A DNA stretch of 56,933 bases from an uncultured Bacteroidia bacterium (GTDB lineage: Bacteria; Bacteroidota; Bacteroidia; Bacteroidales; UBA932): positions 1 to 56,933 of the forward strand of contig CACZHP010000017.1 in assembly GCA_902780935.1 (NCBI GenBank), in the 5' to 3' direction. Under the pieces are notes generated by a model. The model ran no database searches and had not been told where the DNA came from. It was given only the letters and a program-made list of their open reading frames with translations. Below, in pieces: positions 1-56,933 of the stretch (positions are counted from its first letter, which is position 1; each line of letters starts with the position of its first letter). Both the position numbers and the translations under genes were made by a program.

Positions 1-1551
1 ACCGGAAAGGCCATGATCGTTGCCTTCTCTCGTCCTATTGCCATACGTATTTACAAGAGGATCCTGGAGCTAAGACCCGATTGGACAGAGAAGGTCAAGG
101 TCGTGATGACCGGCTCAAACAATGACCCTGAAGAATGGCATGAGATTGTAGGCAACAAACAATACAAGAAAGAGTTGGCCAAGAAGTTCAAGGATGACAA
201 GGATCCTATGAAGATCGCTATCGTTGTGGATATGTGGCTTACTGGATTCGATGTCCCTTCTTTGGCTACGATGTACGTGTACAAGCCCATGTCTGGGCAT
301 AATCTTATGCAGGCCATCGCTCGGGTCAATCGTGTGTATTCAGGTAAAGCCGGTGGCCTGGTAGTTGACTACATTGGAATTGCTAAGGCTCTCAAAGAGG
401 CTATGCGTGATTACACCAAGCAGGACCAAGAGAACTACGGCAATCCGGATATCAAGGAAACGGCCCTTGTCAAATTCAAAGAGAAGCTGGAGGTCTGCCG
501 CGACTTCTTCCACGGGTTCAATTATGCCAAGTTCCATTCGGGAACCGATGCTGACCGTGCTGAGATCATCAAAGGGGCAGTCAACTACATGCTCGCTCCT
601 GCAATGGACGAGCAGTGTACTTCCTTCCTCAAGGAATCCCTGCTTCTGAAGAATGCAGTAAGTCTTTGCCGCAGCCTCCTGAATGAAGAACAGCGCTTCG
701 AAGCCGCATTCTTCGAGACAGTGCGCACAGCTATTAACCGCATCAAGAATGTTAAGGTCAAGGTTTCCAAGAAGGAAATCAATCAGCGCATCAGCGAGCT
801 CCTAAAGCAGAGTATCAAGAGCGAGGGGGTAATCAACCTCTTCTCTGATGTCAAGGCAGAATTCTCTCTATTCGATGCCGCCTTCCTTGATGAGATTTCC
901 AAGATGAAAGAGAAGCACATTGCCATCGAACTCCTCAAGAAACTGCTCAAGGAACGCGTGCATCTTTATCAGCGCACCAACCTGGTACAGGCCCAGAAGT
1001 TCTCTGACCTCATCAATATGGCGCTTTCCAATTATCTGAAGGGCCTGCTTACAAACGAGGAAGTCATCAAGGAACTGCTGGATCTGGCGAAGGAAATTGC
1101 GCAGAACGAGCAGGTTGCCGACAGCCTCGGCCTCAACGCAGAGGAGAAGGCATTCTATGATGCCCTAACCCGGCCGCAGGCAGTGAAGGACTTCTACACC
1201 AACGAGCAGCTGGTCAACCTCACCAAGGAACTGACCGAAGAGCTTCGGAAAAATCGCACAATTGACTGGCAGAAAAAAGAGTCGGCTCGCGCCGGAATGC
1301 GCTCTAAGGTCAAGCGCCTGCTCAAGAAATATAAATACCCGCCGGAGGAGGAGCAGTCCGCTCTGGAGACGGTCATCCATCAGTGCGAGCAGTGGGCAGA
1401 TGTGGATGGTTCAGAATATGATGATTATAATACATCATCATACGTAGATGGCTATAATTCGAACACCAATATTTTCAACCCAACGTATTACCGTATGGTC
1501 GCTGATCCAAAAGGCCCTGATTATCGTGGCAGCATAATTGACGAAGAATAG
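1..1551 (+). CDS. hsdR: Type I restriction endonuclease subunit R (HsdR), C-terminal part
   Basis: The reading frame is open from base 1, so the gene begins upstream of the window; an internal ATG at 13 is not the true start. HsdR is the motor and nuclease subunit of type I restriction systems: it translocates unmethylated DNA with an SF2 helicase and cuts it. What is visible is the second RecA-like helicase domain: the segment around DMWLTGFDVPSL, then QAIARVNRVY, which matches helicase motif VI. A long helical region follows, with the C-terminal HsdR-type stretch ending near the acidic/Tyr/Asn-rich tail. The N-terminal nuclease and Walker A parts must lie outside the window. The TAG stop is followed directly by the ATG of the next gene, so the restriction genes are cotranscribed. 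The family call is firm; specificity and methylase subunits are not seen here. Confidence 0.9.
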   Translation, partial: TGKAMIVAFSRPIAIRIYKRILELRPDWTEKVKVVMTGSNNDPEEWHEIVGNKQYKKELAKKFKDDKDPMKIAIVVDMWLTGFDVPSLATMYVYKPMSGHNLMQAIARVNRVYSGKAGGLVVDYIGIAKALKEAMRDYTKQDQENYGNPDIKETALVKFKEKLEVCRDFFHGFNYAKFHSGTDADRAEIIKGAVNYMLAPAMDEQCTSFLKESLLLKNAVSLCRSLLNEEQRFEAAFFETVRTAINRIKNVKVKVSKKEINQRISELLKQSIKSEGVINLFSDVKAEFSLFDAAFLDEISKMKEKHIAIELLKKLLKERVHLYQRTNLVQAQKFSDLINMALSNYLKGLLTNEEVIKELLDLAKEIAQNEQVADSLGLNAEEKAFYDALTRPQAVKDFYTNEQLVNLTKELTEELRKNRTIDWQKKESARAGMRSKVKRLLKKYKYPPEEEQSALETVIHQCEQWADVDGSEYDDYNTSSYVDGYNSNTNIFNPTYYRMVADPKGPDYRGSIIDEE

Positions 1552-3375
1552 ATGGATAAACAGAAATATAACAATTACCCCTTGGCGATCAGCCAGATAC
1601 TAGGTCTAATTGAAGCCAACGATATTGCGATTCCGGAGATTCAGCGTCCATTCGTGTGGCGTCGTTCCCAGGTGCGTGACCTTATGGATTCTCTATACAA
1701 GGGTTATCCTACTGGCTACATCATCATCTGGAAGAACCCTTCCGTCAAGCTCAAGAATGGATCTCTTTCGGAAGGCAAGAAAGTTCTTATCGATGGGCAG
1801 CAGCGTATTACTGCTTTAATGACAGCCATTGCCGGTAAAACTATCGTGTTTGACGACTATAGTGAGGGTCGCGTCAAGATCGCTTTCGATCCTTTTGCCG
1901 CCCTCACAGAGAATCCGGATGCGGAATTGTTCGCCGTTCAGACTCCGGCTCATCTCAAAAGCAAGCGTTGGATTCCCGATATCGCTGAAATATTCAAATC
2001 CGATTTCTCTAGTTTCAAGTTCATCCACCAGTACGTTACGGATAACCCCGAGATGGATGAAGAGGCTCTGCATCGCGTGCTCGAAAGCTTGAAAAATCTT
2101 CAGCACTGCAATATTGGTGTGATCGAATTGGATGCCTCTCTAGATATTGATATTGTTACAGACATTTTTATCCGCATCAACTCAAAGGGGACGGCTCTCA
2201 GTCAGGGCGACTTCGTTATGTCCAAGATTGCAGCTGATGAGGTTCACGGAGGCAACACGCTTCGAAAGGTCGTTGATTATTTTGCCCATCTCTGCAAAGA
2301 TGGCACATTCTATAGCAAAATCAAGGAGAAGGATATAGCGTTCGCCTATTCCGGGTATCTTAACAAGCTCGAGTGGCTCAAGGATGACAAAGAAACTGTC
2401 TATGACCCAGAATGCGATGATGTCCTTCGCGTTGCTTTCATGCACCGCTGCAAAAGAGCTAAGTTGGCCGACCTTGTAGCAATGCTCTCCGGACGCGATT
2501 TCGAGACTCGAGAGTTCAAAGAAGAAATCGTTGAAAACACCTATAAGGAACTGGAGGCGGGTATAAACAATGTTATCAACGGCTACAACTTTTCCCAGTT
2601 TATGCTGGCGATCCGATCCGCAGGATTCACTTCAAAGAAATTAGTTAACTCGGTAATGGCTATCGATTTCGCTTATGCCGTGTATCTGATTCTGCAGGAA
2701 TCCAAAGAAGTCCCAGTTGATGAGATCAAGAGCCTCGTTCAGCGCTGGTATGTGCTTTCCGTCCTTACCGGGCGTTATAGTGCCTCTCCGGAATCTTCCT
2801 TTGCGAAGGACATCCGTGCTATTGGTGAAAATGGCGTAAAAGCTACACTAAAAGCAATTGAAGATGCCACTCTATCGGACAACTTCTGGAGCATTCAATT
2901 AAGCCAGAACCTGACCTTTGTGTCCTCCATCAACCCCACGTATCAGGTTTTCCTCGCTGCGCAGAACTTCTTCAAGAAAGACTCCCTTCTTTCCCATATC
3001 CCAGTCGGCGAACTCGTAAACCTGGGAGGAGACATCCATCACATTTTCCCGAAACAGTACCTAGTGGACAACGGCTACGATAAGCACGAATACAACCAGG
3101 TGGCCAACTACGCTTATCTCGATACTCCCATCAACATCAAGATTGGTAAGAAGGCCCCGAAGGTGTATCTGAACGAAGCGCTAGAGGCAATCAGAGGTGC
3201 GGAAGACACATCGTTCAAGTCCATCAAAACAGAGGATGAGTTTATCCGAAACCTTGAGGACAACTGCATTCCCATTGATATCCTAGAGATGGACCATACC
3301 CGCTATGCTGAATTCCTCGAAGCACGTCGAACCAAGATGACCGCTCTTATAAAGCAGTATTACAATAGTTTATAA
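1552..3375 (+). CDS. GmrSD-like DUF262 / HNH endonuclease
   Basis: A 607-residue protein with an N-terminal DUF262 (GmrS/ParB-like nucleotidase) domain: PEIQRPFVWRRSQV at about residues 28-41 and the hallmark DGQQR at 81-85. The C-terminal part carries an HNH/DUF1524-like nuclease signature, DIHHIFPK near residue 490 followed by a conserved Asn-Ala-Leu-Asn pattern (NYAYLDTPINIKIG). In the GmrSD/BrxU type IV family these domains use nucleotide hydrolysis to cut modified, for example glucosylated, phage DNA. The start codon follows the HsdR stop with no gap, and AbiH starts one base after its stop, so the three form one transcription unit. Target modification cannot be read from sequence. Lower GC than the downstream region suggests transfer. 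Confidence 0.88.
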   Translation: MDKQKYNNYPLAISQILGLIEANDIAIPEIQRPFVWRRSQVRDLMDSLYKGYPTGYIIIWKNPSVKLKNGSLSEGKKVLIDGQQRITALMTAIAGKTIVFDDYSEGRVKIAFDPFAALTENPDAELFAVQTPAHLKSKRWIPDIAEIFKSDFSSFKFIHQYVTDNPEMDEEALHRVLESLKNLQHCNIGVIELDASLDIDIVTDIFIRINSKGTALSQGDFVMSKIAADEVHGGNTLRKVVDYFAHLCKDGTFYSKIKEKDIAFAYSGYLNKLEWLKDDKETVYDPECDDVLRVAFMHRCKRAKLADLVAMLSGRDFETREFKEEIVENTYKELEAGINNVINGYNFSQFMLAIRSAGFTSKKLVNSVMAIDFAYAVYLILQESKEVPVDEIKSLVQRWYVLSVLTGRYSASPESSFAKDIRAIGENGVKATLKAIEDATLSDNFWSIQLSQNLTFVSSINPTYQVFLAAQNFFKKDSLLSHIPVGELVNLGGDIHHIFPKQYLVDNGYDKHEYNQVANYAYLDTPINIKIGKKAPKVYLNEALEAIRGAEDTSFKSIKTEDEFIRNLEDNCIPIDILEMDHTRYAEFLEARRTKMTALIKQYYNSL

Positions 3376-3376
3376 A

Positions 3377-4519
3377 ATGCCTGAATTAAGAAAGATAGTC
3401 CTTGTTCTCGGTAATGGTTTTGACCTGGACCTCGGTCTCAAAACATCTTACAAAGACTTTTGGGAGTCCGAGTTCTGTCCCAAGGATTATCCCGCTCCGC
3501 TTATAAAGCACTTGAATGAGCGATGGGACGATGACCTTGAAGCAGTACGTTGGTACGACCTGGAGAATGAGTTAATGAACTATTATCGGAAGGTTAGCTT
3601 ACCAGGGTCAAAGCTTGAAGTGATTACAAGAGAAGAAGAACTGTTTGTTAAAAACGTTAATCCTACCTATCTATCTTATAACATTGATCATAAGTATATT
3701 AATGAGGCCAACTCGTTGTTAAAGAAAGGCTATTTAGTTGAGAACCCCAAAATCATTCCAAGGTATTTGATGCCTTATAGAGAGGACATGCTGCAACCAA
3801 CTGTGTGGCGTGACCGAAAAGCGCTTGAACTCATCAAGGATGGGCTTTACAAGTATTTGAAATCCATTGAGAAACCGATTCCGGAAAGCTTATCCGTCGC
3901 TTTCCATCTACTTCTATCAATAAGCAAGTGTGTCGAAGCCGGTAACACGGTAAGCATCTATACTTTCAATTACACTCGCGTCCAGATGCAGGGACATAAC
4001 CTTAGAGATGTTCCTGTCAATTATATGCACGGCAGCTGCGAAGATGGGAAAATAATCGTCGGCACACGCGACGGAACACCAATTGAGCCAGAGTATGACT
4101 TTCTGCAAAAGGTGATGGACGACTCTTTCAACCCTCCGGACATCGTGTCTGCCTTGAATAAAACGGACGAAGTCATTGTTTTTGGGCACTCCCTCGGTGA
4201 GAATGACCGGCAATACTTTGAACAATTTTTCTCTATGCAGACGAGTATTGACAATCTCGCCAAGAAAGACATCTTCATTTTTACCCGAGACGATAACTCA
4301 AAGATTGAAATAAAGCGTGCACTAAAGAGTCTCACTGGCGACCGCCTCTCCATCCTATTAAGCACCAATCAACTTGTAATCATTCGGACTGGCAATCTCA
4401 AAGCAGACCAAAAGCTTCTCTATAACTTCCTAGTCGCACACCACAGCGACGAACACTACGCATCTGAGGTTATCGGAAAACTCTTAGCAAAAGAATCCAA
4501 AGAGGAAGAGAAGATATAG
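3377..4519 (+). CDS. AbiH family phage abortive infection protein
   Basis: A 380-residue protein with the AbiH N-terminal signature VLGNGFDLDLGLKTSYKDF at residues 9-27, an internal FNYTR motif and GHSLGENDRQYFEQFF near residue 274, all typical of the AbiH family. AbiH proteins block phage multiplication by an undefined abortive-infection mechanism; the GNGFD nucleotide-binding-like loop and GHSLG loop suggest a Rossmann-like, SIR2-like fold. No signal peptide is seen, so it is cytoplasmic. It starts one base after the DUF262 stop and completes a defence operon. The DNA is AT-rich and codon use differs from the following genes, in keeping with lateral acquisition. AbiH inside a type I RM operon is a plausible but not universal arrangement. 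Confidence 0.88.
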   Translation: MPELRKIVLVLGNGFDLDLGLKTSYKDFWESEFCPKDYPAPLIKHLNERWDDDLEAVRWYDLENELMNYYRKVSLPGSKLEVITREEELFVKNVNPTYLSYNIDHKYINEANSLLKKGYLVENPKIIPRYLMPYREDMLQPTVWRDRKALELIKDGLYKYLKSIEKPIPESLSVAFHLLLSISKCVEAGNTVSIYTFNYTRVQMQGHNLRDVPVNYMHGSCEDGKIIVGTRDGTPIEPEYDFLQKVMDDSFNPPDIVSALNKTDEVIVFGHSLGENDRQYFEQFFSMQTSIDNLAKKDIFIFTRDDNSKIEIKRALKSLTGDRLSILLSTNQLVIIRTGNLKADQKLLYNFLVAHHSDEHYASEVIGKLLAKESKEEEKI

Positions 4520-4521
4520 TT

Positions 4522-4670
4522 CTACCTTCCCAAAAACTCCTTTATGATCCCGATGGCTTCTTGCTGGACTTCGCCGCGGAAACCGTGGCCAGCGCCAGGC
4601 ATCACCTTGAATGAGGAGTTCTTGTAGGCCTCGTAGGCTTTCTCCGAATAAGAAATCGGCACAAGACGGA
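4522..4670 (-). pseudogene. 3' remnant of an alpha/beta hydrolase
   Basis: Reading the minus strand gives a stretch matching only the end of alpha/beta-hydrolase (prolyl-oligopeptidase type) proteins: VRLVPISYSEKAYEAYKN, then KVMPGAGHGF with the catalytic-His-like GHGF, then an amphipathic C-terminal helix ending GIIKEFLGR and a stop at 4522. The family's Asp-containing strand and all upstream parts, including the nucleophile elbow, are absent; upstream of about 4670 the similarity stops and a different plus-strand reading begins. It is therefore a truncated tail left at the edge of the defence island. A short in-frame ATG exists at 4716, but a 64-residue product would not be a working hydrolase. 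Confidence 0.6.
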
Positions 4671-4869
4671 CACTGTCTTCGAGTTTAAAGAGTACTCCGT
4701 GGAAGAGTTCATGCAATACTCCACAATACCTCCTTTCAAAGTATACTTCAACGTGCCTGTCGACGGTTCTGAAGCCCCTTTGAGAAAAAGGGAAGGTGAA
4801 ACCCGTGCGGTGCTTCTGACCAAGGAGGGCTTCAATAAGTTGATGGAGTGTTACGAGAGTCTCAAATAA
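4660..4869 (+). pseudogene. Short plus-strand coding remnant of unknown origin
   Basis: On the plus strand from about 4660 to the TAA at 4867-4869 there is a protein-like reading frame (for example TDTVFEFKEYSVEEFMQY, then FKVYFNVPVDGSEAP and LLTKEGFNKLMECYESLK at the end). The only in-frame ATG is at 4711, giving 52 residues, but protein-like sequence extends upstream of it to the hydrolase junction, so it looks like the 3' end of a lost gene rather than a complete one. I do not recognise the family. It sits between the hydrolase remnant and the serine hydrolase gene and, with the remnant, accounts for the 4520-4880 gap. Confidence 0.4.
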
Positions 4870-4879
4870 ACGAGCCTTA

Positions 4880-6109
4880 TTACTCCCCTATCCTTCCGGT
4901 GTAGGCGTCCACGTCGGATGAATTGAAGGGTTGGGCGAAGAACTTCTGGGCGGCCTCCTCCATGGCGCCGGACCATGGCTGGGGACCTCCGGCGCTCTGG
5001 ATTACCCACAGCCTGAGCTGTTTCTTATGCCAGTTTACACTGCAATTGGTTCCCCATGCTCCACCGTGGCCAAACCATGCGTCCTCGCTGTCCTCTTTCG
5101 GAGCTGTCAGACCGAGGGAATATCCGCCCATATTCTCAGGCCTCGTCGTCACGGCGAGAATGGATTTGACGGTCTCTTCCTTCAATATGCGAACGCCGTT
5201 GTCTCCCACGCCGAGGTTCATCAGCATCTTGTAGAATTTCAGCTGGTCATTCGCGGTGGTCCACAGGCCCGCACCCGCGGAAGCGAACACATGGGAATCG
5301 TTATAGGGACGCTGCTCCCAAGCCATTTCCTCACGCCATTCGGCGGGAGCGTTATCCTTATATTCATAGAGCTCTATCTTCTTCTTTATCTGCTTGTTGG
5401 TGGGCCAGAACCATGAGGATTTCATGCCCAGCGGATCCAGGACCTCCTTCTTGAGGTACAGCTCCCACTTCATCCCGGTGATGGCCTCGACGACCGCCGC
5501 TCCTATGTCTATTCCCGTATTGGAATATAACTCCTTCGTGCCCGGCTCGAACATCAAGGGAGATGCCGCAGCTATGGACGCCACCTGACGGATAGGGGCT
5601 CCGCCTGACCATCCGCCTCCTCTAACGTCAGAACGTTTGGCGCTGACCTCAAACGGAAAACCTCCGGTGTGGTTAAGTACCATCCTCACAGTCAGCACGT
5701 TCTTGGCTTTGTGCAGTGTTTTAACGCCATCTTTCTCCTCATCCAGCACCCAAAGCTCCTTGAACTCGGGAAGGTACTTCGACACGGGATCGTCCAGCGA
5801 AAGCTTGCCTTCCTCAACCAGTTTGGCTATGGTCACTCCGCAGAATCCTTTGGTCTGGGAGCATTGCATGAAAGCGTTGTCCATCTTGATAGGGCGCTTG
5901 GCGGCCACGTCGGCATAGCCCACGCAGCAGGTCTCCTGGACTCCGTCCTTGTAGAAAACGCTGATGGCTCCGGCCAGCTGGCCATTGTCGACATAAGGCT
6001 GAAGGACGTCCTTGGCATAAGTGGTCTTGGAATTCTTCTGGGCCTGCGCAGGCATCATGAGACAGAATGACGCCGCCAAGATGACGAGAATAGACATTAA
6101 CTTTTTCAT
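4880..6109 (-). CDS. Secreted class C beta-lactamase-like serine hydrolase
   Basis: A 409-residue protein with a signal peptide (MKKLMSILVILAASFCLMMP, cleavage after AQA). It has the penicillin-binding/class C beta-lactamase fold motifs: nucleophile SQTK at residues 84-87, YSN at 195-197 and HGG at 348-350 in place of KTG. This set is usual for EstB-like esterases and D-aminopeptidase-like hydrolases rather than true AmpC, so an esterase or peptidase acting in the periplasm is more likely than drug resistance. A Bacteroidota -7 box lies at 6138-6145, 28 bases upstream of the ATG, directly after the tRNA terminator. It is a single-gene unit ending beside the island scar. Confidence 0.85.
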   Translation of the reverse strand: MKKLMSILVILAASFCLMMPAQAQKNSKTTYAKDVLQPYVDNGQLAGAISVFYKDGVQETCCVGYADVAAKRPIKMDNAFMQCSQTKGFCGVTIAKLVEEGKLSLDDPVSKYLPEFKELWVLDEEKDGVKTLHKAKNVLTVRMVLNHTGGFPFEVSAKRSDVRGGGWSGGAPIRQVASIAAASPLMFEPGTKELYSNTGIDIGAAVVEAITGMKWELYLKKEVLDPLGMKSSWFWPTNKQIKKKIELYEYKDNAPAEWREEMAWEQRPYNDSHVFASAGAGLWTTANDQLKFYKMLMNLGVGDNGVRILKEETVKSILAVTTRPENMGGYSLGLTAPKEDSEDAWFGHGGAWGTNCSVNWHKKQLRLWVIQSAGGPQPWSGAMEEAAQKFFAQPFNSSDVDAYTGRIGE

Positions 6110-6137
6110 GGCGATTAGTTCGTATTTGTGATTAGTA

Positions 6138-6145
6138 CAAAGATA
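6138..6145 (-). promoter_or_regulatory. -7 box of the serine hydrolase promoter
   Basis: TATCTTTG on the minus strand, matching the Bacteroidota consensus TAnnTTTG, 28 bases before the ATG at 6109. The U-tract of the tRNA terminator ends only one base upstream. Confidence 0.65.
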
Positions 6146-6146
6146 T

Positions 6147-6173
6147 AAAAAAACGCCGCACTTGTGTGCGGCG
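6147..6173 (-). terminator. Rho-independent terminator after tRNA-Ser
   Basis: On the minus strand an 8-bp GC stem (CGCCGCAC / GTGCGGCG, loop ACAA) is followed by seven T residues. It lies 23 bases beyond the tRNA 3' end and separates it from the serine hydrolase promoter. Confidence 0.85.
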
Positions 6174-6196
6174 CCTGCCTTGCTGATTGCATTGCG

Positions 6197-6284
6197 CGGA
6201 GAGGACGAGATTCGAACTCGTGGTACGCTTGAGACGTACGTCGGTTTAGCAAACCGGTGGTTTCAGCCACTCACCCACCTCTCC
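6197..6284 (-). tRNA. tRNA-Ser (anticodon GCU)
   Basis: The minus strand folds as a class II tRNA of 88 nt: acceptor stem GGAGAGG paired with CCTCTCC, discriminator G, anticodon loop TTGCTAA giving anticodon GCU, a long variable arm (ACGTACGTCTCAAGCGTACC region) typical of tRNA-Ser, and a T arm with GTTCGAATC. CCA is not encoded, as is common in Bacteroidota. A -7 box lies at 6336-6343 and a strong terminator at 6147-6173, so it is transcribed alone. It decodes AGC/AGU serine codons. Confidence 0.95.
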
Positions 6285-6335
6285 AGGGGGACTGTGCCGA
6301 GGGTTTTGTCAAACCTTTTCGTTTGGTCCGGACTG

Positions 6336-6343
6336 CAAAGATA
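6336..6343 (-). promoter_or_regulatory. -7 box of the tRNA-Ser promoter
   Basis: TATCTTTG on the minus strand, 51 bases upstream of the mature tRNA 5' end; fits the TAnnTTTG consensus. Confidence 0.6.
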
Positions 6344-6383
6344 CAAAAATAAATTATTTCGCAATAGGGACGGCGGAAAAAGA

Positions 6384-7565
6384 TTACACCCCGACGAGAT
6401 ACTTGCTGCCGGGGAGTAGGGAGACGAGCTTCACCAACACGGCGCTGCAGATGTAAGAGAGAATCGCTATCGCGGGGATGGCGATGGCGACGGGGATCGT
6501 GGGGTTGGCGACGTCGCCACCGATGATCCAGGTGGCTATCGGGGCGAGGAAGAACATGTGGACGAGGTACATTCCGAAGGTCAGCCGGGCGAGACGGGAG
6601 ACGAAGCTCTCCTTCCCAGCAGCACCAGCGGCACCAACACCTGCGGCATCAGCGGCACCTGCAGCAGCCACAACGCTACCAGCACCAGCCTTCCCCATCC
6701 CTATGCAACTGAACATCAGGAAAAGTCCGAAGGTCTGCATCAGAACGTTTGGCGTGCAGAAGGGCCATGACCATTCGATCTCGGGGGTCGGGATAAGGAC
6801 TCCCGGAGTACCCTTTAACCAGAAGGACCACCCGGTGAAAGCCGCTCCGACGAGGAAGCATAAAGTCCCGACAGTCAGCCGTTTCCGGCGGTCCCAGTCA
6901 AGATGGAACCGGATATAATGAGCGAGGACGAGGTACCCCAGATAACCGGAGCAATACCAGAACGCGCCGAAATTATTCCAGAAACATTCTCCCCAGAGTT
7001 CAGGGGTGATGAGCCTGAACCAAGGAATGAAGGTCGTGAATATGAAGAAGCCCAGGAAGATCCTCTCGTCTTTCGCGGAGACTGTCTCAAGCCATGGCGA
7101 GACCACCGGGATGATGATGTAAAGGCTTATCAGCGGATACATGAACCATAGATGACCGGCCATCGAGGGGAAGTTGAAGGGCAGCAGTTTGAGATCCGCC
7201 AGGGACTGCTCCCATGTCATCCCGCCCCAAAGCAACGGGAGGAAGGTGTAGAGGAGAAGGAAGAACACAAACGGGGGAAGGATCCTACCGAAGCGATGCT
7301 TGTAGAACGAACTCATCGTCTGGCCGGGTTTCATGGGGACGAGCAGGAAGGCGGAGACGATCATGAAGAGCGGCACGGCGGCCCTGCTGACGAAACCGTC
7401 ATAGAAGGACACCCAAAACCGATTCGCCTCATTGGCCAGCATCGAGACGTTCCCGGCCAGTCCGGAAGAGTCCGCGCCATAGAAATTCTCGCTCGCATGA
7501 ACCAGCATCACCATCAGGCACGCGACAACCCTGATCCAGTCGATAAACTCGATCCTCTTATTCAT
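6384..7565 (-). CDS. Acyltransferase family 3 membrane protein
   Basis: A 393-residue polytopic membrane protein beginning MNKRIEFIDWIRVVACLMVM. The RxxA/LRxx-type N-terminal helix, the conserved HASENF in the first membrane region (His near residue 25) and about ten hydrophobic segments identify the Acyltransferase_3 (OafA/WecH-like) family, which transfers acetyl or other acyl groups to sugars at the inner membrane. I start at ATG 7565 rather than the TTG at 7571: the ATG lies two bases after the stop of the upstream DUF6786 gene, indicating translational coupling. An Ala/Gly-rich tract (about residues 292-318) interrupts a loop before the last helices and is not part of the family core. 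Substrate unknown. Confidence 0.85.
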   Translation of the reverse strand: MNKRIEFIDWIRVVACLMVMLVHASENFYGADSSGLAGNVSMLANEANRFWVSFYDGFVSRAAVPLFMIVSAFLLVPMKPGQTMSSFYKHRFGRILPPFVFFLLLYTFLPLLWGGMTWEQSLADLKLLPFNFPSMAGHLWFMYPLISLYIIIPVVSPWLETVSAKDERIFLGFFIFTTFIPWFRLITPELWGECFWNNFGAFWYCSGYLGYLVLAHYIRFHLDWDRRKRLTVGTLCFLVGAAFTGWSFWLKGTPGVLIPTPEIEWSWPFCTPNVLMQTFGLFLMFSCIGMGKAGAGSVVAAAGAADAAGVGAAGAAGKESFVSRLARLTFGMYLVHMFFLAPIATWIIGGDVANPTIPVAIAIPAIAILSYICSAVLVKLVSLLPGSKYLVGV

Positions 7566-7567
7566 AA

Positions 7568-8716
7568 TCAATTAATAATAAGATTGAAAATACCGCGTAC
7601 GGTGGCAAGATCCGCGCCGAGGACTTCCTTGGCGACGGGAGCGAGGGCCTCGAAGTCTCCTTCAAGGTGGAAGGTGCATTGCACATGGGTCAGGCTCTCT
7701 CCGGGGGCAAGGGCGGCTCCGGGCGAGGAAGTCTCGATCTCATAGAAAGGACCCATCACCTCGCCGGTCTCGGTGGGACCGTCGTTGTAGGAATTGATCA
7801 CATCGCCACCGAAGCAGTTCTCCTGCGGTCCCCATTGGGCATTGACGTAATCCCTTGGTCCTGAGGGCACTGAGTATTTAAGAATATTCAGGACTCCCTC
7901 TCCTGAATCATAACTTCCGCAAAGGCCGCGGGCGCTCCCGTCCGGAAGGCCGATCTTGGAACGGAACTTCCCGTCGATCCGGAAATATATCATCCCGTCC
8001 CGGACGATCAGCCGGTCTGCGGGGATTTTTCCGAAATATTCATCATTGACCTTCTTCCCCTCAAACGCTTCATTATAAGGAATGAATACGACAGTCGAGG
8101 GGGACGGAGGATACATTCCCAGAAGCCAGACAGACGGCATGCCGGTCTGCTTGGTCCATTCAAAGGCTCCGAGGTTGGTCAAGGTGTTGGCGGTGCGATA
8201 GGCCACAGGGCGGATCCCATCGGGGAGCTTCACTCCCAGAACAGCCTCTATTCCAGCGACTTCCAGAAGATTGACCTCTCTGCGTATCCCGATCCGGAAC
8301 TCCCTCCCGGACGCGTTCTTAAGGACAGTCTCTTTCGTGAATATGGCTTCCGACCCGCTGGCGGATTCCACCTTGAAAGGTTCGGAATCGATGACAGCGG
8401 GAACATCCCAGTTGGCGAAGATTTGCTCCTGACCCGGCCCAAAGAACCAGGAGAACGGGCCGCCCTCGGGACCGAGCCAGAAGCGCTCCTCTCCCCCGAA
8501 CGGATTGAACTGCGGATTCGCGAACCCGGCGGCGATAGCCTTCCGGCTGATCCAACCGAAACTCTGCCCCTGAAGGCCGCTGGCCGCCGATGTCATCACC
8601 CTGCCCTGAAACTCAGGGACGAGCAGTACCCTCGCCAGACCGTTCGACGAGACCAGTTCCACAGCATTCAAACCTTTAGACTTGATAAAATCCAGATCGC
8701 TTCCGTAAGTACCCAT
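7568..8716 (-). CDS. DUF6786-like protein
   Basis: A 382-residue protein; the central segments FNPFGGEERFWLGPEGG and FWFGPG-like stretches, followed by an aldose-epimerase-like all-beta pattern with repeated aromatic and Asp/Glu strands, resemble the Bacteroidota family DUF6786, whose fold looks related to galactose mutarotases. Function unknown; carbohydrate binding or epimerisation is an inference. A GTG at 8737 would lie within the -7 box (8737-8744), so I choose ATG 8716 with a 20-base leader. No signal peptide is visible from that start. It is the first gene of a two-gene operon with the acyltransferase and is divergent from the MBL-fold operon. Confidence 0.65.
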   Translation of the reverse strand: MGTYGSDLDFIKSKGLNAVELVSSNGLARVLLVPEFQGRVMTSAASGLQGQSFGWISRKAIAAGFANPQFNPFGGEERFWLGPEGGPFSWFFGPGQEQIFANWDVPAVIDSEPFKVESASGSEAIFTKETVLKNASGREFRIGIRREVNLLEVAGIEAVLGVKLPDGIRPVAYRTANTLTNLGAFEWTKQTGMPSVWLLGMYPPSPSTVVFIPYNEAFEGKKVNDEYFGKIPADRLIVRDGMIYFRIDGKFRSKIGLPDGSARGLCGSYDSGEGVLNILKYSVPSGPRDYVNAQWGPQENCFGGDVINSYNDGPTETGEVMGPFYEIETSSPGAALAPGESLTHVQCTFHLEGDFEALAPVAKEVLGADLATVRGIFNLIIN

Positions 8717-8736
8717 ACAACAATGATTGATGAACA

Positions 8737-8744
8737 CAAAAATA
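8737..8744 (-). promoter_or_regulatory. -7 box of the DUF6786/acyltransferase operon
   Basis: TATTTTTG on the minus strand; its position rules out the GTG at 8737 as the start of the DUF6786 gene. Confidence 0.6.
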
Positions 8745-8768
8745 ATAAACTCAAGCCGGAAAATGACT

Positions 8769-8776
8769 ATATTTGA
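8769..8776 (+). promoter_or_regulatory. -7 box of the MBL-fold/glycosidase operon
   Basis: TATATTTG, 18 bases before the ATG at 8795; consensus TAnnTTTG. Confidence 0.65.
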
Positions 8777-8794
8777 GAAATAAACCTTACGCTG

Positions 8795-9856
8795 ATGAAT
8801 ATACGAACCTCATTCCTCGCACTGACAACCATATTATTGACAGTTTTCTCGGCTTCCGCGCAGGAGGCGCCGAGCCGGCATGCTGTGCCGGGACAGAGAT
8901 ACCTGAAAGAATACTGGGGACGCTCGGATCTTTATCTCCAGCACCAGGCCTTCTACATGCTGGACCTTGCGGACAAGGCCCTGGACGAGAACCCTCCGGC
9001 TTTGAAGATAAACCGGGAGCGGGAGATGGCCATGCTGATGCTGGACGCCGTGACCCACGAGCCTGCCCCGATCGACAACCCCGCCGTTCTGGACTATCTC
9101 TCCCGGAGGATGAACAAGGTCCTGGAGGATCTGGACAAGCCTCTTAAGGGCAGGAAGTCCTTGAGAATATACAAGTTATACAACTGCGGGATGCTTTTCC
9201 GGACCAGGGACCTGACCATCGCCGTGGACCTCAACGGCCGTGACGGGAAGCTCATTCCGGACGACATAATGAGAAAGATTGTCGGCCATGTCGATGTCCT
9301 CTTCTACACCCACAACCATTCCGACCATTTCGACAACCACGTCCGTGACTTCTGCCATAAGGCCGGAGTGCCGATCTACGCCACTGACGAGATATTCCGG
9401 AACGACATCCAGGTCAACCATGTCCGTAAGGACGACCTCTACACCTTCGATGTGGATCTTCCCAAAGGAAGCATAACCGTCAATGTCCTTCCCGGCCACC
9501 AGGATGCGGTTCAGAACAACATCTGGATCGTCACGATGCCTAACGGCAAGGTCGTCGGGGCCACGGGAGACCAGTGGAGGAGTGCGGGCGAAGACCTTGA
9601 ATGGCTGAAAGATATCCATTCAAGACTCCCCCGGATCGATGTCCTCTCGATGGACTGCTGGATCCACGACTTCGACGAGCATGTGGCGGACTTCAATCCC
9701 CGCCTCCTTGTCTCCCAGCACGAGAACGAGATCGGGGCTCACGGGATCGACCACCGGGAAGCCTATTGGATGACGATATTCAAGAACACGAAAGTCCATC
9801 AAAGCCAGACCCCCTGGCTCCTCATGACCTGGGGAGAATGGTTTGACTACAAGTAA
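8795..9856 (+). CDS. Exported metallo-beta-lactamase-fold hydrolase
   Basis: A 353-residue protein with a signal peptide (hydrophobic core residues 6-20, cleavage after SASA). The zinc-binding set of the MBL fold is visible: HNHSDH at residues 173-178, a His in GHQD at 235 and an Asp in TGDQ at 259, so a binuclear metal hydrolase is likely. The overall pattern resembles UlaG/lactonase-like MBL proteins rather than a beta-lactamase. It heads a four-gene operon (stop 3 bases before the next ATG) with a PLP enzyme and two glycosidases, which suggests a periplasmic step in sugar or sugar-conjugate breakdown. Substrate not determined. Confidence 0.85.
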   Translation: MNIRTSFLALTTILLTVFSASAQEAPSRHAVPGQRYLKEYWGRSDLYLQHQAFYMLDLADKALDENPPALKINREREMAMLMLDAVTHEPAPIDNPAVLDYLSRRMNKVLEDLDKPLKGRKSLRIYKLYNCGMLFRTRDLTIAVDLNGRDGKLIPDDIMRKIVGHVDVLFYTHNHSDHFDNHVRDFCHKAGVPIYATDEIFRNDIQVNHVRKDDLYTFDVDLPKGSITVNVLPGHQDAVQNNIWIVTMPNGKVVGATGDQWRSAGEDLEWLKDIHSRLPRIDVLSMDCWIHDFDEHVADFNPRLLVSQHENEIGAHGIDHREAYWMTIFKNTKVHQSQTPWLLMTWGEWFDYK

Positions 9857-9859
9857 ATT

Positions 9860-11131
9860 ATGAAACGCAGAACTTTCATCAAGGGGATGGCGGCGGCCGG
9901 GGCTTCAACCTTGGTCCCAGCCGGTGCGGCCAGCCTCGCCCTATCCTCATGCGAGCGCTCCAAACCTTTCCCGATAGGTGATTTCAACGAGGTGATCGAC
10001 CGCGGCGGCACTTGGAGCATCAAATACGGCAGGGCCAAGAACGGGGAGATCCCGATGTGGATAGCGGATATGGATTTCCGCACCGACCCCTATGTGAGCG
10101 AGGCTTTGAGACGCCGCCTTGACAGGGACGTCCTGGGCTACACCACCACTCCTCCGGAGTTCATCGACGCCGTCGCCGGATGGGTGAAGGCAAGACATGG
10201 TTATGAGGTTCAGAAAGAATGGGTTGGATATGCCCCGGGCGTGATCACATCCCTAAACCAGGCCTATCTGACATTTACTGAGCCGGGAGACAAGATCATC
10301 ATCCAGCCGCCGGTCTACGACCACTTCAAACTCTACATCGAGCGGCTTGGAAGGGTCGCCGTGGACAACCCTCTGATCTATGATGAGCACGGGAAGTATC
10401 GCATGGATTTCGAGGGGTTGGAGAAGCTGTTCGACGAGAAGACCAAGGTCCTCCTGCTATGTAATCCCCAGAATCCGGTCGGGATCCTTTGGGACAAGGA
10501 GACCCTCGCCACTCTTGCGGAAATATGTGAGCGTCACGGAGTTATAGTCCTGTCCGATGAGATTCACGGAGACCTTGCCCTCTACCACAAGACCCACACG
10601 CCATTCTGCAGCGTGAGCGATGCGGCGGCCAGGATCGGGATGATATTCGCCGGGCCAACCAAGGCGTTCAACCTCGCCGGACTCACCGGGACGGCATATT
10701 GCATAATCCCGGACAAGGAGAAAAGGGAAAAGTATCTCGGCGGACTGAGGAACGCTAAGATGGACGAGGCGTCGGTGATGACCATAGAGGCTGTCATCGC
10801 GGCCTACAGGGAAGACACCTCCTGGTTGGAGTCGCTTATAAGATATATTGAAGGCAATATATTCCAGGTCGAGAAGTTCGTGGCGACCCACGACCTGGGC
10901 ATCAAATCCATAAGACCGCAAACCTCATTCCTTATATGGCTGGATTTCAGGGAGTTGGGTCTCTCACAAGAGGAACTGATGGATCGCTTCATCAAGAAAG
11001 CCAAAGTGATTCCGAGCAACGGGCTCTCCTACGGACCCGGCGGAGAAGGCTTTGTCCGGCTCAACCTCGGCTGCCCCATAAGCGTCCTCAACGACGCCCT
11101 TGACCGCATAGCAAAAGCGTTTGCAAGATGA
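9860..11131 (+). CDS. PatB/MalY-like PLP-dependent C-S lyase or aminotransferase, Tat lipoprotein
   Basis: A 423-residue fold-type I PLP enzyme. Motifs of the MalY/PatB (cystathionine beta-lyase) group: PMWIADMDFRTDPYV early, NPQNPVGILW, SDEIHGDL with the PLP-contacting Asp, and GPTKAFNLAG where K268 is the Schiff-base lysine. The N-terminus is unusual for this cytoplasmic family: MKRRTFIKGM is a twin-arginine signal and LSSC places a lipobox Cys at residue 31, so the folded holoenzyme appears to be exported and lipid-anchored. The C-terminal domain is complete. It starts 3 bases after the MBL gene and overlaps the next start by ATGA. Sulfur amino-acid conjugate cleavage is the family role; the periplasmic role is an inference. 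Confidence 0.85.
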   Translation: MKRRTFIKGMAAAGASTLVPAGAASLALSSCERSKPFPIGDFNEVIDRGGTWSIKYGRAKNGEIPMWIADMDFRTDPYVSEALRRRLDRDVLGYTTTPPEFIDAVAGWVKARHGYEVQKEWVGYAPGVITSLNQAYLTFTEPGDKIIIQPPVYDHFKLYIERLGRVAVDNPLIYDEHGKYRMDFEGLEKLFDEKTKVLLLCNPQNPVGILWDKETLATLAEICERHGVIVLSDEIHGDLALYHKTHTPFCSVSDAAARIGMIFAGPTKAFNLAGLTGTAYCIIPDKEKREKYLGGLRNAKMDEASVMTIEAVIAAYREDTSWLESLIRYIEGNIFQVEKFVATHDLGIKSIRPQTSFLIWLDFRELGLSQEELMDRFIKKAKVIPSNGLSYGPGGEGFVRLNLGCPISVLNDALDRIAKAFAR

Positions 11132-13269
11132 GAAAAATTCTGATTATTTTAGCCGCTCTAGCGGTATCTAATTGCGAAATGACCTTTGACTCCAAGAAGC
11201 AATCGAAGGATTGGCTTATTGACGGGAGCGCTTTTGTCTCAAAGGTCGAACAGTCTTCCGACGGGAAAGACATCACCCTCACCAATGGCTTGGTCAGCAG
11301 GGTGTTCCGGATGACTCCCAACCTCGCGACCACGAATATCTACAACAACATGACCGGCGAGTCTATGGTACGCACCGCATGCCCGGAAGGAACCGTGATG
11401 ATCAACGGGAAAGATTACTCCCTCGGAGGTCTTGAAGGCATCGAGGAATATGCCTACTTGAGAAACGAGTGGCTCGATGGGTTCACCGCCATCCCGAACT
11501 CATTCAAAGTCACCGGCTTCCGTGTGGAAGACCTGAAGAAAAGGATGGAGTGGAACCGTAAGCGCTGGGCCCTTATCAAGGACTGGGACCCAAAAGGCAA
11601 AGAGCTGATATTCACCCTTGAAGGCCCGGAAGAATTGAAAGGAGTCAAGGTAGAGCTCCATTATGAGATTTACGACGGAGCGCCGATTATAGGCAAATGG
11701 CTGGACGTGTTCAATGAGAGCGAAGCCCCGATTAATCTTGACAAATTCACCCTCGAGGAACTTGCCATCGTTGAATATGAGACAAATGTCGATCATATTC
11801 CCGCATCGCCGGATGAGAGGAAAATCCATGTTGAGAGCGACTTCGCCCAGGTTTCCTGCGGCACCACATATTGGGAGACTGATCCCCGCTACACGACCCA
11901 GGTCAACTATAGCCTCAACACTCCATGCTTGCTCATCTCAAGATTGCCCTACGGCCCTGACGAGACCATCGTCCCCGGCGGGTCTTTCGAATCCTACCGC
12001 AACTGGCTGATGCCTTATGATAGCGAAGACAGGGAAAGGAAAGGCTTGGCACTCAAGCGTTTCCGCACTACACTCGCCCCTTGGACAACTGAAAATCCCA
12101 TATTCCTTCACTGCACCACGACCAAGCCCGAAGAGCTGAGAATAGCCATCGACCAATGCGCCGAGACGGGCTACGAGATGGTGATCCTGAGCTTCGGCTC
12201 CGGGCTCAACATGGAGGATGAGAGCGAGGAGAACATCGCCAAATACAAGGAATATGTTGACTATGCCCACTCAAAGGGCCTTGAGATCGGTGGCTACTCC
12301 CTGCTGGCGAGCCGATGGATCAGCGACGACGTGGACATCATCAACCCTGAGACCGGGAAGCGGGGCGGCATGACGTTCGGCAGTTCCCCGTGTTTGTCAA
12401 GCGAGTGGGGGCATGAATATTTCCGGAAGATAAAGTCTTTCTTCGAGAGAACCGGGATGGACTTTTTCGAGCATGACGGCTCCTATTCAGGAGACCCTTG
12501 CGCCTCCACTTCCCACGCCTTCCACAAAGGCCTCGAGGACTCCCAATGGAAGCAGAGAAAGATGCTTGAGGACCTCTACAGGTGGATGAGGGCCAAGGAT
12601 ATATACACCAACGTCCCTGACGACGGCACCCTGCTGATCGGCTCCACCAAGGGTTTCATCGGCTACCGTGAGGTCAACTGGTCGTTACCCAGGGCGAGGC
12701 AGATAATCCTCGGGAGGCAGAACATCTATGACGGAACCTGGAAAAAAGTCCCCACGGCGAGCTGGACCTTCACTCCCCTGGTACAATACCAAGGTGGCGG
12801 TGACGCTGCGACCTTGGAGCCTTTGGACGAGCATCTTGACGCGTACAAGGCCCACATGATCCAGAACTACGGATCTGGAGTCCAGTCTTGCTACCGCGGA
12901 TTCCGTCTCTACGACACCGAGCGTACCAAAGAGGCCGTGATTGAAGTCATCAATTGGTATAAAGCCCACCGGGACATCCTCTGCAGCGACCTCATTCACC
13001 TTCGCCGGCCCGACGGGCGTGACTGGGACGGGATCATGCATGTTAATCCAAGCCTTGAGGAAAAGGGCTTCGCGATGCTGTACAACCCCACCGGGGAGGA
13101 CATCACCCGCACGATCAGTCTTCCTCTCTACTACACCGGACTCAGCAAAAAGGCGAGAATCTCCGAGCGGGGCGGCAAGCCTTATAAGATCCGCCTCGAC
13201 AGGGAATATAACGCCGAGATCACAGTCACCATCCCCGCCAACGGCTACACCTGGCTAGTGATTAAGTAG
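11128..13269 (+). CDS. Alpha-galactosidase-like glycosidase lipoprotein, family not assigned
   Basis: A 713-residue lipoprotein (MRKILIILAALAVSNC, lipobox Cys 16). The N-terminal ~270 residues form a beta-rich domain; the middle looks like a TIM barrel similar to clan GH-D alpha-galactosidases, with the sequence MDFFEHDG (D445, D450) at the position expected for the nucleophile strand and a preceding GGYSLLASRW strand; a C-terminal beta domain ends in the usual PANGYTWLVIK. It does not contain the classical GH27/GH36 signature strings, so I leave the family open. Start overlaps the PatB-like stop by four bases, and the fucosidase follows after 21 bases. It likely acts on alpha-linked glycans at the outer surface or in the periplasm. 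Confidence 0.6.
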   Translation: MRKILIILAALAVSNCEMTFDSKKQSKDWLIDGSAFVSKVEQSSDGKDITLTNGLVSRVFRMTPNLATTNIYNNMTGESMVRTACPEGTVMINGKDYSLGGLEGIEEYAYLRNEWLDGFTAIPNSFKVTGFRVEDLKKRMEWNRKRWALIKDWDPKGKELIFTLEGPEELKGVKVELHYEIYDGAPIIGKWLDVFNESEAPINLDKFTLEELAIVEYETNVDHIPASPDERKIHVESDFAQVSCGTTYWETDPRYTTQVNYSLNTPCLLISRLPYGPDETIVPGGSFESYRNWLMPYDSEDRERKGLALKRFRTTLAPWTTENPIFLHCTTTKPEELRIAIDQCAETGYEMVILSFGSGLNMEDESEENIAKYKEYVDYAHSKGLEIGGYSLLASRWISDDVDIINPETGKRGGMTFGSSPCLSSEWGHEYFRKIKSFFERTGMDFFEHDGSYSGDPCASTSHAFHKGLEDSQWKQRKMLEDLYRWMRAKDIYTNVPDDGTLLIGSTKGFIGYREVNWSLPRARQIILGRQNIYDGTWKKVPTASWTFTPLVQYQGGGDAATLEPLDEHLDAYKAHMIQNYGSGVQSCYRGFRLYDTERTKEAVIEVINWYKAHRDILCSDLIHLRRPDGRDWDGIMHVNPSLEEKGFAMLYNPTGEDITRTISLPLYYTGLSKKARISERGGKPYKIRLDREYNAEITVTIPANGYTWLVIK

Positions 13270-13290
13270 CTGATCTTTAATGCTTTCCAC

Positions 13291-14730
13291 ATGGCCACGA
13301 AACACGTATTCCGCTCTCTTTTATCGATAGCTTTCACCGCCGTTCTTTTCACGGCTTGCGGCGAGGTCTCCGCTCCGGAGCCTTACGGGCCACTGCCCAC
13401 TCCCCAGCAGGTTGAATGGCAGAAAATGGAGATGAATTTCCTGGTGTGTTTCGGGCCGAACACTTTCACCGGAATGGAATGGGGGCTCGGCAATGAGGCC
13501 GAGGATATATTCAATCCCTCTGATCTTGATTGCGGCCAGTGGGTATCCATCGCCAAGGAAGCCGGATTCAAGGGCTTGATCATAGTAGCGAAACATCACG
13601 ACGGGTTCTGCCTCTGGCCCAACCCGGAGAGCACCCACACGGTGGCCCGGAGCCCCTGGAAAGACGGCAAGGGGGATGTGCTGAAGGAACTCTCGGATGC
13701 CTGCGCCGCTGAAGGACTTAAGTTCGGGGTATATATATCCCCATGGGACAGGAACGACCCCCATTACGGCACGCCTGAGTATAACGACGTCTATGTCAAG
13801 ACTTTGGAAAGCGCGCTGGACGGCCGCTACGGAGAGGTGTTCGAGGAATGGTTCGACGGGGCTTGCGGCGAAGGACCGAACGGCAAAAAGCAGGTTTATG
13901 ACTGGCCGCGGTTCCACGAGACTGTCTTGAAGTATCAGCCTAAAGTTGTGATGTTCAGCGATGTAGGGCCAGGCTGCCGTTGGGTCGGTAACGAGAGCGG
14001 AATCGCCGGAAGGACAAACTGGAGCGCCTTCTCTCCAGAGGGCTTCACGGCTGGTGCGGGCGCACCTCCAACAGACACCCTACAGACCGGCAATGTCCAC
14101 GGAAACGCCTGGGTACCAGCGGAAACCGATGTCCCGCTCCGTCCCGGTTGGTTCTGGAGGGAGAGTGAGAATGACAAGGTTAAATCCCTGAGGGATCTTG
14201 TGAATATCTATTACACCAGCGTAGGGCGTAATTCCATCCTGCTTCTCGGCATAGCTCCGGACGTCACGGGGCACATCCACCCCGCGGACTCCGCCCGGTT
14301 GATTGAATTCGGCTCCGCATTGAAGGAGATATTCAAGAACGACCTCGCCAAAGGGGCCAAGGTCAAGGCGTCATCCACCCGTGGCCGGGGCTTCGGGGCA
14401 GGGAATATAGTTGACGGGGAATATGACTCCTACTGGTCAGCACCGGACGGTGTCACTGAGGCCACTCTGACTTTCGACCTCGGGACTGCGAAGACTTTCA
14501 ACCGGATACTCCTTCAAGAATATATTCCCTTAGGACAAAGGGTCAAGGCATTCACCATCGAGGCCCTGTCTCCTTCCGGCGAATGGGAGGAAATCGCCTC
14601 GGAAACCACCATCGGCTTCAAGAGGATAGTCCCCGTGGAAACCATCACCACCTCTAAACTCAGGGTCAGCGTCTCCTCTTACGCCCCACCCCTCCTTAAC
14701 GGCTTCGGCCTCTTCCTGGATAATATCTAG
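13291..14730 (+). CDS. GH29 alpha-L-fucosidase lipoprotein
   Basis: A 479-residue protein with a lipoprotein signal (LFTAC, Cys 22). The GH29 catalytic barrel is clear: AKHHDGFCLW (the His-His-Asp substrate-binding strand), GVYISPWDR, and EEWFDGACGEG with nucleophile D189. The last ~130 residues form a discoidin/F5-8C-like carbohydrate-binding domain (KASSTRGRGFGAGNIVDG). The compact barrel and the loop pattern suggest the linkage-specific GH29-B type that prefers alpha-1,3/1,4 fucose, an inference. It is the last gene of the operon beginning at 8795; host mucin or plant fucosylated glycans are probable substrates. Confidence 0.9.
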   Translation: MATKHVFRSLLSIAFTAVLFTACGEVSAPEPYGPLPTPQQVEWQKMEMNFLVCFGPNTFTGMEWGLGNEAEDIFNPSDLDCGQWVSIAKEAGFKGLIIVAKHHDGFCLWPNPESTHTVARSPWKDGKGDVLKELSDACAAEGLKFGVYISPWDRNDPHYGTPEYNDVYVKTLESALDGRYGEVFEEWFDGACGEGPNGKKQVYDWPRFHETVLKYQPKVVMFSDVGPGCRWVGNESGIAGRTNWSAFSPEGFTAGAGAPPTDTLQTGNVHGNAWVPAETDVPLRPGWFWRESENDKVKSLRDLVNIYYTSVGRNSILLLGIAPDVTGHIHPADSARLIEFGSALKEIFKNDLAKGAKVKASSTRGRGFGAGNIVDGEYDSYWSAPDGVTEATLTFDLGTAKTFNRILLQEYIPLGQRVKAFTIEALSPSGEWEEIASETTIGFKRIVPVETITTSKLRVSVSSYAPPLLNGFGLFLDNI

Positions 14731-14743
14731 GAATCCACTTGCG

Positions 14744-14761
14744 GGTATAAAAATTTATACC
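14744..14761. promoter_or_regulatory. Inverted repeat, candidate operator of the DUF4160/DUF2442 pair
   Basis: GGTATAAA and TTTATACC form a perfect 8-bp inverted repeat around two central bases, ending directly beside the -7 box at 14762-14769. A dimeric HTH repressor bound here would cover the promoter; the HTH-bearing DUF2442 protein two genes down is the obvious candidate. Binding is inferred. Confidence 0.45.
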
Positions 14762-14769
14762 TACATTTG
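14762..14769 (+). promoter_or_regulatory. -7 box of the DUF4160/DUF2442 operon
   Basis: TACATTTG, 27 bases before the ATG at 14797. Confidence 0.6.
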
Positions 14770-14796
14770 TCCTGAAGACTTAATTCTAAACTTGCT

Positions 14797-15030
14797 ATGC
14801 CCACTATTATATTTTTGTTTGGCCTCCGCTTCTTCTTTTATTCTGAAGAACATTTACCTATTCATATTCATGTGCAGAATGGCGACGGAAGGGCCAAAAT
14901 TATGGTTGAGACAGGAGAAATCGCTGAAAACAACGGCATTAAACCGAAAGACATCAAAAAGGCAACCGAAATTGTAGATCAGTATCGGGATGATATCATC
15001 AAAGCCTGGAACGAGTATTTCGATGAATAG
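14797..15030 (+). CDS. DUF4160 domain protein
   Basis: A 77-residue protein beginning MPTIIFLFGLRFFFYSEEH and continuing LPIHIHVQNGDGRAKI; the MPTI start, aromatic strand, H-x-P/H-x-HV pattern and following helices match DUF4160. These small proteins are commonly encoded next to DUF2442 proteins, as here, and the pair has toxin-antitoxin-like genetics, but no activity has been settled to my knowledge. Cytoplasmic. The overlapping frame starting at 14792 is a shadow. The segment is AT-richer than the surroundings. Confidence 0.8.
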   Translation: MPTIIFLFGLRFFFYSEEHLPIHIHVQNGDGRAKIMVETGEIAENNGIKPKDIKKATEIVDQYRDDIIKAWNEYFDE

Positions 15031-15039
15031 CAGTAGTTA

Positions 15040-15459
15040 ATGAACGTGACAATAGTTAAAGTGTGGTTTAATGATGGGCGCATTTTAGTCCAGACTGACG
15101 ACGGGGTGATTCTCAGTCGCCCGCTGGAAGCGTTTCCCGCCTTGCTTGATGCCACTCCAGAGCAGCGGAACCATTTTGAGATAGGGCTTTACGGGGACGA
15201 CATTCGCTGGGAGGAACTTGATGAAGACATCCACCTCACAAGCTTCCTGGAGAAAGCGGAGCCAGACCCAGATAATGAAATCGCAGCTATATTCAAGCGC
15301 TTCCCTCAACTAAACGTGTCGGAGATGGCTCGTACAATCGGCATTAACAAGAGTCTGTTATCACGGTATATTTACGGAATAAAAAAACCTTCTCCATCGA
15401 GGAAAGGGCAGATACTGGAAGCCATCCGTCAGCTTGGCAGAGAAATGGCTTCTATTTGA
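15040..15459 (+). CDS. DUF2442 protein with C-terminal helix-turn-helix
   Basis: A 139-residue protein: residues 1-75 match DUF2442 (WFNDGRILVQTDDG, LEAFPALLDATPEQR, GDDIRWEELDEDIHL), and residues about 88-139 form a Cro/XRE-like HTH (FPQLNVSEMARTIGINKSLL, SRYIYGIKKPS). Ten bases separate it from DUF4160, so both form one operon. By analogy with antitoxins that bind DNA, this protein may repress its own promoter through the palindrome at 14744-14761. A role as antitoxin or as a simple regulator is an inference. Confidence 0.8.
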   Translation: MNVTIVKVWFNDGRILVQTDDGVILSRPLEAFPALLDATPEQRNHFEIGLYGDDIRWEELDEDIHLTSFLEKAEPDPDNEIAAIFKRFPQLNVSEMARTIGINKSLLSRYIYGIKKPSPSRKGQILEAIRQLGREMASI

Positions 15460-15525
15460 TGGCTTCGGGGTTGTATAATTCTGAGGAAATCTCTATATTC
15501 ACGACTGATAAATCCCTTTAAGACA

Positions 15526-17421
15526 ATGAGATTACCACGCTTGATCGCAATAGCGGCGCTGCTGCTTCCACTATCTCTCTCCGCACAGTCCATATTCATT
15601 GAGGCGGAAGGGTTCTCCGACCTTGGCGGCTGGACCAACGACAACCAGAGCGTGTCCCAAATGGGTTCTCCATACCTGATTGCCCATGGACTGGGAAGGC
15701 CTGTGGCCGATGCCGAGACAGTTTTCGAGGCTCCGGAGGCCGGAGAATATCAGCTTTGGGTCCGCACAAGGGATTGGACCAGGACCTGGGGCAGAACCGA
15801 GAGCCCGGGACGCTTTCAAGTGATAATCAACGGCAAGCCTTCCCCTGAGACATTCGGGACCAAGACCGAAGAGTGGGCCTGGCAGGACGGAGGCTCAGTA
15901 ATCCTGAAAAAGGGTGAGAACAAGATCGCCCTTCATGACCTGACCGGGTTCGAGGGGCGCTGCGACGCCATCTACCTGACCAGGAACCTAGGTGCCAAAG
16001 CTCCGGAACCGACGGCGGATTTCAGACGTAAGGCACTGGGAATCAAGAGGCCGCAAAGAGCGGGGAAATATGATTTCGTGGTGGTCGGCGGCGGTATCGC
16101 CGGAATCTGTGCCGCAATCACAGCGGCCCGCCTGGGCAGCACCGTAGCCCTTGTCCAGAACCGCCCCGTGCTGGGAGGAAACAACTCCTCCGAGATCAGG
16201 GTCGGCCTGTCCGGCCTTATCTACAAGGAGCCATATCCCCAGCTCGGAAGGCTGATGGACGAGATCGGTGGAATAGGCTACTGGACCAACCGGGAAGCCC
16301 AGCAGGATCCGGACTCACCGAGGAGCAAGCATATCCTCGACGTGCTGGAAAAGCATCCTGAGAAGCACATCCACAATGCCGGACCGGCCTCGAACTACGA
16401 GGACGACAAGAAGCTGGAAGCCGTTCTGAATGAGCCCAATATCACCCTCTTCCTCAGCAAGCAAGCCATCTCCGCCAAGACCCGCAGCGGAAAGATCCGT
16501 TCCATAGTGGTCAAAGATATATTCACCAGCGAAGAAACAATTATAAAGGGACGTTTGTTCGCGGACTGCACCGGTGACGCCAACCTCGGTTTCATGGCCG
16601 GAGCCGACTACCGGATGGGCCGTGAGAGCAGGGCCGAGACCGGCGAGACGCAGGCTCCTGAGAAGGCGGACTCCCTCACCATGGGCACTTCGGTGCAGTG
16701 GTACGCTTCGGAGACCGACCCTACCACATTCCCTGAGTGCCCTTGGGCGATCCAGTTCAGCGACTCCACCTGCATCCCGATCGTGCATGGCGAATGGGAT
16801 TGGGAGACAGGTCTCGGAAGGGACCAGGTCGAGGAGATAGAGCGGATCAGGGACCATGGACTGAGAGCTGTCTATGGCAACTGGGCATATCTGAAAAACA
16901 GCCCCAAATTCAAGGAACAATTTAAGGATCAGCGACTTGAATGGGTTGCCTGCATCGGCGGAAAGCGTGAGTCCCGCCGCCTGATGGGCGACGTCATCCT
17001 CAAAGAGCAGGACTTCACGGAGAATGTCCAGTACGACGATGCCTCGTTCACGGCGACCTGGGGAATGGATCTCCACTACCCGAAACCGGAGCCTGGGATG
17101 GAGGCAGAGGAGCCTTTCAGGGCGACCAGCGTCACCAAGCACCATAAAGACTATGCCGTTCCTTACAGGTGCCTGTATTCCAGGAATATAGATAACCTCC
17201 TGATGGCTGGGAGGGACATCTCCGTGACCCACGCGGCCCTCGGCACGATCAGGGTCATGCGCACCGGCGGAATGATGGGAGAGGTCGTCGGAATGGCCGC
17301 CTCGATCTGCAAGGACCATCGCTGCTCCCCAAGAGGCGTGTATCAGAAGTATCTTCTTGAACTCAAGGCTCTTATGACCGCCGGCGTGCCGCTTTCAACA
17401 CAAACGGTTAGCATCTTATAA
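15526..17421 (+). CDS. Secreted FAD-dependent oxidoreductase with N-terminal carbohydrate-binding-like domain
   Basis: A 631-residue protein with signal peptide (cleavage after LSAQ, residue 21). Residues 22-165 form a beta-sandwich of the carbohydrate-binding type (IFIEAEGF, EYQLWVRTRDW, RFQVIINGKP). The FAD domain follows with VVVGGGIAGICAA at 186-198, GNNSSEIRVG, FADCTGDANLGFMAG and a C-terminal GTIRVMRTGGMMGEVVGMAA block, matching the FAD_oxidored (PF12831) family. This family is widespread in Bacteroidota and planctomycetes beside glycosidases; its substrates are poorly known. The next gene, sialate O-acetylesterase, is 16 bases downstream and cotranscribed. An exported flavoprotein acting on a glycan or glycan-derived acid is the best guess. 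Confidence 0.8.
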   Translation: MRLPRLIAIAALLLPLSLSAQSIFIEAEGFSDLGGWTNDNQSVSQMGSPYLIAHGLGRPVADAETVFEAPEAGEYQLWVRTRDWTRTWGRTESPGRFQVIINGKPSPETFGTKTEEWAWQDGGSVILKKGENKIALHDLTGFEGRCDAIYLTRNLGAKAPEPTADFRRKALGIKRPQRAGKYDFVVVGGGIAGICAAITAARLGSTVALVQNRPVLGGNNSSEIRVGLSGLIYKEPYPQLGRLMDEIGGIGYWTNREAQQDPDSPRSKHILDVLEKHPEKHIHNAGPASNYEDDKKLEAVLNEPNITLFLSKQAISAKTRSGKIRSIVVKDIFTSEETIIKGRLFADCTGDANLGFMAGADYRMGRESRAETGETQAPEKADSLTMGTSVQWYASETDPTTFPECPWAIQFSDSTCIPIVHGEWDWETGLGRDQVEEIERIRDHGLRAVYGNWAYLKNSPKFKEQFKDQRLEWVACIGGKRESRRLMGDVILKEQDFTENVQYDDASFTATWGMDLHYPKPEPGMEAEEPFRATSVTKHHKDYAVPYRCLYSRNIDNLLMAGRDISVTHAALGTIRVMRTGGMMGEVVGMAASICKDHRCSPRGVYQKYLLELKALMTAGVPLSTQTVSIL

Positions 17422-17437
17422 AACATATTCAGGAATT

Positions 17438-18871
17438 ATGAAGAAGTTCCTTTCTCTATCCATCCTGGCTTTGCTGGGAGCGTTTTGGGCTGACGCGAAA
17501 GTGACCCTACCCTCTGTTTTCAGTGACAACATGGTGTTCCAGCGCAACAGCGAGGCCGCCATCTGGGGCTGGACTGACGGCAACGGAAAGGTCTCTGTCA
17601 CAACAACTTGGACTGGAGCAAAGTACACGGTCACTCCTGACAGCAATGGGAAATGGATGCTCAGGATCCCTACTCCGGAGGCGGGTGGACCATACAAAGT
17701 GACAATCACTGACGGCTCTGAGAAGATAATCTTGAGCAATGTCCTTGTCGGGGAAGTCTGGTTCTGCTCGGGACAATCCAATATGGAGATGATAATGTCG
17801 GGATACCCCGGGCAGCCAACCGAAGGCGGGGTAGATGAGATCACTAACGCCGATCCCCAGGTTCCCATCCGTATTTGCACGATCACGCATAATCCTTCCT
17901 TGACTCCTCTGGACCAGACCAAGGGCTCCTGGAAGGAGAACACTCCCGAGGTGGTCTCCACTACCAGCGCCACGGCATATTTCTTCGCCAAGAAGTTGCA
18001 TCAGGCCCTCCGGATACCGATCGGAATCTTGGTTTCCAGCGTGGGTGGCACCGCCATCGAATGTTGGATGGACAAGTCCACCGTCTCCGGCAAGTTCCCC
18101 GGTGAGTTCGACCTTGGGTTCCTCGAAGGGAAGGATATGCCTAAAGAACTCTCAACCACACCTTGTGTATTCTTCAACGGCATGGTCGCACCACTTATCC
18201 CCTTCACTTTCAAAGGGATGATCTGGTACCAGGGAGAGACAAACCGCTTCAGGCCAAGCCAATACACTCGTCTCCAGAAAGAGTATGTGGAGATGATGAG
18301 AAGGCTTTTCGACAATCCGGAAGCGCCGTTCTATTTCGCCCAGCTGGCGCCTTACTACTACAGCGATCCCGACGGCTGGACCTTGGGATATTTCCGTGAG
18401 GCGCAGCAGAAGTCGCTCTACCTGATCCCCCACAGCGGGATGGCGGCCACCGTGGATGTCGGGGAATATGGCACCATACACCCTAAAAAGAAGCGTGAGG
18501 TCGGCTACCGTCTGGCTTATCTCGCCCTCTCCAACGACTACGGAGTCAAGGGGTTGAACCCTGTGTCCCCCACTCTCAAAAGTGTCGAGTTCAGGGAAGG
18601 CAAGGCCTTCATCAAGACGAACACCGACGGAAGGCAGATCGGCCCGATAGATGTCGATCTGACAGGATTTGATATAGCCGGGGCCGACAAGGTGTTCCAC
18701 CCGGCGACCGGTCGGATCATCGACTGGTCAGGTACTGTGATGGTGACGAGTCCGGAAGTGCCTGATCCGGTGGCCGTACGGTACTGCTTCAGGAACTGGG
18801 GAGAGGGAACCGTGTTCAACAACTACGGTATTCCCGTGTCCCCGTTCCGTACCGACGACTGGGATCTATAA
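17438..18871 (+). CDS. Sialate O-acetylesterase (SGNH family)
   Basis: A 477-residue secreted protein (signal peptide residues 1-20, ending ADA). CSGQSNMEM places the catalytic serine at S114, and GMIWYQGETN around residues 258-267 is the second conserved block of SIAE-type (CE20-like) esterases; the catalytic His is expected in the GTIHPKKKREVG segment, which is present. It removes O-acetyl groups from sialic acids or other sugars so that glycosidases can act. It ends 15 bases from the convergent aspS gene; no terminator hairpin is seen there. Confidence 0.88.
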   Translation: MKKFLSLSILALLGAFWADAKVTLPSVFSDNMVFQRNSEAAIWGWTDGNGKVSVTTTWTGAKYTVTPDSNGKWMLRIPTPEAGGPYKVTITDGSEKIILSNVLVGEVWFCSGQSNMEMIMSGYPGQPTEGGVDEITNADPQVPIRICTITHNPSLTPLDQTKGSWKENTPEVVSTTSATAYFFAKKLHQALRIPIGILVSSVGGTAIECWMDKSTVSGKFPGEFDLGFLEGKDMPKELSTTPCVFFNGMVAPLIPFTFKGMIWYQGETNRFRPSQYTRLQKEYVEMMRRLFDNPEAPFYFAQLAPYYYSDPDGWTLGYFREAQQKSLYLIPHSGMAATVDVGEYGTIHPKKKREVGYRLAYLALSNDYGVKGLNPVSPTLKSVEFREGKAFIKTNTDGRQIGPIDVDLTGFDIAGADKVFHPATGRIIDWSGTVMVTSPEVPDPVAVRYCFRNWGEGTVFNNYGIPVSPFRTDDWDL

Positions 18872-18886
18872 CACGCTGATACGCAG

Positions 18887-20662
<1,776 letters not shown>

Positions 20663-20693
20663 ATCTGTTTTCGTTAATATTCAGTCAAGTCTG

Positions 20694-20701
20694 CAAATTT
20701 A
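20694..20701 (-). promoter_or_regulatory. -7 box of the aspS promoter
   Basis: TAAATTTG on the minus strand, 31 bases before the aspS ATG at 20662. Confidence 0.65.
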
Positions 20702-20749
20702 GCGAATTATGTCCAACTTTGATAGAAGAAAATGAGTTATCTTCGCGGT

Positions 20750-21796
20750 ATGGAAGTCAGAGCGAAAAAATCCCTTGGCCAGCATTTCCTGACAGACCAG
20801 GACATCGCGCGCCGCATTGTCGATGCCCTTCAGGGCTCCCCTGTCCTTGAGGTCGGTCCCGGCATGGGTGTATTGACCAAATACCTTATCCCGCATTTGG
20901 CCGGCCAGCCTTCCGGTGAGGATCTTGAAACTTGCGATTTGGCGACAGGTCTGGCAAGTCCAGACCGTAGCCACCCTCGGCTCGTAAGAGGGAGGGGCCC
21001 GCTCGCGGAGCGAGTGGGAGGGGCCGAGCGAAGCGAGGAGTCTGGACTGGCAGAGCCTGTCGGCAGTATCAAGGCGATCGAGCCACCAGAGCTGGCAGCA
21101 TCCGCTTGCCAGCTGAAAGCCGTCGAGATTGACAAGGAGAGTGTGGCGTATTTGAAGAAGCATTTCCCGGAGCTGGGAGATGGGTTGATCGAGGGGGACT
21201 TCCTGAAGATGGATCTCCAAGGGCTGTTTCCCGGACAATTCTCGATCATAGGAAACTTCCCGTACAACATCTCCTCCCAGATATTCTTCAAGATCATCGA
21301 CAACCGGGATCTTGTGCCGGAGGTTGTCTGCATGATCCAGAAAGAGGTGGCGGAACGCATAGCCGAGAAGCCAGGGACGAAGACCTACGGCATCCTGTCG
21401 GTCTTCCTCCAGGCGTGGTATGACATTGAATATCTGTTCACTGTGGGCTCCGGCGCCTTCAATCCCCCGCCTAAGGTCCAGTCCGCGGTGATCCGTCTGA
21501 CGCGCAACTCAAGGACTGAGCTTGGCTGCGACGAGAAGCTGTTCAAGGCTGTCGTCAAGACCGCCTTCGGACAGAGGCGCAAGACCCTGCGAAACTCCCT
21601 GAAGCCGTTGCTTCAGAAAGCCGGACGGCTGTCCGAGCCCGGCCGCGTCCATTCTCGCTCCGCTGCGGCTGAGTGCGGCCTAAGCTCGGCAGCCGCTCCG
21701 GCCAACCCGATTCCCGAAGGGCCGGTCTTCGACCTGCGCCCCGAGCGCCTCAGCGTCGAGGACTTCATCGACCTCACCCTCCGGCTCACACCGTAA
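20750..21796 (+). CDS. rsmA: 16S rRNA dimethyladenosine transferase with two in-frame insertions
   Basis: RsmA (KsgA) dimethylates two adjacent adenosines near the 3' end of 16S rRNA during 30S assembly. Seen: KSLGQHFL at the N-terminus, SAM motif [17 protein letters not shown] (acidic loop), NFPYNIS (motif IV), [12 protein letters not shown] and [12 protein letters not shown] at the end. I start at ATG 20750 because the upstream ATG at 20732 lies in the promoter region (TATCTTCG at 20739-20746). The product is 348 residues against about 255-275 usual: residues ~51-121 (between motif I and VEID) and ~291-318 (before the C-terminal helices) are extra, low-complexity and encoded by palindromic DNA. 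The flanking family sequence joins cleanly across both, so the enzyme is probably functional with surface loops. Confidence 0.93.
20900..21112. repeat. Palindromic element inserted in frame in rsmA (copy 1)
   Basis: A nested imperfect palindrome centred near 21003. Outer arms 20944-20965 and 21040-21061 are near-complementary (about 22 bases each, with similarity continuing outward); a middle stem pairs 20975-20984 with 21025-21038; the inner hairpin pairs 20998-21005 with 21011-21018. The right part contains GAGCGAAGCGAGGA (21026-21039), the core of the repeat found in the lacZ and Fe-S oxidase genes. It adds about 71 codons without shifting frame. Confidence 0.75.
21620..21702. repeat. Palindromic element inserted in frame in rsmA (copy 2)
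   Basis: Arms 21620-21638 and 21684-21702 pair almost completely (19 bases, with a one-base offset); an inner stem pairs GGCCGC with GCGGCC. The interior TCGCTCCGC resembles the core of the other copies. It encodes an Ser/Ala-rich segment of about 28 residues absent from the RsmA core. Confidence 0.7.
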
Positions 21797-21818
21797 TCTT
21801 CCCCCCGCTAGAAGCGAG

Positions 21819-21928
21819 GCGTTATTCTCAAGTAGCTCATAATCAATAAAATACAATATGATGCGTGGTAGAATCTACCACGCATCACTTGTTAACTACT
21901 TAATAATTAACCACTTCCGTAAAACACC
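21819..21928. repeat. RAYT-associated hairpin element E1
   Basis: About 110 bases upstream of the transposase: left end GCGTTATTCTC, AT-rich arm, central perfect hairpin (GATGCGTGGTA 21860-21870, loop 5, TACCACGCATC 21876-21886), AT-rich right arm ending ACTTCCGTAAAACACC. Arms and tips correspond to those of E2 and E3. With the promoter just after it, it fills the 21796-21992 gap. Confidence 0.75.
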
Positions 21929-21961
21929 CCCTTCGGCATTGATTAATTCGGACCGAATCCA

Positions 21962-21969
21962 TATCTTTG
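21962..21969 (+). promoter_or_regulatory. -7 box of the transposase promoter
   Basis: TATCTTTG, 22 bases before the ATG at 21992. Confidence 0.6.
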
Positions 21970-21991
21970 TCTTATAAACTAAACTCATGAA

Positions 21992-22939
21992 ATGCTTCTT
22001 ATGGCCAGAAAGACAAAATACGATTGCAGGGGAATAGCCCACATTTACCAGCGCGGCCTCAACATGTCTGTTATTTTCTATTCAGTCAAAGACATTCTTG
22101 TTTTCTATACCATTCTCTACGTATTGAAGAAGAAGTACAAGATCACCGTCCTGGGCATAGTTTTCATGTATAACCATTATCATTTGCTAATCAAAGCCAG
22201 GTCGCAGGAAGTAGTCTCCTGTTTCATGCGTGATCTTGAGACTGTTTTCTCAAAAGAATTCAACAAAGAGGCCGGGATCAAAGGGCATGTATTTGAACCG
22301 AGATATGGCTTGTCAAACAAAAATTGGGATAAGAAACAAAGGGAAGCTGCCGCTTATCTTTATAATAATCCGGTTGAGAAACAATTGTCAACCAGGGCAG
22401 TGGAGTTTAGATGGAACTTTCTGGCCTATGCGGTTTCAGACCACCCCTTTTCAGAAAAACTGGTTGTCAGAAAAGCTTCAACGCATCTTAAAAAATGCCT
22501 TCAGGAAGTCAGGTTCATGTTCAATCACGGGGCCTTTCTCAATTACACGGTATTGAAGAATTGCTTTAAAAGACTCTCATGGAATGAGATCAACCAACTC
22601 GTTGACTTCATCATAACAACCTATAACGTAGTCGATTACAAAGAAACAATAAATCTTTATGGTTCTTATGAGAAAATGTTGATAGCATTTGACTCGAACA
22701 CAGGAAGCGATCACGACATGAAGGAAGAATATTCCGACAATTCTTATAAAGGATATATCAGTTCGATAAAAGCCCTTTCAAATGTTTACAGATTCGCCGA
22801 TCCTAAAGATGTCCTCAAATTGAGTGCTGAGGGAAGACGGTTCCTGGCAAGAAAATTAGCCCATCAATTGAATGTCTCAAGATTCATCACCGAGACACTG
22901 CTACGTATCTATCAGCCCAAAAAGAAGCGTTTTTCGTAA
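21992..22939 (+). mobile_element. REP-associated tyrosine transposase (RAYT, Y1/HUH family)
   Basis: A 315-residue protein whose first ~160 residues are a Y1_Tnp (IS200-like) domain: the HUH metal motif is HYH at residues 62-64 in YNHYHLLI, and the catalytic tyrosine is expected at Y122 or Y124 in AYLYNNPVEK. The N-terminal HIYQRG strand is typical. The remaining ~150 residues are a basic helical extension. RAYTs nick and rejoin single-stranded hairpin (REP) DNA. Here the gene is flanked by hairpin elements E1 and E2, and its last codons overlap the left tip of E2. The DNA is much AT-richer than its neighbours. Unlike IS200 no second gene (TnpB) is present. It may be domesticated or mobile. 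Confidence 0.88.
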
Positions 22940-23035
22940 CTAATTAATACAGAAAAGGATACTTCGTTGTGCATGGCAGTATTTTCCATGCACTATTTGT
23001 TAATTATTTAATAATTAGTCACTTCAGAAAAACGC
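22927..23035. repeat. RAYT-associated hairpin element E2
   Basis: 109 bases: left tip GCGTTTTTC (within the last transposase codons), AT-rich arm, hairpin GTGCATGG (22969-22976) / CCATGCAC (22986-22993) with a 9-base loop, and a right arm ending TCACTTCAGAAAAACGC. The two tips are inverted copies. It sits between the convergent transposase and DUF819 genes and could also stop transcription from both sides. Confidence 0.8.
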
Positions 23036-23039
23036 ACCT

Positions 23040-24176
23040 TTATAACGTCTCAAGGAGGCGGGCGATGAGGAAGCCGAGATAGTTACCGACGGCATAGCCA
23101 ACAACGCCGACTGAGAGACCTCCAGCGAGGACGGACTTGTTCTTCATCGCAGCGGCCATCATAGGAACGAAAGGAGGTGAGCAGATGTAGGCCACGGAAC
23201 TGACGGTCATTGTGTCGGCATCGACCTTCAACGGTTTTGCTGCCAGGACTTCCAGAAGCAGGGAGAAGAATATCACGAACGTCAAGTAGCCCAGCATATT
23301 CAAGCTGCCGCTTATGCTGAGTGAACGCAGATCCGCCATCGAGGCGACAACGACAGAGAAGACATAGATGCAGTACATCCCGATGTCGTAGCCATGCTTA
23401 CGTTTTTTGAGCGGTTTCCAAAACGAGGCCGCTATGCCGAGAGTGGTCAGGCTAAGGATCAGCACGGTCATGAACGCTCCTTCACCAGCGAGAAGGCCCA
23501 ACCCGGCGGAAATACCTATGATCAAGGCATCTACGGCCAGGAGAACGCCAGCGTCCCGGAGTCCCTGTTTGGTAAACAACCCCTTGAATGGCTGTTCCTT
23601 TTCCTGCCCATTAACCTCTTGATCATCCGCTCGGGCCTCAACTGGAAGCCAGCGGCGGAACAAGCGGATCCCGAAAGAGAGCAGAAAAGTCAGGTACAGG
23701 AAACTCACCGCCATATCAAATGAGTTCAATAGAATGAAAGTCTCCTCCGGCACGTCCAGCATTACCTTCAGCGAAGCGAGGTTGATTGTTCCTCCTGTAT
23801 AAACACCGGTCAGCATCCCGCCGATCTTCGCTCCGTCTTCCATATTCCTCCCAAAAAGGAAATAGCCGGCAAAAACCGAAAGCGTGACGGCAGCCAAGCC
23901 CAGCAGGAGAGCGATCAGCTGGCTATTTGTCTTGCTACGCTGGAAGGTGCATGAGAATAGCATCAGCGGGATAGCCAGCGGAACCGTAGCGCTTGACAGA
24001 ACATTCTGAATACCAGCCATTCCAGAAGGGTGAAACAGGTTCCCGAATATGATTCCCACGATATAGAGGATCAGCACCGGGCCGATCTTGTCCAGCAGGG
24101 GAAAACGCTTGCACAGCCACAGCACACAGGCCGGGCAGAGCAGGAAAAAGACGATGGTCAAGATGTTTCCGATCAT
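23040..24176 (-). CDS. DUF819 family membrane protein
   Basis: A 378-residue polytopic protein with about ten to twelve hydrophobic segments; MIGNILTIVFFLLCPACVLW at the start, GGMLTGVYTGGTINL (a conserved Gly/Thr-rich block) and CSPPFVPMMAAAMKNKSVLAGG near the end match the DUF819 (YjcL-like) family of putative transporters or permeases. I start at ATG 24176 rather than the TTG at 24194, which is upstream of the -7 box (24183-24190). The gene is bracketed by elements E2 (5 bases past the stop) and E3 (18 bases before the -7 box). Function not established. Confidence 0.8.
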   Translation of the reverse strand: MIGNILTIVFFLLCPACVLWLCKRFPLLDKIGPVLILYIVGIIFGNLFHPSGMAGIQNVLSSATVPLAIPLMLFSCTFQRSKTNSQLIALLLGLAAVTLSVFAGYFLFGRNMEDGAKIGGMLTGVYTGGTINLASLKVMLDVPEETFILLNSFDMAVSFLYLTFLLSFGIRLFRRWLPVEARADDQEVNGQEKEQPFKGLFTKQGLRDAGVLLAVDALIIGISAGLGLLAGEGAFMTVLILSLTTLGIAASFWKPLKKRKHGYDIGMYCIYVFSVVVASMADLRSLSISGSLNMLGYLTFVIFFSLLLEVLAAKPLKVDADTMTVSSVAYICSPPFVPMMAAAMKNKSVLAGGLSVGVVGYAVGNYLGFLIARLLETL

Positions 24177-24182
24177 AGTTGA

Positions 24183-24190
24183 CAAATATA
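24183..24190 (-). promoter_or_regulatory. -7 box of the DUF819 gene, 6 bases from the ATG
   Basis: TATATTTG on the minus strand, so close to ATG 24176 that the transcript would have almost no leader. E3 begins 18 bases upstream, where the -33 element would be. Confidence 0.6.
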
Positions 24191-24207
24191 TCAATTATTC
24201 CTTATTA

Positions 24208-24315
24208 GCGTTTTTAGGAACTGACTAATTATTAGATAATTAACAAATAGTGCGTGGAAAGATCTGCCACGCACTCGAACGTATTTTATTAAATATTAAA
24301 CAGTTAAGAAAAACG
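24208..24315. repeat. RAYT-associated hairpin element E3
   Basis: 108 bases: tip GCGTTTTTAGG, arm nearly identical to the reverse complement of the E2 right arm (about 42 bases with few differences), hairpin GTGCGTGG (24250-24257) / CCACGCAC (24267-24274), and a second arm ending AAGAAAAACGC. E2 and E3 thus bracket DUF819. Confidence 0.8.
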
Positions 24316-24339
24316 CCGCCGCTGAAGCTGCCAGGCTCG

Positions 24340-24380
24340 CTACCTGAAGATATTCAAGAGCTACCTGAAGATATTCAGGA
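24340..24380. repeat. Tandem duplication at the 3' end of the AGE epimerase gene
   Basis: Two copies of CTACCTGAAGATATTCARGA at 24340-24359 and 24361-24380 (period 21, one difference). The second copy contains the stop codon and last codons of the epimerase; the first is outside the gene. Confidence 0.75.
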
Positions 24381-25461
24381 CCTGGACGCAGGCGCGGGCG
24401 TCGTGCATGGGGAACATGCGGAAAGCGATCGTGTCGACAGAGTCGCCAAGATGCTCCTTGATGTAGTCCCATATACGCATGGCATAGTCAGCTCCCTCGG
24501 TGACACTCTGGTACTTCCAGGCGCACAGGTTGGCGATGAGCGCCTCTGCCTGCACCCAAGGAACCATCTGACTGTCAACCTCTCCGTCAGCGTCTTTCCC
24601 ATAGACGACAAAACCGTCCCCGCTCATCCCATCCATACCGGACTGATAAAGCTGGAAGCAGGTTTCCTTGACATGGCTGATCACGTCAATGTCCTGGATG
24701 GCATAAGCGGCGTCAAGGATCGACCAGGAGGCCTCTAGATCCAACCCGTACAGGCAGCCTGAGGGAACCGGGTTCCAGTCTTTAGTCAGCCTGGGCTCAA
24801 GGTGTCCTGAGGCTGGATTGTAGAACTCACTGACCATCACGTCGATAAGGTCGGCTATCACTCCCCGCAGGGAAGGATCCCTCCACACCCTGTAGAGGTT
24901 CGAGTAGCTCTCGAGAAGGTACAGGTGGGAGACCGCCAGACGGGACTCGTCCTTGACGGTGAAATCCCTGGTTAGGGCCTCTTTGTAACCTCCCAGCTCC
25001 AGGTCGTGAAATTCCTTCTCCACAATCTTGTAGAGATTGACGGCCTGTTTGAGGGACTCCTCATCCTTGGTGGCTCCGTAGAACTCGCTCAAAGCGTAGA
25101 TGGCGAGAGCCTGGTTGCTCAGAATAGCGTCGGTGTCTTTCTTCTCGCCCCAAGAATCGACATAGACAAAGGCCCCGCCGTACTTGTGGTCGATGAAGTG
25201 CTGGATGAAATAATCTTTGCCGTTCATGGCCGGCATCAGATATTCCTTCTTGCGGAACAGCCTGTAGGCGTTGGAGAAAGCCCAGATAATGCGCGCATTG
25301 AGCTGTTCCTCCCGGTCGGCGTCCTTGTCGGCGGCAAGCCCCTCGGCGATCTTCCCGTAGAAGCCGCCGCGGGGATCTTGCATGCCGGACCAGAACTTAA
25401 GGATATCCCACTCAAGGACTTCCCTGACTTCTTTCAAAAGAATGTCTGTTCTTCCTGTCAT
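24361..25461 (-). CDS. AGE-family epimerase, cellobiose 2-epimerase-like
   Basis: A 366-residue (alpha/alpha)6-barrel protein without signal peptide. Conserved blocks of the N-acylglucosamine 2-epimerase/cellobiose 2-epimerase family: NARIIWAFSNAYR, GGAFVYVDSWG, NQALAIYALSEFY, SHLYLLESYSNLYRVW, YGLDLEASWSILDAAY and VPWVQAEALI. These match cellobiose 2-epimerases, which turn beta-1,4-linked disaccharides into their mannose-ended epimers in the cytoplasm. It follows the DUF1080 gene by 18 bases in the same operon. The C-terminal FPMHDARACVQV block is somewhat diverged from the usual YHnsR motif, so activity on cellobiose is not certain. Confidence 0.82.
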   Translation of the reverse strand: MTGRTDILLKEVREVLEWDILKFWSGMQDPRGGFYGKIAEGLAADKDADREEQLNARIIWAFSNAYRLFRKKEYLMPAMNGKDYFIQHFIDHKYGGAFVYVDSWGEKKDTDAILSNQALAIYALSEFYGATKDEESLKQAVNLYKIVEKEFHDLELGGYKEALTRDFTVKDESRLAVSHLYLLESYSNLYRVWRDPSLRGVIADLIDVMVSEFYNPASGHLEPRLTKDWNPVPSGCLYGLDLEASWSILDAAYAIQDIDVISHVKETCFQLYQSGMDGMSGDGFVVYGKDADGEVDSQMVPWVQAEALIANLCAWKYQSVTEGADYAMRIWDYIKEHLGDSVDTIAFRMFPMHDARACVQVLNIFR

Positions 25462-25479
25462 GACGACTGTATTTTAGTT

Positions 25480-26769
25480 TTACAGCGTCTTGATGTGGAG
25501 GTTGCGCCAACGGACCTTAATGCCGCCGCCGTCATGGATCTGGAGGCAGATCCTTCCCCGTCCCTTGCCGATCTTCTCATCGGTGATGTCGGTCATGGGC
25601 TCGCCGTTGAGCCAGGACTGGAGATGGTCGCCCTCGAGACGGATGCGCATGGTGTTCCACTCACCGTATTTGAGGATATTCTCCTTCTCGTCAGGAATCT
25701 GATAGAGCCAGCCGCGGCCGTAAGACTCATAAACTCCGCCTGTGTCGTGGTTCGGAGGAGCCACCTCAACCTGCCAACCGCTGACCTTGACGCCCTCGGG
25801 GACGATGGAACGGATGAAGACGCCCGAATTGCCGTCAGCGAACTGCTGGAACTCAAGGGTAAGGTCGAAATTGTAGTAATATTCCTCAGTTCCGAAATAT
25901 CCATAGGCCTTGTCGGGACCGCTCTCGCAAACAAGGTAGCCCTCGTCATCGACATACCAGAGCTCAGTGCCGTAGTTGATCCATCCGGTCAGGTCCTTAC
26001 CGTTGAAAAGGTCTTTCTCAACAGGCTTGGGATCAGGAAGTTCCTTGATCTTGACATTCCTGAACCATGCGGGATAACCATGGTCCTGGAGGCAGATGTG
26101 ACCAGTCGGGGACATGCCGTACTCAGTGGCCTCAGCCCACTTGCCTGCGGCCTTGCGGGCGAACCAGTCCTCACTCCAAGCGTCGAACTCGACGGTGACC
26201 TTGCCGTTGAGCAAATAGGTCACGTGGCCGTTGTCGAAGATGATCTCACTCTGGTTCCACTCTCCTGCGGGCTTGAGGATACGGGTGTCGAAATCAGGGA
26301 CATACATGGCGTAGTCCACACCGCACCTCTGCCAAGGCTCGAGAACGTAACCATCATTCATCTCGGTGAAGTTCTCGTCGTCAATCAGCTGATACTCAGG
26401 ACCTGTGACATAGGGAACCTTGAGGACGGGATTCTCGACGACATGGTACATCATGCCGCTGTTGCCGCCCTTGCTGATCTTCCACTCCCATTTGAGGTCG
26501 AAGTTGGTGTATTCCTTGTCGGTGACGATATATCCGTTCTCGTCGCTTCCCTGCCCCTCAGCCTGGATGGCGCCGTCGACGACGGTCCATGGACCGGTCA
26601 ATTCCTTGCCGTTATAGTCTCTCCAACCGTTAAGGGTCTCACCATCGAAAAGGAGCTGCCATCCTTCGGCTTTCTCCTTGGAAGTCAACGTGTTCTGCTT
26701 GGGGGAGCAACTTGCCACAGCGAACGCGGCAAGAAGCGCCGCCCCAGTCCAATAGATAAACTTTCTCAT
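25480..26769 (-). CDS. Lipoprotein with two DUF1080 (3-keto-glycoside hydrolase-type) domains
   Basis: A 429-residue lipoprotein (lipobox AVASC). Two DUF1080/3-keto-disaccharide hydrolase domains in tandem: the first begins WQLLFDGETLNGWRDYNG and contains KGGNSGMMYHV; the second begins DLFNGKDLTGWINYG and contains GNSGVFIRSI. Both have the characteristic concanavalin-like beta-sandwich pattern ending in ICLQ-D-G blocks. In gut Bacteroides, members cleave glycosides that have first been oxidised at C3. The gene is in an operon with an AGE epimerase and a small membrane protein. I start at ATG 26769; the TTG at 26796 is less likely. Located in periplasm or at the outer membrane. Confidence 0.85.
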   Translation of the reverse strand: MRKFIYWTGAALLAAFAVASCSPKQNTLTSKEKAEGWQLLFDGETLNGWRDYNGKELTGPWTVVDGAIQAEGQGSDENGYIVTDKEYTNFDLKWEWKISKGGNSGMMYHVVENPVLKVPYVTGPEYQLIDDENFTEMNDGYVLEPWQRCGVDYAMYVPDFDTRILKPAGEWNQSEIIFDNGHVTYLLNGKVTVEFDAWSEDWFARKAAGKWAEATEYGMSPTGHICLQDHGYPAWFRNVKIKELPDPKPVEKDLFNGKDLTGWINYGTELWYVDDEGYLVCESGPDKAYGYFGTEEYYYNFDLTLEFQQFADGNSGVFIRSIVPEGVKVSGWQVEVAPPNHDTGGVYESYGRGWLYQIPDEKENILKYGEWNTMRIRLEGDHLQSWLNGEPMTDITDEKIGKGRGRICLQIHDGGGIKVRWRNLHIKTL

Positions 26770-26799
26770 ATTCTTTGTGTTATTAGAATGAAACAATTG

Positions 26800-26994
26800 T
26801 CAAATGGCGAGAAGCCCCATGATCATGAAAAACAGTATGACCAAAAGAATCACTGACACCGTGACGCAGCCGCAACCGCACCCGATGCCTTTCTTGGCTC
26901 CTTCAGTGAAACCGCGCTCCCCTTCTCCGCTCCTGGAGAAAAGCAGTCCGATGATACCACCGGCCAGGGCGCAAATCAAGATGAATTTTAACAT
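26800..26994 (-). CDS. Small two-helix membrane protein with GCGCGC motif
   Basis: A 64-residue protein starting MLKFILICALAGGIIGLLF (first membrane helix), then a charged loop SRSGEGERGFTEGAKKG, a GIGCGCGCVTV motif and a second membrane helix. The -7 box at 27001-27008 lies just upstream, the stop is 30 bases before the DUF1080 ATG, and no other promoter is seen between them, so it leads that operon. The three cysteines at the membrane edge could bind metal or be lipidated. Not a recognised family. Codon use looks genuine. Confidence 0.6.
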   Translation of the reverse strand: MLKFILICALAGGIIGLLFSRSGEGERGFTEGAKKGIGCGCGCVTVSVILLVILFFMIMGLLAI

Positions 26995-27000
26995 AGTGAA

Positions 27001-27008
27001 CAAATTTA
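27001..27008 (-). promoter_or_regulatory. -7 box of the small-protein/DUF1080/AGE operon, 6 bases from the ATG
   Basis: TAAATTTG on the minus strand, 6 bases before ATG 26994; implies a nearly leaderless transcript. Confidence 0.6.
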
Positions 27009-27047
27009 CTAAAAATCCTCACTATTTCAATACTCGAACCGAATTGT

Positions 27048-27055
27048 TATCTTTG
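27048..27055 (+). promoter_or_regulatory. -7 box of the aminopeptidase P operon
   Basis: TATCTTTG, 26 bases before ATG 27082. Because the GTG at 27055 overlaps the box, it cannot be the start codon. Confidence 0.65.
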
Positions 27056-27081
27056 TGACAAGGATAATAACATTTCAAGAT

Positions 27082-28530
27082 ATGTTCTCAAAAGAAATCT
27101 ACATCGCAAGACGCAGGGCCCTGGTCAGCAAGATGGCTGCCGCGGCTCCGGAAGGGAAAAGGGGCATAGCCCTGTTTGTCGGCAACGTGGAAGCCGCCGC
27201 CCAGTACAAGGACAACGCGTACAAATTCAGGCAGGATTCCTCCTGGCTGTATTATTTCGGTCTGGACGAACCCCGCTACGGGGCAATCATAGACCTGGAC
27301 AACGGCGAGGAGACTATCTACGCCGACGACGTGGAGATCGGGGACATCATCTGGATGGGTCCCCAGCCGTCCGTCGCTTCCAAAGCGGCAGAGGTGGGAG
27401 TGGCGAAGTCCGCCCCTTACGGAGCCATGAGCGTGGCTGTCACTAAGGCTTTGGCCACCGGAAGGAATATCCATTTCCTGCCTCCGTCCAGATATTACAA
27501 CACGATGAAGCTGGCCTCCTTGACCGGGATTCCGGAGGAAAATGTGGGCAAGGTCGCACCGATCGACGAGGATGGCGGCCGCCACGCCTCAGAGGAGCTC
27601 GTCAAGGCCGTAATCTCGATGAGACTCGTCAAGGAACCATGTGAGATTGAGCAACTTGACGATGCCGGAGCCCTTGGCCAGGAGATGCACACCGTCGCCA
27701 GAAACAATATCCGGCTTGGAATAGTGGAGCAGGAGATTGTCGGAAAGATGGAAGGTCTTGTGCTCCAGAAGGGCTGGGGAGTGTCCTTCCCCACCATCCT
27801 GACCCAGCACGGGGAGACCCTACACAACCATCTCCACGACAAGATAGTGGAGCCTGGCAAACTTATGGTCATCGACGCCGGAGCGGAGAACAACATGCAC
27901 TACGCCTCCGACTTCACGAGGACATATCCGACCTCGGGCAAATTCACCTCGAAGCAGAGGGATGTCTATCAGATAGTCTGCGACTGCAACGAGCTGGCTT
28001 TCAGCCTGACAAAACCGGGCGTCACCTACAGGGAAGTCCACCTTGCCACCGCACGAAAGATGCTCGAGGGCCTGAGTGCTCTCGGACTTGTCAAGGGAGA
28101 TTTCGACACCATGGTCGCCGAAGGGATCGCAGGGCTTTTCCAGCCGCACGGGCTTGGCCACAATATGGGTCTCGATGTCCACGACATGGAGGATCTCGGA
28201 GAGAACCTGGTCGGCTATGACCCTGATCAGACAAGGTCGAGGCAGCTCGGTCTGGGTAGTCTGAGGATGGCTCGCAGGCTGGTCCCCGGTAATGTCATCA
28301 CCGATGAGCCGGGAATATATTTCATCCCCGCTCTGATCGAAAAATGGAAGTCCGAGGGCACCGGAAAGGGATTCGTAAACTTCTCAAAGCTTGAGGAATA
28401 TTACGACTTCGGAGGGATCCGTATTGAGGACGACGTGCTTGTGACCGAGGAAGGCGCCAGACGCACCGGTCCAAACCGCCTGCCCGTCCAGCCAGACGAT
28501 GTGGAGGCCGCCATGGCATGTCAACAGTAA
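27082..28530 (+). CDS. pepP: Xaa-Pro aminopeptidase (M24B)
   Basis: A 482-residue cytoplasmic metallopeptidase releasing N-terminal residues before proline. N-terminal creatinase-like domain (MFSKEIYIARR start, usual in this family) and the pita-bread domain with the five metal ligands: Asp in VIDAGAENN, Asp in YASDFTR, His in PHGLGHNMGLDVHD, Glu in TDEPGIYF and Glu in GIRIEDDVLV. Start fixed at ATG 27082 by the promoter position. The stop overlaps the DUF456 start by 13 bases, so the two are coupled. Confidence 0.93.
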   Translation: MFSKEIYIARRRALVSKMAAAAPEGKRGIALFVGNVEAAAQYKDNAYKFRQDSSWLYYFGLDEPRYGAIIDLDNGEETIYADDVEIGDIIWMGPQPSVASKAAEVGVAKSAPYGAMSVAVTKALATGRNIHFLPPSRYYNTMKLASLTGIPEENVGKVAPIDEDGGRHASEELVKAVISMRLVKEPCEIEQLDDAGALGQEMHTVARNNIRLGIVEQEIVGKMEGLVLQKGWGVSFPTILTQHGETLHNHLHDKIVEPGKLMVIDAGAENNMHYASDFTRTYPTSGKFTSKQRDVYQIVCDCNELAFSLTKPGVTYREVHLATARKMLEGLSALGLVKGDFDTMVAEGIAGLFQPHGLGHNMGLDVHDMEDLGENLVGYDPDQTRSRQLGLGSLRMARRLVPGNVITDEPGIYFIPALIEKWKSEGTGKGFVNFSKLEEYYDFGGIRIEDDVLVTEEGARRTGPNRLPVQPDDVEAAMACQQ

Positions 28531-29012
28531 TCATCATATTGGCCGTCCTGTGCGGCGTGATCGGAATCGCCGGGAGCATACTTCCCGGGCTGCCGGGGCC
28601 TCCCGTCAGCTGGGCCGGACTGCTCATCCTGTACATCTGGGGCAACGGGGCCAACGCCTCTGGGGATCCGATGTCAACCAAGTTCCTGCTGGTCTGGCTG
28701 GCCATCACCATTGTCGTATGCGTCGTCGATTATGTCGTCCCAGCCTACTTCACCAGGGTGACCGGAGGCAGTAAGGCAGCCGGCCGGGGAGCGATAATCG
28801 GCCTGCTGGTCGGAATGTTCGTGCCGCCCGTCGGTATCATCCTCGGAACCCTTGGAGGGGCTTTTCTCGCTGAATATCTGGTCGCACGCAAAGGAGGCTG
28901 GGATTCCGCCAGATCAGCCATCGGGGCACTCCTGGGCTTTTTCTTCGGAACAGGAATCAAACTTATAGCCAGCGGCCTGATGATGTATTATATCATCGTG
29001 TTCATGAAATGA
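28518..29012 (+). CDS. DUF456 membrane protein
   Basis: A 164-residue protein with four to five membrane helices and the DUF456 features: an N-terminal ILPGLPGPP loop after the first helix, a middle TGGSKAAGRGAIIGLLVGMF glycine-rich block, and GTLGGAFLAEYL. Function unknown; the family resembles small pore-forming or glycine-zipper membrane proteins. It overlaps the aminopeptidase stop by 13 bases and the next gene by ATGA, so it lies in the middle of a three-gene operon. Confidence 0.85.
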   Translation: MSTVIIILAVLCGVIGIAGSILPGLPGPPVSWAGLLILYIWGNGANASGDPMSTKFLLVWLAITIVVCVVDYVVPAYFTRVTGGSKAAGRGAIIGLLVGMFVPPVGIILGTLGGAFLAEYLVARKGGWDSARSAIGALLGFFFGTGIKLIASGLMMYYIIVFMK

Positions 29013-31777
29013 TAACCTACACCGACGATCTAAGGCGCCTGGCCTGGGGTACGGACGCCGGATTCTACAGGCTCGTCCCGAAGAAAGTGATCCTCTCCGA
29101 GAACGAGGAGGAGGTCCGTTCGATTCTCTCCGACTCGTCAAAGAATAAGATTCCCGTGACTTTCAGGGCCGCGGGAACCAGTCTTTCAGGCCAGTCGATT
29201 AGCGATTCAATTCTCCTGGTGGCCGGAAAGAACTGGGAGGGATTCAGCGTCAGTGAAGACGCCGGGACGATCACCCTTCAGCCGGGAATAGTCGGAGCGA
29301 GGGTCAACGCTATCCTCAAGCCCTTCGGGCGGAGATTCGGACCCGACCCGGCATCGATAGGTTCGTGCATGGTCGGGGGAATCGTGATGAACAACGCCTC
29401 CGGAATGAGCTGCGGGACCCATGCGAACTCCGACAAGACGATGATCTCGGCCAGGATGATACTCGCCGATGGAACAATCCTCGACACCGGGGATGAGACG
29501 TCCAAAGCCGAATTCAGGAAAAGTCATCCGGAGTTCCTCGCGGCGATTGAGAAGCTGCGGAAAGAAGTAATTCAAGATCAGGAGTTTACCGAGAGAATAA
29601 AGTACAAATATTCCATTAAGAATGTCACTGGTCTGAACCTCCTGCCGCTGGTGACTTTCGAGGATCCGTTCGACATAATCACCCACCTTCTGGTGGGTTC
29701 CGAGGGAACGCTAGCCTTCCTGAGCTCTGTCACGATGAAGACTCTCCCGATCGCCCCGTACAAGGCCAGCGCCATGATCTATTTCAGTTCGATCCGGGAG
29801 GCCGCGGAGGCGGTCGTGAGGATGAAGAAGGCTGTCGGACTGGAGGTGATCAACGCGGCCGAGCTTCTCGACAAAAGATCCCTCTCGTCGGTCTCCGACC
29901 CCATGCTGGAGAGACACCCCGGCACTGACCTGACTGCGGTGCTGACAGAGACCACGGCGGAGAGCCCGGAAGAACTCAAGGCCAACATCAAGGCGATCTC
30001 GGAGGTAGTAGGCGAAGTGGAGTTTACCAGCGATCCCGAAATATGCTCAAAATATTGGGCGATACGTTCCGGCATATTCCCATCAGTAGGAGGAATGCGC
30101 CGGCAGGGAACGACCTGCCTGATCGAGGACATCGCATTCCACATAGAGGATCTCCCGCAGGCCACAGAAGACCTGTCAGCCCTCCTGGACAAGCACGGCT
30201 ACGACGACTCCTGCATCTACGGCCATGCCCTTGAGGGCAATTTCCATTTCATCATCAACCAGTCATTCGACTCCGAAAGCGAGGTGAGACGTTACGAGGA
30301 TATGATCCGGGACGTCGCCAAGATGGTGGTGGAAAAATACGACGGCTCCCTGAAAGCCGAGCATGGAACCGGACGCAACATGGCTCCTTTCGTGGAATAT
30401 GAATGGGGCCCGAAAGCCTTCGGAATCATGAAAAGGATCAAGGAAATATTTGATCCTGAAGGGATTCTAAATCCCGGAGTGATATTCAACGACGATCCGG
30501 GATGCTTCCTGAAGGGTTTCAAGCCGCTTCCCGTACTTCCTTATGGAGAGAAGATCAACAAATGCATAGAGTGCGGCTTCTGCGAGGTCAACTGCGTCTC
30601 CTGCGGCTTCACACTCTCGTCCCGGACAAGGATCGTCATCCAAAGGGAAATAGCCCGCTTGAGGGCTTTGGAGAATCCGACAGAAGAGGAGTTGGGCAGG
30701 CTCCACAGGCTTGTGAAGGAATATTCATACCCCGGAGAGGAAACTTGCGCCGCTGACGGCCTATGCTCGATGTCCTGCCCTATGGGTATTGATGTCAGCG
30801 ACATGACCCACCTGATCCGTCAGGAAAAAACGCCGCCTGGATCCTTCCGAAGAAGGGTTTGGTCCCTCGCTGCGGATCATTTCCCGATAGTCAAGAGCGG
30901 GGTACGGGGAGCGTTGGGGCTGGCTTCAGCCGGAGACGCGATCTTGGGCGACAAGGTCATGACATCTTTAGGTCAAGGGCTCCACAAAGGACTCGGACTC
31001 CCCCTCTGGACTCCTTCCACACCTCGTCCTTTCCGGCCGGGACCCTTCGCTCCGCCCAGGATGACAGAAGCTCCCAAGGTCGTCTATTTCCCCTCCTGCC
31101 TCAACCAGATGATGGGCCTGCCCCGTCATAAAGCGGCCGTGGACAAGCCTCTGGTCGAGGAGATGACCTCGCTTCTTCACAAAGCGGGCTACGAGGTGAT
31201 ATTCCCGGAAGGCATGGAAAAACTCTGCTGCGGGATGATGTGGGAGAGCAAAGGAATGCCGGACATCGCGGAAAAGAAGTCCCAGGAACTTGAAGAGGCC
31301 TTGCTTAAGGCTTCGGAGAACGGCCGCTGGCCAGTGCTCTGCGACCAGAGTCCCTGCCTGCACAGGATGAGGAAGAACATCCGCTCCATGAAGCTTTATG
31401 AGCCGGCTGAGTTTATAATGACATTCCTCAAAGACCGGCTGGTCTTCCATCAGGACGACACTCCTGTCGCCATCCATGTCACCTGCTCCACAAAATTGAT
31501 GGGGCTGTCTGACACGATCATATCCCTCGCCAAGATGTGCTCGACCAATGTAATCGTGCCTGAAGAGGTTGGCTGCTGCGGCTTTGCCGGCGACAAGGGA
31601 ATGACCCATCCCGAGCTGAATTCATGGGCGCTCCGGAAGCTGAAGGACAGCGTGAAGGGGGCTAAGGCGGGATATTCCAACTCCAGGACTTGCGAGATAG
31701 GCCTGTCCGGACACTCCGGCATCCCTTATGCCTCGATAGCGTATCTCGTTGATTCTCACACCTCTCCCGCGGAATAA
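29009..31777 (+). CDS. FAD-linked oxidase with Fe-S and CCG domains (GlcD-GlcF/D-lactate dehydrogenase type)
   Basis: A 922-residue fused respiratory dehydrogenase. FAD-binding PCMH domain (VTFRAAGTSLSGQS, GRRFGPDPAS, VGSEGTLAF), FAD-oxidase C-terminal domain (GHALEGNFHF, KAEHGTGRN), two 4Fe-4S clusters (CIECGFCEVNC near 519 and CAADGLCSMSC near 580), then two CCG cysteine-rich domains (SCLNQMMG, CCGMMWES, TCSTKL, GCCGFAGDKG). Enzymes of this layout oxidise D-2-hydroxy acids such as lactate and pass electrons to quinone. No signal peptide; it works on the cytoplasmic face. Around residues 679-687 a Pro/Arg-rich linker is encoded by the repeat at 31044-31067. Substrate could be D-lactate, glycolate or a similar acid. 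Confidence 0.88.
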   Translation: MITYTDDLRRLAWGTDAGFYRLVPKKVILSENEEEVRSILSDSSKNKIPVTFRAAGTSLSGQSISDSILLVAGKNWEGFSVSEDAGTITLQPGIVGARVNAILKPFGRRFGPDPASIGSCMVGGIVMNNASGMSCGTHANSDKTMISARMILADGTILDTGDETSKAEFRKSHPEFLAAIEKLRKEVIQDQEFTERIKYKYSIKNVTGLNLLPLVTFEDPFDIITHLLVGSEGTLAFLSSVTMKTLPIAPYKASAMIYFSSIREAAEAVVRMKKAVGLEVINAAELLDKRSLSSVSDPMLERHPGTDLTAVLTETTAESPEELKANIKAISEVVGEVEFTSDPEICSKYWAIRSGIFPSVGGMRRQGTTCLIEDIAFHIEDLPQATEDLSALLDKHGYDDSCIYGHALEGNFHFIINQSFDSESEVRRYEDMIRDVAKMVVEKYDGSLKAEHGTGRNMAPFVEYEWGPKAFGIMKRIKEIFDPEGILNPGVIFNDDPGCFLKGFKPLPVLPYGEKINKCIECGFCEVNCVSCGFTLSSRTRIVIQREIARLRALENPTEEELGRLHRLVKEYSYPGEETCAADGLCSMSCPMGIDVSDMTHLIRQEKTPPGSFRRRVWSLAADHFPIVKSGVRGALGLASAGDAILGDKVMTSLGQGLHKGLGLPLWTPSTPRPFRPGPFAPPRMTEAPKVVYFPSCLNQMMGLPRHKAAVDKPLVEEMTSLLHKAGYEVIFPEGMEKLCCGMMWESKGMPDIAEKKSQELEEALLKASENGRWPVLCDQSPCLHRMRKNIRSMKLYEPAEFIMTFLKDRLVFHQDDTPVAIHVTCSTKLMGLSDTIISLAKMCSTNVIVPEEVGCCGFAGDKGMTHPELNSWALRKLKDSVKGAKAGYSNSRTCEIGLSGHSGIPYASIAYLVDSHTSPAE
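31044..31067. repeat. Copy of the CGCTYCGCYCAGGATGACAG repeat inside the Fe-S oxidase gene
   Basis: 24 bases matching the lacZ copy at 39598-39621 with two differences and in the same plus-strand orientation, although the host genes face opposite ways. Here it encodes part of a Pro-rich interdomain linker. Confidence 0.75.
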
Positions 31778-31787
31778 TGATAATAAA

Positions 31788-31841
31788 ATTGGTTTTTACC
31801 GAGATTATCCCTAAATTTATGGGATTTTAGGAAAAACCAAT
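31788..31841. promoter_or_regulatory. Nested inverted repeat ending two bases before the cytochrome-SUMF1 start codon
   Basis: Outer arms ATTGGTTTTT (31788-31797) and AAAAACCAAT (31832-31841) are perfectly complementary, extended by CC/GG with a one-base bulge; an inner repeat ATCCC/GGGAT surrounds the self-complementary TAAATTTA (31812-31819), which also resembles a -7 box. As RNA it would form a long hairpin touching the ATG at 31844; as DNA it could be an operator. No terminator U-tract follows. Confidence 0.55.
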
Positions 31842-31843
31842 CT

Positions 31844-33379
31844 ATGGCTGAAGGCAAAGGGAAATATTGGATCATAGGACTGATCGGTTTCATAGTGGGA
31901 GCGATCCTCGTCGCGGCGTTCGACACCACCATGAACAAGACCTCCTCCAACGAGTACTGCATGAGTTGCCACACTCATGAGCAGGCCGATCTCGACTGGA
32001 AAAAATCCCCGCACTATCTCAGCCACAGCGGAGTCATGACAGACTGCGCCGCCTGCCACCTTCCCCCCAAGGAGGACGGCCTCATGAAATATTATGCGGC
32101 CAAGACCAGGATCGGAGTCCGGGATCTGTGGGTGAAGATGACCAAGGATTCTTCCGAGATCGACTGGGAGTCCAAGAGGCAGCTTGAGCACGCCCGCAAG
32201 ATCGTCTACAATTCATCTTGCGAAAGATGCCATGTGAACCTCTTCCCCGAAGGCATCTCCGACGACGGGATCACCGCCCACCTCCACTACGAGGAGAACG
32301 CCAAGAAACTCGGGCTGGACTGCATCAGCTGCCACCTCGACGTCGGTCACTACATGCCAGGCTACGAGCACAAGCGCATGGAGGGCAAGGTCTTCCAGAC
32401 AGAGGATGGGCCACGCTATGAGACGGCGGCCATCGTTTCCTCTTTCGAGAATTTCACTGAGACAGTCCCCGGAACAACTGCTGACATCAGGATGATCGCC
32501 ATCCCCGGAGGCGAGTTCATCATGGGCAGCTCCGGGAAGGAGCCGTTCCACAAAGAGGATGAAGGCCCCCAGAAAAAGGTCAAGGTCTCCCCGTTCTTCA
32601 TGGCTGAGACCGAGATCTCATGGAACCAGTTCTGGGCGTTCTACAACGAGACCATGTCCGAGGGACGGACCCCTCCGGAGAAGATATATGCCAACAACAA
32701 CCGTCCGGACGTGGATGCCGTGAGCGGCCCGACTCCCCCGTTCGGGTTCCCTGACCAGGGCTGGGGCATGGGTGAGCGGCCGGCCATCACGATGACCCAT
32801 TACGCCGCCGAGACCTTCTGCCAGTGGCTGTCCCTCAAGACCGGGCGCCACTACCGCCTCCCCACCGAGGCCGAGTGGGAATATGCCGCGAGAGGCGGGA
32901 CAGAGAGTCCATATTTCTTCGAAGGCAATCCGAAGAAGTTCGTCGGCAGCGGCCTTTTGGGCAAGTTGAAAGGGGCTGACACGACCATGATCGCCCGCTA
33001 TGTGGTCTATTCAGGCAACAGCGAGGGAAAGACCCAGGAGCCCGAATCAGTGGCAGCCAATCCGTTCGGACTCAAGAATATGCTTGGCAACGTCATGGAA
33101 TACTGCTCCGACTGGTACGCCGATGACGCGTATTCCAAGATCAAGGACGGCGCTCTCGATCCGACAGGTCCCGAAAGCGGGAAAGAGCATGTGGTCAGGG
33201 GCGGCAGCTACGCCGACGATGCGGCGGGTGTCCGCAGCGCCGCAAGAAGCCACACCGAGCACGACAAATGGCTCAAGACGGATCCGCAGAACCCGAAGAG
33301 TATCTGGTGGTACTCCGACATCAAGGGCATAGGATTCAGGGTCGTCTGCGATGTGCCGGAAGATGTGAAAGCAAATTAA
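31844..33379 (+). CDS. NapC/NrfH-like tetraheme cytochrome c fused to a SUMF1 (FGE-like) domain
   Basis: A 511-residue protein. Residues 8-27 are a single membrane anchor; four c-type heme motifs follow: CMSCH 39-43, CAACH 68-72, CERCH 126-130 and CISCH 160-164, the NapC/NirT/NrfH layout that takes electrons from quinol. From about 212 to the end is a SUMF1/FGE-sulfatase fold (MIAIPGGEFIMGSS, ETEISWNQFWAFYN, RLPTEAEWEYAARGG, NVMEYCSDWY, VRGGSYADDAAGVRSAARS, GIGFRVVC). The FGE catalytic cysteines are not conserved (VRSAARS has Ser where FGE has Cys, and NLGFRC is GIGFRVVC), so it is not a sulfatase-activating enzyme. It heads an operon with exported sugar oxidoreductase and isomerase genes. 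Periplasmic electron delivery is inferred. Confidence 0.88.
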   Translation: MAEGKGKYWIIGLIGFIVGAILVAAFDTTMNKTSSNEYCMSCHTHEQADLDWKKSPHYLSHSGVMTDCAACHLPPKEDGLMKYYAAKTRIGVRDLWVKMTKDSSEIDWESKRQLEHARKIVYNSSCERCHVNLFPEGISDDGITAHLHYEENAKKLGLDCISCHLDVGHYMPGYEHKRMEGKVFQTEDGPRYETAAIVSSFENFTETVPGTTADIRMIAIPGGEFIMGSSGKEPFHKEDEGPQKKVKVSPFFMAETEISWNQFWAFYNETMSEGRTPPEKIYANNNRPDVDAVSGPTPPFGFPDQGWGMGERPAITMTHYAAETFCQWLSLKTGRHYRLPTEAEWEYAARGGTESPYFFEGNPKKFVGSGLLGKLKGADTTMIARYVVYSGNSEGKTQEPESVAANPFGLKNMLGNVMEYCSDWYADDAYSKIKDGALDPTGPESGKEHVVRGGSYADDAAGVRSAARSHTEHDKWLKTDPQNPKSIWWYSDIKGIGFRVVCDVPEDVKAN

Positions 33380-33400
33380 TTACTTAATACTGATAACATT

Positions 33401-34765
33401 ATGAGCGAAAACAAAATGGACAGAAGATCCTTTCTCGGCACAAGTGCCAAGATAGGAGTTGTCGGTGTAGTCGGTGGCGGTGCCCTGCTCGCCTCTTGCG
33501 CGAAAAAGGAGAAAGGCCCCGTGTACACTCCTCTTAGACAACCCGGCGAGTACTACATTCCCGAACTTCCCGACAAGGCCATCGAGGGCAAGCCTCTCAA
33601 GGCTGGTGTCATCGGTTGCGGAGGCCGTGGTTCAGGCGCTATCATGAACCTTCTTGACGCCGCTGACGGAATCACCGTCACAGCCCTTGGAGACACTTTC
33701 GCCGACAGGCTCGAAAGCCTGAAAACCAAGCTGAAAGATCAGAGGAACCAGGTGGTTCCCGATGAGAACTGCTTTGTCGGTTTCGACGCCTACAAGAAAG
33801 TCATCGACTCCGGCGTGGACATGGTTGTCGTCGCCACTCCCCCCGTGTTCCGTCCGACCCATTTCCAGTACGCCACCGAGAAGGGTGTCCACTCCTTCCT
33901 CGAGAAGCCTATCGCGGTCGACGCGAAGGGCTACCGCCTCATCATGGCCACGGCAAAGCAGGCTGAGGCCAAGGGTCTGAGCGTTGTCTGCGGAACCCAG
34001 CGCCACCACCAGCGCCCCTATGTCGAGGCATTCAAGAAGATCCAGGAAGGCATGATCGGTGAGATCACCGGTGGCAACGTCTATTGGAACCAGGGTATGC
34101 TTTGGTACAGGGAGCGCCAGAAGGGTTGGAGCGACATGGAGTGGATGATCCGCGACTGGGTCAACTGGAAGTGGCTCTCCGGCGACCACATCGTCGAGCA
34201 GCATGTCCACAACATCGACGTGTTCAACTGGATGTTCGGCTACAAGCACCCCGTCAAGGCCACCGCTTTCGGAAGCCGCCAGCGCAGGATCACCGGCGAC
34301 CAGTACGACTTCTTCAGCGTCGATTTCGAATATGAGAACGGCGTCCATCTCCACAGCATGTGCCGCCAGATCGACGGTTGCTCCAACAATATCAGCGAAG
34401 AGGTCCACGGTACCAAGGGCTATTGGAAATCCGCCGACGACGCGATCTTCGACCTCCAGGGCAACAAGATCTGGGAATTCGATTATGAGGCCATGAGGGC
34501 TGAGCACACCCAGGAGGATCCTTACGTCCTCGAGCATGTGGATTGGGTCAACCATATCCGCAAGGGCACAGCCCATGTCGAGGCCGGCGAGTGCGGAATG
34601 TCCTCCCTCTGCGGAGTGATGGGCCGCGAGGCCGCCTACACGGGCCAGACGATCGAATGGGACCAGATCAGTGCGGCTGATCTTGACTATCTCCCCGCGA
34701 AGCTTGAGTTGGGAAAGATGGACATGAAGAATTACACTGTGGCTAAACCTGGAACCGGAAAATAG
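33401..34765 (+). CDS. Tat-exported Gfo/Idh/MocA oxidoreductase lipoprotein
   Basis: A 454-residue protein. DRRSFLGTSAKIGVVG is a twin-arginine signal and LLASC gives a lipobox Cys at residue 33. The mature part is a Gfo/Idh/MocA dinucleotide-binding fold (GVIGCGGRGSGA near residue 70; FLEKPIAVD, the conserved EKP lysine motif; QHVHNIDVFNWMFGYKHP). Because NAD(P) is scarce in the periplasm, exported members carry a tightly bound cofactor and often catalyse redox-neutral or coupled sugar reactions, such as C3 oxidation of glycosides in gut Bacteroides. It lies 22 bases after the cytochrome-SUMF1 gene and 6 before a TIM-barrel gene. Exact substrate unknown. Confidence 0.88.
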   Translation: MSENKMDRRSFLGTSAKIGVVGVVGGGALLASCAKKEKGPVYTPLRQPGEYYIPELPDKAIEGKPLKAGVIGCGGRGSGAIMNLLDAADGITVTALGDTFADRLESLKTKLKDQRNQVVPDENCFVGFDAYKKVIDSGVDMVVVATPPVFRPTHFQYATEKGVHSFLEKPIAVDAKGYRLIMATAKQAEAKGLSVVCGTQRHHQRPYVEAFKKIQEGMIGEITGGNVYWNQGMLWYRERQKGWSDMEWMIRDWVNWKWLSGDHIVEQHVHNIDVFNWMFGYKHPVKATAFGSRQRRITGDQYDFFSVDFEYENGVHLHSMCRQIDGCSNNISEEVHGTKGYWKSADDAIFDLQGNKIWEFDYEAMRAEHTQEDPYVLEHVDWVNHIRKGTAHVEAGECGMSSLCGVMGREAAYTGQTIEWDQISAADLDYLPAKLELGKMDMKNYTVAKPGTGK

Positions 34766-34771
34766 ATCATC

Positions 34772-35692
34772 ATGGACAGAAGATCATTCCTCAAGACATC
34801 AGCGATAGGAGGGGCGGCCGTAGCCGCCTCCTCCATCATTCCCGCCTGCGCCTCCTCAAAGGACGGCAAAAAAGCCGCGGGTGAGGTGGTCCCCCTAAAC
34901 CTCTCCTTCCAGGAGGGTATCGCTCCCGGGGAGACCCTGGCGGAGAAACTCGACTTCATGGAGAATCTCGGCATCGTCGGTTTCGAGCCCGGAGGCCGCG
35001 GACTGAAAGGCCGCGTCAAGGAGATCCAGGATGCCCTTAGCGGCCGTAACATCAAGGTCAGCGCCATCTGCGCCGGTTTTGACGGCTTCATCCTCGCTGA
35101 GGATCCCGCTGTCAAGAACCAGTTTGACACGACCATGCGCGAGATCGTGGAGGCCGCCGGTGAGCTTGGCTCAACGGGTGTCATCATGGTTCCCGCTTTC
35201 AACGGCCAGCAGCCTTGCAAGCCCCACAACCAGGAGACCCGCGACTACCTCTGCGAAGAGCTCCACAAGCTCGGAGAGTTCGCCAAGAGCTGCGGGACTA
35301 CCGTGATACTTGAGCCGCTCAACCGCAAGGAGTGCTTCTACCTGAGACTTGTGGCTGACGGAGCCGCTATCGCACGAGATGCTGACAGTGAAGGAGTAAA
35401 GGTCATGGGCGACTTCTGGCACATGCAGGAGGAAACCTCTGACTACGGAGCCTTCATGTCCGCCGGCAAGAAGTATCTGCAGCATGTCCACATGGCCAGC
35501 CGCGGCAAACGCCGCATGCCTGGCGAGGACGGAGCTGTCGACAACTACGTGGACGGATTCAAGGCTCTCCAGCAGATCGGCTACGAGAAGTATGTCTCTT
35601 TCGAGTGCGGCTGCGGCGGCGACAGGGCCACCCTTGTGACCAACGCCGTCAATCTCCTCCGCGCCCAGTGGGAAGAGGCCAAGGGATGCTGA
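34772..35692 (+). CDS. Tat-exported sugar isomerase/epimerase (TIM barrel)
   Basis: A 306-residue AP-endonuclease-2-fold protein with a twin-arginine signal (MDRRSFLKTSAIGGAA) and lipobox Cys 26 (IIPAC). The mature domain has the metal-binding features of the xylose-isomerase-like superfamily: ILEPLNRKECF (Glu), GDFWHMQEE (Asp, His), HVHMASRG and VSFECGCGG (final Glu). Such proteins isomerise or epimerise keto sugars, which fits a 3-keto intermediate made by the preceding oxidoreductase. The following HAD gene begins inside its last codons. Confidence 0.85.
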   Translation: MDRRSFLKTSAIGGAAVAASSIIPACASSKDGKKAAGEVVPLNLSFQEGIAPGETLAEKLDFMENLGIVGFEPGGRGLKGRVKEIQDALSGRNIKVSAICAGFDGFILAEDPAVKNQFDTTMREIVEAAGELGSTGVIMVPAFNGQQPCKPHNQETRDYLCEELHKLGEFAKSCGTTVILEPLNRKECFYLRLVADGAAIARDADSEGVKVMGDFWHMQEETSDYGAFMSAGKKYLQHVHMASRGKRRMPGEDGAVDNYVDGFKALQQIGYEKYVSFECGCGGDRATLVTNAVNLLRAQWEEAKGC

Positions 35693-36381
35693 CAGACGTG
35701 AAAGTCCTGGCCTTCGACGCGGACGACACCCTGTGGTCGAACGAGCCGTTGTTCAGGGAAGCTGAAAGGAAAGTCGCCGAGGCGTTGTCTGACTTCGGCG
35801 ACTTTCAATATATTTCCGACGAGCTCTACAAGGTGGAGTTCAAGAATATGGGAGACTACGGCTTCGGGGCGAAGGCGTACGTCCTTTCAATGATCGAGAA
35901 TGCCGTCAACCTGACAGAAGGCAAACTGACCGGCGAGCAGGTGATGTACATCATCGACAGCGGCCGGGCAATCCTCCGCAACCCTGCGACTCCCCTACCC
36001 GGAGTGGAGGAAACCCTCGAAAGACTGAGCGAGGACGGACGGTACAAGCTGGTGCTGATGACCAAGGGAGAACTGCTCGACCAGGAGCGCAAGATCGCCC
36101 GTTCAGGATTGGCCAAGTTCTTCAGCCATATTGACATAGTCTCCAACAAAACCCAAAAGGAATATCTCGATCTCTGTGACCGCCTGCGGATCGGCCCGGA
36201 GGATCTTCTTATGGTCGGCAACTCATTCAAGTCAGACATAGAGCCGGTCATACAGCTGGGAGGCTGGGGAATATACATTCCTTCCGAAACCCTTTGGAAA
36301 CTCGAGCACACCGAGGAATATGACCATCGGAATCTGTTTAAAGTGAACGCATTCGAAGACATAATCAACATCCTGTTATGA
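35686..36381 (+). CDS. HAD family hydrolase
   Basis: A 231-residue cytoplasmic HAD phosphatase: motif I AFDADDTLW (nucleophile Asp in DxDxT/D), motif II VLMTKGE, motif III Lys (KTQKEY) and motif IV MVGNSFKSDIEPV. A longer open frame extends upstream but the ATG at 35686, overlapping the TIM-barrel stop by seven bases, gives the normal N-terminus. The stop overlaps the TonB receptor start (ATGA). Substrate, perhaps a sugar phosphate, is not known. It may finish intracellular processing of the sugar handled by this operon. Confidence 0.85.
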   Translation: MLTDVKVLAFDADDTLWSNEPLFREAERKVAEALSDFGDFQYISDELYKVEFKNMGDYGFGAKAYVLSMIENAVNLTEGKLTGEQVMYIIDSGRAILRNPATPLPGVEETLERLSEDGRYKLVLMTKGELLDQERKIARSGLAKFFSHIDIVSNKTQKEYLDLCDRLRIGPEDLLMVGNSFKSDIEPVIQLGGWGIYIPSETLWKLEHTEEYDHRNLFKVNAFEDIINILL

Positions 36382-38621
36382 CCGCCGAACGCATCCTTCT
36401 CCTGCTGGTCCTGCTAATGAGTGGGAGCGTGGCGGCCGCTCAAGACGCTGACACCCTGAAGACAGGTTCTGAACGTCGTAGCAACCAGAACGTGATGTTG
36501 AACGCGTCCTACGCCTCGATCCCGAGGACGATCTCGCTCGGCATCCCGGAGTGGGGCACCTACATCATGGACGACGGCCTTCCGGCTTCTATGTTCAAGG
36601 ATTACTTCGCCGGTTACCTGTCCTGGAGAAGCGGCCTCTCGACCGAGTCGATGCAGCTGACCCGTCTGGACGAATCCGCGATTCAGCTCGGCACGACGGG
36701 CTTTTTCCCGATGTCCGTCTCCAAAGCCGGCGCCGACAAGCCCGAAGGGGCGGCGAAGTACACCGCCAACCAGTACGGCCGCCATGAGGTCGAGCTGCGT
36801 ACAGCCTCTCCACTCGGGAACGGATGGGGAATCGACCTGAATGTGTACCAGAGTTTCGACCGGGGATCCAACCATCTGGACTTCACGACTTACCAGGAGA
36901 GGACCAGGTTCTACAAAGCTGCTGTGTCAAAGCGACTTCCGGACGGAAAAGGTCTGTTCAAAGCGACATATCTGTTTATGAACTACCTGGATCTTACCGA
37001 CCAGTACGGCCCGTTTATATTCGTGGGAGACGGGAGCGTGAAACCTTACGGCGACTTCCGCCTCGGAAGGGATCAGTATATTCCCGAGACATCCTTCTTC
37101 GAGTATATCGACATCCATGACGGGAAGAGGAAAACCGGGCGCTACACAGAGGATCTGGGGATCCCCGTCCATGTCCTGACCGCCTGCTTCAACCGCACCT
37201 TGGACAACGGGATGGAGATGGATGTGAGCTCGCGGTTCAGGACGAGCGACAGCAAGCAGAAAAGCACCTACCTCAACGGAATCACGGAAGTTTCCGCGGG
37301 CGACGGATATTCCTACATCGACGGAACCCCATATTCCGGCAACGTGCAGAGCCGCTTTTTCATGTACGAGGACGACCACTTGAACGAGTGGCTCACTACC
37401 TTGCGGGTCAAGAAAGCCTTCAGCAAGCATACCGCCCTCGCCGGAGTCAATCTCTTTTTCAACTGGAGCCAGGCTTCATCGATGACATCCAACTTCGCCT
37501 ATGAGGCCAAGAAAGACCCTAAAGCCCTCACTTACAATGGGGAACTCTATTATGTCCACAACACCGGGGCGCAATTCCTGGACGGATTCCAGAGCCGCCT
37601 CGCCTTTTTCGCCCAGGATGAGTGGAGAATCAGCCCGAAGGTCAATCTCCATTACGGTCTCAGGGCTGAATACAGCGGGATCAGCGGGGACGCGGCCCAC
37701 AATCTCGACGGGAAGGACAACAACTCCCGCTACAATGGCTGGACCCTTAAAAGTCCCGGAGTGACCCTTACCCCGTTCAAGAGGAATGTGCTCAACGGCG
37801 CCGCCACTTTGATCGGTTATTACAACTTCAATTCCCATTGGGGGGCCGAGATCGACGCGATAGCTTCCCTGAACCATCCGAATCTGGGGCAATATGGCGA
37901 CTCGAGCGTCCCGTTCGAAGGAGCCCAGCCCAGCTATATTCTCAGGGGCGGAGTCAACTTCAAGAACAAATGGATTGATTTCCAGTCACTTCTGACATAT
38001 CTCAAGCGTACGAACAGCTACGAGATGGGCATGTGGACCCATAAGCTCTCCCATGCCGCGGGTGGCTTCCCGGCTGGCTACAACGAGACCGTCTACGTCA
38101 GTTCACTCTATGACATGGAGGTCCTCGGATGGACCACGGACATGATCCTGACTCCCTTCAAGGGCTTCACCTTCCACGGCCTTTTCACCTTCAGAATCCC
38201 AAGATACCAGAACTACAGCTTCACCCCGGTCTTCAGCGACGGATATTCGGAGGACTATGACTTCTCAGGGAAGAGGATCACCAGCAGCAGCGGCACCGAG
38301 ATCGAGTTGGAGCCTTCCTATCAGACCGGTAAATGGAGATTCTGGCTGAGCGCCCGCTACTACAGCCGGCGCTATATCAACATCACCAACACCCTGTTCC
38401 TTAATCCCCGCTGGGAAACTTTCGGCGGTGTGGATTTCAAGTGGAACGAGCATGTGAGCCTATCCCTGAACGTGGTCAACTTCCTGAATGTCACTGGAGC
38501 ATCAGCCGGAATACGGGAAGCCTCCCTCGCCACCGACATCACCCCGTATCAGAACTACCTCACCAGCGGCTCCTACATCCGCCCCTTCACCCTCGAATTC
38601 AGCACCCTGCTGAAGTTCTAA
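36378..38621 (+). CDS. TonB-dependent outer membrane receptor, short form
   Basis: A 747-residue outer membrane protein with a signal peptide (ends SGSVAAA) and a C-terminal beta-strand ending FTLEFSTLLKF, as in TonB-dependent receptors. Many repeated amphipathic strands (for example GINLFFNWSQ, LHYGLRAEYS, WRFWLSARYYSRRY, HVSLSLNVVNFLN) form the barrel. The N-terminal carboxypeptidase-like domain of SusC is absent; the region SIPRTISLGIPEWGTYIMDDGLPASM looks like a plug domain. It is the last gene of the operon and probably takes up the substrate processed by the exported redox enzymes. No SusD partner is nearby. It is convergent with lacZ, two bases apart. Confidence 0.8.
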   Translation: MTAERILLLLVLLMSGSVAAAQDADTLKTGSERRSNQNVMLNASYASIPRTISLGIPEWGTYIMDDGLPASMFKDYFAGYLSWRSGLSTESMQLTRLDESAIQLGTTGFFPMSVSKAGADKPEGAAKYTANQYGRHEVELRTASPLGNGWGIDLNVYQSFDRGSNHLDFTTYQERTRFYKAAVSKRLPDGKGLFKATYLFMNYLDLTDQYGPFIFVGDGSVKPYGDFRLGRDQYIPETSFFEYIDIHDGKRKTGRYTEDLGIPVHVLTACFNRTLDNGMEMDVSSRFRTSDSKQKSTYLNGITEVSAGDGYSYIDGTPYSGNVQSRFFMYEDDHLNEWLTTLRVKKAFSKHTALAGVNLFFNWSQASSMTSNFAYEAKKDPKALTYNGELYYVHNTGAQFLDGFQSRLAFFAQDEWRISPKVNLHYGLRAEYSGISGDAAHNLDGKDNNSRYNGWTLKSPGVTLTPFKRNVLNGAATLIGYYNFNSHWGAEIDAIASLNHPNLGQYGDSSVPFEGAQPSYILRGGVNFKNKWIDFQSLLTYLKRTNSYEMGMWTHKLSHAAGGFPAGYNETVYVSSLYDMEVLGWTTDMILTPFKGFTFHGLFTFRIPRYQNYSFTPVFSDGYSEDYDFSGKRITSSSGTEIELEPSYQTGKWRFWLSARYYSRRYINITNTLFLNPRWETFGGVDFKWNEHVSLSLNVVNFLNVTGASAGIREASLATDITPYQNYLTSGSYIRPFTLEFSTLLKF

Positions 38622-38623
38622 GT

Positions 38624-41600
38624 CTATTTCCGGCGAATGATGAAGCCGAATGTGGCGTCGGAGAAGACCCTGTCTTCCTGGAGAGGGCTGGGGCCGCAGC
38701 TGTTGCCGCCGAGGCCGCAGTCAGCGGCGTCAAGGCAGAGCCATGTGTCTCCAGGAGCGGGCAGCTCGAACTGATGAGGAGCGAGCATGAGGTCAAGAGC
38801 CGAATACGGCAAGGCGCTGAAGGACATGACAGGACGACCGGAGTCAGAACTCCTCAGGCTGTTAGCGGCGGCCTCAAAAACGACTCCCCTACCGAGGAAA
38901 CCAGACAATGAGACCCAACGTACCTGCTCATGGTTGGCCATGTCCTGAGGCTTGGTATAATTCTGGACCTGATCGGCCACCTTGCTCTCGTATTTGCCAA
39001 CAAAAGCGCAGGTGTAGCGGTCCGAGTAGTTCTCGACAGGACCACGGCCATAATATTCAACCTCGGAAAGCTCATCCGGAACCTTCATGACGTAGCCAAG
39101 GCGGGCCAGGGGGATATCCGGCTTGTCGGAAGTGATCTTCGAGCTCATCTCTATATTACCCTTCCGATCAACAGTCCACACCACATGTGAGGTGAAGGTC
39201 ATCACATTGAGACTGTCCTTGTCTTCCACTATCGAGCAACTCGGGGAAGCGGTGCTGCCCTTAAGATGAGCCCCGTTAGGTGCCTTGGAAACGATGTCAA
39301 AGGATATCTTGAGGCATCCGTCTTCCTCGGCGACATCCATCCCGGAAGCCGTGTGGGTCAGGTTGTGAAGTCCTTGCTTGAACCATTCCCCGCAAGCCCA
39401 GCCGTCATTGTTGATCATGGCGCGGAAAACATTGAGTCTGGGGCCTTCTCCCGGCACGATGACATCCTTGCCGCGGTATTTGAGGCTTGCCAGAGTACCG
39501 ACCGCAGGGTCGAACTCAGCCTTGAAACGACGTCCCTTGACGACAAGGAAACCGGTCTCAGAGTCGGTGAAACGCTTCGGGGCCCTGCCCTTGATATCCT
39601 TCGCTTCGCTCAGGATGACAGGGGTAGCGTCGGCGGGAGATAGGTACATCTGATCCTTGCAGACCTCGTAACCCTTCTCGGCCCAGAACATGTCTTCTTT
39701 AAGGAAGTAGCTGACATTCAGGTAACATTCTTTACCTTCGGGCAAGGAACCGATCCTTATTTCTTTAGTGATCCTGCTCCTCGGAGCGATGTCGGAGACC
39801 TCGAAGGAACCATCCCTGACGACCTCGCCGTCCGCCACCAGCGACCAACGGGCATCGTAGGAACAAGGCTCATAGTAGTTGCGGTTGAAAAGAGATATCT
39901 CCACGAAATTCCCTGAAACCTTTATCAATGAGGTGTAAAGGTTCTGATACACTTTCTTGACCTCCCAGTACTGGGGTTTCGGAGAACGGTCACCGTTGAC
40001 GATTCCGTTCATCACAAACTGACCGTCATTGGGAACATCCCCGAAGTTGCCTCCGGAAGCGAGATATTTGACGCCATCCGAAGTATAGTTCCAAAGAGAC
40101 TGGTCCACCCAGTCCCAGATGGCACCGCCCATGAAGAAATTCGTGGAATCGATTGACTGCCAATACTGCGCGAAATTGCCGAGGGCGTTACCCATCGAAT
40201 GGGCGAACTCATTGATGTGGTAGGGATACTTCACGTCACCGGTGCCGGTGGCTACTTTCTGGACCCACTTGACCCTGGGATACTGGCTGCAGCCGATGTC
40301 GGAGATATTGTTGTTGCGTTCGTACTGAATCGGACGCATAGGGTCGGCGGCCCTGGCGGCGGCATAGACATATTCGAAATTCTTGCCCGGACCGGCCTCG
40401 TTACCCATGCTCCAGATGATCACTGAAGGATGGTTGTAATCCGAGACCACCATCTCCATCATCCTGGCCACATGGGCGTCTTTCCATTCGATAGGATGGG
40501 ACAGGGACGCATCGCCGTAGTGATAATGGTGGCTCTCGATATTGGCCTCATCCATAAGGTAGATCCCATACTTGTCGCAGAGATAGTACCAGTAAGGAGC
40601 GTCGGGATAATGGGAGTTGCGGACATGGTTGACGTTCGCTCTCTTCATGAGCCTGATGTCCTCTTCCATCACCTCGCGGGTAATGGCGTGGCCCATGGAA
40701 GGCTCCGTCTCATGACGGTTCATACCACGGAGTTTCACCGGTTTCCCATTCAGATAGAAGTACTTCCCGGCAAGGCCGAACTCATCCTCGGAAGCCGGAG
40801 TGTCCTTGATGCAAACCTCACGGAAGCCAACGATTGTCGAGAATATGTCAAGTGTCTTTCCGGAAGCGTCCTTCAGCTCTCCGACGAGGGTATAACGGTG
40901 GGGAGCCTCGGCGGACCAGGGCTTGGCTTCAGGGAAATCCAGAACAGACGAGAGAGCCTGGTCAGGGAATTCCGCTACCAGGTCGTTTTCATCCGAGTAC
41001 AGGACATTCTCGTAGAGGCGGTAGGACAGAACGCAGTCATTGCCGGCTTGACCTGCAATCTCAGCGTCCACCTTAAGGGAAGTCATTGTGGGAGTGACCC
41101 TTATGTCCCTCACGGAAACCTCCGGCTTCGCCTCGAGGGCAACGCTGCGGAATATTCCCGGAAGACGGAACATGTCCTGAGCCTCAAGGTTGGATCCGTC
41201 CGAGTTGCGATAGACCTCGACCGCCAGGATATTCATTCCAGGCTCAAGATATTCAGTTATGTCGAACTGGGCGAGATTGCGGGAATTCTTTGAGAAGCCG
41301 ACATAGTGGCCATTGACCCAAAGATAGAAGAATGAATCGACTCCGTCGAAATTGACGAACACCTTCTTGCCTGACCAATCCTCCGGAACCTCAAACGCCC
41401 TGCGATAGGACCCTACCTCATTGCGGGCCTTGTACATCGTCCAATTCTGGGGAGGCTCGCGCATCACTCCAAGTTTCCAGTCTCCAGGCTCCCTGACAAA
41501 AAGCCAAGGGACATTGACATTGACATAGATGGGAGTGCCATATTTCTGGCTTCCGTCATTTCCGATGCCCACTATGTTCCAGTTGGAAGGGACGGGAATC

Positions 41601-41893
41601 ACGTCCCAAGCGGAGTCGTCAAAATCCTTATTGTAGAAATCGACAGGACGTTCGTCCGGATTGGGCACCCAGTTGAACTTCCAATCCCCGTCAAGGCTCA
41701 TCCAAAGCGAGCTGTTTTCGGGAAGAACCTTGCGCGCGGACTCCACGTTCTGGAAAGAGAAGAACCAGGCGTGAGGGGCCTCTTTATTCAACCCCAGAAG
41801 CTGGGGAGACTGCCACTCCTCCCCGGTCGGGGCATCCTGACGCCCGTACAAAAAACCGGACAGAAGGGCCGTAAATATCAACAATATCCTCAT
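38624..41893 (-). CDS. lacZ: GH2 beta-galactosidase
   Basis: A 1089-residue LacZ-type enzyme with an N-terminal signal peptide-like sequence. Domains in order: jelly-roll sugar-binding (WKFNWVPNPDERP, NWTMYKARNEVGSYRR), immunoglobulin-like, TIM barrel (GMNRHETEPSMGHAIT, NHVRNSHYPD, acid/base Glu in WSMGNEAG, nucleophile Glu in HINEFAHSMGN), second Ig-like and the Bgal small-chain domain (EYYGRGPVENYSDR). I start at ATG 41893; a TTG at 41899 is less likely. Around residues 758-766, in the linker before the small-chain domain, VILSEAKD is encoded by the repeat at 39598-39621. It follows the CsgG-like gene by 6 bases and hydrolyses beta-galactosides. Confidence 0.93.
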   Translation of the reverse strand: MRILLIFTALLSGFLYGRQDAPTGEEWQSPQLLGLNKEAPHAWFFSFQNVESARKVLPENSSLWMSLDGDWKFNWVPNPDERPVDFYNKDFDDSAWDVIPVPSNWNIVGIGNDGSQKYGTPIYVNVNVPWLFVREPGDWKLGVMREPPQNWTMYKARNEVGSYRRAFEVPEDWSGKKVFVNFDGVDSFFYLWVNGHYVGFSKNSRNLAQFDITEYLEPGMNILAVEVYRNSDGSNLEAQDMFRLPGIFRSVALEAKPEVSVRDIRVTPTMTSLKVDAEIAGQAGNDCVLSYRLYENVLYSDENDLVAEFPDQALSSVLDFPEAKPWSAEAPHRYTLVGELKDASGKTLDIFSTIVGFREVCIKDTPASEDEFGLAGKYFYLNGKPVKLRGMNRHETEPSMGHAITREVMEEDIRLMKRANVNHVRNSHYPDAPYWYYLCDKYGIYLMDEANIESHHYHYGDASLSHPIEWKDAHVARMMEMVVSDYNHPSVIIWSMGNEAGPGKNFEYVYAAARAADPMRPIQYERNNNISDIGCSQYPRVKWVQKVATGTGDVKYPYHINEFAHSMGNALGNFAQYWQSIDSTNFFMGGAIWDWVDQSLWNYTSDGVKYLASGGNFGDVPNDGQFVMNGIVNGDRSPKPQYWEVKKVYQNLYTSLIKVSGNFVEISLFNRNYYEPCSYDARWSLVADGEVVRDGSFEVSDIAPRSRITKEIRIGSLPEGKECYLNVSYFLKEDMFWAEKGYEVCKDQMYLSPADATPVILSEAKDIKGRAPKRFTDSETGFLVVKGRRFKAEFDPAVGTLASLKYRGKDVIVPGEGPRLNVFRAMINNDGWACGEWFKQGLHNLTHTASGMDVAEEDGCLKISFDIVSKAPNGAHLKGSTASPSCSIVEDKDSLNVMTFTSHVVWTVDRKGNIEMSSKITSDKPDIPLARLGYVMKVPDELSEVEYYGRGPVENYSDRYTCAFVGKYESKVADQVQNYTKPQDMANHEQVRWVSLSGFLGRGVVFEAAANSLRSSDSGRPVMSFSALPYSALDLMLAPHQFELPAPGDTWLCLDAADCGLGGNSCGPSPLQEDRVFSDATFGFIIRRK
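39598..39621. repeat. Copy of the CGCTYCGCYCAGGATGACAG repeat inside lacZ
   Basis: 24 bases, two differences from 31044-31067. Read on the lacZ strand it gives the segment VILSEAKD, a string seen as short ORFs in many bacterial assemblies. Core GAGCGAAGCGA is shared with the rsmA copy 1. Confidence 0.75.
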
Positions 41894-41899
41894 AACCAA

Positions 41900-42805
41900 T
41901 TATTTATCAGTCTCAACAATAAGATCCAGACCCTCATCGAGGGCAGCCTTGAGGTCACGCCCGCCGGACAGCACCTTGCAGAAGCTGACTTCCTCGCCCT
42001 CTATCCTCTTGACCCTCAGCCTGGCGACCTGGGTGCGGGCTTCTTTTCCACCAATGAGTCTCTTGGTGTAAATGGCGAATGTCTGGCCCTCCTGGAGTCC
42101 GTCCGCAGATCCGAGGTCGATATAGACTTGTTTCTGCTTGTCGTTCTTGATGCCACCCCTCTCGATGATCTGGCAAGTCAGGGGATACATGCCGTCAAAG
42201 AACCTCATCACGAGAACCGAGAGCCTGCTGATAGCGTTCTCGACAGCCCTCTCCGGGGAATTGACCCAAGACATGTCCGACTCGGAGATCTTGAATGACG
42301 GGCTGGCTATGACTGCGTCGGTCAAGGCATCCTTGACATGGAGATTGACAGAGAGCAACGCCCTGTAATACACCTCGGTACGTGTCTTCTTCACCTTCTC
42401 GCCATTCTTGTTCTTCTCCTCATATTCCCTCACTTCATTCTTGGTGGTCGTGGAGAGGTTGTTCAATGTGGCGTCGACATAGATCGAACCGGGGGTCTCG
42501 ACCTCCTCCTTTGACAATTGCCCGTCCACAACCCGAAGCCTGTAGGCGTCAGACATGCCTTTCAGGATGGCCGAGCGGACAGCACCCTGATAGCCATCCA
42601 TCTGTTTCGAGGTCTGGCCGGTAAGGACCGCGGTGGCGATCTCACCGATCACTGATCCGGCAGTGTTCTTGGTTTTCTTTTGGGTGTACTCCAAATTGTT
42701 CATCGACGCGATGATAATAGGGTTACGGTCAACCTCCTGAGCGATAATATACGGAAGCGACATCACCAAGACCGCGAAAACGGCAAAAACTCTCTTTAGA
42801 CTCAT
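41900..42805 (-). CDS. Secreted CsgG/FlgT-like protein
   Basis: A 301-residue protein with a signal peptide (residues 1-22, ends IIAQ). The N-terminal part with YRLRVVDGQ and repeated beta/alpha units resembles CsgG/LpoB-type periplasmic domains, and the C-terminal ~80 residues (VYIDLGSADGLQEGQTFAIY, then RLRVKRIEGEEVSFCKVLSG) match FlgT C-terminal-like beta domains. Likely periplasmic or outer-membrane-associated; function unknown. It is upstream of lacZ in the same operon (6 bases) with its own -7 box at 42828-42835. Confidence 0.5.
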   Translation of the reverse strand: MSLKRVFAVFAVLVMSLPYIIAQEVDRNPIIIASMNNLEYTQKKTKNTAGSVIGEIATAVLTGQTSKQMDGYQGAVRSAILKGMSDAYRLRVVDGQLSKEEVETPGSIYVDATLNNLSTTTKNEVREYEEKNKNGEKVKKTRTEVYYRALLSVNLHVKDALTDAVIASPSFKISESDMSWVNSPERAVENAISRLSVLVMRFFDGMYPLTCQIIERGGIKNDKQKQVYIDLGSADGLQEGQTFAIYTKRLIGGKEARTQVARLRVKRIEGEEVSFCKVLSGGRDLKAALDEGLDLIVETDK

Positions 42806-42827
42806 GACAAATCGTATTAGGCAATTA

Positions 42828-42835
42828 CAAATATA
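42828..42835 (-). promoter_or_regulatory. -7 box of the CsgG-like/lacZ operon
   Basis: TATATTTG on the minus strand, 22 bases before ATG 42805; divergent from the GH51 promoter. Confidence 0.65.
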
Positions 42836-42849
42836 AGATAAATAATCGT

Positions 42850-42857
42850 TAAATTTG
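42850..42857 (+). promoter_or_regulatory. -7 box of the GH51 gene, 4 bases from the ATG
   Basis: TAAATTTG; the transcript would begin at or beside ATG 42862, or translation may use ATG 42874. Confidence 0.6.
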
Positions 42858-42861
42858 AGTC

Positions 42862-44763
42862 ATGAAAAGGATTATGCTCATCGCCGCTCTAGCTTCAGCG
42901 GTTTTCCACGCCGGCATGGCGCAGACAATTGATCTGAAATCAACCACTGAGTTGTCCCCCTACGTCTTCGGTCACAACCTTGAGCATACCAGAGCAGCCG
43001 TCAACGGAGGCCTTAGCGCCCAGATGCTCCGCAACCGCAAATTCGCCGGAAAACCTTCCAGAAATGAGGGTGTCGCGGCAGGATGGTCGGGGATAGGGGA
43101 AAAGACCCTGTTCCTCCAAGGCGGCCCGGCATACACCAAGCACATCGGCAACCCCGAGATGCGCCGGAGCAATGAGCTCAACTCCCAGAGTGTCCAGAAC
43201 CTCGTCGAAGGCCAGGTCGCCGGAATATTCCAGGACGGGCTCTTCCTGAAGGAAGGGGAAACCTACCAGATGAGGACAGTGACGAGGGTCAATGCCCCCC
43301 TGACCCTTAAGGTTGAACTGACCGACCGGGACGGGACCAGTGTCTATGCGGCCAAGTCACTGGAACTGAAGCCGTCGGAAGACTGGGTAGTCAGCGAGTT
43401 CGAGTTGACGCCCTCGTCCGGGGATAGGCAAGGCGGCATCCGGTACATTTTTGACAAGAAGGCCCAGGTGATCTTCGGCGCCTTGTCGATGATGCCGAAG
43501 GATAATTTCCACGGGATGAGGAGCGATGTGGTGGCCAACCTCAAAGCCATCGGCCCGAGACTGCTACGTTGGCCGGGAGGTAATTTCGCCGGGGAATACA
43601 GGTGGAAGGACGGTCTCCTTCCGGTCGACCAGAGAGGACCTCTCCAGGCGGCGACCGAGATCGAGACCCAGCCATATACCTACGGCTACGACTTCCACGA
43701 GATCGACACGGACGACTTTGTCGCTCTTTGCCGCGAGGTCGGAGCCGAACCGATGATCACGATCAACATCGCCTGGAGCGCCCCCGAGGAGAGCGCCCAA
43801 TGGGTCGAATACTGCAATGGACCGGCGGACTCGGAATATGGCAAACTGAGGGCCCAAAGAGGCCACAAAGAGCCATACAACGTACGTTTCTGGTCTCTCG
43901 GAAATGAGATGGGCTATGGCCACATGGAGGGTCCGGCCGGTCCTGAGGGCTATGCCGAGCTCGCCGGTAAGCATGCGGACGCCATGCTTAAAGTGACGCC
44001 TGATATGGAGCTCTGCTCCTCCGGGCCCTATCCCAGCGACAACTGGGCCGTCCACTCTGCGGCTCCTCTCGCTGATAAGGTCAAATACATATCCCTTCAC
44101 CACTACGCAGGCGGGAACCGCTCTTTCACGACCCCAGAGGACATCAGGAATTCCTATGAGACGACCATATCCTCGGTTGAAGGCAACATCAACCAGGCCA
44201 AGCGGATGCGGGAAAGTCTTGACGCTACCGGGAAGAGCCTCCACATCTCCTTTGACGAGTGGAACCAATGGTATTCCTGGTACCGGCCCTCATGTGTGAC
44301 GGAAGGAATATACGCTGCCAGGACGATGCACTTCTATATTTCCGAAAGCGCGGCCCTGGACATCCCCATCGTATGCTACTTCCAGCCGGTGGGCGAAGGA
44401 GCCATCCTGATCACGCCCGAAGGCAGTCGCCTGACGGCCAACGGCCAGATGTTCGAGATGATGAAGGCCCACCAGGACGGCCGCGTCTGCAAGGTCTCAG
44501 ACAATGACGACTATTCCACTGTCGCGACCATAAAGGACGGGGTTCTCACAATCACCCTCATCAACTCGTCCTACGACACAGACCGTGAATTCAGCTTCCT
44601 GATAAAGGGTAAAGTCCTTGAGGCGGCCCTATATTCCTCAGAAGATGTCACCCCTCACAGCTTCTTCGAGCGATCAGAGCTTGAAGTAACAGCAAAGAGG
44701 AAGGACATAAAGACTGTCCTCCCTCCTCACAGTGCGGCGATAATTAAACTGGCGATAAAATAG
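42862..44763 (+). CDS. GH51 alpha-L-arabinofuranosidase
   Basis: A 633-residue secreted protein (signal peptide ends HAGMA). GH51 hallmarks: VFGHNLEHTRAAV at the start of the mature protein, LRWPGGNFAGEYRWKDG, acid/base Glu in FWSLGNEMG, nucleophile Glu in ISFDEWNQWYSWYRP, and the C-terminal beta-sandwich. It releases arabinose from arabinan or arabinoxylan side chains. An in-frame ATG at 42874 is a possible alternative start because the -7 box is only 4 bases from ATG 42862. It is convergent with the S41 peptidase, three bases apart. Confidence 0.92.
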   Translation: MKRIMLIAALASAVFHAGMAQTIDLKSTTELSPYVFGHNLEHTRAAVNGGLSAQMLRNRKFAGKPSRNEGVAAGWSGIGEKTLFLQGGPAYTKHIGNPEMRRSNELNSQSVQNLVEGQVAGIFQDGLFLKEGETYQMRTVTRVNAPLTLKVELTDRDGTSVYAAKSLELKPSEDWVVSEFELTPSSGDRQGGIRYIFDKKAQVIFGALSMMPKDNFHGMRSDVVANLKAIGPRLLRWPGGNFAGEYRWKDGLLPVDQRGPLQAATEIETQPYTYGYDFHEIDTDDFVALCREVGAEPMITINIAWSAPEESAQWVEYCNGPADSEYGKLRAQRGHKEPYNVRFWSLGNEMGYGHMEGPAGPEGYAELAGKHADAMLKVTPDMELCSSGPYPSDNWAVHSAAPLADKVKYISLHHYAGGNRSFTTPEDIRNSYETTISSVEGNINQAKRMRESLDATGKSLHISFDEWNQWYSWYRPSCVTEGIYAARTMHFYISESAALDIPIVCYFQPVGEGAILITPEGSRLTANGQMFEMMKAHQDGRVCKVSDNDDYSTVATIKDGVLTITLINSSYDTDREFSFLIKGKVLEAALYSSEDVTPHSFFERSELEVTAKRKDIKTVLPPHSAAIIKLAIK

Positions 44764-44765
44764 AT

Positions 44766-46628
44766 TTATTTCTTGTATTCAGAAAGCAGTTTGGTGAGGT
44801 AATCCACGTCGAAATACTTGGAGAAGTCCCTCGACGGAACCGCCTCTTCCTCAGAGACTTCCACCTGTGCGGCACTAGTCGCTATCGGAAGGTCAGGAGT
44901 GATTCCCTCATCAATATTCTCCCCCGCGAGGGTGTTGAGCCTGGCCCTGAAGGATGAGATCTGGAAGCAGAATCCGTCAGCTGTGCACATGGCCTGAATG
45001 GCGCAGGAGCCTCCTCCGGAGGTCTCACCCATCACAGGGATGCCGTTGTCCTTAAGTATGGAAGGGAACAGGTTGCCGCAGGAGAATGACATCCCCGAGG
45101 TCAACACCGCAAAATTGAGGTCGTAATGGACGTCCTTGTCCTTGTCGTCAAATACTCTGTCGAAATTACGGTCCACCTCATATTCCACAATGGCCCTCTG
45201 GCCGGTCAGGGCATTGTCCTGGGAGATATAGCTCTTGTCCAGAATCAGCGAGGTCATGGCCATGACGATGTCGGCCGAACCGCCGCCGTTGGCCGTTATG
45301 TCGATGATGAGATTCTCCACTTCCGGGTCAGCGTCCGCCCTCTTCAAAGCGTCCAGGAATATGACCATGTCATCGCCAGGAGCGTTCTCGATAGTCGGCA
45401 TCGGGCCTGTTCCGGCATAATAGTCCTTCCAGGCTTTCTCATTGCGGCTGTTGAAGGAGTCGAATACGCAGACCGCCGTGTTGCCTTTCTTGAAATAAGT
45501 GACACCCTTCCCATAAGCCTCAGGACGCTGTTTGGCGACAGCCATGCTTGACTGCATCATGCTCATCATCGGTGCGACAGCTTGCATGAGCATCCCTTGG
45601 AAACCCATATGGGCCATCTGGCTGCGAGTGTACTCCGCGAGCAAGTCCTTGTACTTCTCCCGGTTTTCCCCGATAGCGGGCGACAGGATCTCCATCGAGG
45701 TGTGCCCGTCAAAATAGATGGCGAAGAGTCCCATCATCCCGGTGAAATACTCTCCCATGGAGGTCGAGAGAAGCAGCTGCTTGATCTCAGGGCCGCTCTC
45801 CACGTCTTCCTCCAGCACTTTGTCAAGTCCCTTTGCCTTCAGCTGGGCATTGTACTTGATTCTGCCGGGATAACCGTAGAAATGATCCATAGCGAAGCAA
45901 AGCTCCTTGTAATTGAACGCCGCCATGGACTCGGAACGAACCGTCCTACTCAGAAGCGGCTCATTATAAGTGGAGTCAATCTCGGCGAGGCTGACCTCAT
46001 TGACGGAGGTGTTGACCACGACTTTCTCGCCGTTGAAGCCGGCATGGTGGTAGAAGAGGTCGGTGTACATGTCAGCCAGAGTGGCGAAAGGGAAATAGAC
46101 AGCACCTTTGCCGTCAGCATGGATGTCGATCCCATACTTGCCCATGTCGAGGGTGGTCGTCACCTTCGAGGGGGTATAAGTCACGCCCTTGTAACGCACG
46201 AAAGGCATGCCGTCGTAATAGACGTTGGCCATCCCGGGCTGAAGGAGTCCCATCTGGTTGGTGAAAGCCTCGAAATCCTCCGAAGCGAACACATCGCTGT
46301 TGATGTTGACAACCGCAGAGGCGTCAGCGTTGGCCAGTGTATATTCCCCGACTCCGGTGTGACTCACGGTCATGGTCGAACCAGGGAGGACAATCGACTG
46401 GAAATCAGCGGCTGAGATGTATGGCACATCGGGAAGGGCATCGTAAAAACGAAGCGTTACCTGTGCGTCTGGAATGACTTTGTACACCACGGGGAATGTC
46501 TTTTCCGTGTAGTTGCCGCCATCAGCTGGCTCATCGGCGACTCTCGTCTTGCCAAGGCGCGCCTTGGGGCCACAGGAGGCCAGAATAGCAACTGTGGCAA
46601 TAGAATAAAGGAATACTTTTGATCTCAT
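44766..46628 (-). CDS. S41 family peptidase lipoprotein
   Basis: A 620-residue lipoprotein (lipobox ILASC). The C-terminal third is an S41 (tail-specific protease) domain: NLIIDITANGGGSADIVMAM, AVLTSGMSFSCGNLF with the nucleophile Ser in the SFSCGN segment, and PVMGETSGGGS. The first ~350 residues are unclear, with beta-rich segments and a helical region. Probably periplasmic proteolysis, substrates unknown. Its -7 box is at 46678-46685, with a ~50-base leader, so it is separate from the MG2/DUF4249 operon just upstream. Confidence 0.78.
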   Translation of the reverse strand: MRSKVFLYSIATVAILASCGPKARLGKTRVADEPADGGNYTEKTFPVVYKVIPDAQVTLRFYDALPDVPYISAADFQSIVLPGSTMTVSHTGVGEYTLANADASAVVNINSDVFASEDFEAFTNQMGLLQPGMANVYYDGMPFVRYKGVTYTPSKVTTTLDMGKYGIDIHADGKGAVYFPFATLADMYTDLFYHHAGFNGEKVVVNTSVNEVSLAEIDSTYNEPLLSRTVRSESMAAFNYKELCFAMDHFYGYPGRIKYNAQLKAKGLDKVLEEDVESGPEIKQLLLSTSMGEYFTGMMGLFAIYFDGHTSMEILSPAIGENREKYKDLLAEYTRSQMAHMGFQGMLMQAVAPMMSMMQSSMAVAKQRPEAYGKGVTYFKKGNTAVCVFDSFNSRNEKAWKDYYAGTGPMPTIENAPGDDMVIFLDALKRADADPEVENLIIDITANGGGSADIVMAMTSLILDKSYISQDNALTGQRAIVEYEVDRNFDRVFDDKDKDVHYDLNFAVLTSGMSFSCGNLFPSILKDNGIPVMGETSGGGSCAIQAMCTADGFCFQISSFRARLNTLAGENIDEGITPDLPIATSAAQVEVSEEEAVPSRDFSKYFDVDYLTKLLSEYKK

Positions 46629-46677
46629 AGTATCAATTAATAATAAATTTGCGGTGTATCACTGAACTAATACACTG

Positions 46678-46685
46678 CAAATATA
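46678..46685 (-). promoter_or_regulatory. -7 box of the S41 peptidase promoter
   Basis: TATATTTG on the minus strand, about 50 bases before ATG 46628, in the gap after the MG2 gene. Confidence 0.6.
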
Positions 46686-46718
46686 CTAACAAAAAACGAA
46701 TATGCAACACTTTCATGC

Positions 46719-48401
46719 CTATTCCACCTCAAAAGTCCATTCTTGATGAATTGGAGTGCCGTCCGAGGCTACCCCTTCAGCAACAACCCTGAATTTTCCC
46801 GAGTAACCTGGAGCGTGAATCTGAAACCTGTGTTGTCCGCCATGAGCAATCCGAACCGCAGGATCCCAATAAAGGACCTGACGACAATCCACTTCAAGGC
46901 CTTCCGGTTTGGTTCCATAGTAAGCAACGGGATATGACACCCCCTTGAAATCCACAACCCTGACATTAGCTGGGAAGGTAAGTGCGGTCACATAGTTTTT
47001 CTTTGTGACGAAATTGACAATGCCGGAGAAGGAGACCTTCCCGCAAACAATAGCCTGACTATAAATGTCCACATCCTCTATCAGCATGGCGTCGAAATCA
47101 AGAAGATTGTCAAGGTCATTTAAGACAACACCGTCCATCATCACGAGCAGGTTGCCGACACGAGTCCTGTAATTATCTGTGACGTCACTTACGGTTAGCC
47201 GCAAGTGATATTTTCCTTTCTCACGTTGGAGCTTCAGAATAGGTATAATCTCGACAATGACTTCCTTGACAGAAGGGAAGCGGGTATAATCGTCCAAATG
47301 GTAGCGCTGCAAAGGGCTGCTCTCAAGAAGCAGATCCTCGCGATGACGGAGCATCGTGGCAATTGTGTCCAGCCGGATGGAAGCCTCGCTACGCAAAGCG
47401 ACTTTCCTGGAAGTCAGGTCCCCGTATTGTTCCTTGTTCAAGAACAACTTTGGCAAGGTGCCCGATTTAGGGTAGATAAATGGGCTGTCAATCTCTATCA
47501 CACCTTCTTTCTTGTCCAGAGAAGAGACCTCACAGACAATTTCCCTGTCCCCATAGATATTGTTAGTCATAAAACTGACTTTATCATTGCCGGTAATCCC
47601 GATATAAAGATTGGAAGGGGCCCCTGCAGAAGAGAGAGTGGCGATGGAAAAACCATCCTCCTTAGCGATCTCCCCCTTAACATGTGCGGAGATGATCTCC
47701 CCATCATAATCAAGGGGCCGGTTTCCTATTATAACAGGATCCTTAATCGATGAAAGGGAATTCAAGAAGGAGGACATCGAGCAGTCTTGAGGGGCGGGTA
47801 TTATATCATCTTCATGGTATATGGAAACAGAGAAATCCGAGGCGGGGCCGTCGTTCTGAATGAGCATGTCAAAACTTGCCCCCTTACGGACACGAGATTG
47901 GGAATTGAAGACCAGGTTGCCAAATTCTTCAGGCGCCGATCTTTTCAGGAGACTGTAAGCCTCTCCATCAAGAATCGACACCCCGTCTTTCACTCTCGCC
48001 GTCGACAAGGTATTGAAAATGGTTAGCAAACGTGATCCGGACATCCAAGGAGATCCTTCCTCATTGGCTTCGCAGGAAGTGTAAGACACAAGCCGGTAAA
48101 CTCCGGTAGGTACAGTAACAGGGATCCTGAAACTTCCGGCTCCGCGCCCATCCAGAAGACCTATCTTGACCTCCGCGACAGTACCTTCAGATGAGATAAG
48201 CTCAAGATAAGAGACCGCGCTGAGGCTTGATGGTATTCCTTTATTATCAAAACAGAAAAGAGAACACCAAACTATGTCTCCGGCTATGTAAACTTCACGG
48301 TCAGTTGACACGAATACCCTTTCTACCGGAGGCTCTGCTCCATGTGCCGTCAATGCGGTCACGATGGCTAACGCCAATATGGAGAATATATTTTTCATCA
48401 T
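46719..48401 (-). CDS. MG2-domain (alpha-2-macroglobulin-like) secreted protein
   Basis: A 560-residue protein with a signal peptide (ends TAHGA). Right after it comes VFVSTDREVYIAGDIVWCSL, the typical MG2 strand of alpha-2-macroglobulin N-terminal domains; the rest is a chain of beta-sandwich domains without the thioester or protease-bait regions. In Bacteroidota such proteins often accompany DUF4249 lipoproteins and TonB receptors, as here, and are thought to act at the cell surface. The start (ATG 48401) overlaps the DUF4249 stop by four bases. Function not established. Confidence 0.7.
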   Translation of the reverse strand: MMKNIFSILALAIVTALTAHGAEPPVERVFVSTDREVYIAGDIVWCSLFCFDNKGIPSSLSAVSYLELISSEGTVAEVKIGLLDGRGAGSFRIPVTVPTGVYRLVSYTSCEANEEGSPWMSGSRLLTIFNTLSTARVKDGVSILDGEAYSLLKRSAPEEFGNLVFNSQSRVRKGASFDMLIQNDGPASDFSVSIYHEDDIIPAPQDCSMSSFLNSLSSIKDPVIIGNRPLDYDGEIISAHVKGEIAKEDGFSIATLSSAGAPSNLYIGITGNDKVSFMTNNIYGDREIVCEVSSLDKKEGVIEIDSPFIYPKSGTLPKLFLNKEQYGDLTSRKVALRSEASIRLDTIATMLRHREDLLLESSPLQRYHLDDYTRFPSVKEVIVEIIPILKLQREKGKYHLRLTVSDVTDNYRTRVGNLLVMMDGVVLNDLDNLLDFDAMLIEDVDIYSQAIVCGKVSFSGIVNFVTKKNYVTALTFPANVRVVDFKGVSYPVAYYGTKPEGLEVDCRQVLYWDPAVRIAHGGQHRFQIHAPGYSGKFRVVAEGVASDGTPIHQEWTFEVE

Positions 48402-49543
48402 TCCCAAAAATCAGGTTTTGTCTTTGTCCCACCATCAGCAACACAATCTATGCATCGGAGCGGACCCCAATAGATGCCTTCCAAATCCTCTCCATTATCT
48501 CCCTTGGGAAGAATCATAAAATCAACAGGATAGAATCCGAACTCATAACTCTCTCGCTTATCATCGGGGATAAAAAGATAGGAAGTTCTCGCCAATGGAG
48601 GGTTATAATAACGACTGTCAATAAAAACTCTCTTGCTCGTCTCCAAAGAAGCTGTGATATAGCCAAGTACCCGACAGGAAGGATCAGAATCGCATCGGAT
48701 ATTGCTCGCCATCTCACCAGGATTAGGAGAGAACAAACTCCCGCCCCCTTTGGAGATTTCATCGAGGTTCTTCATGTATTTGTAAGTGTCCGGAGACAGA
48801 TTGACCGCTTTCACGTTTATGGAATACTTCTTTTGGTTTCTGTTATCCCTGGTGGAGAATCTTAAAATCTGGTAATCCACCACTCTGTCTTCCGTGAGCT
48901 CAGAGTAGTCCACCAAAATTAACCCATTGAAAGAAGTCGTTTTCCAGCACCAATAATTGGGATACGGGGAAGTCCTCTCTACCTCCCGCCACCGAATGGT
49001 GTCCAGCTCATATCCGCACACCCACTCAGAGTGAAATTCCCATGTCTCATCATACGAAAAACCGATGTAACCGGTTCCAGAATCTCCGCCATGTGCCGAC
49101 ACAAGAACCTGAACCGATGTTGAATCATCAGGGTCGTAGTCGATGGAAATATCATCAATTACAGGAGGGTCTATAGCCTCGAGCCAATCGCTGACGTAAA
49201 GCTTGCCGTCAACATCAGCCATCATCCGGTATTTTCTCTCCGGAGAAACATCTTGGGTAGGAATAAGGAAAGAAGACTGTTTCGAGGGATAATTGTCCGG
49301 ATAGTATTTCTTACCCTCATCATCCTCAATCCATGCCGTTCCCTCCGTCACACCACGCGGAGCGAACACCCCTTCTTCAAAGGTCAGCATCCTTGAAATC
49401 GAAACTGTCGAAACACCTCCGACGATGATCTTTCCGTCAAATACAATGATATTCTCGGAAGAGTCTTCCAAGTCTGACTTGAAAGGATATATACATGACG
49501 CCAATCCAGCGAGGAAAACAATCAATGACAAAGACTTTTTCAT
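48398..49543 (-). CDS. DUF4249 lipoprotein
   Basis: A 381-residue lipoprotein (GLASC lipobox). Residues after the Cys match DUF4249: IIVFDGKIIVGGVSTVSISR, GTAWIEDDEGKKYYP, FLIPTQDVSPERKYRM and a late Ser-Cys-rich loop ending CIDCVADGG. The family is found next to TonB receptors in Bacteroidota and is likely a surface-exposed partner of the receptor. It overlaps the receptor stop by one base (TGATG), showing translational coupling, and the MG2 gene by four. Confidence 0.85.
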   Translation of the reverse strand: MKKSLSLIVFLAGLASCIYPFKSDLEDSSENIIVFDGKIIVGGVSTVSISRMLTFEEGVFAPRGVTEGTAWIEDDEGKKYYPDNYPSKQSSFLIPTQDVSPERKYRMMADVDGKLYVSDWLEAIDPPVIDDISIDYDPDDSTSVQVLVSAHGGDSGTGYIGFSYDETWEFHSEWVCGYELDTIRWREVERTSPYPNYWCWKTTSFNGLILVDYSELTEDRVVDYQILRFSTRDNRNQKKYSINVKAVNLSPDTYKYMKNLDEISKGGGSLFSPNPGEMASNIRCDSDPSCRVLGYITASLETSKRVFIDSRYYNPPLARTSYLFIPDDKRESYEFGFYPVDFMILPKGDNGEDLEGIYWGPLRCIDCVADGGTKTKPDFWE

Positions 49544-52500
49544 CAGAAAAGCAAGTTAAGATTGACATAAGGTATGGGGACCGCGAAGACGGACAACATG
49601 CGACCGACCGGGCGGCCAAAAGAGCTCGTCTCATAAAACACGGAATAGGGGTTTTTCCTGGCGGTGATATTATATACACCGACCGTGAACGTGGCATGAG
49701 CCCATGCGAGAAGGTAATGACCAGGATCGATGTTGAAGGCCACATCCGTTCGGAAATAATCGGGGATACGGTAGGCGTTGCGTTCGGAATAAGCCAGACG
49801 CCACACCCCGCCATAAAGGTATGAGCCGATCGGAACGGTAACGGGTCGGCCAGTGGAATAATCCAGGTTCACTGAGAAACTGTAGCGATGGGTCAAAGCT
49901 ATATTGGATACAAGTTTGACCTCGTGCGGTTTGTCATAAGGCGCGTTGTACCAATCTCCAAAGTTGATAGTCTCGTTGCCACGGTCATACATTTCCTTGA
50001 ATTTGGCCTTGGAATAGCTGTAGGACAGCCAACCGGTGAGCTTTCCCGTTGTCTTTTTCGCCATAAGCTCTATTCCATATGAGCGGGAATAGACAGGTAC
50101 CAGATCGTCAGAGAGGTGATCGTTCATAGACAATTTAGCACCTGGCTTGTAATCAAGATGATTGGTCGTCCTCTTGTAATAGATCTCCGCGGAGAAGTCA
50201 ATCCCGGTGCCAAGATGTGTCCAATAGAGACCCGCGGCCCCCTGCCATCCCTTCGTAGGCTTTATATCCGGATCCGACAATTTCCAAGTGTCCATGGGAG
50301 AAATCGAGGACGTGTTGGAAATCAGGTGGATATATTGACGCATCGAGTTGATTCCACCTTTCAGGGAAAGATTGTCGGCCAACGTGTATTTCCCGGAGAG
50401 ACGGAATTCAGGGCCAATATGGAACGATTTGGGATCGAGGGAATAGAAACTCGACAACCTGACCCCTCCATCAAAGGACAGACGATCGTTGACAGTCCAA
50501 CTGTCAGACATGAAGACAGACGGCTCCACCGCGTATTCCCTTGGAAGTTTTCGATCCCTGACTATGGAAAAAACCCCGTAAGGCCGCTGAATGCCTGGAT
50601 CCAAAGCGTAACCAATCAAATGGATACCATAATTCAGGGTATGAGCCTCGCTCAATGGCCTGACACGGTTGGCTTTCAAGAAAGCCTGGCGGATGTAGGT
50701 GCTGACATCGTATGCGCCGTAAGACCAGCCATAGACAGCGACCATGTTGTCAAAATGGTCATATCCGGCACTGACATTCAGAGCCCCGCCATCATCCCCC
50801 TTATGCCTAAATATCAACGAGCCGTTGAAGTTGGTGTAATTGAATGTCGTGTCAGATCCAAAGGTGAACTTGTCTTTGGCGAAATAGCCAAAAGCCTGAA
50901 GGGTGTTGTTGGCGTTGAACCGGTGGGTGATTCCAAGATTGGCATCTGTGAACTTGGCGCTCCCGCCGGCAAATTCGCTATTTTCAGGAATCAAGCCAAG
51001 CAACCAGTCGGAATAGGTCGTACGGGCGCTGGCCACAACCGTGGTCTTTCCCTTCACTATAGGGCCTTCCAAATGGATCCGGCTTGTCAGAAGCCCGATC
51101 CCTGCGGAGCCACCCCATCGTTGGGAGTCACCCTCCTTGGACTTGACATTGAGCACAGACGACACCCTGCCTCCATACTCTACTGGAATGGAACTCTTGT
51201 AAAGCTCCACATTATCCACTACGTCAGGGTTGAAAGAAGAGAATATACCGAACATGTGGGTCGGATTATAGATCGTGTTCTCATTGAACAGGATAAGGTT
51301 CTGGTCAGACGAGCCCCCGCGGACATTGAAACCGCTTGAGGCCTCACCGACGCTTTTCACTCCAGGAAGGGTCAGGACCGCTTTAAGCACATCCCCCTCC
51401 CCGAATGCCGTAGGGATCTTGCTCAACGTCTTGATTCCCATCCTTTCTATACCCATTGAATTAGTACGGTGGTTAGCCATACTCTCCGCGGACACCACCG
51501 CGCTCTTCAGCATGGTCACCTTCTCGGTCAAAACCACATCCAGATTGCCATCAGAGAGGATATTTACCTTTAATGAAAGCGGCTCCTTGGACTCCATGCT
51601 GAAATTAAGTACGTTCTCTCCGGTGGGTAGCTGGATCCTGTAACGCCCCTTGCTATCAGTCCGCACGTATGTGGAGGTCAGGTCATCATAGACCAACACT
51701 CCGTACATCGGCTCGTCAGTCTCATACTCGGTCACAACTCCACTCACGCTCATTTTCCCAGGACGTGACATGCCAGCGGAACCAATCGTGTAAATCTTAT
51801 TCTTATAGGATGCGGTGACAGTGTTTTCAGCATAACGGACGGTAATAGTGTCTTCCTTCTCCTCTTCGAAATAACCCGAAGGAAGTCCTATACCGATGCC
51901 GGGCAGGGATCCGGCAGCCAAGGATCCGGGTTGGGCTGACTCTGTTGTGGGATGCCATTCGACATGAAGAGGTTCAAGCGATGGCTCACCGGGATCCTTT
52001 CTCATCATTTTCTTAAACTTTCTCCTGGTCAACTTGACCACCTGGCCGGCTTCCAACGCATAATAGCGGGCAGTATATTTGAAAAAAGAGTAAATCGAAG
52101 GATCATAATCCGGGTCATTATATCCAATCACCTGCCCGTTATTGTTATTACCATTTGTCAGGAGACTCTTTGTGACCTGACACAAAATTGGAATCCGTCC
52201 ATCCCTGATTACCTCAAAGAAACCCTTTGGAGCATCCGTATAACCCAAATAATTGAGATTCAGAAATTTACCATCTCCCATCGTAAACCATGCGACCTGA
52301 TCACGGAACACCACGATCGGAACATGGTCACTCTCAGGACTGACAAGAAGCTGTCCCTGGTAAGCATCCACGTTGAGAATGACATTCTCATACAGTTTAC
52401 CGTTATAGAAGACAGAACCACGCTGGAACGACTTCTGGGACCAGTAGTAGGTCCCGTTAAAACGGAATGGATAGGTCTTTGGCAGATTGCCTCTGTATAA

Positions 52501-52614
52501 TGAAGCGGAACCCTCCTCCTTCCCTAATCCGACAATGCTCTGCGACTTGGCCCCCGCACAAATAAGCAAGGCCAAGGCGACAATGGTTGTCTTGAATAAA
52601 AATTGACGCGTCAT
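49543..52614 (-). CDS. TonB-dependent receptor with extra N-terminal domain
   Basis: A 1023-residue receptor from ATG 52614 (signal peptide ends CAGAKSQ). Residues ~25-200 are an extra beta-rich domain of a type seen before some Bacteroidota receptors (GTYYWSQKSFQRGSVFYNGK, VVFRDQVAWFTM); then comes a carboxypeptidase-like regulatory domain (KMSVSGVVTEYETDEPMYGV), a plug (LPGVKSVGEASSGFNVRGGS) and a 22-strand barrel ending VPIPYVNLNLLF. With DUF4249 and MG2 genes downstream it forms a three-gene uptake operon. No SusD is present, so the ligand may be a peptide, metal chelate or other compound. A direct repeat lies upstream at 52652-52682. Confidence 0.85.
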   Translation of the reverse strand: MTRQFLFKTTIVALALLICAGAKSQSIVGLGKEEGSASLYRGNLPKTYPFRFNGTYYWSQKSFQRGSVFYNGKLYENVILNVDAYQGQLLVSPESDHVPIVVFRDQVAWFTMGDGKFLNLNYLGYTDAPKGFFEVIRDGRIPILCQVTKSLLTNGNNNNGQVIGYNDPDYDPSIYSFFKYTARYYALEAGQVVKLTRRKFKKMMRKDPGEPSLEPLHVEWHPTTESAQPGSLAAGSLPGIGIGLPSGYFEEEKEDTITVRYAENTVTASYKNKIYTIGSAGMSRPGKMSVSGVVTEYETDEPMYGVLVYDDLTSTYVRTDSKGRYRIQLPTGENVLNFSMESKEPLSLKVNILSDGNLDVVLTEKVTMLKSAVVSAESMANHRTNSMGIERMGIKTLSKIPTAFGEGDVLKAVLTLPGVKSVGEASSGFNVRGGSSDQNLILFNENTIYNPTHMFGIFSSFNPDVVDNVELYKSSIPVEYGGRVSSVLNVKSKEGDSQRWGGSAGIGLLTSRIHLEGPIVKGKTTVVASARTTYSDWLLGLIPENSEFAGGSAKFTDANLGITHRFNANNTLQAFGYFAKDKFTFGSDTTFNYTNFNGSLIFRHKGDDGGALNVSAGYDHFDNMVAVYGWSYGAYDVSTYIRQAFLKANRVRPLSEAHTLNYGIHLIGYALDPGIQRPYGVFSIVRDRKLPREYAVEPSVFMSDSWTVNDRLSFDGGVRLSSFYSLDPKSFHIGPEFRLSGKYTLADNLSLKGGINSMRQYIHLISNTSSISPMDTWKLSDPDIKPTKGWQGAAGLYWTHLGTGIDFSAEIYYKRTTNHLDYKPGAKLSMNDHLSDDLVPVYSRSYGIELMAKKTTGKLTGWLSYSYSKAKFKEMYDRGNETINFGDWYNAPYDKPHEVKLVSNIALTHRYSFSVNLDYSTGRPVTVPIGSYLYGGVWRLAYSERNAYRIPDYFRTDVAFNIDPGHYLLAWAHATFTVGVYNITARKNPYSVFYETSSFGRPVGRMLSVFAVPIPYVNLNLLF

Positions 52615-52651
52615 ATTAATAATAACGTGCAAAAAGTTCAAATACGTCAAG

Positions 52652-52682
52652 AAAGTTCGTTTTTATAAAAGTTCGTTTTTAT
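52652..52682. repeat. Tandem 16-base repeat in the divergent region
   Basis: AAAGTTCGTTTTTAT occurs at 52652-52666 and 52668-52682 (spacing 16 bases), between the divergent TonB receptor and ABC exporter genes. It may be a regulator site. A near-match -7 box TATATTCG lies at 52715-52722 for the ABC gene; no clear box was seen for the receptor operon. Confidence 0.6.
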
Positions 52683-52744
52683 AATTGCGAAAATACAAAT
52701 AATTTCTCTTTTGCTATATTCGCGTTAAGAGAATAATCCCCTTC

Positions 52745-54547
52745 ATGAATCTGACCACCCTTTTCAAGAAGATCCTGCCTTATGTGAAGCCTTACCGCTT
52801 CCTGGTCGCAATTACACTCTTCCTGACCCTAATAGGTTCCATCCTGGCTCAGGTCAACGCGGTTGTCCTGGACTGGACCGTGGACTCGATCAACGCCCTG
52901 GTCGGCTCGGTCGATTTCACCTGGGGCAAGGCGGCCAGGATCCTCACGATCGTGAGCATTGTGCTGCTCGGCAAGGAGATTCTCAGAGCGGGAATCACCT
53001 TCGCCCAGAGAAACTTCGGCGAGAGGCTCCGGATCAACATCTCCCAAAGCCTGTCCCTGGGTGTCGTGAAGAGGATCCTTACCTACAGGATGGCCTTTTT
53101 CGCCCGCAGCGAGAACGCCCCGGGCATGCTTCAGGCCAGGATAGACCAAGGCGCCAGCAGCATCTCAAGGACCATCCAGAGCTTCTTCATCGACCTCCTG
53201 CCGATGATCGTCAGCTCAGTGTTGGCGTTGATCCTGATCTTCGCCGCCAACATCTACGTGGGTCTGACTGCCCTGGCGATAGTCCCGGTGTATTTCTGGA
53301 TCACCTCAATGCAGGCTAAAAAGCTCAAGGGCTCGAGGCGGAACATGAGAGGCTTCAACGAGAAACGCAGCGGGAGCATCATGAATATCCTCGAGAGCAT
53401 GAATGTCGTCAAGTCCTTCAACCGCGAGGAGATAGAGATGAACCGGCAGACAGAGCTCCAGACAGGCTTCTACGGCAACCAGATGAAGATCCGCAAGGCA
53501 GGTTTCGGCTACGATTCCCTCAAGAGTTTCGTCAGCCAGACCGGGACTGTCCTGATCATTATCCTGACCTCTTACCTGGTGCTCACAGGATATCCCGGGA
53601 TGACGATAGGAAAGATCATGTACCACATCATGCTCTTCTCCAATGTCACCGCCCCGATCAGCCAGCTGCAGCGGATCTTCGACGACCTCAACGATGCGGT
53701 TATCTACGCTGAAGGATATTTCGACATCGTGGACGCTGACGAGGAGGTGGAACCTACCGGAGGATACCGTCCGGAAAAGGTGGTCGGCAACTTCGAGATG
53801 AAGGGCGTGGACTTCACCTATCCTAACGGGACGAAGGCTCTCCACAACATCTCCCTGAAAGTGGATAGCGGGAAGATCACCGCCCTCGTGGGTCTGAGCG
53901 GAGCTGGGAAGTCCACGATAGTCAATCTGTTGGACAAGTTCTACGAGCCGGACTGCGGAAGCATAACCCTCGACGGGGTGGATCTTAAGGAATGGGACAC
54001 CCGGTTCCTGAGAGAGAATATCGGCCTGGTCCTTCAGAAAAACCACATTTTCGACGGCACTGTCGAGGAAAACATCCGCTACGGAAAGCCGGGAGCCACT
54101 ATCGAGGAGGTTCACGAGGCGGCCAGGAAAGCCAGTTTATATGATCAGATCGCAGCGCTCCCCAAAGGCTTTGAGACAGCCGCCACGAACCTCTCGGGAG
54201 GGCAGCAGCAAAGGGTGGCTATCGCCAGGATGTTCCTGAAGAACCCTCCCATCATATTCCTGGACGAGCCGACCGCATCGCTTGACGCTATAGCCACGGA
54301 GCAGATCAAGAACGCGATCGACGCGATAAAGAAAGACAGGACAGTCATAATAATCTCCCACTCCATCTCCCAAATCATTGACAGCGAGATGGTTTACGCC
54401 CTCCAGGAAGGCCATCTGGAGCAAAGTGGCGCACCCGACGATCTTTATAAGCGAGGTGGTGTCTATAAAGACATTATGGACGCCTCCGCCCGTAGTCTAA
54501 ATATTGAAAAACTTGCCCAGACAATTGGTTTTTCTGATGATGATTAA
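52745..54547 (+). CDS. ABC exporter, fused permease and ATPase
   Basis: A 600-residue half-transporter. Residues ~10-330 form six transmembrane helices of the exporter type; the ATPase has Walker A GLSGAGKST near residue 382, Q-loop LVLQKNHIF, signature LSGGQQQR, Walker B IIFLDEPTAS and the H-loop SHSIS. It works as a homodimer or heterodimer exporting lipid, drug or peptide substrates; which one is not visible. The next gene begins inside its last codons. Confidence 0.9.
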   Translation: MNLTTLFKKILPYVKPYRFLVAITLFLTLIGSILAQVNAVVLDWTVDSINALVGSVDFTWGKAARILTIVSIVLLGKEILRAGITFAQRNFGERLRINISQSLSLGVVKRILTYRMAFFARSENAPGMLQARIDQGASSISRTIQSFFIDLLPMIVSSVLALILIFAANIYVGLTALAIVPVYFWITSMQAKKLKGSRRNMRGFNEKRSGSIMNILESMNVVKSFNREEIEMNRQTELQTGFYGNQMKIRKAGFGYDSLKSFVSQTGTVLIIILTSYLVLTGYPGMTIGKIMYHIMLFSNVTAPISQLQRIFDDLNDAVIYAEGYFDIVDADEEVEPTGGYRPEKVVGNFEMKGVDFTYPNGTKALHNISLKVDSGKITALVGLSGAGKSTIVNLLDKFYEPDCGSITLDGVDLKEWDTRFLRENIGLVLQKNHIFDGTVEENIRYGKPGATIEEVHEAARKASLYDQIAALPKGFETAATNLSGGQQQRVAIARMFLKNPPIIFLDEPTASLDAIATEQIKNAIDAIKKDRTVIIISHSISQIIDSEMVYALQEGHLEQSGAPDDLYKRGGVYKDIMDASARSLNIEKLAQTIGFSDDD

Positions 54548-56522
54548 ATATAACAAAACAGCCCTCTGGGCAACTCTCTGCGTTTTATTTTGCCTTGCCT
54601 CTTGCGGGAAGGCTGACCGGTTCCGTTGGGAAAAAAGGACGGATGGAATGACACTCTTAGAAAATGGGGAAATCCTTGGCACTCTGGAAATACCTGATGT
54701 TCAAGGTGTTTCCCACAAAGAGAAGATAGAGGCTCTGGACTCGGCCACTTTCAAGGTGACAGTGGGTTTCAAGGCTGCCGAGGATCTGGACTCCGTTCGT
54801 CTCGAGGCCGGATTCGTCCATGCTTCCGGCAGCAGTTTCTGGATGATTCCTTCCGTGAGTTACAACGGCAACAACTGGGGCCGGGGAAAAGAGCCCAAAG
54901 GGGCAAAGGCTGACGGGCAATGGAGGACGGTATCCTTCCGACGCACACCTATCCCCGGAGCCATGTATTCCGAAGGGAAACGTTACGCCGTGGCCACTTG
55001 GACCGAGGCTCCTAAATCCCTGAAAGAGAACTTCTCCTGCTCACTCAGGCCGGAGGACAGCCGGACGGATCACCACTATCTTTGGCCGGAGGAGGAGATG
55101 CCTGTCACTTATGCCAACAGGGACCACTTTGAGCCCGGCTGGAGGGAGTCGCTTCCTCTAAAAAAAAGAGAAACAGTTGAATTCCAGATATATATTCATT
55201 TAAGTCCGGTTCAGGATGAGCATCGTGCCATGCGCTCTTTCCTGGACAAGGCATGGGAATTGTCCCCCAAACCGCAGGTCGAGGTTTATTCCCCGGAAAA
55301 GCTTTGGGAACTCGGGATCCGGTACGCCAAGGAATCCCTCTGGGCCGAGGAGGGTCCCTTCAAGGGATTCAGCATCGGACTTATCCTCGATGGCAAGGGA
55401 AATTGGATCCAGCGTCCCGGATGGAAATACGAGATCGGCTGGTGCGGCCAGAACGCCTCGCTGGCAATCTCCCTGTTACGGGATTTCCAAAAGACGGGAT
55501 CGAAAGAATCCCTCGACAAAGCTATCGCAACCCTTGACACATGGAGCAAGTGCGGCCTTCCTAACGGCCTTTTCATCACCCACTACGACAACATCCTCCA
55601 CAACATTCCCGACGGCGCACTGGACGCCTGCAACCTCGGAACCGCGGCCGTCAACTTCTTCGAGGCTTATGACGTAGCCAAGGAATGCGGGTTGGAACGT
55701 CCTGAATATGAGCGGGTGGCCTACGCCATCTGCGACTTTGTCGTCTCCGACCAGCAGGAGAACGGCTGCTACGCCAAGGGCTGGAGACCGGATGGAGAGG
55801 CCATCTACAGGGAAGGGACCATCGGTTGCTTCCTGGTGCCAGCTATGGTCGAGGCGTACCGCAGAAGCGGGAACCAGAAATACCTGGATTCCGGCCTCAA
55901 AGCCTACAGGCACTATCTTTCCGAGCTTAAAGAGAAGGGATTCACGACAGCCGGAGCCCTGGACACCTGGTGCATCGACAAGGAGTCCTCAATCTCCTTG
56001 CTGCGCTCTGCCATCCGTCTCCATAGGCTGACCGGATCGAAGGAGTACATCGAGGACGCCGTGGCGATCTCATATTACCTCTCCACATGGCTATGGCACT
56101 ACGACGAGATCTATCCTGAAGGCGACAATTTCACCGACTATGGCTACCACACATTCGGAGCCACTTCCGTCTCAGTCCAGCATAACCACCTCGACCCGTA
56201 TGCCTTGTACTGGGTGCCGGAATGGATGGAACTATCTGAGCTTACGGGAGATCCGCAGTGGAAGGAGAAAGCTGAGGCTATCTGGCGCTGCGGCAACCAG
56301 TTTGTCTCAGACGGGACTCTTGAGATAAATGGGCATGTCCGTCCCGCCGGATCACAGAACGAAGCCTACTTCGAGTGTTCCTGGGGATTCTCTTCAGGAG
56401 ATAACAACAAGCGGATCAACGACTGGCTTGTCGCCTGGCCCGGAGCTTTCCGCCTCGAGACCCTCCGCCGGTTGGAAGAGTTTTCCAGTAATCCTCAATC
56501 TCTTCCAACGTCCGACCGGTAG
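54540..56522 (+). CDS. Six-hairpin glycosidase-like lipoprotein, family not assigned
   Basis: A 660-residue lipoprotein (CLASC lipobox Cys 22 from ATG 54540). After an N-terminal beta domain (~220 residues), residues from about 260 show an (alpha/alpha)-barrel pattern of repeated Trp/Tyr and Glu/Asp helices (YEIGWCGQNASLAISLL, YDVAKECGLER, GWRPDGEAIYREG, YGYHTFGATSVSVQHNH) like unsaturated glucuronyl hydrolases and GH127-type enzymes, but I cannot assign a family. It is coupled to the ABC gene by an eight-base overlap. Its last ~35 codons overlap tail-to-tail with the sugar transporter gene on the other strand. Confidence 0.6.
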   Translation: MIKYNKTALWATLCVLFCLASCGKADRFRWEKRTDGMTLLENGEILGTLEIPDVQGVSHKEKIEALDSATFKVTVGFKAAEDLDSVRLEAGFVHASGSSFWMIPSVSYNGNNWGRGKEPKGAKADGQWRTVSFRRTPIPGAMYSEGKRYAVATWTEAPKSLKENFSCSLRPEDSRTDHHYLWPEEEMPVTYANRDHFEPGWRESLPLKKRETVEFQIYIHLSPVQDEHRAMRSFLDKAWELSPKPQVEVYSPEKLWELGIRYAKESLWAEEGPFKGFSIGLILDGKGNWIQRPGWKYEIGWCGQNASLAISLLRDFQKTGSKESLDKAIATLDTWSKCGLPNGLFITHYDNILHNIPDGALDACNLGTAAVNFFEAYDVAKECGLERPEYERVAYAICDFVVSDQQENGCYAKGWRPDGEAIYREGTIGCFLVPAMVEAYRRSGNQKYLDSGLKAYRHYLSELKEKGFTTAGALDTWCIDKESSISLLRSAIRLHRLTGSKEYIEDAVAISYYLSTWLWHYDEIYPEGDNFTDYGYHTFGATSVSVQHNHLDPYALYWVPEWMELSELTGDPQWKEKAEAIWRCGNQFVSDGTLEINGHVRPAGSQNEAYFECSWGFSSGDNNKRINDWLVAWPGAFRLETLRRLEEFSSNPQSLPTSDR

Positions 56523-56933
56523 TCTCGGGAACGAGTTTCCACATGATGAGCATATAAGGCACGCACATCGCCATGAATAGGAAGAAAGTTCCGGCAGGGG
56601 TCAGCACGCTCATACACCATGGCGTGAACTGACCGACAAGGTATGTGCCGACCCAGAGAGCAAGTCCAGCTATGGACATGGCAATCCCCCGAACCTTGTT
56701 TGGATACATCTCGGAAAGCAGCACGAACACGACCGCGCTGATTGAGATCGCCTGGCAGAATATGTACAGGAGGAAGAACACAAGGAGAGGGACACCCCCA
56801 CCGTTGAAAGCGAAAATAGTCCCTATCGCCGCCAGACAAACTATCATTCCACTGACGCCGTAATAGATGAGTTTCTTCCTGCCGACCTTGTCTATTATGA
56901 ACACGGCCAAGACAGTTGTGAGCATATTCACCA
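56416..56933 (-). CDS. Sugar porter (MFS), C-terminal end, 5' end outside window
   Basis: The minus-strand frame is open to the window edge and shows the end of a sugar-porter family transporter: DKVGRKKLIYYG, membrane helices, SEMYPNKVRGIAM, a Trp-rich helix pair and the signature PETTGRTLEEIEDYW. Beyond that signature the frame continues ~20 residues into a Gly/Arg-rich tail that lies over the end of the previous gene. These proteins import hexoses or xylose with H+. The 107-base overlap with the glycosidase-like gene is noted as odd. Confidence 0.8.
   Translation of the reverse strand, partial: VNMLTTVLAVFIIDKVGRKKLIYYGVSGMIVCLAAIGTIFAFNGGGVPLLVFFLLYIFCQAISISAVVFVLLSEMYPNKVRGIAMSIAGLALWVGTYLVGQFTPWCMSVLTPAGTFFLFMAMCVPYMLIMWKLVPETTGRTLEEIEDYWKTLPTGGGSRGGKLRARRQASR

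Follow-up and report, generated by a model that had tools for sequence, protein, structure and literature searches.

In a stretch of 56,933 nucleotides from an uncultured Bacteroidia bacterium of the Bacteroidales (contig CACZHP010000017.1, in the following the window, meaning the whole stretch analysed), a single gene was found to join a tetraheme NapC/NrfH-type cytochrome to a SUMF1 domain that lacks the catalytic pair of FGE (31844..33379, + strand). Relatives of this gene recur in many genomes, and nearly all of them adjoin a gene for an exported Gfo/Idh/MocA oxidoreductase. To the reading that the fused protein serves this exported sugar oxidoreductase as its membrane subunit for electron transfer, with the SUMF1 domain as binding partner and the haems leading to menaquinone, we give about an even chance.

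We know of no free NAD pool in the compartment that receives the exported Gfo/Idh/MocA oxidoreductases of Bacteroidota, and a recurrent SUMF1 partner, accompanied by either ApbE or a tetraheme quinone-type module, offers a testable answer to the question of how such enzymes dispose of their electrons. If true, nicotinamide-dependent sugar oxidation outside the cytoplasm would feed the respiratory chain, and rumen and gut anaerobes would gain sugar oxidation as a part of their respiration. The SUMF1 domain is here also encountered far from sulfatase maturation. Among the open-licence PMC papers listed in literature searches, neither the fusion nor the SUMF1-oxidoreductase pair was described in a title or abstract beginning.

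Gene and domain layout

The gene is an intact ORF of 511 amino acids with an ATG start. The N-terminal anchor helix (residues 5-33, 31856..31942, +) is seen as a helix in the predicted model, the Pfam span beginning at residue 9, and is followed by four CxxCH motifs at Cys39, Cys68, Cys126 and Cys160 (31958..32335, +), which were placed by alignments of relatives, and by a SUMF1/FGE-fold domain (residues 217-505, 32492..33358, +), which was delimited by Pfam, alignment and structure matches. Both parts exceed the Pfam cut-offs, with Cytochrom_NNT (PF03264) covering residues 9-172 (E 4e-29) and FGE-sulfatase (PF03781) residues 217-472 (E 6e-41), and none of 20000 shuffled versions of the sequence reached four CxxCH motifs. 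The mean share of the commonest residue is 0.83 in the SUMF1 part (columns 213-505) versus 0.74 in the cytochrome part. The predicted model of the fused protein is of low confidence (pLDDT 65.7) and served fold matching only. The first-pass annotation had placed an anchor, four CxxCH motifs and a SUMF1/FGE-like domain in one protein, and the ORF, the Pfam matches and the model helix bear this out.

Judged by its residues, the cytochrome part is a relative of NapC/NrfH. Cys39, Cys68, Cys126, Cys160, His45 and Lys87 are conserved in all 58 aligned fused sequences and Asp94 in 57 of them, and the haem motifs, His45, Lys87 and Asp94 are kept in 20/20 divergent fused sequences as well. Among solved structures NrfH 2j7a is matched weakly (E 0.012); in the alignment, Lys87 and Asp94 are matched by a Lys and an Asp in this protein, which we take to be the quinone-site residues Lys82 and Asp89 of NrfH, and His45 stands where 2j7a has a Met after the first CxxCH, presumably the haem-1 ligand. 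The fused protein stays below the NCBIfam cut-offs of NrfH (58.6 of 134.2 bits), NapC-NirT (60.6 of 310.6) and TorC (79.1 of 478.2).

Elsewhere in the window lie, at its start, defence-like genes (13-4519, +), which comprise GmrSD-N and AbiH domains and a piece of a type I restriction R subunit, and a gene for an IS200-like (Y1) transposase domain protein (21992-22939, +).

Distribution of the fusion

A scan of genome contigs yielded 303 relatives, of which the best 80, matching over nearly the full length, were kept as loci; many of their flanks end at contig ends. By their titles, these best 80 of 303 belong to Bacteroidales or Bacteroidia and are for the most part gut and rumen MAGs, and 79 of them retain all four CxxCH motifs. 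In L014 (639-2171) the fourth haem motif is without its first Cys (SISCH), either a genuine loss or a sequencing error. Within the window's order the fused protein was matched at E <= 1e-60 in 51 of 393 genomes and 27 of 206 genera. A sample of 395 genomes of the phylum held the fused form in three, namely the window's own genome, a second genome of its order, and G345, which is listed as sharing only the phylum, so that the fusion is not confined to this order.

An assembly join or a frameshift, named in the first-pass annotation as what would speak against the fusion, is ruled out, since the same fusion repeats in many separately assembled genomes, as the best 80 of the 303 relatives and the 51 of 393 genomes of the order attest. 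In a tree of SUMF1 domains, which included 13 of the 80 kept loci and left out L150 and L154 owing to the motif filter, all 34 fused domains among its 91 tips fell into a single group with a support of 0.73, and this grouping is consistent with one single fusion event. The most divergent fused sequence, L154, is outside this tree. In the best reading, it was a lineage mainly of (gut) Bacteroidales that fused the SUMF1 domain to the tetraheme module.

The SUMF1 domain and FGE

We assume that Cys346 of human FGE is placed in the segment RCAARS and Cys365 in GFRC. The cysteines of these two segments had been regarded as catalytic in the first-pass annotation, but they belong to the structural disulfides Cys346-Cys235 and Cys365-Cys218, and the active-site pair of human FGE is Cys336/Cys341 (accessible parts of PMC4505483). 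Formylglycine chemistry nevertheless stays unlikely as it had been proposed, on another ground, namely that the true catalytic pair is absent as well: in the catalytic segment (columns 457-462) no Cys was found among the residues listed for 58 aligned fused sequences, the listing being confined to columns with at least three Cys and to the six most frequent residues of each column, and the Cys of this segment are also absent from 20 further, divergent fused sequences scored for residues, L150 and L154 having been left out by the motif filter. By alignment, the SUMF1 domain of the fusion is one that has lost the FGE catalytic pair.

Other cysteines are retained. RCAAR with its Cys is present in 37 of the 58 relatives, and Cys326, Cys421 and Cys502 are invariant in all 58; among the divergent sequences (n = 20) they occur in 20, 17 and 18, respectively. 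In FGE numbering, we take Cys326 to correspond to the Cys218 position and Cys502 to stand two residues beyond that of Cys365. Standalone SUMF1 proteins, aligned for 26 of 27 sequences (L119 was left out by the motif filter), carry Thr at 421 in 24 and Arg at 502 in 22 cases.

As to sulfatases, the statement that the window holds none stood up to Pfam searches of 35 of its ORFs and to tblastn with six of the genome's own sulfatases, neither of which gave a match. The whole genome contains 11 sulfatase-family matches, and all six that were inspected are of the Ser type; a match to one of these six lies near 1 of 102 fused loci. The motif CxPxR occurs in 0 of 47 downstream oxidoreductases. Homologues with intact FGE cysteines alongside sulfatases had been named as contrary evidence, and here the RCAAR Cys does persist in part of the relatives, but the catalytic pair was seen in none of the aligned sequences, and there is no sulfatase link. 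With the catalytic Cys pair absent, no sulfatase link and no CxPxR in the oxidoreductases, a function as FGE was rejected.

The exported oxidoreductase and other neighbours

Only 21 bases behind the fused gene begins the gene of a Gfo/Idh/MocA oxidoreductase with RRSF signal and lipobox (33401..34765, +). The nucleotide-binding glycine loop and the EKP motif are invariant in 47 relatives, and the predicted model (pLDDT 86.4) is nearest to inositol and sugar dehydrogenases. Among 75 oxidoreductases of more than 400 residues from the best 80 of 303 loci, RRxF was found in 51 and a lipobox in 74. Whether proteins of the same architecture always sit beside such a gene, as had been asked earlier, can be answered with one exception: the oxidoreductase follows directly downstream in 80/80 of the best 80 of 303 loci and is present in 19 of 20 regions of a divergent fused set (17 additional genomes, with 44-62% identity to the protein of the window), directly next in 18 and two genes on in L139, but absent near L145, the genome of which holds a second fused copy, L146, with oxidoreductase.

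After a gap of 6 bases follows a TIM-barrel protein (AP_endonuc_2) with a Tat signal according to Pfam (34772..35692, +), which matches PDB 3kws strongly and the 3-keto-D-glucoside 4-epimerase 6wn6 more weakly. This gene is present in 75 of the best 80 of 303 fused loci and in just 6 of the 20 divergent regions, one of these at 22% identity; 73 of its proteins show RRxF in 42 and a lipobox in 54 cases. Upstream, on the minus strand, lie a two-copy 3-keto-disaccharide hydrolase (PF06439; 25480..26796), found in the same position in 18/80 loci and also upstream in L125 and L132, and a GlcNAc 2-epimerase-like protein (24361..25461), likewise in 18/80 loci. A 19th PF06439 match (33%) sits elsewhere in L045. 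Taken by their sequences, the neighbour genes suggest a chemistry of keto sugars. ResB and CcsA, which are genes of cytochrome c maturation, were each detected downstream in 31/80 loci, both together in 26.

Between DUF456 and the cytochrome gene the window carries an FAD oxidase/Fe-S/CCG fusion that is GlcD/YdiJ-like (29009-31777, +). It was considered as a constant partner and rejected, being matched in merely 7/80 loci.

Haem-free SUMF1 genes and ApbE

In the phylum sample, the SUMF1 genes closest to the fused domain mostly encode about 320-360 residues and have no CxxCH. Pairing was counted over 90 SUMF1 hits, a set complete for E < 1e-30. For hits at E < 1e-45 the oxidoreductase clade lay within 2.5 kb in 26 of 30 cases (23/27 standalone, 3/3 fused), with SUMF1 upstream and on the same strand in all 26, and for E 1e-45 to 1e-30 the two were paired in 15 of 27.

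The oxidoreductase clade itself amounted to 108 hits in 64 genomes. Since greedy ORF picking had dropped genes to antisense frames in 10 of 105 loci, the core counts were repeated with all ORFs, which gave 110 oxidoreductase ORFs in 105 loci, 75 of them at >= 565 bits (core). SUMF1 lies within 1 kb of 55 core genes, on the same strand in 55/55, and 64/75 have at least one of two neighbours, SUMF1 at this distance or ApbE at up to 1.5 kb. Non-fused core genes differ from lower-scoring paralogues both in SUMF1 within 1 kb (52/72 vs 5/35) and in ApbE within 1.5 kb (35/72 vs 5/35), in a comparison where the 565-bit border was picked after the scores were known, the Fisher tests ignore relatedness, some loci contribute two counted genes and the profiles for ApbE, SUMF1 and oxidoreductase were built from members of the same loci. 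The tie between SUMF1 and the exported Gfo/Idh/MocA protein, which had been suspected from the window, thus holds for non-fused core genes (52/72) as for the fused (80/80) and divergent (19/20) forms.

Of those 35 core cases, 23 have ApbE on the same strand and 12 on the opposite one. Six ApbE-type proteins (L130, L129, L133, L188, L189, L190) were all identified as ApbE in Pfam. ApbE was found in 0/102 fused loci with greedy ORFs, in agreement with tblastn using one ApbE, and the window's genome has one ApbE gene, away from the fused locus. The standard flavinylation motif is found in none of the ORFs of 37 ApbE loci and once among 562 other-type ORFs elsewhere. In L129 (9198-17147) a standalone SUMF1, a YceI-like protein, ApbE, PSCyt1/DUF1549/DUF1553 and DUF1501 stand in a row without oxidoreductase; going by gene order, this is a second SUMF1-ApbE setting, apart from the oxidoreductase. 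In L190, L192, L193 and L194 ApbE adjoins the same oxidoreductase clade, with SUMF1 not detected nearby, and is followed by small proteins with an RR signal, at least one of them a TIM-barrel.

Proposed mechanism and alternatives

In the mechanism we favour, the exported, lipid-anchored Gfo/Idh/MocA enzyme would oxidise a sugar or glycoside. The product, probably a keto sugar, would be processed by the TIM-barrel neighbour and the upstream 3-keto-disaccharide hydrolase. The SUMF1 domain would be the dedicated binding partner of the oxidoreductase, and the four haems would pass the electrons to menaquinone at a quinone site of the NapC/NrfH type, while in the haem-free relatives a flavin supplied or held by the ApbE-family protein may take the role of the haems. 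The mechanism is supported by the pairing of the genes in fused, divergent and haem-free loci, by ApbE beside the haem-free versions and its absence from the fused loci, by the single group of fused SUMF1 domains, by the ResB and CcsA genes, by a genome with one NapC-type gene and no NrfA or molybdopterin oxidoreductase match, by the conserved haem motifs, Lys87 and Asp94, and by the keto-sugar-type neighbours. Against it count L145 with no such oxidoreductase close by, the TIM-barrel gene in just 6 of the 20 divergent regions, the rarer pairing of weaker SUMF1 hits, ApbE on the opposite strand in 12 of 35 core cases, the weak similarity of the oxidoreductase to characterised glycoside 3-dehydrogenases and the low confidence of the model of the fused protein. 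The contact, the electron direction, the substrate and the coupling of a two-electron nicotinamide to one-electron haems are what we infer, and this coupling is the weakest point of the mechanism: for NADH to pass electrons straight to haem would be chemically awkward, the fused loci showed no flavin gene, no flavin site was identified, and the 37 ApbE loci gave no standard flavinylation motif. More tentatively, and less likely than not, the loci could represent a class of respiratory sugar dehydrogenases in which an exported NAD-type Gfo/Idh/MocA enzyme with SUMF1 has an exchangeable outlet, ApbE-flavin in many Bacteroidota and a fused tetraheme menaquinone reductase in the lineage mainly of gut Bacteroidales.

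Electron direction was assessed from the remaining genome, which is about 97% complete, so that an undetected reductase is possible. It contains one NapC-type gene and no match to NrfA or to a molybdopterin oxidoreductase of the Nap, Tor or Dms type, both of which were rejected as haem partners for this genome; hence the haems most likely take electrons of the oxidoreductase to menaquinone. Of the two directions, the flow from menaquinol to a periplasmic partner given in the first-pass annotation seems the less likely one, since an NAD-type sugar oxidoreductase is the sole partner in evidence and neither reductase was found. NapC/NrfH proteins do mostly oxidise quinol, and this usual behaviour, together with the retained Lys and Asp that align with NrfH, would fit outward electrons, by which menaquinol is oxidised and SUMF1 or another partner reduces a periplasmic substrate in the classical manner. 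We nevertheless regard this as quite unlikely, as it is opposed by the lack of NrfA and molybdopterin oxidoreductase matches in the genome, by the His that replaces the haem-1 Met of NrfH and by the potentials, menaquinol being unable to reduce NAD readily.

Somewhat more weight, though still on the unlikely side, is due to a SUMF1 domain that acts as structural or docking scaffold in the manner of GldK/PorK and holds the oxidoreductase at the membrane, with haems that serve another redox protein. PorK structures match the domain, the best NCBIfam match is GldK, if far under its cut-off (101.6 vs 350 bits), and haem-free pairs of SUMF1 and oxidoreductase occur; yet the genome gave no classical NapC/NrfH partner for such haems, and it is the same oxidoreductase that the haem fusion repeatedly adjoins. 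That SUMF1 is instead a catalytic oxidase like PvdO or FGE, which matures the oxidoreductase or a cofactor with menaquinone replacing O2 by way of the haems, agrees with the top target-normalised TM-score of PvdO (0.68) among the 50 matches listed and with the mostly gut and rumen origin of the best 80 of 303 fused loci, but the missing FGE Cys pair and CxPxR in 0/47 oxidoreductases make it very unlikely. Gene adjacency through shared regulation alone, with no functional complex, is scarcely credible to us, given that the pairing repeats throughout the phylum sample and that SUMF1 shares the strand of the oxidoreductase in 55/55 core cases within 1 kb.

Comparison with known systems

The fused protein has the anchor, the four CxxCH motifs, PF03264 and the aligned Lys and Asp in common with NapC/NrfH, but differs by its C-terminal SUMF1 domain, by a His at the haem-1 Met position and by NCBIfam scores below the cut-offs. 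TorC carries a further C-terminal domain, and an extra C-terminal domain is thus a TorC-like trait of the fused protein. Its SUMF1 domain shares fold and PF03781 with FGE/SUMF1, PvdO and GldK/PorK, yet in contrast to FGE it has neither the catalytic pair nor a sulfatase link, and GldK (101.6 of 350 bits) and PvdO (88.9 of 500) are scored under their NCBIfam cut-offs.

The surrounding genes resemble glycoside 3-oxidation systems (LacABC with DUF1080, BT2157/BT2158 and P2B11) in that an exported oxidoreductase has PF06439 and a TIM-barrel protein of epimerase-like type close by; YcjS/YcjR presumably also counts among them. As traits of a glycoside 3-dehydrogenase the downstream gene shows the Gfo/Idh/MocA fold, the glycine loop and the EKP lysine. 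It scores 23.5 bits with BT_2158_fam (NCBIfam), where the cut-off is 750, and matches P2B11 weakly (E 9e-9), so that the similarity to characterised glycoside 3-dehydrogenases is weak and oxidation at C3 putative. LacABC resembles the window system further in its periplasmic, membrane-bound oxidation, and 3-dehydrogenases of its type are thought to act with DUF1080/PF06439 proteins (accessible parts of PMC9007349). In Agrobacterium, one operon unites 3-oxidation and beta-elimination with a Gfo oxidoreductase (accessible parts of PMC10628242), and in the accessible parts of both accounts neither SUMF1 nor a NapC-type protein is mentioned. What sets the window apart from glycoside 3-oxidation systems is its likely electron carrier, the fused tetraheme-SUMF1 protein.

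With ApbE-linked extracytosolic flavin electron transfer (PMC8238504, PMC11334425, PMC12052999, each in its accessible parts) the likeness is that ApbE adjoins the haem-free SUMF1 version; the difference is that the standard flavinylation motif was not found at the 37 ApbE loci. The main text of these three articles contains none of the terms SUMF1, formylglycine and MocA. The fused protein is best filed, by its domains and scores, as a variant within the NapC/NrfH kind and not as a member of FGE, NrfH, PvdO or GldK.
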